A stretch of 64,000 nt of DNA from Hyperoplus lanceolatus (lineage: Eukaryota; Chordata; Actinopteri; Uranoscopiformes; Ammodytidae): positions 21,283,501 to 21,347,500 of the forward strand of contig CM049414.1 in NCBI GenBank assembly GCA_026929865.2. The letters are read 5' to 3'. This document shows, one piece after another, positions 1 to 64,000 of the stretch (its first letter is position 1; each line of letters begins with the position of its first letter). Position numbers and translations under genes: made by a program. The notes under the pieces are model-generated. The model searched no databases and was not told the origin of the DNA. It saw nothing but the letters and a program-made list of their open reading frames with translations.

Positions 1-2879
<2,879 letters not shown>

Positions 2880-3057
2880 TACAGTTGTGTTCAAAATAAT
2901 AGCAGTGTGTTTAAAAAAGTGAGGCAAGATCAAAATCCTTATCATAGCTTTTATTTCCAAACACGCAAATGCATTGGGGACATTGCACATTCTATTCCAA
3001 ATCCAAATATGAAGAAACTTGTCAAATGTTTCTTCATCTTTACAGAAAGTGAAGAAA

Positions 3058-3401
3058 GCATAAGGCAACATGACCTCTTGAAGTATTTAAATGTAACCAA
3101 ACTGATCCATGATCCATAGTATGAGAAACATCCCCATAACATGATGTCTGTGCCACCATGCTTCACTGTCTTCAAAGTGTACTGTGGCTTGAATTCAGTG
3201 TTTGGGGGTCGTCTGACAAACTGTCTGTGGCCCCTATTCAAGCCACAGTACACTTTGAAGACAGTGAAGCATGGTGGCACAGACATCATGTTATGGGGAT
3301 GTTTCTCATACTATGGTGTCGAGTCTATTTATCGCATACCATGGATCATGGATCAGTTTGGATACATTAGAATACTTGAAGAGGTCATGTTGCCTTATGC
3401 T
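3058..3401. repeat. inverted repeat made of transposase sequence
   Basis: Positions 3117-3194 are the exact reverse complement of 3236-3313 (78 bp, no mismatch). The pairing resumes outward: 3058-3117 is a close reverse complement of 3341-3401. The right arm carries about 27 extra bases (3314-3340). The 41-nt loop continues the antisense transposase frame. Sense and antisense pieces of the same transposase segment are therefore joined head to head and would form a long RNA hairpin if transcribed. Confidence 0.93.
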
Positions 3402-3719
3402 GAAGAGGAAATGCCCTTGAAATGGGTGTTCCAACAAGTCAACGACTCCAAACACACCAGTAAGCGAACAGGATCTTGGTTCCAGACCAACAAGATTAAC
3501 GTTATGGAGTGGCCAGCCCAATCCCTGGACCTTAATCCAATAGAAAACCTATGTGGTGACATCAAAAATGCTGTTTTTGAGGCAAAACCAAGAAATGCAG
3601 AGGAATTGTGGAATGTAGTCCAATCGTCCTGGGCTGAAACACCTGTTCACAGGTGCCATAAGTTGGTCGGCTCCATGCAACACAGATGCTCAGAAACAGG
3701 TTATACAACTAAATATTAG
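3236..3719 (+). pseudogene. Tc1-like transposase, C-terminal remnant
   Basis: The frame encodes Tc1 transposase hallmarks in order: VKHGGTDIMLWGCFSYYG, a QQVNDSKHTSK block matching the conserved catalytic-core segment (usually QQDNDPKHTSK, so the second catalytic aspartate appears replaced by Val), then WPAQSLDLNPIENL followed by the closing DIK segment that holds the third acidic position region. The N-terminal helix-turn-helix DNA-binding domain and first catalytic aspartate are absent. The frame upstream of 3236 is a foldback copy, not real coding sequence. It ends at TAG 3717-3719. Dead copy. Confidence 0.85.
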
Positions 3720-4016
3720 TTCAGTGATTCATAGGAAAGCTAAATCTTCATGCATTTTTCAGTTGATACAGTAAATGTTTGAGTTGTAAAGAAAAATGCA
3801 GACACTGCTATTTTTTTGAACAGTCTAATATTCCTTTTTCTTCACTTTCTGTAAAGATGAAGAAACATTTGACAATTGTTTCTTCATATTTGGAGTTGGA
3901 ATAGAATGTGCAATGTCCCCAATGCATTTGCGTGTATAGAAATAAAAGCTATTATAAGGATTTTGATCTTTACAAAAAATTTTAAACACACTGCTATTAT
4001 TTTGAACACAACTGTA

Positions 4017-4397
4017 TAATATCGTGTACAAGCGATATCAACATTTTAAAGGTTTACAAAAAGTTTTTCTAGTAGATACCAAAATTACCATTTTGATCCT
4101 GAAAATGGGCACAATATGCTTCCTTCAAAACCCCTGAACATTTTAAATCAGAATGATTTCTCTTTATACTCTGAAAAAACACAACAATTTATTCAAAAGA
4201 TTAAGAAGTGTAGGGGGAAACAATTCAGTTTTAATATATCGAATCCATTCTGGAATTATTATGAACAAATAATATAGATGTTATTATTTGAGCTCTTATT
4301 TTTTCAGTTGCCGATCTTATGTTTTCACATTCAGAAAAAGAGAAGCAAATCAGGTGTTTGGTGTTGTTCGCCCCTTCAAGGCAGCGCTGGTTAGATC
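4017..4397. other. spacer
   Basis: AT-rich sequence between the Tc1-like element and the next repeat. No open frame, RNA gene or repeat recognised. Confidence 0.5.
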
Positions 4398-4849
4398 TAA
4401 AGGTGAAGTAAGCAATTTATTTATGTTAATATAAGTGTTAAATCACTCTTTATTGATACAGTGATCACTTACATAATGTGCGCGTTTCATAAAGCCGATC
4501 TCTGTCACCCGCTCTGCATGTAATAAACTCTTCAAGGATCCCGAAACTGATATCCAATCAGAAGAGAGAACGCTACAAACCGGCACCCGTCTCACTGCCG
4601 GTGCACGTACAGAGCGACAGATCGCTGAATGTTTATGTGCCTACCATGGCGGAGCAGGTAAAAATCCTTCCAAATGTCTGTTTTGATGGTTTTAATAATT
4701 TTTTATCACACTTACTTATCTGAGATGATGCTAGATAACTCGTTGCTTGAAGACCGCTGTGCATTAATGTGGTGACGTGAAGGGACTGCTAACTGCAGTC
4801 AGTGACAAGAAGTTAGCTAAACTGACCATTCCGCTTACTGAACCTTTAA
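4398..4849 (+). mobile_element. TIR-bearing interspersed repeat, copy 1
   Basis: Begins TAAAGGTGAAGTAAGC and ends GCTTACTGAACCTTTAA, imperfect terminal inverted repeats. A second copy lies at 29072-29503 on the other strand and matches along its whole length, including the stretch around 4590-4660 that reads toward ATGGCGGAGCAGGTAAAA. Two full-length copies sharing the same ends define the element boundaries. No transposase is visible, so it is a non-autonomous DNA transposon of unassigned superfamily. Confidence 0.8.
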
Positions 4850-7800
4850 AACTCAGTTGGGGGCACAAAACACCATTTGAGCAAAAAAATAATCAATAAA
4901 ACTGTGGAAGCTAAGTGCATCATTAGCATCACCATCCAGGGATGTGGTGCCCTGATAATGACTTCAAGCTGATATTATCCCCACTTTCGTTCTAAAAAGA
5001 AATATCGCACTTACAAGGGGCCCTTTGTAGTTTTGCTTATTCAAAGCTAATGTACTTGTGTGAGTGTTGCAGTTCTGAGTTTGTGCACTCATTTTGGAAT
5101 GCACTTTTTGGAAGTTCCTTTAAATATGTGTCTGCTAAATTAAATGTAATGTGATGTAATGTGACAATGTTCACCCATAATAATGAAACTGAATCTTTAC
5201 AGGTGTGGGTGTCAGCTTATTGTTCAGCTGTTTGTGCTGCTGGTCACAGTCAAGGTCAGAGTTGTTATGGCAAAATAACAGACATTGCATAATTGTACCG
5301 TCAATGGCATGGCGGTGCACTCACGTAAGTGCAATTCCCTAATGGAAGGACAGCAGTCAACCGAGACTGACACCTTATGGATAGGCTCCGCTTTAGTACT
5401 AGTTATGTACTAGAACGTTTATGAATTTGAAAGGCGTTTGATGGCAGAAGTTAAATTGTATTGAGCACACTTATGGACATTACTGACAGTTTAAGACTAC
5501 CACACATTCAAAAAATATCTTCACTCAATGTGATCTTCGATACACATTTGAACGTTTATTTTGAATAGATTGCTTATTAGCTAATGTGTTCAGCTACTTC
5601 ACAGTCACTGAGTCACACAAACAAAACAGTATAATTTCATCTGTAGCCTTCCTCATTCATACAGCTGGCCTGCATTCAATAAAGTCTTGTGCTTCACCCA
5701 GAGGCCATTCTTGGGTTTTTACCATTACCATTGCATGATTCAATCTATCTGAATCACTCTCTCTCTCTCTCGGAACACTGGCGTTTGTTTGTTGCTTTCC
5801 AAGATGACTGAAAAGGGGCTAATAGAGCTTAACTCTCATCTGGACGGTTTTTAATTAACAAGTTAATATCTACGTCATGTAAACATCCAATTCAATTTAT
5901 TGAAATTGAAATTGCGTCAAGCACATGTGCGTAACCCCAGCCTGTTCCTTGGAACTGCCGCATAAACAGTGCAGCTCCATCGCGAGAAAAGAAGTTGCTG
6001 AAAAACGATCATATTTGAAAAAATATGTCTTTTATGTGACCTTTGTCGAATGTGTCATCTCCAAAAAGATTATCATGAAGCCAGTCAGTGTTGTTGGTAA
6101 TACCAGGTTTATTGACTGTTGAAATAAAATAAAATAGAAAAAGGGTCATCAACATGGGAAGTCGCACCATCAATCATGGCATAAAATTCAGCAATAATCA
6201 AAGGAGATTAGTTGCAGCTGAGGACAGGGATGGAGAAAGTAACTTTTCTTCTTAGGTGCTTGTAAAAGTTCAATTATCACTTCCTTCAGAGCCTCCCACT
6301 GCTTTTCGGTAGTGGTGTACAATAAATCAATTCTTGAGATTTCTTCAGGAAAGAACACGTTGTTATAAAACAATTGGGGGGCCATTTTCCAATCAGATTT
6401 CAATCAATGTACATCCCTGGTTTCTTCCCTTCACCTGTGCACCCCGCTGCCATGTCACATGCACCTGTCACGTCATGTGCTGTGGTTCACATGCCAACGT
6501 CACATGGATCAAACACAGCTGTAACTGAAACGATAAATCTCAGGTGTCTAGGTCAGATAGCACGCACCCTGGCAGGTTCCAATCCAAACCACCCGACCCT
6601 GACAAAATCTTTTGCTCCTCTGCACATATCGACCAATCATTAACCTCTTCAGCCCCACTGACTTTTCCAAAAACTCAGCAGGCATTCCATTGTCAAATGT
6701 CAATATCTGTAGATTTCACACTTTGACTCATCTAGGGGTATTTGGTTTAGGAGTTTCTGAGTAAGCAGCATGCTGTCTTGTGATCAGTTTTGAACTTCTG
6801 TCTACTTTGTATGGCCTGTGTATCTCGTTGGTCTGAGGTCATGCTTTTTACATAATAGGATATATTTAATATCACAATTCTAATCAGTATGGGTCTACTT
6901 CTATGGAGCGCAGAGCAAAGGTTTGGTAAGCATATATGAAAAAAGGAGATGCAGGTTGTAAGACTTGGAAAGAGACACGGGAGGTAAACTGGGTCGTAGA
7001 TAAAGGCTCTAATTCACTAGTCAAACTTCTCGTTATAACACTAATAACAACAATTCTAAATGCATGCAATGGGGTGTAATGTATAGCCTAGAGATGATAT
7101 TTTTATTAATTGTCATGACAGTAAGTTAGAAAAAGAGATTGTTATCCATTCATTCAATGATCGGATCATTACCAGTGATTGAGATGTCACACTGCACAAT
7201 TATAATTGCCATAAAATAGCTCCTCCTTGTTCTTGATAAACATTTTGCTTCCTGCCAAGCTGTGAACTTCCCTCCAATTTCAACTTCTACAGGTTTCTCT
7301 TCACCAGCTCCAGACACGTGGTGTAATTATACCAGTGATTGGAGAGCAGTCCTGACAGTTATGTCCCTTTCCTCAGTAAATTGACTTGTGGATCGACTAT
7401 ATAACAAGGAGGTCTATCGGCTTTCGAATGAGGACATCAGTTTGAAGTCAAGTGATTATTCTCGATCTAGCAATCCGGTGCTAACTGGCCATGTCAGGTA
7501 GAAGTTGTTAAACTTGTTAGCTTAAGCGGCAGGAGGCAGGTGATTGGCTGAAAGGTGAGAGGACAGTTACAACACCACTGTCATAAGAAAGTAAGTGACA
7601 ATGAAGAGAAGTGGTATTGAGAAAGTTGGCTTTATGAAATTAAAACTGATTATTTGTGAATTACTTTAAGACAGTTTTAAAATTCAACTTTTTACAATTG
7701 TTTTTATATTATTGAGAAGAATGTAAATGTTGTAAAATCTTTTACAAAGTAGTGTCTCATCTATAGCCTATACAGTTTAACACAATTTGTTGATGTGATT

Positions 7801-8560
7801 ATTTATTTCCTAATTATGTATTGAATGTTAAACACATTGGGGCGCTACAAAATATACAGGCACTTAAGGTGCATGGAGGAAAATTAAAATCAAAGATTGG
7901 AAAAAAAAAGATGTACTTAAAATAGATCTCACATAACTGTTTGAATCTAAGTGGAGGCACCTCTAAGTCAGTTCAGCACCATGTGAACAAAACATGCACA
8001 ACAATTGAGCACAAACACAATAGTGAACAAATATACTGTAAATACATTGAATAAGTGCTTAGCAGCAGGCAAGGTTTTTTACATTAGTGAGAGCTCTAAA
8101 GAGAATATTTTCATTCTTGTTATTAAGCTCAGCCAAGCTCACATCAAACTGATTTGAATAAAAGGTGGAGTCATTTTCAAAACATAACAAAAAGATAAAT
8201 AATAAGAAAATGGCAATGCAGGGGACAGCGTGGATACACTTATTCAGCCCTTCAGACACTTTCACCACAGTGATTAATGCTGCAAAACCACGCAAAGAAT
8301 GTAATTATTGTTTTTCTTTTCCACATCATTTCCCCTAAGCATTTTTCCTTCACTGTCAAAAAGCTAGTGGAGATAATTTTAACTGGATAGTTTAATCTAT
8401 AACAATAAATCATTTCTGATAAGCTCCTCATGTGTTACACACAACATCTGTAAAGTAACCAGTAACTATTGCTGTCAGACAAACATTTAAGCAATAGCTC
8501 ACGACAGGATGTGGAATGTGCTCATTACATCAACATTTCATCACATAGTTCGGCCCGACG
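4850..8560. other. non-coding spacer with repeat scraps
   Basis: No gene supported. At 5105-5165 the string ending GTCTGCTAAATTAAATGTAA resembles the tail of a common teleost interspersed repeat also seen near 28814. A short (TC)n run is at 5757-5770. A minus-strand frame at 6188-6403 (71 codons) reads like protein, but it has no flanking exon or homologue I recognise. Confidence 0.45.
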
Positions 8561-8700
8561 CGAAGCTATAGTGGAGTATATACAGTGATAAGTTAATAAG
8601 TAAGTAAGTACAATGTATTTTAAATTGCTTTTCACAGACAGGGTCACAAAGTGCTTTACAATGTGCATAGAAAATAAAAGCATAGTAAAAAATACGTCTA
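8561..8700. repeat. teleost interspersed repeat fragment
   Basis: Contains CACAAAGTGCTTTACAATGT after a TTTCACAGACAGGGT string, a segment familiar from widespread fish retroposon tails. Ends are not defined. A related motif is seen at 55253-55330. Confidence 0.45.
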
Positions 8701-9129
8701 TGAATTAAAAGACACAACAGCTAAAACTAGCAACATATAAAAGACAGTAGTTACCCGAAAGCTGAACTTGCAAAGTTATTAATTAGCCAATGCAAAAAAG
8801 TGAGTCAACTTTTTAAACTGGTCAACTTTACAGGGTTCCAGGTTCCATTCATTCACACACAGTCATACTGGTTGTGGTAAACTATGATAGTAGCCACAGC
8901 TGTCCTAAAAGTCAGGTATCCTCACCTTGTTACAATACTTGGGTAAATTTACCAGCATCATCAGTTTATTGTTCAGTCTCTAAAATGTCAAAGGTCGTCC
9001 ATAGAAACAACAGCTTTAGAATGTTATGATAATGAGTTTCTTTAGCTTGACTGAAAAGACTAAGAATTCTAGAACTTTGTAAAAATGGGGTGACATCACA
9101 TAACAGTCATCCCTGTGGTTAGGTGTTCT
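8701..9129. other. spacer upstream of the 742-residue gene
   Basis: No feature recognised. Confidence 0.45.
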
Positions 9130-9256
9130 CTCTGTCAGTCAGGGAGCATTCCACCAGAGGAGTGAACAGTGCAGCACACTTTCTGAGGAGTGCAGAAAAG
9201 TTTCGTAAAGTTTCAGAGGGAAGCTAACAGCTACCATCATTTCTACAGAGGGCGAG
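9130..9256 (+). other. possible 5' non-coding exon of the downstream gene
   Basis: A more GC-balanced stretch ends in a textbook donor, GGCGAG|GTAAGC (GT at 9257). A matching acceptor, TTTGCTTCTTTTAG ending at 10374, lies just before the ATG at 10395. This would make a 5'UTR exon spliced over the repeats between. Inference only; transcript data would decide. Confidence 0.3.
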
Positions 9257-9588
9257 GTAAGCTATCTTGTGTCTGGACTTCAGTGACTGCTGGTCAAACA
9301 CTGGTGTGACAGTGAAAATATACTTTTGTTTAATACAGTTTTTGTAGCTGTAAACATGATCATGTATAAGTACTTTCAAAAGAAATTCTACAAGTTTTTT
9401 TCTTCTGTAAGTAAATCAGGCAATATAATATAATTTTATTTATTTTTTAATCCCTGAAACCCACACAACAGCCTTCTTCATTCAGTATGATGGACTCCTT
9501 TACATGTTATTCAGATTGAAACATATTTTTGAAAGTGTAAAAAAATGCCAGTGTTTGTTTTGAATTTCATATAAGCTCCATTCATTAA

Positions 9589-10280
9589 TTTAAAGGTAGA
9601 GTCTGCAAATCCTGGGGAATGCTTGTTGTCAAAATCATTTCACATCTCCAGTGTTAATACACAGGCTAGGCTCTGTAAACAGAAGGCCCCCCTTTATTTA
9701 CGTAGCCTTTGCTTACATTGTGAGGACATGGTCGATTTCAGCCATGTATGGGCACGGAATCTTTTGCCTCCATGAGATTGGCGACTGATTCACTCATTAC
9801 AATCAGGTGTGTGGGGCACTGATTGGCAAATTGAGCCCAGGTGTGAAGAGGTTTTATATGCCTTGAGACCCTCAGTGCTCTGGCTGCTCATTGTCTCGCC
9901 CTCTGGGATAATGAGATGGGATAATGAGATGTTCTCCTGTAGTGCCTGCTGTGTTTAGAGTTCCCAAGATAACTGTGGAGTTAATTGTGCCTTCAACTGC
10001 TTGGCAGTGGTGGTTTAGTTAATGGTTTAGTGTGTTATAATAAAGGTAGCCTGTGGGGCCCTTACAGTTCTGTGTTTTTTGTTTTCTCCCCTTCCCCTTA
10101 TTCGCATTAGCGATTTAGTGGTTATCCCTCCGGGGATAACTTTACAGTGCCCAGGCTGTGCATTAACACCAGATTCATATCAGTGCACACACAGTACAGA
10201 CAGATAGCGGATATGGTGAAGAGATATTCACTGGTTTTGACAAAAAACATTATCCAGAATCGCTGACCCCACCTTTTAAA
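9589..10280 (+). mobile_element. foldback MITE (GGAGTCAGCGATTCTGG family), split copy
   Basis: The left half starts TTTAAAGGTAGAGTCTGC; the right half ends CCAGAATCGCTGACCCCACC then TTTTAAA, matching the other copies at 13161, 29983 and 49935. The element is interrupted at 9718-10141 by another repeat, and the consensus continues on the far side (AGGCTGTGCATTAA follows). Confidence 0.75.
9718..10141 (+). mobile_element. LTR-like repeat nested in a MITE
   Basis: Starts TTGTGAGGACATGG and ends CCTCCGGGGATAACT. It is flanked by the direct repeat TTACA (9713-9717 and 10142-10146), a 5-bp target duplication typical of LTR or other integrase-type insertion. Another copy is at 43534-44795 and a fragment at 34675-34822. 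No coding sequence. The TATA-like and GT-rich composition is LTR-like, but I do not see clean TG...CA ends, so the class is uncertain. Confidence 0.65.
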
Positions 10281-10394
10281 ACCCTGCACACTCCTGGTAC
10301 TGTCCACCTGCAACAGTTACCACACCTGCAAAGAAAAAAGATGTTCAGGTATTTGCTGCATTTGCTTCTTTTAGACTGAAGTGAGTGCATAACC

Positions 10395-10540
10395 ATGACA
10401 GAACAAACAGCTCAGGACCAATCGAGGCCTGCTGCAGCATCAGTGCTGTCACCTGATACTCTACATATTTACCTGCCTAACGCTGATCCAGATGACGTTT
10501 CTTTTCACATCGATAAATGTTTAATACAAATGACGTCACA
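10395..10540 (+). CDS. exon 1 of the 742-residue protein gene
   Basis: Encodes residues 1-48 plus two bases of codon 49 (starts MTEQTAQDQSRP). The donor is CA|GTAAGT. It was found by extending upstream from the long exon: it is the only nearby ATG frame ending in a strong donor whose phase fits the acceptor at 11164. Preceded by the possible acceptor TTCTTTTAG at 10366-10374. Confidence 0.7.
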
Positions 10541-13500
10541 GTAAGTACTGCAGCTTGAAATACAGTATTTACAAGTATTCTTATGAGGGCATATCAAGTC
10601 ATGGTCGTGTTGTTATAAAATAAGTGACAGTGTTGTTTCCACTGAGCGGTGCAGTTTGTTTCAGTATGGCACCGGCACACAATTATTTGCATTTCTACTG
10701 TCTAAATTTTGGAAGGGTACCAGAATAAGCGCACTGGGTCATACCTATTTTGTCACCCTTTTGTTGGGGTACCAAGTGTCTCCAGATGGTCCCAAACAGT
10801 TGGACCTACCTAGACTACACACATCAGACTGTTGATTGGTCTACAGAATCGTCATTTTTATCTTGTCAAGTTCTTCCTCTTAATTGAATTCATTGGCGAG
10901 CGACACTGTGTCCCGCTGCTATGATGTCATGAAAGTTACGTAGCAAACAGCAGCATTCGACATCCAGCATATATCCCACCTACCAATTACTAAACACAAG
11001 CCAGATCTAGCATTATCTTTTCATACCAACCCATATCTTACCAAACCGAACTGTACTCCTCAGTGGAAACTAGGCTTTAGAGACACAGAACTTCACTGTG
11101 TAAAAATGTGATACATAAGTTATATAAGAGTGTTTATGCCACAATTTTTACTGTTTTCTTACAGGCATTGTGTGCTGATAACGGAAGGCTTTGTGACCTG
11201 CGCGATGATAAATTTGCTGGCCAGTTCTTGCATAGACATTATCCAGACGTTTGCACAGGCCATCCTGGATGTCGTGCTGCCCCAGGTCTTGAGATATATG
11301 AGAATCTACGGCACCTTTTCTCCAACTATCCTCGGCCTAACTGAGGACCGAATCCACACCTACCTTGGGGATTCCGTTGAACAGGCGCTGGCTAACTTCC
11401 TGAAGATTGAAGTGCAGGATTCCATGGCAACGAAGAGGTTCTCCCAGTTGCTTTTGGGAAACATTTCAAATACGGTCAACTCAGTCTTGGCCTTGTTCAC
11501 TCAGACTCCCAACCCTGAATCCAGACTACCAGTGCTTTTTGTCAGCGGTTGTAAGACTTCCATTTGGGACCTTAGAGATATGGTTTGTTACATTGCCGTC
11601 TTACTGATGAAAGCCCTCCGAGCTCAACAGTCAGCCCAAAGATCGACTGAAGTCCAGGATAGCCAGACTGAATTATCCAAACCCTCTGAAGAAGTGGATT
11701 CTCTCGTGTTCTGTATAAATTCTAAAAATTACTTAAAACAAGTGGTGAAGGCTTACATCATTCGCATGGTGAAAGTTCTCAAAAGCAAAACTCAAATACC
11801 ACGCTGTGATGCGATCTCTAGAAACCATAGGGATGTCTGTATTAGAGTTGGCACAAACACACTCATTTTGACTGTGGAGGACAGTGAAGCAGATCGACAG
11901 AAGTCTGCCCCATCTTCCTCAAGTGGCTTGGACGCATTACCTGGTGCTTTGCCTGATAGAGAGGACACAAACTATGATTCTGAGAGATGTCCCTTCAATT
12001 CAGTTACAGTAATTGGCACAATGGAGGAACACTCTCATCATTTGGGTTCTTATGAAATGGAGTCCATCGAGAACATTGCACATGAACTGGTACAGGCCTT
12101 TTTGGAAGATGATCTCCAGGGTTCAGCACAGGCTGACTGTAGTCAAAGAGATGGTTGGCTGGACGTGGTTGACAACGTTAAATTAGGAGAATTCACAGAC
12201 AGGATATTTGCTTTAGTAATGCATGGACGTGACTACCAGATGCAGTTACTGCCTTTCGGAACAAGAATGTGCGACACTGTGACCTATGGAAAGCTGAGGA
12301 GAGAGGACGTCAGCGACTCAGGCATCGCCGCTCAAGCCCTCTACATGAGGACCGAGGAGGTTGTTGCTCGTTGTGCTGTGCAGGTTCTCCTGTGGTCGTC
12401 ACTGTACCCCGATGGGTCTGACTATCCATCTCCTCTCACCTCAGACGAATTGTCCGGTGAGCCCGACTATGTGATTGTACAAAGACATGCAGGTGGGGAC
12501 TGTACAGAAGTCCTCAATGGAACTCCTTCTTCTCCTCTTCACAATTCTGCAATGTTGAATCAAGAATCTGGTGACACATATGACGTAAGCTCTGAAGCGT
12601 CAGAGCCAACAAAGTCACAGTTGCTGGCGGGCATTGCACACACGTCCCTGCTGACTCTGCTGGTTGGGCAGATGCTCACTGCCATCGGCATCAGAAGCAG
12701 CAACCTTATTTTCGAGATGGTAAGGACAGCGATTGACCAACTTCAAGATGTGGACCCCAAGGTGTACGACTATTTCTATGCCTCCCTGATGGGTCACAGT
12801 TATAAAGACATGTACCAGACCGCCATCAACGACCTCCTGCTGGAGTTTGGTTCCATACAAGCGATGCAGGAAGTGTTGAGATCAGGGGATCCCCGATTTG
12901 AGGAGGCTTTTTTGAGAGCACTGAGGAAACACCTGGTAGTTCCTTTACCTCCAGTGCGTCATGCAGAAACATTTGGTTTCTTCAAGAAATTCAAAAGACT
13001 GCACTGCAAACAAACTAAGAAGGCTGACAAGGCCACCACTGTCATCTCCCTGGCCAGAGACCATGACGACGGTGAGTTACAGGGTAAATAACTCAACCAG
13101 GAATTAGCATGTCACAGGGTTAGCTAAACACTGTTCATTTCGGAGCTTCAGAATGAGATTTAAAAGGTGTAGTCAGCGATTCATAACAATGTTTTCAAAA
13201 TCACTTTGTCAAAATCAGTGAATATCTCCTCACGATTCAGCACATACAGTGTCATCAGGTAGCAGATTGTGAGGAGGTATTCACTGATTTTGACAAAGTG
13301 ATTTTGACAACAAAGGTTCCCCAGAATCGCTAACTCTACCCTTAAAAGCAGAACCACAGACCAGCCTGTATATCTCTGGATACGTCTGTTGCTGGCACCT
13401 TATGCTTGACATCAGCCCTGACCTGTCTTTCAGTTGTTTGTATCTGATTTAATTAATGGTGACAGTTTCAATCCTGAATTAATTTAGCTATATTGGGATT

Positions 13501-13862
13501 TGATTTGGAACACTGTGTTGAATTGTTTATTGAATTGCAATGCTACTTCTTATCATAATCCTATTTATTATTATTAAGTATATTTTCACCAACATAACAT
13601 TTTTCAGGGTGATAGAAGTGATGTTAATGAAGTGAAGTTAATGTTCCCAAAAATCAATAAGGATTTTTATTTATTTTATTTTACAGACAATTTGAGAAAA
13701 GAATCCCTGAAGGACCAAACAGAGCACTGCCAGTGTGCATTCATGAGCAAGATAGGTGCCTCTACCAGAAACATGTGCTCCTCCACAAGGAAGATGTTTT
13801 CCTCATTTGCTAAAACACTTGAAAGACCATTTGTGGCTTGCTGCGGCCCAGAAAGCCAGTAA
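10395..13862 (+). CDS. uncharacterised 742-residue protein, three coding exons
   Basis: I do not recognise this protein. Model: exon 1 10395-10540, exon 2 11165-13071, exon 3 13687-13862. Both introns (624 and 615 bp) are GT-AG, and codons are completed exactly across both junctions (CA|G giving Gln49; G|AC giving Asp685), yielding 742 residues and TAA at 13860-13862. The start is the first ATG after a plausible acceptor (AG 10373-10374). Residues about 50-95 are strongly hydrophobic or amphipathic. The middle (about 290-340 and 500-530) is acidic and Ser-rich, so probably disordered. A helical, leucine-rich block spans about 540-650, followed by a basic run FFKKFKRLHCKQTKK (654-668). The C-terminus ends in a Cys-Cys pair (736-737), which could be lipidated, but this is speculation. 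No signal peptide is obvious. The frame is intact and unlike any transposase or Gag, so I take it as a functional host gene, perhaps teleost-specific. Confidence 0.8.
11165..13071 (+). CDS. exon 2 (main exon) of the 742-residue protein gene
   Basis: 1907 bp, open throughout, residues 49-684 plus the first base of codon 685. The acceptor is TGTTTTCTTACAG ending at 11164; the donor is G|GTGAGT at 13072. Codon bias toward GC at third positions is visible compared with the surrounding AT-rich DNA. If intron 2 were retained, the protein would end six codons later at TAA 13089-13091. Confidence 0.85.
13161..13346 (+). mobile_element. compact foldback MITE in intron 2
   Basis: About 186 bp. The left arm, from TAAAAGGTGTAGTCAGCG through CAAAATCAGTGAATATCTCC, is repeated inverted in the right arm (GGTATTCACTGATTTTGACA ... 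CGCTAACTCTACCCTT). The arms cover most of the element, so the copy is nearly all stem. Same family as the copies at 9589, 29983 and 49935. Confidence 0.85.
13687..13862 (+). CDS. exon 3 (terminal) of the 742-residue protein gene
   Basis: Residues 685-742. The acceptor is TTTATTTTACAG ending at 13686. The segment is rich in Ser, Thr, Lys and Cys (six cysteines in 57 residues) and ends VACCGPESQ before TAA. Frame and phase fit exon 2 exactly. Confidence 0.75.
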
Positions 13863-14244
13863 TGTTTTTGGGGTGGCTATTGATATCGGAAGTTCCTTAC
13901 ACCTTCTGGTTTACTGGAGGTGAGGATCCAGTAAACTGAATGAACAGTGTGCACTTAATGTGCTTTAGCTGTTACAAGTACATTTATAGATCAGGCAGTT
14001 AGGTGATTGTAGTAACTGATTAAAACATTGAAGAATCATTGGATATCTCACCAATTATTTCATGATAGGTGGTTGCTTATGGCAGAATGAGTTGTTAAGG
14101 TTTGCTTTCAACACATTGAATTGTATTTTATTGCTCATAACTCTGCAGGCCGACAAGGGGAGAGAGGAGCAGCAATTGCTACCCTATCGGATTAGCCCAA
14201 GTGTACTGGCTCTTGCAATCATATGGATGCTTCTTTACTCACAA

Positions 14245-14250
14245 AATAAA
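14245..14250 (+). other. candidate polyadenylation signal AATAAA
   Basis: AATAAA about 380 bp after the stop codon of the 742-residue gene, in ACAAAATAAAATTGC. It is the first canonical hexamer I found on this strand downstream of the stop. Plausible 3' end, unproven. Confidence 0.4.
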
Positions 14251-14317
14251 ATTGCTTAAAGTTGACAGGCATCAATGTTTGTCCTGTATTGCTTCTATAT
14301 CACCTCAGTCCAACTAC

Positions 14318-14320
<3 letters not shown>

Positions 14321-14349
<29 letters not shown>

Positions 14350-14443
14350 TGTATGTATGTATGTATGTATGTATGTATGTATGTATGTATGTATGTATGT
14401 ATGTATGTATGTATGTATTAATAATAATAATACTACTAATAAT
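14321..14443. repeat. (ATGT)n tetranucleotide, then (AAT)n
   Basis: A perfect ATGT tract at 14321-14418 (about 24 units) passes into a short imperfect AAT run. It produces an artefactual Met-Tyr-Val-Cys open frame. Confidence 0.97.
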
Positions 14444-15879
14444 TTCATATAGCACTGCCTTGCAAAAGTGGCCTGCTAAATTAAAAGGTTCACATTAGCA
14501 CCGACCCCTCCCTCCCCAAAATATCAATTAGCACAGTGAGTTCAAGGCCATGGGCGCCCGACACAAACTGGAAAGTCCTAGATAAGATCATATTCAGTCA
14601 AGGAGTTGAATTTCAGTACACATTCTGAAAACTCTAGCAGCAGTTCAGAACGAACATCACATGGTTTTGGTTCCAGGGAGTATGACAAAGCATTTAAACC
14701 CTCATCATGTGGTATATGTAACTGTATAAGCTTTCACCATCAAAGGAGACAAAACAGGGAATGGTGGGGTTGGTCAACATATGGGTCTACCTGGGTGCAG
14801 TTACTTCAACTGTAGACAGTATCTGATGTAGCTGTGCGCCTCGGGTGATCACTCACACGCAGGTTCAACTTTGATGTTTGTGGAATGGGTACAAATGAGA
14901 AAAATTTGTTTTTACAGAAGTGTTAGATACCGTGCAAATGTTACGGTTTGATTTCATTTGGTAAAAATAGACAAAAAAGCATTTTCCCTTTGTTGCTGGG
15001 TCGTGAAGGATGTTCCCCATGAAAGTCACTTCAATCATAATGTGTATTCATTGAATCAAAACTCAAAGTTGCAAAGTGTGTGTTTGTTTCCATTAATATT
15101 TATTTTGCATCACACAAGGTGAAGTGTCTGAATGGAATAAAATCAGGATTGGTAAAACAAAATGTAAATACCTGCATATTTTTACATAGCATAGCACATA
15201 AAGAACCTAGCAATGTATGAATTAGTTTGCAGGAGTGGGTGGAAAAAGGTGACACTTTTCCAAAACAATAGAAACATTATGGAAAAAAAATATTCATAGA
15301 TTTGTATAAATTGCCATTTCAGAAGAATGAAAAACAACACTGACACACCCACATCATTAGCATTCATATGGATTCTTGATTCTTGGTGATTTTAATACTA
15401 GTCCTTTTAGTTGTAATGTCTCTTCCAAAACAAGAGAAACATTAAATAGCTTGCTGCACCACCATGTCTGCCCTGTCTAACAACTTATAAGAATAAATAA
15501 ACTTGATCTATGAAGCACTTATCAAACACACAACTGTGTACCTTCTTTCTCTCTGTAGTGTGAAAATGTCCATCTACCAGGCCACTGTCTGCCCTAGAGC
15601 ACTTTGCCACTTTCTCTATCGCTACAGCAATCTCATTTACAGCTGGGCTAATAGCCTTAGCTGCAGACAGCTAAACTATCTCTTTCTGCACACAGAGAAA
15701 CATTATCATTCAATTAAAGTCCTTTGTGTGCCCTACTTATTGGCATATAGAAATTGTTACTCCAATGTCATCTTTGCATAAAACCCTGAGGGAAATATCT
15801 GCCTGCTAAATGCTCTTCTTTGTTCCCTATTGAGAGTTGGACTATAATACAGTTAAAATGTGTGGTCTGCTCTAAGATT
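14444..15879. other. spacer
   Basis: No gene or named repeat recognised. The longest frame (15503-15781, 92 codons) has no splice or family support. Confidence 0.45.
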
Positions 15880-15960
15880 GCCACTGCAGACCCGGATTCG
15901 ATTCCCGCCCGCGGTCGTTCTCTGCATGTCACTCCCCTATCTTCCCCATTTCACCTCAGT
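15880..15960 (+). repeat. SINE fragment with B-box-like motif
   Basis: Contains GGATTCGATTCCCGCC, close to the Pol III B box GGTTCGANTCC, followed by CTGCATGTCACTCCCCTATC, a string common just after tRNA-like heads in teleost SINEs. The A-box side is missing or decayed. Confidence 0.5.
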
Positions 15961-16417
15961 CTGTTTTAAAGTCTGAACAGAACGACTTTTACAAAATGTT
16001 TCTATAATGAAACTAAGATGAAACATCATTCAAAAATGACCTTTTATATTTATAGACTGAGTTATTACATTGCTGAGTAGAAGGTGAGACCTTGGATCTG
16101 AGTCTAACAAACTTGCCTTTATAATATCTATATAGCAGCTGCATTGGACAGCGTGTGGACAGTAGTTACTCTCACTGTTTGCACAACACGGCGTCAAACT
16201 ACATATGCATTATCTAAAGGACGTGTTCTCTTTTTCTCACGCACATTATCACATTGGTACAAAGCATCTGCTCTGGCGATAGTTTGTTGTTTGCTCTGAT
16301 TTCCTAACACTTGAGGTGCAAATAAAGTGAAACGTGTGGATTCTATTCTTACTTTGGTACAAACAGTATTGTCTGTTCTGTTAACAGGCTGTCAGGTTTA
16401 TTGGATCAATGTTGCAC

Positions 16418-16682
16418 TTAAAGCTGGGGTATGTGATTTCTGATTGGTCAAAGTCAACATGAGCTGTACACTTTGACCAATCAGAGCGAGGCTCTGATTC
16501 TCTGTTCTTATTGGCTGTTGGGACTGTCCATTCACTTTGGCACGACTTTGTTGGTGTAGAGCGTGTCAGGGAGGGACCATAGGGGAGGGACCAAAGAGAA
16601 CAAGTGGAGCGGTTGAGGTATTTGGATTTGAATCTCTATCCCAACTGCCATTTTCTCCCCAAATCCTCCACCCCAGCTTTAA
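16418..16682. mobile_element. TTAA-site MITE in left palindrome arm
   Basis: Starts TTAAAGCTGGGGTATG and ends CACCCCAGCTTTAA. The opposite palindrome arm (RC of about 17660-17695) reads straight through the junction with TTAA at the matching site, so it acts as the empty site and supports insertion at TTAA. An internal inverted repeat (GGTCAAAG...CTTTGACC) is present. No coding sequence. Confidence 0.8.
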
Positions 16683-17785
16683 ATAGAAGTATAAGTAAAT
16701 CCACATGTTTAAATGATATTTATATGGTGTGTAATTTCAAAATGACAAGACTGGATCCCAGCAGTTTAAATAGTGTTATTGTTGGGCTATTACTAATGCA
16801 TTGCTGTCAACATTCAAATATAAAGAAAAATCGGACACGGCCATCATGCTTATGCCCATGTGCGCTAAATGATCTTAATGTAAGGTCAGACAGGAGGAAA
16901 GAAATGTTCGAATAAAAGAATGTAGAGAACGGCACCCTGGGAAGATGGGAAATTAATGTAGAACAGTACATCCCTGCTGGGCGGCTGCTCAATGTATCTT
17001 CTGACATGGCCTCTGAAATCTTGAAGGCGATAAATATCAAAGCGAATGCATAGGCCTGAAGGTGTATACTTATTTAAAGCTTCCTTGGCGCTATGAGGCG
17101 TGAAGCACCATTTGCCACATGTGAGTACAGAAGGACGAACGGTCATGCTATGGTAAACACTAGCAAATGCAAACAACTGCTTAGCTTGAGTCCAGATTCA
17201 ACGGTAGGAGACAGTTAGATTCTCATTTGAATTGAGCTGTTGTCTGGCCATGCAACAAATGTGTGTTTTCCAGAGTCCACTGCTTCTCATGATGTTGGTT
17301 TTTCTGTTTTTATATTTGTTTTTCACACAGAAGAAGTCATGTGCCATTTTTCTACACTAAAAAAATGTGACTGTTTAAGGCTCTCAGCAGGGATGTGTAA
17401 ATATCAACTGATTGCAGATATTCCCAGGGGGCCGCTCGCTACAATCTCTTTCTTACATAAATACATTTCCCCTGGCTGACTCACTTCACATTTAGATCAT
17501 GTAGAGCATATAGGCATAAGCATGTTGGCCACGACGGATTTCTTTATTTTTGAATGTCGACAGCATTAGATAACAGCAAAACATGAAGTCTACTTAAACT
17601 GTCAAAGCAGGGACCCAGTCTCATCCTTTTTAAATTTCACAACATCTAAATATCATTTAAACATGTAGGACTCTTAACTGCTTTTTTAATCCAACATTTA
17701 TCCAATAAACCTGACAGCCTGTTGACAGAACAGACAATACTGTTTGTACCAAAGTATGAATAGAATCCACACATTTTACTGTATT

Positions 17786-19354
17786 TGTTGTGGTTACTGA
17801 GGTTTAGACCCAAAAGCAGAATGCTCACTCCGGTAGTCAGTTTAGAACAAAGTTTATTGAGTGTGGGATCCGCAATAGACTGGCAGGACACAGGACGGCT
17901 GAGTGGCGTAGCGAGCAAGGACAGGTGGATATCCGGAACCCCCCAGGAGGCAACTGGCATGGAAGAAAAGTAGAGCAGAGTTACAACTAACTCAAACTGG
18001 AGAAGAGGAAAAACAAATAACCTAACCTCATACCGCTTTGGAATGAAGTACAATCTGGCGCCGAATGACTGGAGTCCAGAGGCTTAAGTAGAGAGGGTCT
18101 GATCAACGATCCTCTGCCCAGGAGTGCCGCCACGTCCACATGCCAACACAGAGACAAACAAATGGGAGAACAAGAGGAACAGACAGACAAGGGAAAACAA
18201 ACAACACACACAGAGGAGAAGGAGAGTCTGCCGTGCCGTGAGACCCCGTTTCCATTTGTCTTTAACATGTGGTTTTTGTCATCGGATCACATGTGGATAG
18301 CTCTAACTACAGTTGGAAACACTCTCAAGACGCATTGAAGACGTTTTGAGATCGGATCACAAAAACCACATTCGGAGGTGGTTTACGTCGCTTGTGTCGC
18401 GTGTGTCGCGTGTGTCCGCATTCAAATAATAGTGGAAACAGCAATGTGACTCTTGTCCACATTAGGGACCTCCTACTCAACTGCCTGAGCGGAAATACGT
18501 AGAAAATGCATCACTGGCGGCTGCAACTAAAGGTTTTAGTGTGCGCCCAGTTAAAAGTATTGCAAATGACAAGCTATCTGTCCTCTGTTTTTATTTAACC
18601 GAGTAAAACTGTGATAACACGGAAGTCGCTGATTTTTTTTCTGGCGCCCTGAAAGCTGCAGGCATGTGAAGCGCTAACTTCCTGTTCTTATGTGCTTCAA
18701 AATAAAGGTCAACTCGCGCTTGGCTAGTAACTAGGCTTTTAATGTGAAGGTGTACAGGAAATGTTCTATTTGCACAAGGAATAACTTAACTGCATTAATA
18801 TAGAAAGCCATGGACTGGTGGCGGTGACAAGAGATTATCAGAGGCAGACGTTAGAATAGCCACACTCAGCGAGCACACATCTTTCACCAGCCAAAGTGGC
18901 GTGATAACTTACTTGCCTAAGAGTCTTTACTTTTATATACTATCTATGATATTTCCCGCATTTGGAGAGTGTTAATGTAGAGCCCTCTAAGCAGTGTTGT
19001 GCATCGCTCCTCCTAGTCTAAATGAGACAGTCTATCTCGTCAACCTAGACTGGTAATTATCTTCGCATGTAATGCATTTTAATAGCAAATGGGATTAAAA
19101 CTGGGCACTGTACAGCCCTGTATGTTTACTTGTTTGAACCCCACCGGTTAAAAACACCAATGCAAACGGAAATCATGTAGGCCTGCGTGTTGATTTAAAT
19201 ACAGCGCGGGTAAATGGAATCGGATCACAAGTAGACAAAGAAGTCACATTTGAAAATACAAGTGGGAACACACGGACTGAGAGCTGGCCACCTTTGATCG
19301 GATTACCAAAGTCAGATGTTAAAGACAAGTGGAAACGGGGTCTGAGTCATGACA
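17786..19354 (-). mobile_element. solo LTR (minus strand) with nested DNA element
   Basis: Read on the minus strand it begins TGTCATGACTCA and ends CAGTAACCACAACA, with TG...CA termini and a perfect 5-bp target duplication (GTATT on the plus strand at 17781-17785 and 19355-19359). The left palindrome arm shows the unoccupied site. Without the nested element the LTR is about 465 bp. An AATAAA polyadenylation motif lies on the minus strand near 17858. No internal retrotransposon sequence remains, so it arose by LTR-LTR recombination. Confidence 0.85.
18242..19342. mobile_element. 1.1 kb DNA element nested in the solo LTR
   Basis: Terminal inverted repeats GACCCCGTTTCCATTTGTCT (left) and the complement of GACCCCGTTTCCACTTGTCT (right), extending imperfectly for about 50 bp (TTTAAC, then GGATCA-type motifs). 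Flanked by the 3-bp direct repeat TGA (18239-18241 and 19343-19345). No transposase open frame is seen; non-autonomous. Confidence 0.85.
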
Positions 19355-19740
19355 GTATTTGCACCTCAAGTGTTAGAAAATCAATGCAAATCCACAAACT
19401 ATCCCCCAAAGCAGATGCTATGATGCTATGTACCAATATGTTAATGTGTGTGAGAAAGAGAGAACACGCCTTTCGTATAGAGTGCATCTGTTTTATGACG
19501 TCATGATATGCAAACAAGTGAGATTAATGACTGTCCACACGCTGTCTAATGCAGCAGCTGTTGCATGCTGATCATAATGGATTATGCCACATTGCTTTTA
19601 CACCAATGACTCAGATCCAAGGTCTCACATCCTACTCAGCGTAAAACGATGCATACCATTAAAGGACATTTTTGAACGTGTGACATTTGACTTCATTCTA
19701 TAAACATTTTGTAGTTGGATAAAAGTATTTCTGTCGAGAA

Positions 19741-21990
19741 ATTAACACTGAAGGTATTAGTGCTGTTCCTGGTGGCTTGTCTGACACTGTAACACACAGG
19801 AAACCATGTCATACCAATGTGTGAGATTGCTTAAGTCCCTCTGAAGGTTGCTGGAGCAATTGATGTGATGTGTTCAAGGCCCACATGAAATTCAATTTGT
19901 CATGTGAGTGCAGCAGCCTTGACAAGGATGTGCACAGTTAGAGATTATCCACGAGACCTGCGCTGTATGAATGGGAGCACATACATGTGTATACTGAGGG
20001 TCCTGTTAAAAGACTTTTGGCACCACTTTACCATCATAATATCTGATCCTCTTGTTTCAATAAGTCTTAAATCAATTTATCGTATTAAAGCATAATTCAG
20101 GAGAGTGGTCATGAAGTAACAGACAGGTTAAACAGTTTAAATAAACCACTTTAGGAAACCCAAGGGAGGGATCGGTCTGTTTTCCCTCAAAATGAGTTAA
20201 ACGGATTATTTTCGGCTGTGAAAACAGAAAAGTGCCAAGCATTTCTCAGTTGCCTACCAATCCTCATCTCTGTTAAGCATTGTTAAGGACCACCCCTTTT
20301 CAGTTGATGATAGACTATTTGACTTGTTTATTCCCATCGGTGGAAACAAATTGGATTCTGTTCTCACCCATGGCTCAATGGTTTCACCTGTACCCCATGG
20401 GCAAACACGTTCATGTCAAAAAGAGATGGACTCGGGTTTCATTTGAGATACTGACAGGCTGTCTGGCTAATTACTGTATAAGATTATGGTCGACTCTCGA
20501 ATCTTACAAGGATTGAAATTCACTGAACAATTCTAAACCAATTAACTATGAGCGTGAAGGGGGAATACACACAGGGCCTCCCTGCTCTTTTCATGAAAAT
20601 ATACACGGGTCAGCAGACAGTTTCCTGGGCTCTAGTAATCCTGTGCGGCTGGTCTCATTTCAACGACTGGATTTTCTCCGGATATGTGATATTTCAGATC
20701 TAAATTAAATGTTTTATCATTGTTAAAAATGTAATTCAAAGAGACAAACCCAAGAATTCTGACTCTGAGTGACCCAAGACTGAACCTCCAAAAGACCCCA
20801 TTAGAGGTGTCGGCGGCAGTGCAGGCTGTGACAAAAGGGCGCAAAAGGACTTTGATGGCAGACGGAGCCAAATTCTTCCATGCACGATGCATCAGGTCTC
20901 CTCTCAATTCACTGGGGTCAAATAAAACTAATTCAGCTGCTCCCAGCTATAATCACACATCTAGAAGAAGGAGGATATGTTTTGTATTTGTTAACATCTG
21001 TAAAGTAACAACCATGCTTAATTTAAAATAGACAAATCAAATTGTATTACCGCAAAGGAATAGGCAGTTATTTCAGTCAGGTAGATCTATATGTAGTTAA
21101 CAGCAGTAGTGGATCCAGTGGTGACACCTGTGTTTACTTTCAGTTAAACTCCAAAACAAATTTTTTACCTGGGAATACAACTTAATAAAACCATTCAGAC
21201 AGGTGAGTACAGCAACACTCCCATGTGATGATGTATATAGTTTACAGATAGGGACATCAAAAATACCTTTTGACTATACATGTAGCATTGTCTGTGTGCA
21301 GTGTGCTAAAACTGTTTTCTCTTAACATTACAGTCTGTGTTTGTGGCTGCAGTTTTCTTTTTTGTAGCTGAAACATCTTTGTGTTGGTTGCCTTGGCGAA
21401 ACTTTATTCTTTTAGTTAGAATGTCTGCTGTGAAAAAAGATAAAAGTCCTAAAGACACTCATGACAACTGATAAGCTGCTTCAAAGAGCGAGCGGGTTCA
21501 CAACAGTCAACACAACCGCGTTGGTCACAAAGGACAGTGGTGTGTACATACTGTGCTAAGCTGTCATACTGTCATTGTGTCCTTTCTTTGACCAAATAGA
21601 TAGAGGCAGTCTGAGAGTCAAGAAGGATTTGCCTCAACAGAACTGCACATGTGAACAGTTGTTGATTGGCAGATGAAGCACCTGATGCCTGTTGCTTCAA
21701 CAGACACATGACATGACAGTTGCATCGCTGCACTCCCATCAGCCCTCACTGGCTGTAGCACAAAAAAAAAAACACAAAGAGAGATGGGCTCGGGTTTCAT
21801 TTGAGATACTGACAGGCTGTCTGGCATATTATAAGATTATGGTGCCTGTCCCATTTACATGTGTATGCATGAGGGATTATTTTAAAGAATTCAATGCAAT
21901 CCTTCCTGTACAAATAAGTCTGGTCGCAAATATCACCTAATTCACAAAGACCAGAGCTTATTGCAGTTACAGTGGTGCAATTCAACGCCA
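19741..21990. other. spacer with one direct repeat pair
   Basis: No gene seen. A roughly 45-bp string including CTCGGGTTTCATTTGAGATA occurs at 20432-20477 and again at 21781-21826, same orientation, with little similarity outside it. Frames in this stretch are short and unsupported. Confidence 0.5.
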
Positions 21991-22580
21991 TTAAAGGCCA
22001 GGACACACCAGTCCGACTACCCGAAAATGGAGACTGCCGATTCAGGGAGCTCCAGTCTTCCCGTCGCGGCCGAAAAAGTGCAAAGAACACACCAAACCGA
22101 CTGCTGACTTTCCGTACACTCTGCGCTTGCGCGGGATGTAATGTCTCCATAACAGCAGGCGGCGCTAATCTGTATTGTGGCCTGAAAAAATACGGAAATG
22201 ATGGGACGGCGAAAATACGAAATACGTATTTATATTTATGGACCATAAAGAGCACCATTTTTAGCAGAGAGTGTTGAGCATGGTGTCGAGCAGTCAACAA
22301 GGGTTGATGCATGTGAGTACTCGCTGAACGAAACAAACAAACACATTAAAACGATGGCTAACTGTTGTTAGCTGTTTGTGCTACCCGCCTCACTTCCGGG
22401 CTTCACTGATTCGCTAACCCTCCACAAATGAAATTGCTCCAACTGAAAGACTGCCCGCTCAAAAGAAGCCCGACGACATCTACGACGACCGATTTCACGG
22501 CACACACCAAACAGATTTGTGTCCCCGCCCCCTCCCGACTCTACGACAGCGATTATCGGGCCGGTGTGTCCTGGCCTTAA
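21991..22580. mobile_element. TTAA-ended non-autonomous DNA transposon
   Basis: Left end TTAAAGGCCAGGACACACCA; right end is the complement, finishing GGTGTGTCCTGGCCTTAA. A TTAA lies at both borders, consistent with TTAA target use. It is about 590 bp and GC-richer than its flanks. Open frames at 21972-22277 and 22368-22634 lie inside it and are not transposase-like. Confidence 0.8.
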
Positions 22581-25047
22581 GTCCCTTGTATTAAATACGC
22601 GCAATTTCTCTCTCTCTCTCTTTTTCTCAATCAATTAAATTTCAAATTAACACGCTTAATTGACATAACTGGCTGTGGAGATACATGCGTCATGGACAGT
22701 CATGGGAGCAATGTCAGAAAACCCCAAGAACGTTCCATTTCTTTTTTTTTAAACCTTTAATTATTTTTGAAGCATTCACGAGACAGAGACAAACCAGGCA
22801 GTGTTCGACCGCTGTTTGTCTCCTCTTTGGGCTGGGTCGAAATGTAATAAATACATTCAGGGAGAATTTTCTTTGATGTAAAGATGCCGCCAACTCAAAA
22901 CCACACTTTCTTGCTTTAGGGCAAGACCTGATCATCTGCCACAGACTGATGAATACATTAAAAAGAAAATGCGTCCCATAATCAGTAAATCTCATTACTT
23001 TTACTCACTGAAGCTTACTTGATGAAGGCTTGTGACGGGAATCTGAAGTGACAAGTGTTCTCTCTGTCTGTCTCTCTCTCTGTCTCTGACCTTTTCCAGG
23101 AACATTGCCAGAGGACCGCACGTTTTCCATAGGAATCATATGTCGGTACACCAACATTTGAAGCACATAGTTTAAATCCACTGATATTCTAAAACATGTT
23201 CCACCTCTTGACCATAAAGGAATTGCAACAGTTATTTTATTGCTCTTGATATTCTACGTATCTTGACCCTTCTGTTGTGTTCCGGTTGAATATGACCAAT
23301 TTGAACATTTTCTCTCTAGAAAAAAATTTAGTTAATTTATCGTTTGTATGCCCATGTTGTTCCCAGTCAAAATTGACCGGCTATTGGTAATGAATGGGGG
23401 TGATTACAATTACTGTATACAATGGTCTCAACCTATAGTACTTTGGACAAACTTAACCTGTGATGAACATAATCTTGACCCTGTCATCCCCAGGTTAAAG
23501 ACTCACTGGGTCTTTCCGGTACTCATGCAGTGCCAAACTATAGGTGTCATATTAGCCCTAAATGTAACCGTGGATTTCAATAGAAAGAACACCATTAACT
23601 TATTTAAAGCCACTAGCAGGCTATAATGTGGGTCTACCTCTTATGCATGTAATACACCTGGAGTTGCATTTTATGAATGAAAGGTGCTATACAGATTATA
23701 ATAACTGTCCGAGATAACTGGCCTAAATGAGTCACTTAATGATAGCCGTGCTGCAGAGAAAGAGCACTCAAAATGTATTGCAGTCCTTTGAAGTCCTTGT
23801 TTTTCTTTCTTTCTTATCAAATCATACAGGTCTCTGGTAACACAACTGATTATTTTGCTTATTTGCTATCATCTGAGGTCCACATTTTGATCCAGTTTAG
23901 GGAACAAAGGACAATGTCCCACTTGTTGCTACATTCAGTGGAATACATTACAAACAGTTTCCAATCTACCAACAGCATGAAAAGCTTTTATTTCTCAGTG
24001 TCAGCCACAAGCTTTCATCAGTCTTTTCAGCCTTGACCTTAATGAGAGTTCTTTTTCTCAGCAACACTTCAGGAAACAAAAGCAGTCTCACCATGTTTAC
24101 TCAAACAAACAAACAAAACAAACCACTGATTCCTAAATGCAGCTAGGTACTATTTGTCGAAAAAAACAAAAACAGAAGAGGGATGTTTTTGAATCACACA
24201 TTTCGGAAGTTGATCGTAACCCCTGTAGCTGCGGGGTTTATTTCAACAAAGGGACTGAGATTGTTTTGTTATTTTGCCAACTGACTGGAAAATTGCTTCA
24301 CTTTGGTCAGTAGTTCAATCTGCAGCAGAATTTGATGACAGCAGTGTTCACAGGAGCAAAACAAACAAACAAAATGGGAAAGAGCTCTAGTTTGAATGGA
24401 CCTCATCACACAGATTACAGAAAGCAGAGTCACCCTCTGGGGAGAAGCTGGCAGCAGCCGTCCTCAGCCCCTTCATTTCTTCCTGAAATACACTTCTTTA
24501 TCATATTCATAATCACAAATCTGCACGATCTATGCGTTCGCCCGGTGGCAATGGTGATTCAGTAGCTAGAATAACATCATTCACATTGATAACGGAGATG
24601 ATGGACAGCATTGTATCAGAGCCTACATCTCGACAGGGCTGATCCAAAGGAGCATTGGCAAAAATAGAGATAAAAGTGAAGGCAGCCAAACTAGAACATC
24701 CAAGAGAATGATCATACATGCAATTGTTTTTTAATGCCATTATCTGGTGAAAATTTACTATATGAGATTCAGTGATCTCGAGAAAACAAGAGGCTGTATC
24801 TGAGACGGAGACATAATGTATGGGAGTCTCTGTTGACATGTTTGTAACATTTCTTCAATTCAATTCCTGACCTCTTTTATTGTGTTTTGTTGACAACACT
24901 TCGGGTTGGAAACAGGTCCTTTATGTCCAAACCATCTATTCTCACTAAACAACACAGTGTGTGAGTATGTGTCAAGTCAAGGAAACTTACCCAAGATTCA
25001 ATACGTTAGTTTGTTTGATGGAGGATGGAGTGCTGTAGGCAGTTGTG
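22581..25047. other. spacer with simple-sequence and retroposon scraps
   Basis: CT-rich runs near 22606-22630 and 23060-23090. Around 23263-23400 paired motifs (TTGTGTTCCGG and GTCAAAATTGACCGG) resemble a common vertebrate interspersed repeat, but the boundaries are unclear. GAAAGGTGCTATACAGATTA near 23680 looks like a retroposon tail. No gene supported. Confidence 0.4.
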
Positions 25048-25957
25048 TGTCAAGATCCTGCCTGGGCCTCTTTGCCTCTGTGTTGTTTTTGCCCTTTGCC
25101 CTTTGTGTCTTTGTCTGGTGTAATTGCAGGGTTTGAGTCAGGTCCCAGCATTCACAGCTGCCATCAATCACTAATCAACTGCTCTTCATATACCCGGCCT
25201 GACCTTCCAGACACTGCCAGATTGTAGACTCAGGTTGCGTTCCGAATCGCATACTTTCTACTATATAGTATGTAGAAAAAAGATTTAGGATGTCCTGATT
25301 CTTGTGGCCAGATTTAGGATGGTTAGAAGTACCCGGATGTCCTACTTCATGCGGCCAAGATTGTTAGTGTTGAAAACTGCAACCTATTTGGGCGATTCTG
25401 ACCCACAATCCAGTGCGCACGTGAAGTGACATAACATCGACGAAGCCTCCATATGAAAACAAACGGGGATGCGACGGATATAAAAGCAAGAGGCAAGATC
25501 AAGGCGCAATGTTATGATGAAATAAGAGAGTAAAGTATGTCCCAATAGTATGCCTACTGCATCCTAACTAGATTCTTTTTATCGTCGGATGTAGTATGTA
25601 GAATAGGAAAAAGAAAGAGTATGCGATTCGGAACGCAACCTCAGTTTCTCACAGTCAGTCGCTCGCTCTTGATTACCTACCTGTTTGCATTTTGCCTCGT
25701 CCAAATTCCTGTTCTCTCTGCCACAGCTCCCCCGGCCTGACTCCAGCCAGCCAGCACCATCTCCCGGACCCCTCTGCCTGCTTGCTCTGGCCTACTCTCG
25801 CTCAGCCCCCTGGACATTCCCCATTGCTCTCCCCCTGGAGCCCCATGACAGTAGGATTCCCCTCGGATCACGGCCCTAACCGCCAGCGGATTCCTTCAAA
25901 ATAAACCTTAAACTGGTACTGTCTCCGCGACTGTGTCCTCCCTGTCCAGCCGTAACA
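25048..25957 (+). mobile_element. solo LTR interrupted by a MITE
   Basis: Starts TGTCAAGATCCTGCCTGG and ends CCAGCCGTAACA (TG...CA). Flanks are TTGTG and GTGTG, a one-mismatch 5-bp duplication. Minus the MITE at 25233-25640 the LTR is about 500 bp. An AATAAA motif near 25899 marks the probable R region. A related antisense fragment is at 51370-51492. Open frames inside it are fortuitous. Confidence 0.8.
25233..25640. mobile_element. MITE (GGTTGCGTTCCGAATCGC family), copy 1
   Basis: 408 bp with inverted ends GGTTGCGTTCCGAATCGCAT and complement, and a 3-bp direct repeat TCA at 25230-25232 and 25641-25643. It is very similar to the copy at 46326-46733 (about ten differences noticed by eye), so both inserted recently. 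Nested in a solo LTR. Confidence 0.9.
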
Positions 25958-28813
25958 GTGTGTGTCTCACCTTCTGACTCTGCTACGTAGGACAAATATA
26001 GTAATGTATAATTTTACAACAACGTATACAATCAGAATAGAATGCTCTTAAGCTGCAATTTGCAGAGGCTGTGAGCGGTCGGCATCAGAAGTCACATCCT
26101 ATTTCTCAAAGGTGCAGAAAACAAAAGTATCATACCTCCAACGATTTTCTTTGCACTCTTTTCTTTTTTGCATCCGTACAAACTAGGGTCTGTAGTGGCG
26201 TTTATCCATTCGATTGGTGGACATTTTTCTTTGGCTTCTCCCATTCTTTTCCCACAAGTACACATGTCAATTAAACTTTAAAATGTTATTGTCAATATCG
26301 GTGTGGTAATTGCTACTAGAAATGAAAGATACAACGTATGGGGATGTACATACCGTTGCCAATTTGTTACATTGAATGTGGTGGAAGAGGACAAAACAAA
26401 TTGGCTCACATGACGTTTAAAGAATGAAAGAGAGAGGGAGGGATTCGTAATAAACGGTGTAAGTCAAATAGTCAGTCTTTCAGATTGAACTTTTGCTAAG
26501 TTTCATTATTCATATCCCTTTGATAAACCCCTGAAGACATTTTGTTTCAAGTATTTCTATTGTCACATTAAATATGCATAACCGAAAGGACCAACAATTC
26601 AAATTACACTTTGAAACAAATGTTTTAATGTAATATACATGAAGTGTGTGAGATCAGCTAAGAGCAGCTTGCTTTTGATCTGGTTTGATTAGACGTGTTG
26701 GTAATGTGAACTTGCCTCTCCATCAATGCTGGACTCCGGGGGTCTGATGTTGGAAGAAAATTGAGTCACAGAAGTGCCGCCTTTGATGTCCATTTGGTAG
26801 ATGAAACCTGATGTAGTGCAACTGGTGCCCTTCTTCATTTATTTCAAGCAGGTCCGTGCCTCCCAGCTATTCTTGTGAGCTCAATCTCTCAAGAACGCTT
26901 TGAGTGATTTTCTTCAAAGTTTGAATAAACGTCCATTCTGAGTCAAAGATGAACCGATTAGATTTTGGAGATCAAAGGTCAATAACAGTATTTTAAGAAT
27001 GCATTGAAGGATTTTTGTCAAATGTAGGAAAAACATTACACTCGGACTCAAGGTTGAACTGGTTAGATTTAGTGCGACCTTACATGTTGTGAAGTTGCAG
27101 TAACCTTGTACCATACTGTAGCTTCTTAGGAGCTTTAACTTATTTAGAGCATCGGCTACAACCACTGTACTTTCACCGTTCAGCAATTGTATGGCTCTCA
27201 GTCAGCCTGAGCCCACCTCTTATTTCCAATATGATTAAAGTCTAACTTTGAAAAAATGTGGACATCCATCAGATTATCAAAAGAGCACAGTGAAGGACAA
27301 AGTCGGCCAGTAGTGGCTGGTAAATATTTACCAAAGCACTAAGCTTTGAATCCAACAATAAAAGTTACCCTCAACAACTGTGTTGAATTTATTGAATATA
27401 AACAGTACATTTAAATTCAACAGAGAGGATGTTTGAACATTATTTCACTCTCACTAGCTCACTGTTTGTGGCTCCTACGTTTGTGTCAAATGTTGTGCTT
27501 ATTATCTTCCTTTTTTTTTATGTGTAGGCCTACAGTATGTATATGCGAGTTCAAAAACGTTTAATTGAGGACGCAACATAACGCTCGCACACGTTTGATG
27601 TGGACCAAATATAAAACTGCCGGCTCAGCTTCAAGGGAGGTTTTCTGCGAGTAAAGAATTTGTCAAGTTCGCTCTGAAAATGGCAGGGAAAAAATGCACA
27701 GCAAAACGACAATATGAAGTTGGAGATTTTATATTTCTTATGATGTATGGATATGTGGCTCTTTGCAGTATAGTTAAACATGTGGCTCTTATTCTCTGAC
27801 TGGTTGGCCACCCCTAATCTACAGCATATGGGACACTCTTTCCCTAGAGCTGAATCAGATACAAAACCCTCGATAAACTTTTACTGATGAAAAAAATTGA
27901 AGAACGCTCCGGGAAACTTCCTGAACAGACAGGAAATAGATGTTGCGTCTACAGAAGCTTTCAAAACAAAAAAATACTGCATTTTTCCACCGGAATATTT
28001 TTTGGCATAGCGTGTGGGCTTTTTTCCAACTCTCTGTTACGGCCCTTTTATGGGATCTTTGGCTGGTGCTCCCTTGTTATTCTGGTCACCATAGCAACGA
28101 GTCAACAAGTTATTAACCCATGGGATCAGTTGATATAATTCTCTAAATCTGCAGTAATGCCCTCGATAAGACCCCGTATCCCAGACCCAGTATTACTTTG
28201 AAGATGTAGTGTATAGTGACTGCCGAGAGCTGCTGTAATACAGAGATAGAGAAGGGAGAAATTAAAAAGAGTTTCTCACCTCAATCATCAGGGGAAATGA
28301 AAAGTCCCCGGGGATCCAGATAGAGGGAACTGATGAGGACATGGGAGTAGCAGGAAGGCAGCATCATGTGTTTGATAAGAACAGGAGCAATAGTGAACTG
28401 TGGATGGTGCTAACATGGACACATCACATTCAAAGATTCTTATCGACCTGCAGCCCTAACTAACTTGGCACTCTTGGGGTTTGTCATTGCTGGACAGAGA
28501 TGTCTAAGATGTGAACAATGTCCAAGGGCTAATGCAGTATTGCATTATGTATGTATACCATGCTGCTTTTTAATTTCTTATTTTAACCCATAAATCTGAT
28601 TGCTGTCATATGTGTTTTTTTCTGTTTCAGTCTGAACTTAATGAAATGTTGTAAAAAAAAAAACCATCTCCATCCTTGGAGAGGAAATTGAGGTGGTGAA
28701 GCCGCCTACAGACTGGACTGTAAATGTAGCATCTTATGAAATCGAATAAAATTGAATCAGTTTTTCATCTATATAGACCAATAACCCAAATTGCCGTTTG
28801 CCTCAGGGCGGTT
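25958..28813. other. spacer
   Basis: No gene or bounded repeat supported. An 83-codon frame at 27887-28138 includes a hydrophobic stretch but has no supporting evidence. A short AT-rich run lies at 28650-28665. Confidence 0.4.
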
Positions 28814-28990
28814 TTACATTATTACATTACCTTTCGATTAGCTGTCACTTTTATCCAAAGCAACTTCCAATAAGTGCATTGAACCATGAAGGTACAAACT
28901 CAGAACAGCAAAAATCACTTTAGTCCATTAGCTTCAATTGAGCCAAACTACAAAGTGCTACATGTAAGAGTACATGTAAGTGATTTTTTT
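28814..28990 (+). repeat. teleost interspersed repeat fragment (TTACATTA type)
   Basis: Reads TTACATTATTACATTACC then AGCTGTCACTTTTATCCAAA and AATAAGTGCATT, a string very common across teleost genomes. The ends are not defined; the tail of the same family may be at 5105-5165. Confidence 0.55.
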
Positions 28991-29071
28991 CCCAAAGTCT
29001 GTACACAATTAGTCTCTCTCCACACTTCGACGTTAAGGTCAATTGAGGATTGATTGGCTGACAGAGCAGAC

Positions 29072-29503
29072 TTAAAGGTTCAGTAAGCGGAATGGTCAGT
29101 TTAGCTAACTTTCTGTCAGTTACTGCAGTTAGCGGTCCCCTCCCTCGTCCCTATGCCACCACATTAATGCAATGCGGTCTTCAAGCAGCGAGTTATCTAG
29201 CATCATATCGGATGTGTGATAAAAACCATCAAAACAGACATTGGGAAAGACTTTTACCTGCTCCACCATTGTAGGCGCATACACATTCACCCATCTGTTG
29301 CTCTGCACGTGCACCGGCACTGAGACAGATGCCGGTTTGAAGCGTTCTCTCTTCCCAAAAAGTTTATTTGCAGATTACATGCAGAGTGAGTGACTGAGAG
29401 ATCGGCTTTATGAAACGTGCACACAATATACGTGATCACAGTACAAATAAAGAGTGATTTAACACTTATATTAAAATAAATAAATCGCTTACTTCATCTT
29501 TAA
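29072..29503 (-). mobile_element. TIR-bearing interspersed repeat, copy 2
   Basis: Full-length minus-strand copy of the element at 4398-4849. It begins TTAAAGGTTCAGTAAGCG and ends CGCTTACTTCATCTTTAA, giving recognisable 18-bp imperfect TIRs. The two copies differ by many substitutions and small indels, so neither is recent. No transposase. Confidence 0.82.
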
Positions 29504-29982
29504 CATCATGAGGAAGCTTAGATCCTTCACAATCTTCCACCAGTTAGTACGTTTTCTTTGTCTGTCTGTCTGTCCGTCCATCCATCCTCGGAGTCCACAA
29601 CACATTTCCCTTATTAAGTCATCCAACTTGTTGCACTGTTACAGTGGTCAAGTCAGACACACAGAGACACACACACAACAGGAAATAAGACAGTATCCCT
29701 TCAACGTAAAGTGCTCCCCTATTACTGTTGTGTTTAACAGTCCTTTTACCATGAGAATAGTCTATTAACGTCTATATGAAACAAAGGCAGTTTTGGGTTG
29801 GATTCAAGATGAAATGAAGAAAATTGTAATGTCCAATTTAACAATGTAAAGTGTGGTCTACAGGGGCAGAAGGTTACTAATTGCATTAACTGAAGTAGCC
29901 TACTGTGGAAGAATTTTAAAGCTGGTGTAAATATTTCCATTTTATCCTGCTTTATAATTCTGTACAATTTGTAATCACTTTA

Positions 29983-30295
29983 TTAAAAGATGGAGTCAGT
30001 GATTCTGGAGGACGCTTGTTGTAAAATTCACTTTGTCAACATCAGTGAATATCTCCTCGTGATCCGCTACCTGATCTTATCATACTGTGTGCACGCTGAA
30101 AAAAATAATCTGCTGTTAATGCACCGCTCTGTAAACGTCTATGTAAAACAAAGGGGGTGCACCGTAGCTAGCAACATGCCCGTTTACAGGATAGGCTGAC
30201 TGTGTATTAACACTTGATTTTTTTCCCCAGCGCACACACAGGCTACAAACAGATTATGAGGAGATATTCACTGATTTTATCAAAAATTGATTTTC
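29983..30295 (+). mobile_element. foldback MITE (GGAGTCAGCGATTCTGG family)
   Basis: Left end TTAAAAGATGGAGTCAGTGA, then the shared internal strings CACTTTGTCAACATCAGTGA and GTGTATTAACAC; the inverted right arm (GAGATATTCACTGATTTTAT) is present but the extreme right end has decayed. Confidence 0.7.
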
Positions 30296-30729
30296 CTTCT
30301 ACACTTTGATATTGCTACTTTTACTGTTGTGAATTGTCAATCTGTGACCTTTATTACCTGGTGTTGACCAGTGGATGGTTACAAAGAGCGAAGGTCCAGG
30401 TTTGATCCTATTCTATTGGTTGGTGCTATTTAAGATTTTGTGGTCGATGTAATCAATGAACCGTTAAATCGTATCATCTCGAGTGCTCTTATTGGCTGAA
30501 CACAAAGCCGACATGTCGGACAACACCCAGACCACCATTGAACAGCATTCACAGGAATATAACATTTTCATTGATTTCAAACCACACAGATTTAGATCTT
30601 GCTTTTGTTTATTGTGTGCTGGCTTTATTACTACGCCTGTTTTTAATTTGCTTGTGTACTTATTTGCTTGAGTACTTATTTCATTGTCTTTGATTACCTT
30701 GAAGAGTGGTGGGCCTATACAAAATAACT
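30296..30729. other. spacer
   Basis: Nothing recognised. Confidence 0.4.
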
Positions 30730-30867
30730 GTATTATTTAGGGCTGTCAAGCGATTAAAAAAATTAATCTAATTAATTACAGGCTCTGTGATTAATTAATC
30801 TAAATTAATTGCATACTTATATGACACTTTTATGCCTGTTTATAAACAACTGTATAGGCTACCGTTC

Positions 30868-31093
<226 letters not shown>

Positions 31094-31263
31094 GGAAAAA
31101 AGACAGGAATATCTGCTAGGAAGAGTGTGAGGGTGTCCGTTAGCGGGAGACGATCGCAGCTAGCAAACAGAAGTGAGACGGAGGAAGATTGAGAGACAGC
31201 CTACTGTTTTGAACCTACACTGTTAATTAGGCACCCACTAAACCAATAATGCACAGACACTGC

Positions 31264-31764
31264 TGTTACGCGCTCCCACCTTTCTGCTCCTCCCTCCTCT
31301 TCCCTCCTACACTCTCTCTCTCCCAGGTGTCCAGAGGCCTGATTGGCGGCAGGTGCTCCTAATTAGGTGGGGCTTAAAGGCGTGGCCTGCGCCGGTCTCG
31401 CTCTCTCTCTGCCTGCCTGGACGGTGTGCTGCTGACCTGCTGCTTGCTTGCTTGCGGTTTATTTAGTTTAATGGTTTACTTATGGGGGGGGGCTGCTAGG
31501 TTGTGTTCTGTTTATTTTATCGTAGTTTTTAGAGGGGCAGGGGAATAGTTTATTTGGAGGAAGGCCTGGGCAATATTGTGGTCCAACTGTGCCTCCCCAG
31601 GTCTTCCTCCCGTTTACCTCTTTTCTTTTGCAGCCTCCTTACTGAGTTGTTGTTTTGGGATTGATTTAATAAAGCACATTATTACTTTGATTCTTGGTTC
31701 TGTCTGGGTTACTTTTAATTGTTTACTGGCCGGCTGAACGAGCCTGGGATGGCCGGCCATAACA
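31264..31764 (+). mobile_element. 5' LTR
   Basis: 501 bp, TGTTACGCGCTCCC to GGCCGGCCATAACA, with 6-bp inverted termini TGTTAC/GTAACA-like. Contains TTTAATAAAGCACATT (polyadenylation signal of the R region). Nearly identical to the 3' LTR at 33776-34270: a few substitutions and small indels, mainly in simple repeats. This implies a recent insertion. Confidence 0.95.
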
Positions 31765-31982
31765 TATGGGCGCTCGTCCGGGATGATCCGGAATCATCCG
31801 AATTTTGTTTAGAGCACGGGCAGTTGTTGATTTAATGCTCTGCGCCGTGGATTTATTTTTGGTGGGCGGGAGTGCTGGGGTTGCTCCCGCGTTGCTGGCG
31901 TTGTAGTGTTTTGCTGTTTGTTCTGTTTCGCTTCGTAAGTAAGACGGAAAGGAAGCTGATTGGGGATCAGCTGTTTTTTGCT

Positions 31983-33455
31983 ATGGTGTTGATGGGGGGC
32001 GCGGCTGCCTCTCTTATGTCTAAAGGGGCGGGCTTTAGCGAGCAGGTAAGATTGAGTGAGATAGCGCTTGAAATGTATAAATTAGAAGTAAAGGAGAAAG
32101 AGCTTGAATTAAAAATGAAAGAGATGACTCGCCATTTTGAGGTGGAGACGGTACGTTTAAATGAGCTGGAGATGAGCGCGGCTGTGCCACAGCACGCAGC
32201 AGTTATACAGCCAGCTGAGCTAGATGTTACCGAACACCTTGATCTTATTCCGGTTTTCTCCGAGGAGGAGGTAGACAAGTTCTTTGTTCTCTTTGAGCAT
32301 GTCGCAAGTACTTTAAAGTGGCCTCGTGATTGGTGGGCGCTGGTGCTGCCGAGTGTACTCACTGGTCGGGCACAGGAGGTTTGTGCGATGTTGTCCGTTG
32401 ACGATAGTCTGGTTTTTGACAAAATTAAAGCTGCCGTGTTGAGAGCATATGGATATAAGGCTGTGTTTGTGAGAACGGTGTCACAAGAATGTCATGTTGA
32501 GAGCAATCATGGTGTCTCTGTCCAGTCGTGTAAAATCAGCACTGCTAGTGGGGCGGAGGGGAAGCACACCCGGGAGGGACGGGGCACGCGGGAACGTCCA
32601 GTGTGTTTCTATTGTAATAAACCGGGGCACATAGTCGCCAATTGTTATGCTTTACGGGGAGAAAACAAACCTGCTGTGAAGTCAGTGGGTTGTGTTAACA
32701 CTTCGAAGCCTGTGGCGGAGGTGGCTCCTGAGAGTCTGGAGTCGGAGCGAGACAACTATGCACCATTCTTGATGGGGGTCGCTGTGCCTTTAGAGCAAGT
32801 GGGGGAACAAGTGCCGTTAATCATTCCGAGGGATACAGCTGAGAATCAGTCATTTATTATAAGTGATGTCTTGCCTATATCTTGTGAGTCTGATGTGGAT
32901 TCCGGTGTCATTTTCCGGGGGTTTGAGACACAGTGCAGGGGCGCGCCAGGGAACCTTGAGTCAGATTTGGTCTCCGGTCCGGTGGCTGTTTGTCCCTACT
33001 TTCCGATTGAAGGTGTGTCTTGTTGTTTGGGAAGTGAGTTAGCTGGTGGTAAGGGGTTGGTCGAGCCTGAAGTGACGGCCGTTCCTATGGTTGCAGGGTG
33101 TAACGCTAGGTTGGCTCGGAAAAATCCTGGGGGGGGTTTTCACAGGTGCGATGACCAAACAGCAAGTAGTGAGCATAGCTGCTACACCGTCCTCTGGCAG
33201 GTTGTCCATTGGGGAGGGTGGAGGAGTGAGTTGCGCTGTTTCGGCGGAAGACGGGTCCTGGTCCGGTCGGTGTTAGGCCCGGTGAATTCTCCGAGGAGGG
33301 TTGTAAAGTGGTTGGTAAACCTGGCTGTGCCCGTGATGTGGCGCTGTCCAGTGCTGATACTGAAATACCTGTTGGGGCTCTGTCTGGTGCTGGGGGTGCT
33401 GGCGGCGTGGTGGAGACTGGTAGTTCTCCAATTGAACAGCATGCCTGGAGTGTGA
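31983..33455 (+). CDS. gag: Gag-protease remnant of the LTR retrotransposon
   Basis: 490 residues from the first ATG; the frame is open upstream to the 5' leader. A Lys/Glu-rich coiled-coil segment lies at about residues 25-65. A SCAN-like capsid block follows at about 80-160 (VDKFFVLFEHVASTLKWP...), as in gypsy-type Gag proteins that gave rise to vertebrate SCAN domains. A CCHC zinc knuckle CFYCNKPGHIVANC spans 208-221. Around residue 283 IIPRDTAENQSF sits where the aspartic protease active site (DTG/DSG) would be, with Gly replaced. Beyond about residue 330 the sequence is low-similarity, probably a junction left by the pol deletion. Gag packages the element's RNA into particles; this copy could at best be mobilised by enzymes supplied in trans. 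Confidence 0.75.
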   Translation: MVLMGGAAASLMSKGAGFSEQVRLSEIALEMYKLEVKEKELELKMKEMTRHFEVETVRLNELEMSAAVPQHAAVIQPAELDVTEHLDLIPVFSEEEVDKFFVLFEHVASTLKWPRDWWALVLPSVLTGRAQEVCAMLSVDDSLVFDKIKAAVLRAYGYKAVFVRTVSQECHVESNHGVSVQSCKISTASGAEGKHTREGRGTRERPVCFYCNKPGHIVANCYALRGENKPAVKSVGCVNTSKPVAEVAPESLESERDNYAPFLMGVAVPLEQVGEQVPLIIPRDTAENQSFIISDVLPISCESDVDSGVIFRGFETQCRGAPGNLESDLVSGPVAVCPYFPIEGVSCCLGSELAGGKGLVEPEVTAVPMVAGCNARLARKNPGGGFHRCDDQTASSEHSCYTVLWQVVHWGGWRSELRCFGGRRVLVRSVLGPVNSPRRVVKWLVNLAVPVMWRCPVLILKYLLGLCLVLGVLAAWWRLVVLQLNSMPGV

Positions 33456-33775
33456 GCCTGAACAAGCGGGATCGTCTTGGGAGGGAGGTGCCGTATGGGC
33501 TGGAGCATGGGGTTGCTGGGCCTGGTTTGAGCTCGTGGAGCTCTCCCTGTCTTGTGGTGGACAGGGCTGGTGGATCGGATCGTGTCTGCAAGAGGTTGCC
33601 GACTTTGTTTACGTGGTCTGTTTTGGGAGGCTGGTGGGCCGAGGTGGGGTGCGGGACTGCTTTGGTCGCGCTTGTGTGTCAGGGTCGGCGACCGTTATGT
33701 TTTTTTTGTGCTGGGTTTTTCTATGATAGGGGAAAGGGAAAAACCAATCTAAAAAAAACTAACTTAGGTTGGGGG

Positions 33776-34270
33776 TGTTACGCGCTCCCACCTTTCTGCT
33801 CCTCCCTCCTCTTCCCTCCTACACTCTCTCTCTCCCAGGTGTCCAGAGGCCTGATTGGCGGCAGGTGCTCCTAATTAGGTGGGGCTTAAAGGCGTGGCCT
33901 GCGCCGGTCTCGCTCTCTCTGCCTGCCTGGACGGTGTGCTGCTGACCTGCTGCTGCTTGCTTGCGGTTTATTTAGTTTTATGGTTTACTTATGGGGGGGC
34001 TGCTAGGTTGTGTTCTGTTTATTTTATCGTAGTTTTTAGAGGGGCAGGGGAATAGTTTATTTGGAGGAAGGCCTGGGCAATACTGTGGTCCAACTGTGCC
34101 TCCCCAGGTCTTCCTCCCGTTTACCTCTTTTCTTTTGCAGCCTCCTTACTGAGTTGTTGTTTTGGGATTGATTTAATAAAGCACATTATTACTTTGATTC
34201 TTGGTTCTGTCTGGGTTACTTTTAATGTTTACTGGCCGGCTGAACGAGCCTGGGATGGCCGGCCGTAACA
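33776..34270 (+). mobile_element. 3' LTR
   Basis: 495 bp, TGTTACGCGCTCCC to GGCCGGCCGTAACA. Matches the 5' LTR except for a few substitutions (for instance CAATATTG/CAATACTG and the penultimate CATAACA/CGTAACA) and short repeat-length changes. Preceded by the G-rich polypurine tract. Confidence 0.95.
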
Positions 34271-34674
34271 AGAATAACATAAGACGTATTCCTACCTTCA
34301 TGCTTATTTTCCCGGAGGAGCCCATAACGCATCCATAGAGACCTATCTATGCTTCTTTATTTACTGTTTACCGTGCGGGTCGTTTCCGCAAGCTACAAGT
34401 GCAGCTCCGCTATTGTCTCACCTCTTTTGCACCGGGTCAAAGGGCAATGTAGAAGTGCGATTAATCTGCATTAATTTTTTTAATCGCGTTAATTTTTCTG
34501 TGATTAATAAATCGAAATTAACGCGTTAATTTGACAGCCCTAGTTTTATTAAGTAAATTAAACAATTAAATTAAATTAATATTATTGTTTGCCCAAAGGT
34601 AAGCGTTCAAATTAGACTGTGACGTTACGTGAATACGAGGGCACTCAATCTTTCGGCTTTGTGAGAGTGCATGG

Positions 34675-34822
34675 TCAGTGAATCAACTCCCTGCAATCAG
34701 GTGTGTGTGGCACTGATTGGCTTTGGGGAGCCCAGCTGTGGGGAGTCTTTGTATGCCCTGAGTCTCCAGTGCGCTGTGCTGAGTCAGCACTGCTGACTCA
34801 TTATCTCACCTTCAGAGGTAAG
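34675..34822 (+). repeat. fragment of the LTR-like repeat family
   Basis: Shares CAATCAGGTGTGTGTGGCAC and the following GATTGGCT...GCCCTGAGTCTCCAGTGC order with the copies at 9718 and 43534. Both ends truncated. Confidence 0.65.
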
Positions 34823-34824
34823 GC

Positions 34825-34862
34825 TGTTACAGAAGAAAGAACAAAGTTCTCGCTGACAGAGA
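34825..34862 (+). repeat. fragment of the 53184-type MITE end
   Basis: TGTTACA followed by GAAGAAAGAACAAAGTTCTC and TGACAGAG, matching the left end of the element at 53184-53540 with about 12 bases deleted near the terminus. Confidence 0.6.
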
Positions 34863-35269
34863 AAACTATGAATAGTGTATGTTTTACTATTTCCATAATT
34901 TGCTTTCTTGGTCTTATAATGGACCAGAAAGGTCATAAAAGACCAACACATTCTCTGAGGAAAACATCACTGCTAATTATTGTACAAACTAGAATCCCAG
35001 TGGTGTGCACAAACTCTCTAATGCAAAGGTGAACAATTAAAAAAGGAGCACGTCCTCAAAAAAAAAGCGCAGGGTCAGTTTACCTCAGTCAAGGCATTCT
35101 TATCTGCATTGACAACAGACATGCCTCGAGGTCCGCCAGTTCACAGATTTTTAAAGGAGGCTTTGAATCAATTTTACATTTGAGTGATTAAGATACATTG
35201 TGTAAAGTGTCTCTTTGAGACATGGTGAAAATCAGCGAGTGAGTCTTTTATTGTGAAAGATCCCAGCGG
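34863..35269. other. spacer
   Basis: Nothing recognised. Confidence 0.4.
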
Positions 35270-35510
35270 AAGTCGTGATCGTCTTGGCTCAGCAGAGTCT
35301 CATGATTGGATTTATGTGATAACTGACGCCGGGCTGAGTAGCTGCTACCGCTCACAGGTGGAGGCTCGGGGGAGAAACTGAAGCGGAACCACGGGAATAT
35401 TATACAAACAGTTTCGATTTATAAGGACTCTTTATCTTTCTTCGAACACTTAGGCTATTTGATTCAGCTCATTAATGGGAATTAAACTTTTGGTGACTGA
35501 TGATCAGAAG
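35270..35510 (+). other. candidate orphan first exon
   Basis: A GC-richer, apparently unique stretch leads to ATG 35475 (MGIKLLVTDDQK) and then a strong donor, CAGAAG|GTAAGT (GT at 35511). A TATA-like string (ATTATAC) is near 35399. It could be the 5' exon of an unseen gene. It is not a coding extension of the opsin exon at 54704: joining in phase would hit a stop within five codons, though it could still be a non-coding leader. Low confidence. Confidence 0.22.
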
Positions 35511-36649
35511 GTAAGTGAAGGACCAAACATTCACTTTAGGATTGTTTTATTTATTAAGATTATTACATTTTATTTATTTGTTTATTTCCATTTTCTTCTT
35601 TGCGCAGCGTCCTTCTTGCTGTATTTTTCTATAGCCTACTTTGGTGAGGATGATGGTGTTCCAGCTGAGTTAATAATCTCGGGGTTTGACACCCTGAAAA
35701 AACTCCTGTGCGAGTGACATGAGCGCGCCTAAGCTCCTTAAAGTCAGGTTGGAGCTTCACTTTTCCTAAAACTGTAATATTTTTCTTTTTGCCCGGAGAT
35801 TCAACTCTCATGCAAAACAAAAAAAAGAAAAAAACATGATGCATGCAACATGAGAGTGGATCTGCTGTAGACAACTTCAGGAAAAATAGTTGAATCATAT
35901 TTAAATAGATTATTCCTTGTGTTTCTGTTGTGGGCTATACTTCCTCTATGGGCTATACTTCCTCTATGTTTGGCGTGGAACAGAACCAATACACCGCTTT
36001 AGGCTATGATGTAAGATAGTTATTATCATAACGGCTGCAAAATGCTAATATATAAAAACGTATTCCTATTTTTTCCCCTTTCTTACGACTCTCCCCCGTA
36101 CATATGTAAGTAAATCTATAGGCTATTATATTACATCAAACATAAATCCCAGGCTGTTTATTTTTGCAAAACCCCGAATCACGGCCATTGACATTTTCTC
36201 TTTTAACTCTGCTTTATTTCTCAGAACAGAAACATCACTGTATTCCAGCAGCATTTATTTTTAATCAATTAAAACGTTCCAGAAGGACGTATCTGCAGCC
36301 TCAAACCAAGAGGAGGCAGACCGGAATTGAGACAAACTAAAACGAATTGAAATTGTGTTTTTTGCCCACTGTTTTATAAAGGAAAAAAAGACAATAGAGA
36401 ATCCATTACAGAGTAACTTGATTGAGACATTTTTGCAGTGAACAATTCATTTGATCCTAGACTAGATATAATGGCAGTCAGTGTCATCAGTGTTAGAATG
36501 ATTTTGAGAAGTAAAGTTGATGTAAGTAGTTGTTGTAAGTGCTTTATAGGTTGAGATTTTTGGTTCAGAACACATTTTGAGATGATGGTTGTTAATAATG
36601 ATGGTTGAATGGGAGAAATTTTACAGACCCAACCAGACAAGGTTTAGTC
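35511..36649. other. spacer
   Basis: No coding sequence recognised. GAATCCATTACAG near 36400 recurs at 36857, and TAATGTAGT-type strings recur at 36810 and 36984, suggesting old local duplications that continue into the next repeat. Confidence 0.4.
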
Positions 36650-36760
36650 AATTAAACACCCAGATGTACATGTTGGACATAGCAGTATGAAAGATAACAT
36701 GTTACGGAAGCAAAATAGATCTCAAAATCAACCAGTGCTTGACAATGTTTTTGCTTGCAG
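36650..36760 (+). repeat. interspersed repeat (ACATGTTACGGAAGC family), copy 1
   Basis: Shares TATGAAAG-ACATGTTACGGAAG and the following ACCAGTGCTTG with 43055-43165 (opposite strand) and 48445-48543 (truncated by a hAT insertion). No TIR or coding potential recognised; superfamily unknown. Confidence 0.65.
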
Positions 36761-39235
36761 TGTCTTGCCATAAATGTATAGGGACAAAAAAGCACTATTA
36801 GTCATTCTGTAATGTAGTTAAGTGCACCGTAACATACAACAGACATACTCCATATGAATCCATTACAGGCTAACTTTATGAGAAGGACATTTGTGCAGTA
36901 AAACAAGGCAGCTTTTTTAGATAGCAGCTTGTAAACAGCTGTCAGACAAAATGTACGAGAGGTAAACACACAATTTGTCCAACTGTAATGTAGTGAAATG
37001 CACATACTGTACATAAAACAGACATATTCTGGCACCAGATACAAGTAATGCCTCTGGAGCCCCTCTTGGCTTTGATGATTTCCTTACAACAGAGAGACAG
37101 TTATAATGCTCAAATGTTGCATTACGAAAGCTTGAAAATAGCTGAGAAGCTGTTGTTGGTCATATGCAGAGTGTTGACTGGATACATTATCAGCCAGTTT
37201 TTATGTGTGGTAAATGATGGTTTGCTTCATCATTAAAGACAATTAAATAATACAAGTAACCACCATATTACTGCTTTGTTGACTGCAGTAGATTTTGTTA
37301 TAAAGCCGTATCAATTGCTTGTGTGGTTAGTTTCAAGCATGGGAAGTCAGATTGTATACAGCCAAGATAAACATATTAGTAATATGTGCAACTGCGCTAT
37401 CCGTCTAGGTTGTATAATCAAAAATCAGAATGAGTTTTTTTTTAGGCTCTGATTTCACAAAACAACACGCCAAGACCCCCAAAATGCAATCACACATAGT
37501 GCAGACTCAGCATGCTTCAACAGGGTTTAACACCTTGGTTCATGTTGTTTTTCCAATGATAGTGATCACCGGGATACAACAGAGAATCCACTTGAAGGGC
37601 TCAGCGATTCATCCCTAGAATCACATCAGAATACAACATTTCTATATCACCCAAGCAATAAAGTGAGTGAGATTGTCATCCATAATACAAGATGACCATA
37701 ATTACAATATGTGTCAAAGCCTAAAGCTTAGACAAAGTCCGGTCCCTCATTTGCTTTTATTTATTTCCTTATAATATTTGAGATCTCTTAATTAAGTGTA
37801 GCAAGAAGAATGATACCAGGTCAAATAACTTTCATCTTAAACTGATTTGAATAGGATGTAAAGGCTGTCCAACTTATTTGCATGAAGCTATTATAGCTAT
37901 ACATTAAACATCTATAGAGACATCAGATATTTCTGGGTAATAAGCATAAAGTGGGTTTGCATTGTTAAGCTGCAATCTTCAAACTGTACAGCAACACTGT
38001 ATAAACATTACTGTGACGTTTAATGGTGTAAGTAATGGTCCTCGTAAAGGGCATTGCTGGTACACAATTCATACTGACCAGGTGATGTGAGCATGCCTGT
38101 ATTCAAACTGGATTTATTAGGTTGGACAGCTCAGAGCTGCAGCAAAGGTTTTAGGAATAGCAGCTAACCCAAGCCACGTACATCACATCAAGTCTGTAAG
38201 AAGTTTTTAATGAAAGTGTTTGAATATTTCATATCCTACACTGTACAAGGCTTATCAGAGAAGCACTTGTCTTTCATTTCAGAGTTTCCAAGTGAAGCCT
38301 AATGGGTTTTATTGCAGTCAGACCATTATCTGACCCCATTACATTAAGTGAAAGGCGGAGGAATGCTGCCTACGCTGTATTCACAGGTACACAACACATG
38401 TAACATGAGTAGGAGAGTGTTGACTGCAGAGAACATACAGTTACAAAACAACATACAATATGCTGAATGGAGTCCACACAGTAATAATGACGTTTACAGA
38501 GTAATTCCAGATAAAGTGGAGAAGGGACTCATGCATTCATTCAGTGTGTGAAAGGACAAAAAAAACTTCCATAGCACCAACCAGACTGAATATAAAACAA
38601 ACCAAAGTATCAAATGAACTCTGATTTGGACTTTCAAAAAGACTGTAATGCTCCTAAATGTTAAATCCCATTTCACAGATACAGACAGATGTAGCACACT
38701 CATGATGAGCCCGCCCCAATCCTATTGGTTCATACTGAAAGCAGATATTTTAGTAATAACCTTAAAATAACTGAGAACTCTACTTTTTTTTAGCAAAGAT
38801 TACCCATACAGAAAAATATAGTGCATTATGTGTCACTTGTTGTTAATAAGATCAGTTAATCATTTGTATGGGATTCACTGAGAATATAGAGTATTACATA
38901 TAGATGTATGCCTTAACTGGAACTTAATGAAGGTTGTAAAGCTAAATAAGAATATATTTTAGTGCAGATAACATAAAGACAGAGTTCAATGACCTATCCC
39001 AGTCAACTGAGGACTCTAATGCATCACTTATCCCACAGAGTTGCTCTTTTTTTCTCATATGAGCTTCCAACTGGGGTGTTAGGCCTCTTGAACTGTTAAT
39101 AATTTCCCTTGCAAGTGTTATCAATTTCCCATTACCTTTCCGAATTTCATCATATTTATTTGACATGGGGAGAGAGGGGAAGGACATGCAGTGATTCCAT
39201 GTGTCTTTATATCGTAGTTACTTGCCAACAAATGT
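36761..39235. other. spacer
   Basis: AT-rich, no gene or bounded repeat supported beyond the local duplicates noted near 36810-37030. Confidence 0.4.
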
Positions 39236-39603
39236 TTAAAGCTATAGTGAGTAACTTTTTCGAAATAAATGTTGGTATCATTCAAGCCATCGGCAAACGA
39301 GTTGATGCAAAGTTGATTTAGCCTATTAGCACCACCAAACTCTCTCTAAATTTCTCAGTATAGCATCGTTAACAAACTGGTGTCGCCCCTCAAACACTGG
39401 CGCAGGAGCTCAGAAAAATCCCAAGAAGCGCCCAAGAAATGCTTGAGTTGTTCATTCTACTGCTAAGACAATACCTGGACGTACAGCAGAAGGAATAAAA
39501 TCCATGAACGAAGGGCTTACCTCATGTAGATACGTCGACAGTGTTGTTGTAATTACTCAGAATTCCTCATGGGGGCAACAGAAGTTACACACTTTAGCTT
39601 TAA
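39236..39603. mobile_element. MITE with TTAAAGCTA ends
   Basis: 368 bp. Left end TTAAAGCTATAGTGAGTAAC; right end is the imperfect complement, finishing GTTACACACTTTAGCTTTAA. No coding sequence; TTAA at both borders fits TTAA-type insertion. Confidence 0.8.
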
Positions 39604-41036
39604 CATTCACAACATAATTTCCAATTTGGCAACACTAATCAAATTGCATGAAAGTGTGTGGGGAAATAAGATGCCCTTTAATAAATATTCCAATTTAGGG
39701 TAACAGCAGTAAAATATATTTCTCCATAGACAGTTACATAACAATTATTTACTCCGAAGTTAAAAGACGAGAACATTGTTCCACTGTTCACTTCTCTCAT
39801 TCATTTTCTGCTATTTGTTCATGTGTTTAGAGCAGCTTTTATTTCTTTATATTTAAGTTCAGTTCTCACCAGACCCATCCATGACATATTGAATAATGTA
39901 TAGCCTACTGTTTGATGTATGGAGCATTTGGTCTTCAAACCGAAACCATAGAAATCGTTCCCCTCAGATGTTTGATGGAGGATATAGATGCTTTAGGCAG
40001 CCGTGTGTTTGTGTTATATGGTTCAAGCCCTCATTGCCAAACAAAATGTGTCTCCCTCTGCGTTAGATTTCCATGGAAGGCTATTGACTGGTCCTCCTAA
40101 ACCCAATCCTTCCTTAAAAGAATTTCCTCTCTTTGACGCACAATACCCCGTCTAAATACATTTTTACCCTCTTGTGAGATAATGCACCTTTTAAACCTCA
40201 TATAGGCTTTTAATCTAAATCAGTTTCTGTTTTAACCTGGTAATCCTGCGCTGGGTGTCTCATGGATTTATTGATCCCTTACCTCTTTGCAAGCTACTCG
40301 GTTCAGCGCCCTAAAAACGTACGCAAAGTTCAAAACAATTACAAACTACATTATTATTGAGCGCTCGCTAAACCCTGTTCCATCCTTTTTCATTGCTGCC
40401 TATTCCACTCTCGAGCAGGCGGTTTTGAAACATGGTAACATTTGAAACATTTGGTCCTTGATTAGCTAATCAAGCCACTTCAGTTTCAGTCAGTTTCACT
40501 GTCTAGCTGATTTTTTGATTGCTTCGAGCTGACTTAAATGAAAAAAAAAAGAAGAAAATGTTCTTGGGTATGCTGTTGGAGGCCACACACATTGATGCCT
40601 ATAGGCTATGATGCTGTGTTGTAACACTAAGACAGTGTTAGTCATAGTTTTACAAGTACAATAAGGTAAAAACGTTAGATCACAGTGGGCTTGCAGAATG
40701 AAAACGGACATTAATGTAACACAATCTGGGGTCCTTTTGTATGGGTTCATGGAGTAGGCTATAAACTCTACCCCCAACATCAAACTAACAGGTAAAAGAG
40801 AGTCATAGGGCTAACGTTAAGCTACACTCGGATAGCATATAGGACCAGCTTTTACTCAGTGACAAAACACTGATATTTATTTTGTGAATGGTACTTATGT
40901 AATAAATACCGTAGCCTCACAAAATGCAGTCGGTTGATGTGCTCCTTGGGGGGAAAATTACTTGTTACTACAGTAGGGAGGAAGCTAATTAGCTGGACAT
41001 GCTAACATTGGCTGCTCACTTTAGAGGAGAAACACT
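39604..41036. other. spacer
   Basis: No feature supported. Confidence 0.4.
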
Positions 41037-41624
41037 AGCTGGATCTCAATTCAGGGGTCGCCGCCTACATAGGCTGCATTTGAAGACCGATTGCGTCATA
41101 GCGGCGCGCAAAGGCTTGTTCCATTTGCAAAGATTTGCAAGGCTCCTTCATATGCGGCCGAGAAATGCAGCCTTCGTTTCACGGTTTTGAAGGCTGCAAC
41201 AGATGGATCCTTCGCGGCCCAACATATCCCAAGATTCATGGCGGTTTTTTCAGAGATGGCATAAAATAAAATAAAAAATAACAAAACAGCAACGTGTTGC
41301 TCCATCTTCTTAACTTTTATCTTCCTTTCTTTTTTTCTTGTACTTTTTCTTTTCGTCTGGTAGGCAACTTATTTTTCTTTTTTCCTCCGTTGACAAGGCT
41401 GTCTCCGTTGGCAGCAATCAGGGTTGCTAGGCAGCACAAGAGCGGTGAGTCGTCACGCAAGGTAAAGGCTTGTTATGCAAACCGGAAGTGCTCGTAAACG
41501 GAGACCTGCGGAGACCGTCTCGTTTAACAACACTCGTTCGGCCTTCGAAACGGCCTACGAATCGGCCTTCACAGGCTATCCTTCATAGACCGCGTAGACG
41601 CGGCCTCTGTAATGGGATATAGCT
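41037..41624. mobile_element. non-autonomous DNA element, AGCT(G/A)TATC ends
   Basis: Left end AGCTGGATCTCAATTCAGGG; complement of the right end AGCTATATCCCATTACAGAG; imperfect pairing continues for about 50 bp. The interior is rich in GGCCTTCGAA-like strings that pair with the left half. The middle (41205-41415) reappears inverted at 51659-51857. Confidence 0.7.
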
Positions 41625-41771
41625 ACAGAGTTGTATCTAGCCTATTCCTTGCCCTGTTGCCAGAAGCCAAACAAGAGCACCATTATTTTTAAATGTGACA
41701 TGAAACCCAAAGCTGCTGTGCTTAACTACGGTTGCTAAGCCATGCTTGACCAATACTATTTGGGGATGAGC
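41625..41771. other. spacer between two elements
   Basis: Nothing recognised. Confidence 0.4.
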
Positions 41772-41994
41772 TTAAAGGCCTACTTCACCGGTTGGAATAT
41801 GAAGGTGTATTGAACTCTTTCTGTGATGTCACAGAAAGAGAAATGTAGGGTTAGACAGTGAGACCATAAAACACTCTTTCTGCCTTTTCTCAGGCTAGCA
41901 TGATCCGATTGCAATTTTCTTTGCACATTTATACTTCATAGGATCTCCGAGTTCAATACACCTTCATATTCCAACCGGTGAAGTAGGCCTTTAA
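41772..41994. mobile_element. 223-bp MITE with perfect 46-bp TIRs
   Basis: Positions 41772-41817 are the exact reverse complement of 41949-41994 (begins TTAAAGGCCTACTTCACCGG). Borders contain TTAA. Just inside the left arm is another palindrome, CTTTCTGTGATGTCACAGAAAG-like (41817-41838). No divergence between arms suggests a young copy or arm conversion. Confidence 0.93.
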
Positions 41995-43054
41995 TATACA
42001 CATACATTACCCTTTGTGTGATCTTAAAAATAATTTCTTATGACCAGTAGTTGTGTGTTCCATTGTACAGGTAGGCCTATATAAGGAAGACAGACCAATT
42101 TTCTCATTCAGATTGAAGTGGTGTGTTTCGGAAACCAGAATCAGACACGAAATGTATGCCTAATGAAGCAGGCCATACTGAGTCAACCCTTTTCAACGAA
42201 GACACATTTGCATATAGAACATATCCCCGTAGTCCATAACAGATGAAATAAGTGCTTGGATTGAAAAAGAAAATCCCTGGCTGGCAGAACAAGAAAAACA
42301 ACATTTATGTCTGCACCCAAAACCGAACTTCACCCTGAGTTTTTTTTCGTGATATGATATTTGAAAGACAATCTTACTTCTTGAGAAGGAGATCATTTTG
42401 GTTTTGTAGACATTTAAGTAGCTAAAAGCAGAGTGTGTTCCACTACATTGGTCTCTTGTTTTGCAGAAGCAGGAGGCCAATTACGTCACAATATTCTGAG
42501 GTGGAAAAATAAAAACGCAATAGAGATTAATGTGTATAATTTAAGCAAGCAATGATCTGACATTTGAAACTGTCTTGAAAGCCGTAATATTTTGCCCGAC
42601 TTAATATGAATAAGTCGGTAGTAAGGTGTGTTGCCTAAAATGAGTTGTCTGACTGTCCCTCCTCGGTCATAATTAAACCAAGTCGGCTTATTGGTTCGGA
42701 GTGCATAGCCTATATAGTTTTGCGGGCGAGTTGGCAAGTTGAAGAGGGAACTGTCTCCCCCAGATAACTCAGCAAGAGAGCAACAGGAGTGATCAAAAAC
42801 CCAAGTTAATCACATCAGTAAACACTGAAAGTCGCTGGTTAGAGGGAGGGAGAGAGCTGCAGGCTGTATCTGACATGCTCTCCTGCTGTGTGACTGCTTG
42901 ACTCTGATTTAACACACAGAATGGTCTGGCACTAAGTGATGCATAAACTTGTGTGCTGGTTGCCATTTAGCGAACTGTGGAAGATTGACTCGCATGCAGA
43001 GCTGATCATATTAAAAATGTCTCAGACTAATATCCACCGGCGAGAATGCAGGCA
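41995..43054. other. spacer
   Basis: No gene or bounded repeat supported. Confidence 0.4.
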
Positions 43055-43165
43055 AAAACACTGTTTATTCAAGAACTGGTCAATTTTGCTTCCGTAACAT
43101 GTCTTCTTTCATACTTGTGTAAAAAAAAATGGTCCAAAATGTACATTTAGGTGTTTCTTTTACTA
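43055..43165 (-). repeat. interspersed repeat (ACATGTTACGGAAGC family), copy 2
   Basis: Minus-strand counterpart of 36650-36760: AAACACCTAAATGTACAT ... TATGAAAGAAGACATGTTAC ... AATTGACCAGTTCTTG. Confidence 0.65.
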
Positions 43166-43533
43166 AACCTGGTCTGTTTGCATCTGTATAGTATGTCTCC
43201 TATACAACCATCTTTAACGGCTATTATTATCTCATAATTACTGTCACACATTCTAGTTTTCAGCATGTATACCGTTCCTTTGTAAGGGGGGTCTTGATCA
43301 ATAAGATGAATCGCTTCAAGTGTCTGCCACATAAATCTGCTGAAAGCAAATACACAATGTCCTTTTCTGTGCATGGGCAACAGTGGGAAAAAAAGGCAAT
43401 TATGGCAAATGCCTCGTAGCAAGTATACAAGTATATATACAACAAGTATGCATTTAAGTATACAGTTATCTAAGTCAGAGGAAGAAATATTTATGAACGC
43501 ACATGATAGAAAAGGTTGGGAACAGTAACAGTA
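43166..43533. other. spacer
   Basis: Nothing recognised. Confidence 0.4.
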
Positions 43534-44795
43534 TTGTGAGGACAGAATCTTTTGGCTCCCTGAGAATGGTTACTGATTCAGGTGTGTGTTGCACTGATTG
43601 GCTGATTGAACCCAGGTGTGAGGAGTTTATACATGTCCTGAGACCCCAGTGCTCTGTGCTGCTCATTGTCTCGCCCTCTGAGATTGTGAGTGGGGGCCTC
43701 TCCGAATAGTCTTTTTTGCATAGGAAATTTCCTTTCCTATCGAGATGAACCGGAAGTACTCAGTGGATAAGTGATTTGAATTCTCAAAATGCTTAGGAAA
43801 GGCACAGGAAAGGAGCCTCGATTCATCCTTTAACCCTCCTTTAGCATAGGTTACTCCAGACCAACCTATGCGAAAGGAAAGGAGATAGTGGTATCCCATA
43901 ATCCTTTACGGCGGCAATATTTAAAGCAACAGGCCACCGATGGAGTTTACCGACTCCACACGAATACAAACGAGAGGTAAAACAGAAGAGAGAGGAGAGG
44001 AGAAGAGAGGAAGATTTAACTCGGCTAAAACAAAATACCCCTCCCTCCCCACACTAAAGATAATAAAGAACTCATAAAAGACCAACATAATAGTTATTTT
44101 CGTAGCACATAATTTACACCATAAGAAAATAAAATACCAACTTCACATTTAATGAAGTTACTGGGGGCAGTTCATTTCAACAACATAAGTGTAGCCTATT
44201 TTTATTCCACATGTGAATTGGGATTCAAGTGGCCTTAAATATTCCCATTGGCCGGGTCAGATCTAAGTGATTCTCACTCTGTTGGCGACAACCTGATTAA
44301 AATCAATATGAAAATAACGCATGGATCAAACGAGCGCTTGTTGTAGTCCATTTTCAGAGAATAGTGTAGTTTCACGCTAGTGACTCACGTCAGCAATACT
44401 CGCCGTCGCGCAATGACGTCGGTTAGGAAAAGTGGAGTCGAATTCATTTGAAACAGTGCTGTCTTTTCCTATGTTCGATAGGAAGCACCTTTCATCTCTC
44501 CTTAACCCTGATGACGTTTAGGGGTTAAGGTATTGGAAAGGAGGCTTATAGGTTAGGAGATTGGACTATTCGGAGAGGCCCATGGTCTCTCTGAGTGTTC
44601 TCAGGGTGTAGTGTTCCATAACTGTTTTGTTATTTGTGTGTTTTCAGCTGCTTGGCAGCAGTGGTTAAATTGGTCTTTTGTGTGTTTTCTTAAAGGAAGC
44701 CTGTGTGGCCCTTTACAGTTCTGTTGTGTTTTTTGTTTTCTCCCCTTCCCCATCATTGCAATAGCGGTTTAGTGCTTATCCCTCCGGGGATAACT
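43534..44795 (+). mobile_element. LTR-like repeat, copy 2, split by a DNA element
   Basis: Outer parts (43534-43693 and 44583-44795) match the uninterrupted copy at 9718-10141 in order, from TTGTGAGGACAGAATC to CCCTCCGGGGATAACT. The interruption is the element at 43694-44582. Confidence 0.75.
43694..44582. mobile_element. 0.9 kb DNA element with GGGCCTCTCCGAATAGTC ends
   Basis: Terminal inverted repeats GGGCCTCTCCGAATAGTC and exact complement GACTATTCGGAGAGGCCC (18 bp). Subterminal motifs (TCCTATCGA, GGAAAGG) also pair. No transposase frame. I cannot settle the target duplication: flanks are GTGG and ATGG. Confidence 0.85.
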
Positions 44796-44856
44796 TTAAG
44801 ACACCCCTGGGTCTGCACCTGTGTCCCCCCCTTTCCTCACATGTATGAAACGTTTT

Positions 44857-45243
44857 CCCTGCGTTACGAATCGCATACTTTCTACTATTTAGTATAGTGT
44901 AGAAAAAAGATTTAGGATTGTGGCCACATTTAGGATGGTTAGAAAGACCCGGATGACTACTACATCCGGCCAAGATTTTTAGTGTTGAAAACAGCATCCT
45001 ATTTGGGCGATTCTGACCCATAATAAAGTGCAAACCTGAAGACGGCGCCTCCATATGAAAACAAACGGGGATGCGACGGATACAAAAGCAAGAGTCAAGA
45101 TCAAGGCGCAATGTTATGATGAAATAAATAAGTAAAACGATGTCCCAATAGTATGCCTAACGCATCCTAACTAGATTATTTTTATCGTCGGATGTAGTAA
45201 GTAGAATAGAAAAAAGAAAGAGTATGGGATTCGGAATGCAGGG
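44857..45243. mobile_element. MITE (GGTTGCGTTCCGAATCGC family), diverged copy 3
   Basis: Inverted ends CCCTGCGTTACGAATCGCAT and complement (TTCGGAATGCAGGG). Internally aligns with the copies at 25233 and 46326 but is 21 bp shorter and more diverged. Confidence 0.85.
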
Positions 45244-46325
45244 ATTTTGTCTCTGAGTGCCTGTGAGAAGAGCTTGTGTGGAATGGAGGGAACCGTTCAG
45301 ACAGGGAATTTCAAACAATTGGGGATCAATTCCATTTATGGAAGACAGTGGAGCACTACGAGGTCTGATTAGAAGGGTCAGAGAGTGCCATGTGGTCTAC
45401 AATGATCATTGCTGTTTTTGTCTGGTGGGACATTGATCAGTTAATTTATGAGACAATGAACCAAATACATAATTTGATGAATTAAACAACAAAATGTGTG
45501 TTTGTCTTGGGCTCAATTTAGCCCTAGAGGCATTGGATTTCACCGCTCATACTCCTTCATATTATGTATGCACCCTTAATTCTACGAGACATAATAAGTA
45601 TATTGTTTTCAGCTTGCTCTGATGGTCCAAGGTGGCCAAAATTTCTTTTTTTTGTTTCGTTTGACAATTCTGCAAATTTAACCATTGGGTACAATGGGGG
45701 ACACATTGTCATGTTGCCTTTTTATTTTGCTTTTCTGCCTGATTTTCAGATAACGCTTGTGTATCAAACCATTGTTTTTTGCCCTCTTGTGAGCTGTGTT
45801 AACAATCCAACACTGAAATATCATCATCTTTGTCAAAAGCTGCCTATTTAGAATCCGGCAGACACAGAGCGACATTGGTATTCATTTGGAATACTGTTGC
45901 TGTCCACCTTACACATTTAAGACTAGCATGTGTCACTCATTTAGTTATATTTTTTTGTCTGCAGTAACTCGGACAGAAAATAGCCAGGTCTGCTGTATAC
46001 TCCACTATGTGTGCCGGCTGAGAGACACAATAAAGCCTCACCAAACTGAAGCGAAAAGCTGATTTAGAGGATAATTATTTGAGGGTTTGTCACTTTAAAT
46101 CTAATCAAATATTTTGTTGTTGATGTAGCCCACTATCACAAATAGCCATCTTCCTCAGCGGGCTTCAAAGTCTGTACACAATGCAACACCCTCTGACCCT
46201 CTAGTAAAAGGAAACTATTTCCAGAACAATTGCTATTGTTGTGATCAATTGTTGGTACAAACATTAGTTGGCCACTTTGAGCTGTATTTGCCCTACAAAA
46301 ATATCACCTTGTGATGACGGTCTTG
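45244..46325. other. spacer
   Basis: No feature supported. Confidence 0.4.
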
Positions 46326-46733
46326 GGTTGCGTTCCGAATCGCATACTTTCTACTATATAGTATGTAGAAAAAAGATTTAGGATGTCCCGATTCTTGTGG
46401 CCAGATTTAGGATGGTTAGAAGTACCCGGATGTCCTACTTCATGCGGCCAAGATTGTTAGTGTTGAAAACTGCATCCTATTTGGGCGATTCTGACCCACA
46501 ATCCATTGCGCACGTGAAGTGACGTCACATCAACGAAGCCTCCATATGAAAACAAACAGGGATGCGACGGATATAAAAGCAAGAGGCAAGATCAAGGCGC
46601 AACGTTATGATGAAATAAGAGAGTAAAGTATGTCCCAATAGTATGCCTACTGCATCCTAACTAGATTATTTTTATCGTCGGATGTAGTATGTAGAATAGA
46701 AAAAAGAAAGAGTATGCGATTCGTAACGCAACC
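46326..46733. mobile_element. MITE (GGTTGCGTTCCGAATCGC family), copy 2
   Basis: 408 bp, same length as the copy at 25233-25640 and nearly identical to it. Inverted ends GGTTGCGTTCCGAATCGCAT and complement. Flanking triplets TTG and ATG do not match perfectly. Confidence 0.9.
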
Positions 46734-48444
46734 ATGGATGTGGCATCACAGATGGGTGTTCTGTTGCCATAGATACCAGTTCTCAGGAAAGGAACGTAGG
46801 TGCCTTATTACGTTTCTGGCAGATCTGCCCCATGCTTCTGAATCATTGTGAAAGCGAGGGATTTTTATTGGTATTTGGATTTACATATGTAAACTGTTTG
46901 GATTTTGCACAGAGAATGCTAATGCCTGGGCTCTTGTGTTTGCCAAGTCTCTATGGGAATTTTGTTTGTGTTGAACAGTTCTACAGCAAATGATTTATGT
47001 GCTGACAAACTATAAAGGAAGTGGTGTTCAGATTTTGGAAGAGTGTGTAGTGTGCATGTGACTATTCAGGCCGGACGCTTCAGTATGTATGTCTTTGTTT
47101 TTAAAGCCATTCCTGCAACCACTTCAAAATGTACAAGTTAATTCCATGGTCTTCCTTGATGTATTAGTTGTCTGTACTTGTACGAACATTAATAAGTAAA
47201 TAAACGGGGCTTGTATGGCGATAGTTCAGCAGTGAATGAACAGTTTGAGTCGGCAACAGACTGGACTTTTAAACATCGCTTAGTCACTCACTATTAACAT
47301 GAACTGAATGAGACAATTCCAATCAGCAAGGTGATTCATAATTTCACTTCTGAGGTGGAGACAGAATCCAGAGTAGCATTTGTGTCTGTGCAGGATTCTA
47401 CCACCATTTGCTGCCGTGAGGGTTAGTATTAACTGATAATCTCCTTGTTAAATTGAATTAATTAATTTAATTTGTTTATTTCACTGGAACAAGGTATGGG
47501 AAATAAAAGTGCTTCAAAGTTTGGTCTTAAAGTCTTAAACTGATTAATTAATTAATTAATAAATTAATTAGTGTTAATTCTTTATCTTCCGCATATTCCA
47601 ATCACTGCAGTTAATGAATTAAGGCGAGACACTGCAGGTTAATAGGGTACATTTTTAAACTAATAGATATGCAAATTTGGCAATGGATAATGAGTTCTGT
47701 TAGAAAAAATAAACTCTAATTTGTGATATTATGCCCCCCCCCCATTAATATGCATTTACCAAGATATAATCAATTTAAACAAGTTGTTTATTCTTTACAT
47801 TTGACTTTAATAAATGTTCTCACTCAACACTTCTTGGTGCTGGGGAAACGAAGAGGTGAAACAGCTATAAAACTTAACCTGATTCTCCCATAGATAGCAA
47901 CATTCCTGAGGCCTGCTAAGACAAAAGCCTTGCTGGTCAAGCAAGTTGTAAACACTCTTATCAGGCTGGGAAGCTTAGCCCGGTCAGTAAAGTTCAGCAG
48001 AGGACGTCCAGAGATGTGGAAGAGGATGATCCCAGAAACCAGATGACAGCAATAAAAACCAATCATTGTCCTTTGTTTAGGGAGGCTAAAAAGCCTGGCT
48101 GTAGAGAAGGGGTTCACTTTTTTAACCTTTCCTGTCCCGAGAGGCTGCATAACCTGTTCTGTGATATCAGTTCATTAAACCTCCTCTGATAACTTGGAAA
48201 CTTTTCTCCATTTCATTCTTTATTTTTGCCTCCCATATTTCCATTAAACGAACACATATTTTAACATCCTGTTAGTTCTGCATACATTTGAATCTCTTTA
48301 AAAAACAAATGTCTAGAGGTTGGATAAAGCCAAAGTTAAAATCTTAATTTTTTACAACATATTAGTGTTGTAGGAATGTTTTACAGAACAGATTTTGGAT
48401 ACAGCCTTTTTTCCTTTTATAAATCAAAAATAATAATAATCTAT
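46734..48444. other. spacer
   Basis: A (TTAA)-rich simple run lies at 47541-47570 and a C9 run at about 47734. No gene. A 108-codon minus frame at 47824-48150 is unsupported. Confidence 0.4.
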
Positions 48445-48543
48445 AATTGACCTTCGGAATAGTTCTATGACGGAAGACATCTTTTGGAAGCAAAACAGAC
48501 CAAATTCTCTAAATTGACCAGTGCTTATATTTTTGCCTACAGC
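48445..48543 (+). repeat. interspersed repeat (ACATGTTACGGAAGC family), copy 3, truncated
   Basis: ATGACGGAAGACATC ... GAAGCAAAACAGACC ... TTGACCAGTGCTTATATTTT follows the 36650 copy. Its right part is displaced by the hAT element that starts at 48544. Confidence 0.55.
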
Positions 48544-49445
48544 AGGGGTTTTCAAACTGTGGGGCGGGGGCGCAGAGTTGTGGCGGGGGGGGGGGGGGAT
48601 GAATATGTGAAAAAACTAAATTAAACATTTTCTTTAGATAATAATAGATAATCCGAGGTTAACTGATCACGTCACATTCACGTCCATGCACAGTATGTAT
48701 TGAGTTTATTTTAAAACATTTGGAAATGGGGCTGCCCTCAGTTTCCCATGCACTGTGTATAGTCTATAGCCTATTTCAGCCTTGTCTGTGGAAATAAAGA
48801 TAGCTGGACAAGAGTTCTTCTGTTTCGTTCCTCTCACTGCATTTAAATGCATTCACTATATTACAGAGAAATATGTCTCGTTAAAGAAAAAGAGCTCCAA
48901 GCCCAACCCAGAGGACCCTGCATAATATTTTATTTTAAATAAATATTTTTATGGAAAATCCATGTGTCTTTCTTCAATAGCTTCTAATTCATCCGACCCA
49001 GTGTCTTCAAAACATTTGTTCACACAGCTGGCTACTACTTTCACCCAGCAGGACATTGGAGGCACTAGTGAAAAAACACTGGGTGGGTGAATGACATTTG
49101 ATAATAGTCTATAATTTGGGCAAGTCTTTCTGCCTCTCTCTCTCACTCCATTGCACACTCAGTCACTACTATCCATGCTTAAAGGAAGCAGGATTAAACC
49201 ACTGGATAAAGATTTTCAAATGTATTTTCAAAAAAGCAAAACAAAAACATACTTTGATAAAGATGTTAAAATGTTTAAAGAAATGTGTTTAAAAACGCAC
49301 AAAGATGTTTAGAATGTTCAAAATGTGTAAAATAATGATAAGATCTTTTAAAACACACAGGGATTTTGAATTTTTTTTAGTGGGGCTCCGCTGAAATTTG
49401 TTCTCTGAGGGGGGGCTCACTCTCTCACACTTTGAAAACCCCTTT
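48544..49445. mobile_element. hAT-family non-autonomous element, exact 8-bp TSD
   Basis: Ends CAGGGGTTTTCAAACTGTG-like (left) and the complement CACTTTGAAAACCCCTT (right), the typical hAT/Charlie-type terminus. Flanked by the perfect 8-bp direct repeat CCTACAGC (48536-48543 and 49446-49453). 902 bp with a G-run near 48585-48598; no transposase frame. Confidence 0.9.
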
Positions 49446-49934
49446 CCTACAGCATCTCACCTTAAATTTAGTGCTTAAGTTAAAAAAATGCAGAGAAATA
49501 AATCAGACCGGGAGGAGACATGGCCTTAAAATGACTTCTTCCATTAAGGGCAGCTGTAGATCTCTCTGCAGGCTTACTAACTGGACTGTGGGCTGTTTCA
49601 AGCGGGGGAGGTTCCACTTCCTCTTGACTTCCACTCTCCCTCTGCTGAGGTGCCCCAGTACAGAGCAAGGAACTCAACCACTTACTGTTCAACTTCTGAC
49701 CTGGCACTTTTGTCTTGAAAACGATTCCTTTTCTTACAGGGGTCATGCTTCTCAGACTTGTCTCATGACAGTTTCTGCCTCATTTCACGTGCTTCTCTTA
49801 ACAACACTACTATATAAGTTTGATTCTCACTATAACTAAGACAAGAATAAGATCAGGGACGTACAAAGATGAGATCTCCCCCTGTTACTTATAGAATAAC
49901 ACTAAAAACGACCAACTTAACCACTGCTGCCCCT
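49446..49934. other. spacer
   Basis: Overlapping frames on both strands (49432-49839 and 49480-49746) are not supported by any motif or splice site. Nothing else seen. Confidence 0.4.
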
Positions 49935-50217
49935 TTTAAAATCAGTGAATATCTGTACAGGATTCCACTACCTGAATTTTATGTGTGAAAAAAAAAATCC
50001 AGTGTTAATACACAGCCTAGACTATGTATACGGGCATGTGTTGCTAGCTACAGTGGCTCCCCTTTGTTTACATACCCGTTTACAGAACATATGCTGTGTA
50101 TTAAAACCATATTTTCTTCAGTGCGCAAACAGTATACGAAAAGATAGCAGAATGGGAGGATATTGACAAAGTGATTTTGAAAACCATCGTTCTCCAGAAT
50201 CGCTGACTCCTCCTTTA
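49935..50217 (+). mobile_element. foldback MITE (GGAGTCAGCGATTCTGG family), left-truncated
   Basis: Carries ATCAGTGAATATCTG, CCAGTGTTAATACACAGCCT, CCCCTTTGTTTACATACC and a right end CCAGAATCGCTGACTCCTCC then TTTAA, as in the copies at 9589, 13161 and 29983. The terminal left motif is missing. Confidence 0.75.
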
Positions 50218-50827
<610 letters not shown>

Positions 50828-51369
50828 GATGGCGGCGCAGCCTATTAGCTTAGCCTAGCCACTTCATTGTACAACTTCCCCCGGGCAGAAATACCCTCAT
50901 AAATTCTGGAAAAAGAAGCGTGGGGGTTTGGATTGAGCAGCGGACCTTATAACCAGCTAGATTAAGATCCACCGTTCCTTTTATTTGGTGATTTACGGGC
51001 CGCCGTTGTTATGTTACCAAAGTAAACACTGTGTTACAAGTTCATTCCCGTTAAATTATCCCGTGAGCTCCTTGAGGGTTAAAGTGTATGGTGTCTTGAC
51101 ATCCTGGTGAGAAAGCAACACACTATGTTTATTCCTTTTGTCTTTAATTTTTTTTTTTTTTGCTGTTGGGATTTAGCGATTTCTTTGACAGCCTCTGAAA
51201 GTGCAGACGTTGCAGCAAAACAATTCCCCCTGGCACTATTTTGCAGGGACACCGCTGCTGCTTCCCGGGCTTAGCCCCGCCCTAGACGATTGTGATTGGT
51301 TTGAAGAAATAAAAACAGGCCAGCCCAGTTTCCCCCCGTATAGACGGCTCTAAATAGAGTATATGCGGG
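50828..51369. other. spacer
   Basis: Moderately GC-rich in parts; a T12 run near 51150. No gene recognised. Confidence 0.4.
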
Positions 51370-51492
51370 GCGGTTGATTGGTTATTGCTGGCAGCTGTGA
51401 GTGCTTAAACTGACTCCCCACACACCTGCTCCAACCCTGCAATAAGCCAGACAAGCAGAAAACAAAACAAAGACCCAGGCAGAATCATGACA
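51370..51492 (-). repeat. truncated LTR fragment, same family as 25048
   Basis: On the minus strand it starts TGTCATGATTCTGCCTGGGT, continues TTGCAGGGTT and CACTCACAGCTGCCAGCAAT, in the same order as the start of the solo LTR at 25048. Only about the first quarter is present. Confidence 0.7.
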
Positions 51493-51658
51493 CATGTGGT
51501 GTCTTGATTCAGGGGTTGATGAGGACGATCTCGGTTATGAAGGCTATAGCTATAAGGATAAGGGGTTTTGAAACAGCTGTTAAAGGGACTCTCGAGTCTC
51601 TTAGATTCCGGTTTATAACAAGCCTACCTTGAGACTCTCTGTGTCTAAACCCTGATTG

Positions 51659-51857
51659 TGCCAACGGAGACAGCCTGTCAATGGAGGAAAAAAGAAAAAG
51701 AAGTTGCCTACCAGACGAAAAGAAAAAAAGTACAAGAAAAAGAAAGGAATATAAAAGTTAAGAAGATGGAGCAACATTGTGTTTTGTTAATTTTTATTTT
51801 ACTGTATATCTCTGAAAAAAATGAATCATGGGATATGTTGGGACGAAGGATACATCT
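51659..51857 (-). repeat. inverted fragment of the 41037 element
   Basis: About 200 bp matching the reverse complement of 41205-41415, including GTTGCCTACCAGACGAAAAG, AAGTTAAGAAGATGGAGCAA and ATGGGATATGTTGGG-type strings. Ends of the element are absent. Confidence 0.8.
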
Positions 51858-52088
51858 GATGAGTAAAACTTAAAACGTGAAGGGAGAAAGGATTTTTTTG
51901 TGAAAAAAGGTGGTTTACTTTATGCCTGTGCGCCCTTTAGTAAAGTGCGTGCGTATTATAAAACACACGCACAGTTAGAAAAAGTTACGTCCATTTCACC
52001 GCCGGCAACGTATCAAAGAGAGATGTTGTGCATTATTTCTTCTTGATAAATACGAGAAGATAAAATACTCCTGAGAAATACACACAAT
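51858..52088. other. spacer
   Basis: Nothing recognised. Confidence 0.4.
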
Positions 52089-52645
52089 TCGTGGTGCACT
52101 CACACTAGGCAGGTTTGCCTGTTCCGTGCTGCAGAAAGATCCCCCCCCCCCCCACTCCTCCGCTGGCCCGTGGTCACATTGCTACCAAAGGCCGCGGCTG
52201 CTGGAATTTGTAGAACAACAATGGAGAACAACAGCAGTTGCGGGTTGCCCCAAACACCTCTGAATTTGTGTGGGTCTTATCCAGCTGCGACCATGGCTGC
52301 GACTGAATACTGTCGCCGGTCCAAATTTCTTGCAAACTCTCCACTTCGCGATCGCACCGGAACCCACTCATGAACCTCTTGCCGCCATTGTTTACAATTG
52401 TTTGGGGGAAGGAGGGTCACGCATGGACTACGTCAGCCAGCTCAGGTTGCGTATCCGTGCGTGTGCGTGTGTCATCTCATTAGCATCTGTACTTTGGTCA
52501 CGGCACACCTCTCCCAAGTGTGCCGTGACCAAGGGGCTGTTCCGTGCTGGAATACGGATGGCGTGGTCACACTAGCCAAACGTTCTAGACTTTAGTATGC
52601 AAATAAGCTCGGGCACGGGACAGCGGCCCTAGTGTTAGTGAGCCC
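52089..52645. mobile_element. possible DNA element with decayed ends
   Basis: The left edge (CTCACACTAGGCAGG ... TGTTCCGTGCTG) and right edge (complement of CCCTAGTGTTAGTGAGCCC, and TGTTCCGTGCTGG) look like imperfect inverted ends. The interior is GC-rich and open on several frames at once, as repeats often are. A perfect 15-bp stem hairpin lies at 52494-52532. Boundaries uncertain. Confidence 0.35.
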
Positions 52646-53180
52646 TAAGTCTCCTAGTTATCGCTGTGTGATAAATATTCCTAGCGTTGTCTCATCTCTA
52701 GAGTCTCAGAAAAAATAAAAAGAAGAGTGGTACAATCTCTCAAAGGAGACTCAATATGATACCAACGGTTGCAGCACAGCCTCAATTATGACCCAGTTTA
52801 TCACATACAAATCTGTCATGGATTAATAATGCATTAGTTGGGATTTAGGTGTTTTGCAACAAGGCTAATTTGCATAAGGAGGGCAATTTTACACAGAATT
52901 TTTGAATATTCCCTAATTTACTTACATCCGAATCCCTTTGAGTGTCCGTTGTGAATTGGACTTTATCTTTTTCTCTCAAATGTTAAGTGGCCGCAAAAGC
53001 AGCGCATCTGTTGTTGTGGATTTGGCCCTTGTCTCGGAAAAGTCATCTCTTGAAATGTGATCCCTAAATGATTGAAAGATGAGAAGCAATTTTTTCCTAC
53101 ATGGTTATCTTACGTGTTGTCTCAATGTGTTTGTTATTAGTATTTGTCAGTAGCACTGCCTATTGATCTGGCAGTCTCAA
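52646..53180. other. spacer
   Basis: Nothing recognised. Confidence 0.4.
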
Positions 53181-53183
53181 GCC

Positions 53184-53540
53184 TGTTACATACTCCGCGA
53201 GAAGAAAGAACAAAGTTCTCGGTGACAGAGCTGCGAGAAGAAAATGACGTCATTTTCTTCTCTCAGCTCTTGTTCAGCTGTTCTCGCAGCTTGTTCTCGA
53301 CACATAGTCCAGGCCGAACTTTCTTCTCGCAGCTTGTCCGAGAACTATTGTGTGATTGGTCAATGAGGAAAATCAGCTGGCGCTACTATGTTAACAGCGC
53401 GTGACGTGTGCCGCGGTGAGGAGTTCGGCACTTGAGTTCTTGTGAAGTATGACATGTCCAGACCAGAAAGAACTTTGTTCTTGTTCTCGCAGCTCTTGTC
53501 AGCGAGAAGTCTGTTCTTTCTTCTCGTGGAGTATGTAACA
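53184..53540. mobile_element. 357-bp MITE with 30-bp TIRs and internal motif repeats
   Basis: Ends TGTTACATACTCCGCGAGAA and complement (one mismatch in the first 30), with 3-bp direct repeat GCC at 53181-53183 and 53541-53543. The interior repeats a TTCTCGCAGCT motif several times in both orientations. At 53235-53262 there is a perfect 28-bp palindrome centred on TGACGTCA. A decayed end of the same family is at 34825. It lies about 1.2 kb upstream of the opsin exon. Confidence 0.88.
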
Positions 53541-53543
53541 GCC

Positions 53544-54703
53544 TTCAGTCCACCCACATTAATCTTGCTCGGGCAAATTGTTGAGCTGAATTGCTCCACA
53601 CATCTACAGACTGTTCTATTGTCCTGCTGCATCTTCATGCATATATAGGTCTCTCCTCTACTTTGACCTTGTCATATAATGCACTTGCAAGATCTCAAAA
53701 ACATGTTCTTACGCAAGTGCTCTGAACTGAGCGCTTACAACAACGTCAATTGTATTTTCCACAATGAGGACAGAATTGGATGTCTCTGTTATAGGTCGGA
53801 CTGTAGACATGTATGAGAGCCAGAGATATGGCAGGCAGCATAGTTTAAGTTAAGCATAGGAGAAATGTACATTCTATATCTTATTCTTGATGGCTGTTTT
53901 GTTTTTATTGTCCCCTTTTAAACGTATTTGTTCTATTTCCTTAATACATTTTACCCCAAATCACTTTTCGTCATTCTTGTGGCTTTTTATTTGTGAAAGT
54001 CTCTTTTCATGGCAGTGGTGATGTCACCACGATCTCACCTCTCAGCCAATCACATGCCCCAATGCCCCATAAGCAAGCCAATCGAAACCGCTAACAATTT
54101 AGTTGGTTAGCAATGATGCTGCTGCTTTCGGATTAATAGTAACTAACATCTTCCTTGTATAACTGTGTGTTAGCTGCAGTTTGAGAAATTTGTTACAGTC
54201 CGGTTTCAGTCGGACTGACACAATAAATCAATGTTTCTCTAACGTGTTGTAATTGTACTGAGTGAGCCAGCGTACTCAACCCCAGGAACCTGACACTGAA
54301 AGCAGCTAAATGGAAGTCCGCCGATGTTCATTCTTCACACTATTACTGCGATGTGTCAAAATGTCTCCCATGAAAAGAACCTATGATGGGTTTCCTCTGT
54401 TGTTTTCTTAAACTTTCACACAACTGAGAGAAACCCTTATACGAAAAGAGCATGTCCTCTCATTCTTTATGATGTCAGTCAGGGAAATGGGCAGTTCCTT
54501 ACCCCACTCCAGTGACACATTATGTCAAATTGACACTTGTGACATGTGTTTTTGATTGCCGTCTCTCACAATCGACACAATCAATTTTGCGATTACCGGC
54601 TCATGAATTATTTTACGCATGTGTGCATTTTTTAAACTGAATGCAGAGGTATACTGTTTGTAATTTGAGCAAGCACATTCACATTCTCACTTGCACTTCA
54701 CAG
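53544..54703. other. sequence upstream of the opsin exon
   Basis: No open frame supported. Around 54080-54290 the order AATAAATCAATGTTTCTCTA ... CCCCAGGAACCTGACAC looks LTR-like, but I cannot find a TG start or target duplication. Opsin 5' untranslated exons may lie here or further upstream; none can be recognised. Confidence 0.4.
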
Positions 54704-54844
54704 GACACGCCCCACTGATGGCAGTGATGGAGAACGAGACGTGGCCCTCCTACCTGCCCCACTACCTCCTCCACGGTGACCCCTTTGCCTCCAAGCTGTC
54801 TAAAGGGGCGGATATCGCCGCAGCGTTTTACATCCTTATCATAG
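54704..54844 (+). CDS. opn5: OPN5/neuropsin-family opsin, first coding exon (partial gene)
   Basis: Opsins of this group are retinal-binding G-protein-coupled photoreceptors; neuropsin (OPN5) is UV/violet-sensitive in birds and fish. The exon follows an acceptor (CTTGCACTTCACAG, AG 54702-54703). Translation can start at ATG 54718 or ATG 54727. It encodes 42 residues plus one base, including an N-glycosylation sequon NET (residues 6-8), LPHYLLHGDPFASKLS, which closely resembles the neuropsin N-terminus, and the start of transmembrane helix 1 (AAAFYILIIG). The donor is ATAG|GTCAGT (GT 54845). It joins in phase to the exon at 62476. The presence of an acceptor just before the ATG implies an upstream non-coding exon. 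Paralogue (opn5 itself or an OPN5-like duplicate) is not decided by this fragment. Confidence 0.85.
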
Positions 54845-55048
54845 GTCAGTCTCTCATTTCCAGGCATGCTTTCTATTAATCTCTCCATAAATGTCCGTAG
54901 TTCATCTTGACTTTTAAAATCGGCATATACTGTAAGTGCTCCTGCAATCATCACCACTTGATGGCTTCTTCCGTCACCCTTCGGACAACACAAAGTATGA
55001 TGTATGATGTGAAAGAGATAATTATGTATTGTGTAGAATTGTCCGAAA

Positions 55049-55049
<1 letters not shown>

Positions 55050-55130
<81 letters not shown>
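55050..55130. repeat. (AAT)27 trinucleotide repeat
   Basis: Perfect ATA/AAT tract of 81 bp giving a false poly-Ile frame. Confidence 0.98.
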
Positions 55131-55131
<1 letters not shown>

Positions 55132-55252
55132 TGTATCGCTTGTGCTCTACAATAACATCTCACTGCGACGCAATATGGTAAAAATAGAAGATGATGTAGT
55201 AATGATAATAACAGCCTGTCGCATGCAATACAATACATGCTTGAAGTAACGG

Positions 55253-55330
55253 ATGCACTTCAAGGCAAGTTTATTTATACTGCACGATTCAGAGTGGCCA
55301 TTCAAAGTGTTTAACAGGGGCATAAAATAC
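55253..55330 (+). repeat. teleost retroposon fragment
   Basis: CAAGGCAAGTTTATTTATAC ... CATTCAAAGTGTTTAAC matches a string widespread in fish genomes (usually CAAGGCAAGTTTATTTATAT...CAAAGTGCTTTAC). Confidence 0.6.
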
Positions 55331-55728
55331 ATCAAGATTAGACATTATAAATTGCATTTAAGAAATATAGTAAAAACAAAGAAAAACACTTCAAGATTAG
55401 CCTACATTAGGCCGATCACATCCGTGTCTGTTCGGACTGAGGTCTCTTTCCCCGACTTCGAGTATAGATGAGAGTTGGCAATTAAATACCAGTTGACACA
55501 ATATTCAAGTTTTCAAGCATGCAGAATTTGATCAAGCCATTAAGAAAGCGGTGGAGTTCTGTGTTGGAATTGTCGTGTCAGTTTGGTTGAACTTTCCGGA
55601 CGTAGGTGTGCAGGAAACACAGGAAGCTGAATCTGGGTTTACTTTGGCTGTGGGAGTGTTAAGGAAGCGTTCTATGTGCATAATAGGAAATTCCATCACA
55701 ACTCCTTGTAACACCAGTATTGTAGTGT

Positions 55729-55800
55729 GCGGGAGGCGGCAGTAGCTCAGTCTGTGGCGACTTGACTTTGGAACTGAAGGGTTGTCGGTGGCAGGAGGGC
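55729..55800 (+). repeat. tRNA-derived SINE head
   Basis: GGCGGCAGTAGCTCAGTCTG (A-box-like TAGCTCAGTCTG), then GACTTG...GGAACTGAAGGGTTGTCGGT, the decayed B-box half. This is the start of a common teleost SINE; the body and tail are missing or unrecognisable. Confidence 0.7.
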
Positions 55801-57045
55801 TTACAAAAGGGTCATTTTTGAGGGTACGCTCGGTTGCAGTACGATGTCAGATCATATTGAGGCATGAGTGTAATTGGTGAATTAGGAATTACACATTCTA
55901 TTTTTAAAGGAAATGAAGTGTACTTATGGGTAATGGGCTTAAAATGATTGTATTAGGGGCATAGTGTTTTGGCGTATCTGGGTACAAACACATTTTAAAC
56001 ACATTTCAGTGAGGTTTATCAAACTTAAATGACAATATCTTTCATTTGGATTTAAAAATATGCCATTTCAGATGCTGACTATCATTAACCCCCCAAATTA
56101 AATAGTTAGAATAATATTTGTGGATTTAGGTTTACAGGGGCTATACATCACTTTTCATTGCATTGGGCCAATCTTCGGTAATTCTATCAGGTATCATTAC
56201 AACGTGTGATTATATTCCAGCACACGTGCCCTGTCCTTATCTCATCAACACATGCACAAATACACAAGGACATGAAGCATGAGGATAATCCTCACAGAGA
56301 CCTTGTTGCTTCAAAGGGTCCGACAAGAAGATTTACATGAGTCTATTGGTCTGGGTGAACACAGATCCCACACAAACACACATTCTTTGATCTGTCAGTG
56401 GGCTGAGGGGAGGTCTGCAGAGATGCCCATACCGGCAGCAGCAGAATGCAAATGCATTGAGTGTGAGCCATCGCAGGTTTATGCGCTTTCAGTTTTAGTT
56501 ATCACTGGCTTCCCATGATATAATAGGCTGTTAACTCCTCTATTTTCTATGACAGCGCAGTGGTTTTGCCAATTTTGCGATCGGAGTAAAAAACAATGAT
56601 TGGATTTCTGTAATATGTGTACCGATCGATTGTCCGCAGGCAAGCATGACAAATGATTAAATGGATGCAGTATACTCATATATTCCGGCAAGCTTTCCCT
56701 GTCACATGTGTCCCAGCAACCACGGTGTGTGCCTTTTTAATATAGAGACACAAGCAAGCAATAGGAACATGAGGCCTCAATATAATGGGGTTAAAAGAAA
56801 GGTTGAGAGGGATTGTTGTGTGGGCTCCGTTTCAGTATAATTGACAGTGATGATAATAGGGATAAACCATGACAAACTGCGTTTAACAATCAGCTTGTCG
56901 GTCTTTATTTCTAGCAAGTTACCCGTTCGCTATACATTATCCCTTATTTAACCAAGGTTATTGCGTATACCGTCTCAAGTTGTGCACATGATATAATTTA
57001 ATTCCCTTTGATTTCTGTTCTGATTGAAGTGGGAGGAAATGGTAC

Positions 57046-57080
57046 TGTGTGTGTGTGTGTGTGTGTGTGTTTGTGTGTGT
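57046..57080. repeat. short (GT)n, interrupted
   Basis: GT units with one T-for-G interruption, about 35 bp. Confidence 0.95.
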
Positions 57081-57289
57081 GGGGCTTTGAAGATAGCAGG
57101 ATTGTAGATGTACTGTGAAATGAGTTATTTTACTAATTTGTTTGGTTAGGCTTTTAATTTAATTTATTTACCTGTGCTTATTTTTTTCCTCATTTTATAG
57201 ATAGTATATCCTCCCACTTGTATTTGACCTTTGTGTTAAGTTATTGATATTGTTTTAGTTATTTCTCATACTGCTCTGTTTGTGGATGG

Positions 57290-57430
57290 GGGAGGGGGAT
57301 ATGGCTTTTTTCTTTTCTTTATAATGTAAAGCATTTTGTGCTACCTTTTTATGTATGAAACATGATATATCAATACACTTTGATTTTGATATACATGCTA
57401 TAATAAAATTAAATAAATATAAATAAAGCT
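57290..57430 (+). repeat. probable LINE/SINE 3' tail
   Basis: TAATGTAAAGCATTTTGTGC ... ATGTATGAAACATGATATAT ... AATAAA resembles the GTAAAGCACTTTGTG...ATGAAAAGTGCTATATAAATAAAG tail of common fish retroposons. 5' part absent. Confidence 0.5.
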
Positions 57431-57599
57431 CGATATGATTTGAACACATGCACATTTTTTATTTGCTTGTGAAATTACTGCTGGAAATTCTTGAACAAAG
57501 AAATAAAAAAATATATTGCTAAGAAGCTTTCATGCCTGGCTAAGGTGGAATTGGTGTATTGATATTAGCAGGGAATGATGAGACAATTGTGGTGTTTTA

Positions 57600-59035
57600 C
57601 CATTTGATTTTTTTAGCTGTGAAGATATTTGTGCCGATCACACATGTTTAATGGGAAACAGCTTCATGCCCTCAAGGCTCAGTGTGGTTAACCCTGGGTC
57701 AAGATTGATCGTTTTTTCCACCATCTTTTTTTCTGTACAAAACTACTGAGGAAGAAAGAGAGGTGATCTCTGATCTGTTGCTGAGCAGGTCAATGATCAG
57801 ATGATGGTAGAGACAGCGGTGCCATACAGAAGCTGTCTCACTGTACAATGTACCTGCTGCATTCATTTCTGTGCAGCGGAAAATGCCATAAAGTGCAATG
57901 GAGACTGACAAATAAATCATGATATTGATAAAGCATGCAATGATCAAAGTCAGGATTCCAATTTGAATTCTGCAGTTAATGCATTCCATATGTTGATTCC
58001 CTTGAAGTCAAAATGACGATGTACTACTCACTTGGGGAATATCTAACATCTGTGCCAGACCGCTATCTCTGGCAGCCATCTCACTGGCTGAGATTTACAA
58101 GTTAGGAAAGTATGGAACATGCTGTTAATCCAGCCTGAACTAGTGACATGTTTTTTGTCGGCCAGTGAGGACTGCTTTCCCACTCTGAAGCACTTGAAAT
58201 ATATGGCCGTAGATACTTGATTTTGTATTGAAGTGCAGAAATACAAGCACCAGTGCACGTACTCCACCAGACACCCATCTTCCTGATAATGGTGTGACAA
58301 AACACAGTGATACACATTTCCAGATCGAATGAAGATGTGAAGCCCCCCTAACCACAGCAAAGAGGATTATACCAGGATATACGTATCTTATCTGTCGTGG
58401 ATGAGCTACAGCCACTTCAAAACACAATTGGTAATATCTTATACCGTATTAAAATAATGGAACAGCTCTACAGGGTCTGGCGAGAGTAGCAGATGGACTG
58501 AGAATGCAGCTGGATAATAGGCTTAGATATATATCTAACTCATTCTCCGTCAATTCAATTACCCTGTGTGGTTTTCCATTTTCATTATCCATTTTCCCCA
58601 CGCGGTTCCAATCTGGAGTGCTCAACGTCGGCCCACTGTTTGCCAAGAGCATATGAGGAGATGTTATTAATTAATTTTAATTCGCATTTTTACCCACATT
58701 TGTTGCTTTTATTTATTAATTAATTTGGTTTGTAGCCGTGTATTAAGCGGGATAATGCATAGCGAATGTGCTATCTTACCCACGTTAGTACTTGGAGCTA
58801 TTCCGCGCTGAAGTTATTTGTGCAGATCAAACATGGCGAATGGGAAGCAGCTGTCTGGCCCGCGGCTCGGTGGCCGGGAGGCTTATCGTTGTTAACCTCC
58901 TTCCAAGATGGATTTTCTTTTCTTTCTTTGCATGACTGTCGAGGGAAACAATTAGAAATTATTTTCAGTTGGTCGGATTGTGGTAGACAGTGTTGTCGCA
59001 CAGAAGTGGTCACATAAGACAATGGACCTGCCCCC
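57600..59035. repeat. diverged direct duplication within opsin intron 1
   Basis: 57618-57870 and 58806-59030 align in the same orientation: GAAG(A/T)TATTTGTGC, GATCA-ACATG, AATGGGAA-CAGCT, then later GGTAGA-ACAG-G-TG and ATG-ACCTGC. About 65-75 percent identity by eye with indels. No coding frame is conserved between them. Confidence 0.55.
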
Positions 59036-62000
59036 TAGGTATGTTCTGTTTTACAATAAGAATGACTGTTGCTGAAAAATTATCATTCAACAGGAATGCA
59101 TTCATGGGTTTTACATTCTCTGCACAAACTGGTAAGAGACACCAGTACATGTTTTTGCATCCCCATGCCAGACATCCATTAGTGCTCCCATATGGATAGA
59201 ATATAATCAGGGAAGGTGTTATTGTTATTTTGTCATTGCTTGATGTCAGCATCATAGCATTCCTGTCACCAATGTCCCTGATGTGATACACACCTGGTTA
59301 TTAAAGGTGGACCATGTAACTTTGGGTGTGTAAGAGTGTTGCAGGAATTCTCTTATCAAAAACCCAAGTGTTTTAAATAAAGAGATCTGGCGAGGCATTT
59401 TTCAAAGTCTGGTAGATTTTTACTTGCGACAGTAAAGCAAGGGTACAACAATGTATCAGGTTGCATACATGGTTGAATACAAAGACTGAACAGAAACAGC
59501 AGAGGTTATATCAGACAATTAATGTGTATGCGAACAAGACTGTTCGTGTGTCCAGGTCCTTGAGTTTCTAGCAAGATCTGGTGGATGAGTTTTAATTACG
59601 GAGACATGAGATGATTCAAGAACTTGACCTTGTACATAAAGTCTCCCCCTCTTTCATCTTGGTCTTCAGTATGTGTGTGTAAAACCAACTGTGTGTATGT
59701 GTTTCACAGAAGATGTTTCTCACAGGATACAGGTGTACTAATTCATATATTGTAATCAAGCAATACACTGGGAGATTTTAGGGAGTTCCCCTTCATAAAC
59801 TTTTAACCATCGTGAACATGAATACATCTGTGTAGAGCCAAAATCTTTGAGGCTCTTAAGTTGACTAGAACAAAGTTCACAGCAGAAAGCATGAATTGTT
59901 TGCAGCATTAAAATATTATACAATTAATGCAAACTAAATTCTGTTAACAAAGAGAAGTGAACGTTTTGTAAGGTTCATTCTCCTAACTGAATAAACAAAC
60001 TTTCCTCACTGGAAAATCAGATTTGTGGAACACTGTTTGAAGTTAGAAAGCTACCTGAAAAGTTACTGTTTCACTGTTATAATTTACAGAAGCAGGGCCC
60101 ACAGTTTTGTTTGTTGGCCTATGTAATGTACGATCCCTTACGTTTAATGCAATCGTTGTCAAGGTATTGTCAAGTATTACTATTACCTATTACTGTGACT
60201 TTAACTCAAGGCTTTTCCCTGTAACATTTGGTTGTTCAAGAAATAGGCTAACCCTGTCAGGGTCACTGTGTCACACAGCCTCAGACATAATGTTCAAAAC
60301 ATGGGCCAAAAGCCATGGAGATCTATCTGGCCATTAGATGGAGGAAGCTGGTCAGAACAGATGCAGAAGGGTGAGTGAGTCATGGCTTCATTACTGGGCT
60401 GTCATATTCTTCACCTCCCCCACATTGCTATAAATGAGAGGAGCATGGCACTGGTTCACTGGAAAAGGCCATTTTCTTTGAGTTGGAAGAACTTTTAAAT
60501 GCATTTGTACATTTATCCTGTATATAATCTATATCACATATAGTCTCACGTATAGCAATCTTTCAATAACATTTTGATGTTGCCAGTAGATGTAATAATT
60601 TTCTAGCCCTGAAGCTTTTACTCGTCATGTTGCATTTAGACTGAGCATTTGTAGGTAATTAGTAGTTTGATAGAATAGAGAGAATAGAGATTCATATTTG
60701 ATAGTCTACACAACCTTAGCAGGAAGTAAAATTAAGGCAGAAAATAACTATGATGAAATTTGTTTACACTTAATATTGCAATTTTAACTTTAATTAATTT
60801 AAAAACTCTTGTACATCTTTTGGTTCATTTAAAACCATTTAAAAAAAAGACCATAATGCCATAATTCCATAATGCAGATATGACGGCACACAATGTAAGC
60901 AATGAAAGAGTGGGTATCTCTTTGTGGTCTTTCCTAATTGTTGTTCAATTTAGCTGCATAATTAAGGCTGGTTATGGGGAAGGTTTCCATGGTTACAAAT
61001 TAAAGGCTCTCATGCACAGTATACTGTACAAGGGACCAATTTGTGGCGTGATTGTTAAAAATGGCATTACAATTGAGTTTCTTTAATGTGATTTAAGCCC
61101 CATGTGAGGTTAGTTTGGGCGTGCAGTATTATCCTATCAGACTCACTGGTATATAAAACTTAACAACAAAATGTTTAATTTAATAAGCAGAAAGTAATTA
61201 GTTACCCACACACAAGACCGTTCATGAGTTGCACTCCACTTGAGCTGCACTCAACAAGTTAAGCCCTCAAATTCCACTGATTATTCAAAGTGACCTTCGC
61301 TAGTGGCACTCACCTGGAACATAATCACGTCCTGGTTTTATTTTTTAAAACTGTGAGCTATTGAATGTTTGCCAGCTTACTGAGGCTGAAGCATTCCTTT
61401 TTTTCAATCTTGCTTGACAAAGGGAACACACACAAAGTCACATTACTGTTGTACATTTGAAGTGCTGACAGTCCTCTGACAGAAGGAATAAAAGCTTGAC
61501 TTTGATTCTGAACGCATTATTGTATCTTGCAGGAATTAGATGATCAATTTACTTACATTTTGTTTCTTGTTTATATAAATGCCTTTCAGATGGCTATTAT
61601 TGGCTCTCTGGAGGACAGTCCATATTTATTCCTTAGTAAATATTGTAATATTATTCTCTTTTTCTCTCTCCCTGACTATTTTCTCATATGTGGCATTGTA
61701 TGGGATGAGAGAAATTCATAATATTGGGATTTTTGCACTGATGCATGCTTCCTCTCTACTCTAAATCAACTGGCATTTAGATTGATGACATTTTTTGACA
61801 TTGATGGATTTTATTTCCTGTTGTGTAAGCTTGGTTTTTATCTCTCCTTCTGTCTTTTCAAACATGTCCTGATCCATTTTTGATGAAAGCGCTTACATGT
61901 AAGCAGGACTTATACAGCTTCCCCCTCTTTGAAGTGTTATTATTGTGTTTGTGCCTAAAAATTCATAGTAGGCTTGTTCAATGTGCCTTTGAAAGAAAAA

Positions 62001-62475
62001 TGGAATGTGGAGATATAGGATTTTCAGGCTTCAGAGCATCTTCTCTATTATGAGCTATTTGCAATGCACCTGTCCATATAGAGGAACTATACTGTCATTC
62101 GAATTTGAGTTTTTTTTCTTGCTGATCTGGCAGTTTGCCTCAAGAAGAGCATCAACTACACTGTCGGTAATTCTTATGAAATAAGCCACTTGATTAATAG
62201 GCTACACATCCCTAACTGGGTCTGTCAGCAGAATTGGATTTTCAATTTGTAGATACTGTGATATTTCATCAAGTTCTGAGATGTCTTTGTGAAGCTGTTG
62301 TGCAACATTATTCTGTATATTTTATCTATTTATTATTTTTTTTATAAAATTTGAATATTTAGCTTTTCATGGAAGGTGGCAGATGGTTGTTATACTGATG
62401 TGGAAAGCTTCTGGTAGCAGTGCTATCATGGTAATCATGATTGTTCATTTATTTCTCCCTCTCTCTATCTTTCAG

Positions 62476-62595
62476 GAATCATGTCTGCAACAGGGAATGG
62501 CTATGTCATATTTATGACCATCAAACGCAAGACCAAATTGAAGCCTCCGGAGCTCATGACTGTTAATCTGGCCATCTTTGACTTTGGCATATCAG
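62476..62595 (+). CDS. opn5: OPN5/neuropsin-family opsin, second coding exon
   Basis: 120 bp, acceptor CTCTATCTTTCAG, donor TCAG|GTACTG (GT 62596), phase 1 on both sides and in frame with the exon ending at 54844. It encodes residues 43-82: the rest of helix 1 with the conserved GN pair (TGNGYV, Asn50 = position 1.50), the basic first intracellular loop (TIKRKTKLKPPE), and helix 2 with NLAIFD, where Asp78 is the conserved 2.50 residue. The exon ends at GIS, the place where neuropsin continues VVGKPF. The chromophore-binding lysine and DRY-like motifs lie beyond the window. Confidence 0.9.
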
Positions 62596-63906
62596 GTACT
62601 GCTTTAGATATGTGCGGTGACTCTAGTCTATGCTAATGTCACTGATTTTTGGCATTGTGTTGAAGCTAATGTTCTGAACCAGCCATGAAGAAAACAAATC
62701 TTGTATTGATTCAAGGACATTTCAATCGTGTTTTACTGCTTTTCTTAACTCAATATGCAACAAGCCTGAACGAAAATCAGTCAGCTTGTTGTCCTCTGAT
62801 CCGTTCATCCGACACTTGTTGCATTCTACACTCTTCACATTCATCATAGATGTATTTATTCATTCGTAGGGTGTCAGAAGAAATAAATGATTTCCAATCT
62901 TGATAATTGAGATCTGTTATTTGGCTGTCGTTTGATTGACTTTGAATTTTCCATTTTGTTATTCTATTTGATTGAACCTATTGAACGCATCTCAAAAATG
63001 ATTCCAAAACATATTGCCTGAGATTCATCACCGTGGCCCACATTTAAAATCAATCAGTGTTTATCCATTTTCTTCTGTATCAGCTGTTACGACAGGCTCC
63101 TAAGCGGCAAAATTAACCTGAATGCCAGCATTCCAATGAGTTTGTAACAGGGGGATCGACACTGTTTTCGACCTCACGTAACTGTGAATTAAATGTTTTG
63201 TAAAAGGTCAAAATTAACCAACGTAAACGGAGAAAGAGATTTCGTGTTTGCTTGGTGTAGAGGAAGACGTGAGCGTCTATGAATCATTCCCCTGTAAATG
63301 TGTACGGGTTGAACATAAGTTTAGAACTTGCCACAACAGGTCATGTTGTTCTTCTGGCTCCTAGGATGTGTGTGCATCTACAGAAACCACAAGGCTCTGG
63401 GAACCAAAAATCTTTAAATGTCAGGCTCAAATCAATTTATCACATTCAATTGTTCTTTGTCAAGACGCAGTTCAAGAAATTCAAGTGATCTTATAGTACA
63501 AGCTCTCAATTATGAGACAGCAGTTAGTACAAATGAGAAGCTCTGACCTGTGTATGGCCTGCGCCATGCAGACACAAGTCAAGTCAACACAGACCATGTG
63601 TGCCCTGACAGTGAACAAAGCTGTCCTGTAGCCAGTAGTCCTGGCTGACTTACAATAAAAGTTATTAAGTATGCTTTGTGATTAATTTCTATCCCAACAA
63701 TTTCCCACCAAATATTTGTTTGTGAACCTGCTAAGCCAAGATGGTTACCATGATAAACACTACCGGTGTCTGGTAAACAACTGCATATTAGTATTTCCAT
63801 TTTGCAGATGCTCAAAGCAACAGTGTGTCTGTGTGTACATCAAAGGCTCCAATTTCAATACAATGTCTATGCTCTGGCTAACAATGCAATACAGCCAGAT
63901 TCAATG
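62596..63906 (+). other. opsin intron 2 (start); no further exon seen
   Basis: I searched for the next opsin exon (helix 2 end, helix 3 with E/D-R-Y) and found none, so it must lie beyond 64000. No other feature recognised. Confidence 0.6.
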
Positions 63907-64000
63907 GCCCTCATTTATCAACCGTGCGTAGACCAGAAATGTGGGTGTACGCACATTTCCACGCAAACCTCGGCATTTATCAATATGGACGTGAGCGTAG
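63907..64000 (+). mobile_element. end of a DNA transposon, cut by the window edge
   Basis: GGCCCTCATTTATCAACCGT followed by GCGTAGACC...GTACGCACATTTCCACGC is a terminus seen in very many teleost genomes, with short internal repeats of the ACG(C/T)A type. The other end is outside the window, so length and class cannot be given. Confidence 0.7.

Follow-up and report, generated by a model that had tools for sequence, protein, structure and literature searches.

The window, a 64,000-nucleotide stretch of Hyperoplus lanceolatus DNA (C20:21283501-21347500 in an assembly of 806,742,258 bases and 527 contigs), contains a unit of approximately 760 bp in two inverted copies. The left arm lies on the positive strand and consists of an outer part, which includes a well-matched core (15960-16417), and an inner part (16683-16986), with a MITE on the inner side of the former. 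The right arm lies on the negative strand and consists of an inner part with most of the core (17378-17780) and an outer part (19355-19755), the first 5 bases of which are the second TSD copy of an LTR. In inverted alignment, the outer part and core of the left arm paired with 19755-19355 and 17780-~17690, and its inner part with ~17690-17378. The arms are separated by a spacer of 391 bp (16987-17377), which was unique in the genome search and had no significant central symmetry; its palindromy score was matched by 62 of 500 shuffles, leaving no inverted match above background at the centre.

With the two insertions cut out, approximately 730 bases of the arms could be aligned. Strict local alignment paired 15960-16979 with 19751-17385 over 826 columns, of which 614 were identities, 100 contained gaps, and 726 were ungapped, whereas a permissive aligner widened the pairing to 15953-16986 and 19755-17378. 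MAFFT alignment of 15978-16986 with its partner yielded 170 mismatches in 729 ungapped columns. Arm divergence was thus 15.4% by the strict local aligner and 23.3% by MAFFT. BLAST analysis of the uncut window returned three inverted arm pieces, with identities of 73%, 92%, and 73%. The pairing score was 605, whereas none of 200 dinucleotide-preserving shuffles scored above 31. When the core was left out, the outer and inner parts still scored 216 and 205, respectively, against shuffle maxima of 28. The strict alignment contained 37 transitions versus 75 transversions and 35 gap openings versus 112 substitutions. The inverted duplication is real. A preliminary description, made from the sequence alone, had proposed a palindrome at 15975-19740 with arms of ~750 bp that would pair once the insertions were masked; the pairing was confirmed, and its coordinates and arm length were correct to within ~15 bases.

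The left arm carries a TTAA-flanked MITE (16418-16682), 257 bp long with a TTAA on each side (265 bp in total). The element is short, with inverted ends, a TTAA target, and many copies, as is characteristic of its class. Among the best 40 of 1,785 candidates, relatives were found in 40 other places, 93 to 99% alike. TTAA was present at both ends in six of seven copies inspected, and the seventh had TTAG at one end. At the aligned point, the right arm retains an unoccupied TTAA.

The right arm carries an LTR on the negative strand (17786-19354) that begins with TG, ends with CA, and is flanked by the TSD GTATT at 17781-17785 and 19355-19359. Without the element nested in it, the LTR is 465 bp long. 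When 40 of 380 candidates were scored, members of its family were found in 39 other places at 70 to 88% identity. Eleven other copies were inspected; an exact 5-bp TSD was present in three and a 6-bp match in one more. Two relatives (L016 and L019) had the same tract flanking the LTR. A domain scan beside the LTRs of two relatives covered 8 of the 10 open reading frames of at least 120 aa, and two of the eight produced a match. One relative had integrase zinc-binding and core domains, and the second had a Tf2-1-like SH3 domain. These retroelement domains lay on the strand opposite to the positive-strand reading of the LTR in the window. Because integrase and SH3 domains adjoin the LTR in relatives on that opposite strand, the insert appears to be a Ty3/Gypsy-type LTR on the negative strand. 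We read it as a solo LTR since a single LTR lies between its TSDs. Each of the two stretches scanned for domains had one LTR match, with no two-LTR element seen. A search for a full-length relative with a shared TSD led to one pair on C1 (L044), two LTR copies ~2.8 kb apart, for which the TSD was not shared. The left arm has AATAA opposite the TSD, which reads AATAC in this orientation (one mismatch).

Inside the LTR lies a DNA element of 1,101 bp (18242-19342), with TIRs starting GACCCCGTTTCCA and the TSD TGA at 18239-18241 and 19343-19345. Its TSD length suggests a PIF/Harbinger-like element. Of 2,839 candidates, 40 were scored, and these included relatives in ~40 other places. Eleven copies were inspected, eight of which aligned end to end, and an exact 3-bp TSD was present in four of these eight. 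As proposed earlier, the TTAA MITE is confined to the left arm and the solo LTR with its nested element to the right arm. The further proposal that each arm displays the unoccupied site of the other also held, with TTAA in the right arm and AATAA in the left.

Several other features were noted in the window. Approximately 3 kb to the left of the palindrome, an open frame of 659 codons on the positive strand (11112-13088) resembles a long coding exon; it had no Pfam match at an E value of 0.01 and no PDB sequence match at an E value of 0.1. Direct repeats of ~500 bp, 98.2% identical, occur at 31264-31764 and 33776-34270, and the 539-codon frame between them had a zinc-knuckle match below the cutoff. 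This region (31264-34270) is probably a young, short LTR element. A frame at 2751-4022 contains a DDE_3 transposase match just under the cutoff (3120-3716), and inverted repeats that are 92% alike lie in the same region (2874-3057 and 3837-4022); presumably, it is a rearranged Tc1/mariner relic. Finally, a direct repeat of ~400 bp is present in three copies (25233-25640, 44860-45240, and 46326-46733), the first and third of which are 97% alike, while the second is ~85% like either.

The left outer edge of the palindrome adjoins a remnant of a tRNA-type SINE on the positive strand (15886-15962; the match in one copy reaches 15970). The remnant is without the 3' tail present in other copies, and a search for this tail elsewhere in the locus found nothing above shuffles. 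Elements of this kind are copied starting at the 3' end, so 3' truncation would be unusual. Since the tail-less SINE abuts the edge, the left outer edge has probably been rearranged, either at the duplication or through a later deletion. The remnant differed from the majority of five copies at 4 of 77 sites, with one letter found in no copy, a pattern compatible with arrival of the SINE either before or after the duplication.

The insertions could be ordered. Differences private to the copy in the window numbered 28 in 432 sites for the LTR, 18 in 1,031 for the nested element, and 2 in 256 for the MITE. In maximum likelihood trees of 12, 12, and 8 sequences, the respective terminal branches were 0.078, 0.011, and 0.008. 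For the arms outside the core, divergence per lineage was 0.164 by MAFFT (164 of 618 sites) or ~0.09 by the strict aligner, and the distance of the LTR to its relatives also shifted with the aligner. Since the divergence of both arms and LTR depends on the aligner, the ages are relative only. Both the empty site in the opposite arm and the relative ages place the duplication before the LTR, and the nested element followed the LTR in which it lies. The MITE looked youngest, with an age interval that overlapped that of the nested element. The order was, hence, duplication, LTR, nested element, and, probably last, MITE. The preliminary description had likewise put the duplication first and the nested element after the LTR; its placement of the MITE before the nested element runs against the clocks, within the overlap of their intervals.

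The two arms are not uniformly diverged. A 111-bp core of the left arm (16304-16414, positive strand; partner at ~17692-17780 and 19355-19376) contained 6 mismatches in 111 sites (95% alike) in the MAFFT alignment, compared with ~73% similarity at the 618 sites elsewhere. The difference was significant by Fisher's test (9e-8) for a block chosen after the fact, and a column-shuffle scan of the strict alignment, in which the choice of block was allowed for, returned a p of 0.0025. The core had no gaps, versus 35 openings in the remaining arms. The match was perfect at 16304-16324, the first core mismatch was at 16325, and the LTR site falls within the block. The right-arm LTR entered the core ~21 bp from one of its edges, and the left-arm MITE lies 4 bp outside the opposite edge. 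Most of the core was thus left whole in both arms despite the LTR and the MITE.

One explanation is that the duplicated DNA included a functional element of ~110 bp, for example a regulatory one, and that purifying selection has acted on both inverted copies within otherwise neutral arms. The contrast in mismatches and the gap-free core with its scan p value both point this way, as does the LTR clock, according to which the core should have accumulated at least ~12% mismatches (P = 0.015). Against this, the block was selected post hoc, and the P of the clock test rose to 0.19 when the lower limit was taken for the age of the LTR; this age may be overstated, as private differences can include some older than the insertion. 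The left-arm core also had no unusual fold on either strand (z-scores of 0.81 and 0.00), and the window contained no Rfam match at gathering thresholds. The similarity of the core hints at possible constraint on both copies, with a borderline test, and we regard the functional explanation as possible but rather unlikely.

The same two results led us to reject the idea that the core encodes a microRNA or another structured RNA. Ratios of substitutions and gaps were likewise set aside as a test of constraint. The LTR in the window differed from 11 copies by 200 transitions and 261 transversions, with 170 gap openings to 461 substitutions; the arms were slightly poorer in transitions, a contrast weakened by the non-independence of the pooled LTR pairs.

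Alternatively, arm-to-arm gene conversion or template switching could have re-homogenised the core after the duplication. Such events leave locally raised identity between arms, which is the pattern seen here. However, the LTR site lies within the well-matched block. A single conversion tract covering the whole block would therefore need to predate the LTR, yet the LTR looks older than the core. It is possible that the tract was limited to 16326-16414, as only 17 bp lie beyond the TSD. We regard conversion as rather unlikely. Both conversion and a functional core are compatible with an origin by duplication. If the core were conserved in other fish, the locus would represent a small noncoding element that was duplicated in inverse orientation and kept twice.

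We evaluated whether the unit belongs to a repeat family. Queries with 15975-16417, 16679-17300, 19355-19900, and 16950-17780 matched only themselves and the partner arm, and no second copy of either arm or of the spacer was found in the 807-Mb assembly. The genome search passes over very common words and scores the best candidates only; its sensitivity was demonstrated to 73% identity, since the same searches recovered the partner arm at that level. Copies as diverged as the partner arm would, therefore, probably have been detected, while much older ones might be missed. The longest direct repeat at the outer edges was 5 bp, a length reached by 216 of 300 shuffles, and an old TSD may have decayed. 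Beyond the outer edges (13000-15990 versus 19700-23000), the best inverted match was 25 bp with an E value of 0.029 and was not collinear with the arms.

These results bear on the suggestion in the preliminary description that the palindrome may itself be a giant foldback transposon. The locus does have the shape of such an element, with long inverted arms flanking a spacer, and as a foldback or long-TIR transposon it could be the sole surviving recognisable copy of a family extinct in this genome. However, no piece of either arm or of the spacer has a second copy, the outer edges have no TSD above chance, even if an old one may have decayed, and the arms are most alike midway along their length, not at their tips. 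We consider this origin improbable. The single copy, the lack of a TSD above chance, and the end of homology at the edges therefore favour a local duplication over a transposon family in this genome; a local duplication is also how a single locus was to be interpreted according to the same description. A family whose other copies were lost or have fallen below ~70% identity may nevertheless be an alternative to a single duplication event.

Pairs of one element in opposite orientation often mimic palindromes, and two independent insertions of a low-copy element could, in principle, account for the arms; the genome searches returned no third copy, which makes such a coincidence very improbable. 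A false inverted join in the assembly, which can also produce palindromes, has a negligible chance of explaining arms that differ at 15 to 23% of aligned sites (depending on the aligner) and carry different insertions, each with its own TSDs.

We conclude that the locus is likely a one-off, local, spaced inverted duplication that was later scarred by transposons. In this scenario, ~760 bp of unique DNA would have been copied once in inverse orientation, leaving the 391-bp spacer unduplicated. The most likely route would be priming from a folded-back strand at a DNA break or, with the same end product, template switching at a stalled fork. Both the route and any designation of one arm as the copy are interpretive. 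The longest inverted word common to the spacer ends, searched within 31 bases of each end and scored without a shuffle control, was 4 bp. Thus, no fold-back seed is visible at the spacer ends; such a seed may have been lost to decay and could hardly have outlasted the divergence seen here. The arms would then have diverged by decay, and most of the duplicated DNA presumably has no function. A Ty3/Gypsy-type LTR retrotransposon subsequently entered the right arm, where a solo LTR is left of it, a TIR DNA element entered that LTR, and the TTAA MITE entered the left arm, probably last. The low divergence of the core is a point against plain neutral decay from one duplication.

One duplication and three insertions at this locus order themselves, as the arms serve as mutual empty-site controls, so that arm decay can provide a check on the insertion clocks within a single locus. 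As things stand, the locus is a local curiosity.

Human inverted-duplication chromosomes, as described in PMC3907307, likewise consist of an inverted copy and a short unduplicated spacer, and the fold-back inverted duplications described there have unique DNA between their copies. The arms in the window differ in their interstitial position and their length of under 1 kb; at 391 bp, the spacer is shorter than the 766 to 70466 bp given for the human cases, and its ends show no visible inverted microhomology. Foldback transposons such as Tm1, in the description of PMC3169594, share long inverted arms and a spacer with the locus in the window, which is, in contrast, single copy and has no end TSD above chance.

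The closest comparison in terms of stability is with inverted Alu pairs and long inverted repeats. According to results reported in PMC10164571 for double-stranded DNA in yeast, an increase in spacer length from 12 to 20 bp reduced inverted-Alu recombination ~40-fold, and the instability of inverted repeats was gone at 75% homology; in long single-stranded DNA, repeats are unstable even when they are spaced and divergent. The preliminary description had found the survival of the palindrome surprising. This argument is weak, as a 391-bp spacer and diverged arms fall within the range reported there as stable in double-stranded DNA. Because the double-stranded instability described in PMC10164571 is tied to short spacers and high identity, survival of the palindrome would be unremarkable and appears to require no special cause. 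Inverted homologous arms are common to both systems, and spacer length and divergence stabilise them; the arms in the window, unlike those of Alu pairs, are unique DNA rather than copies of a repeat family. Spaced inverted duplications are a well-known kind of rearrangement, of which the locus in the window is a well-preserved but ordinary example.
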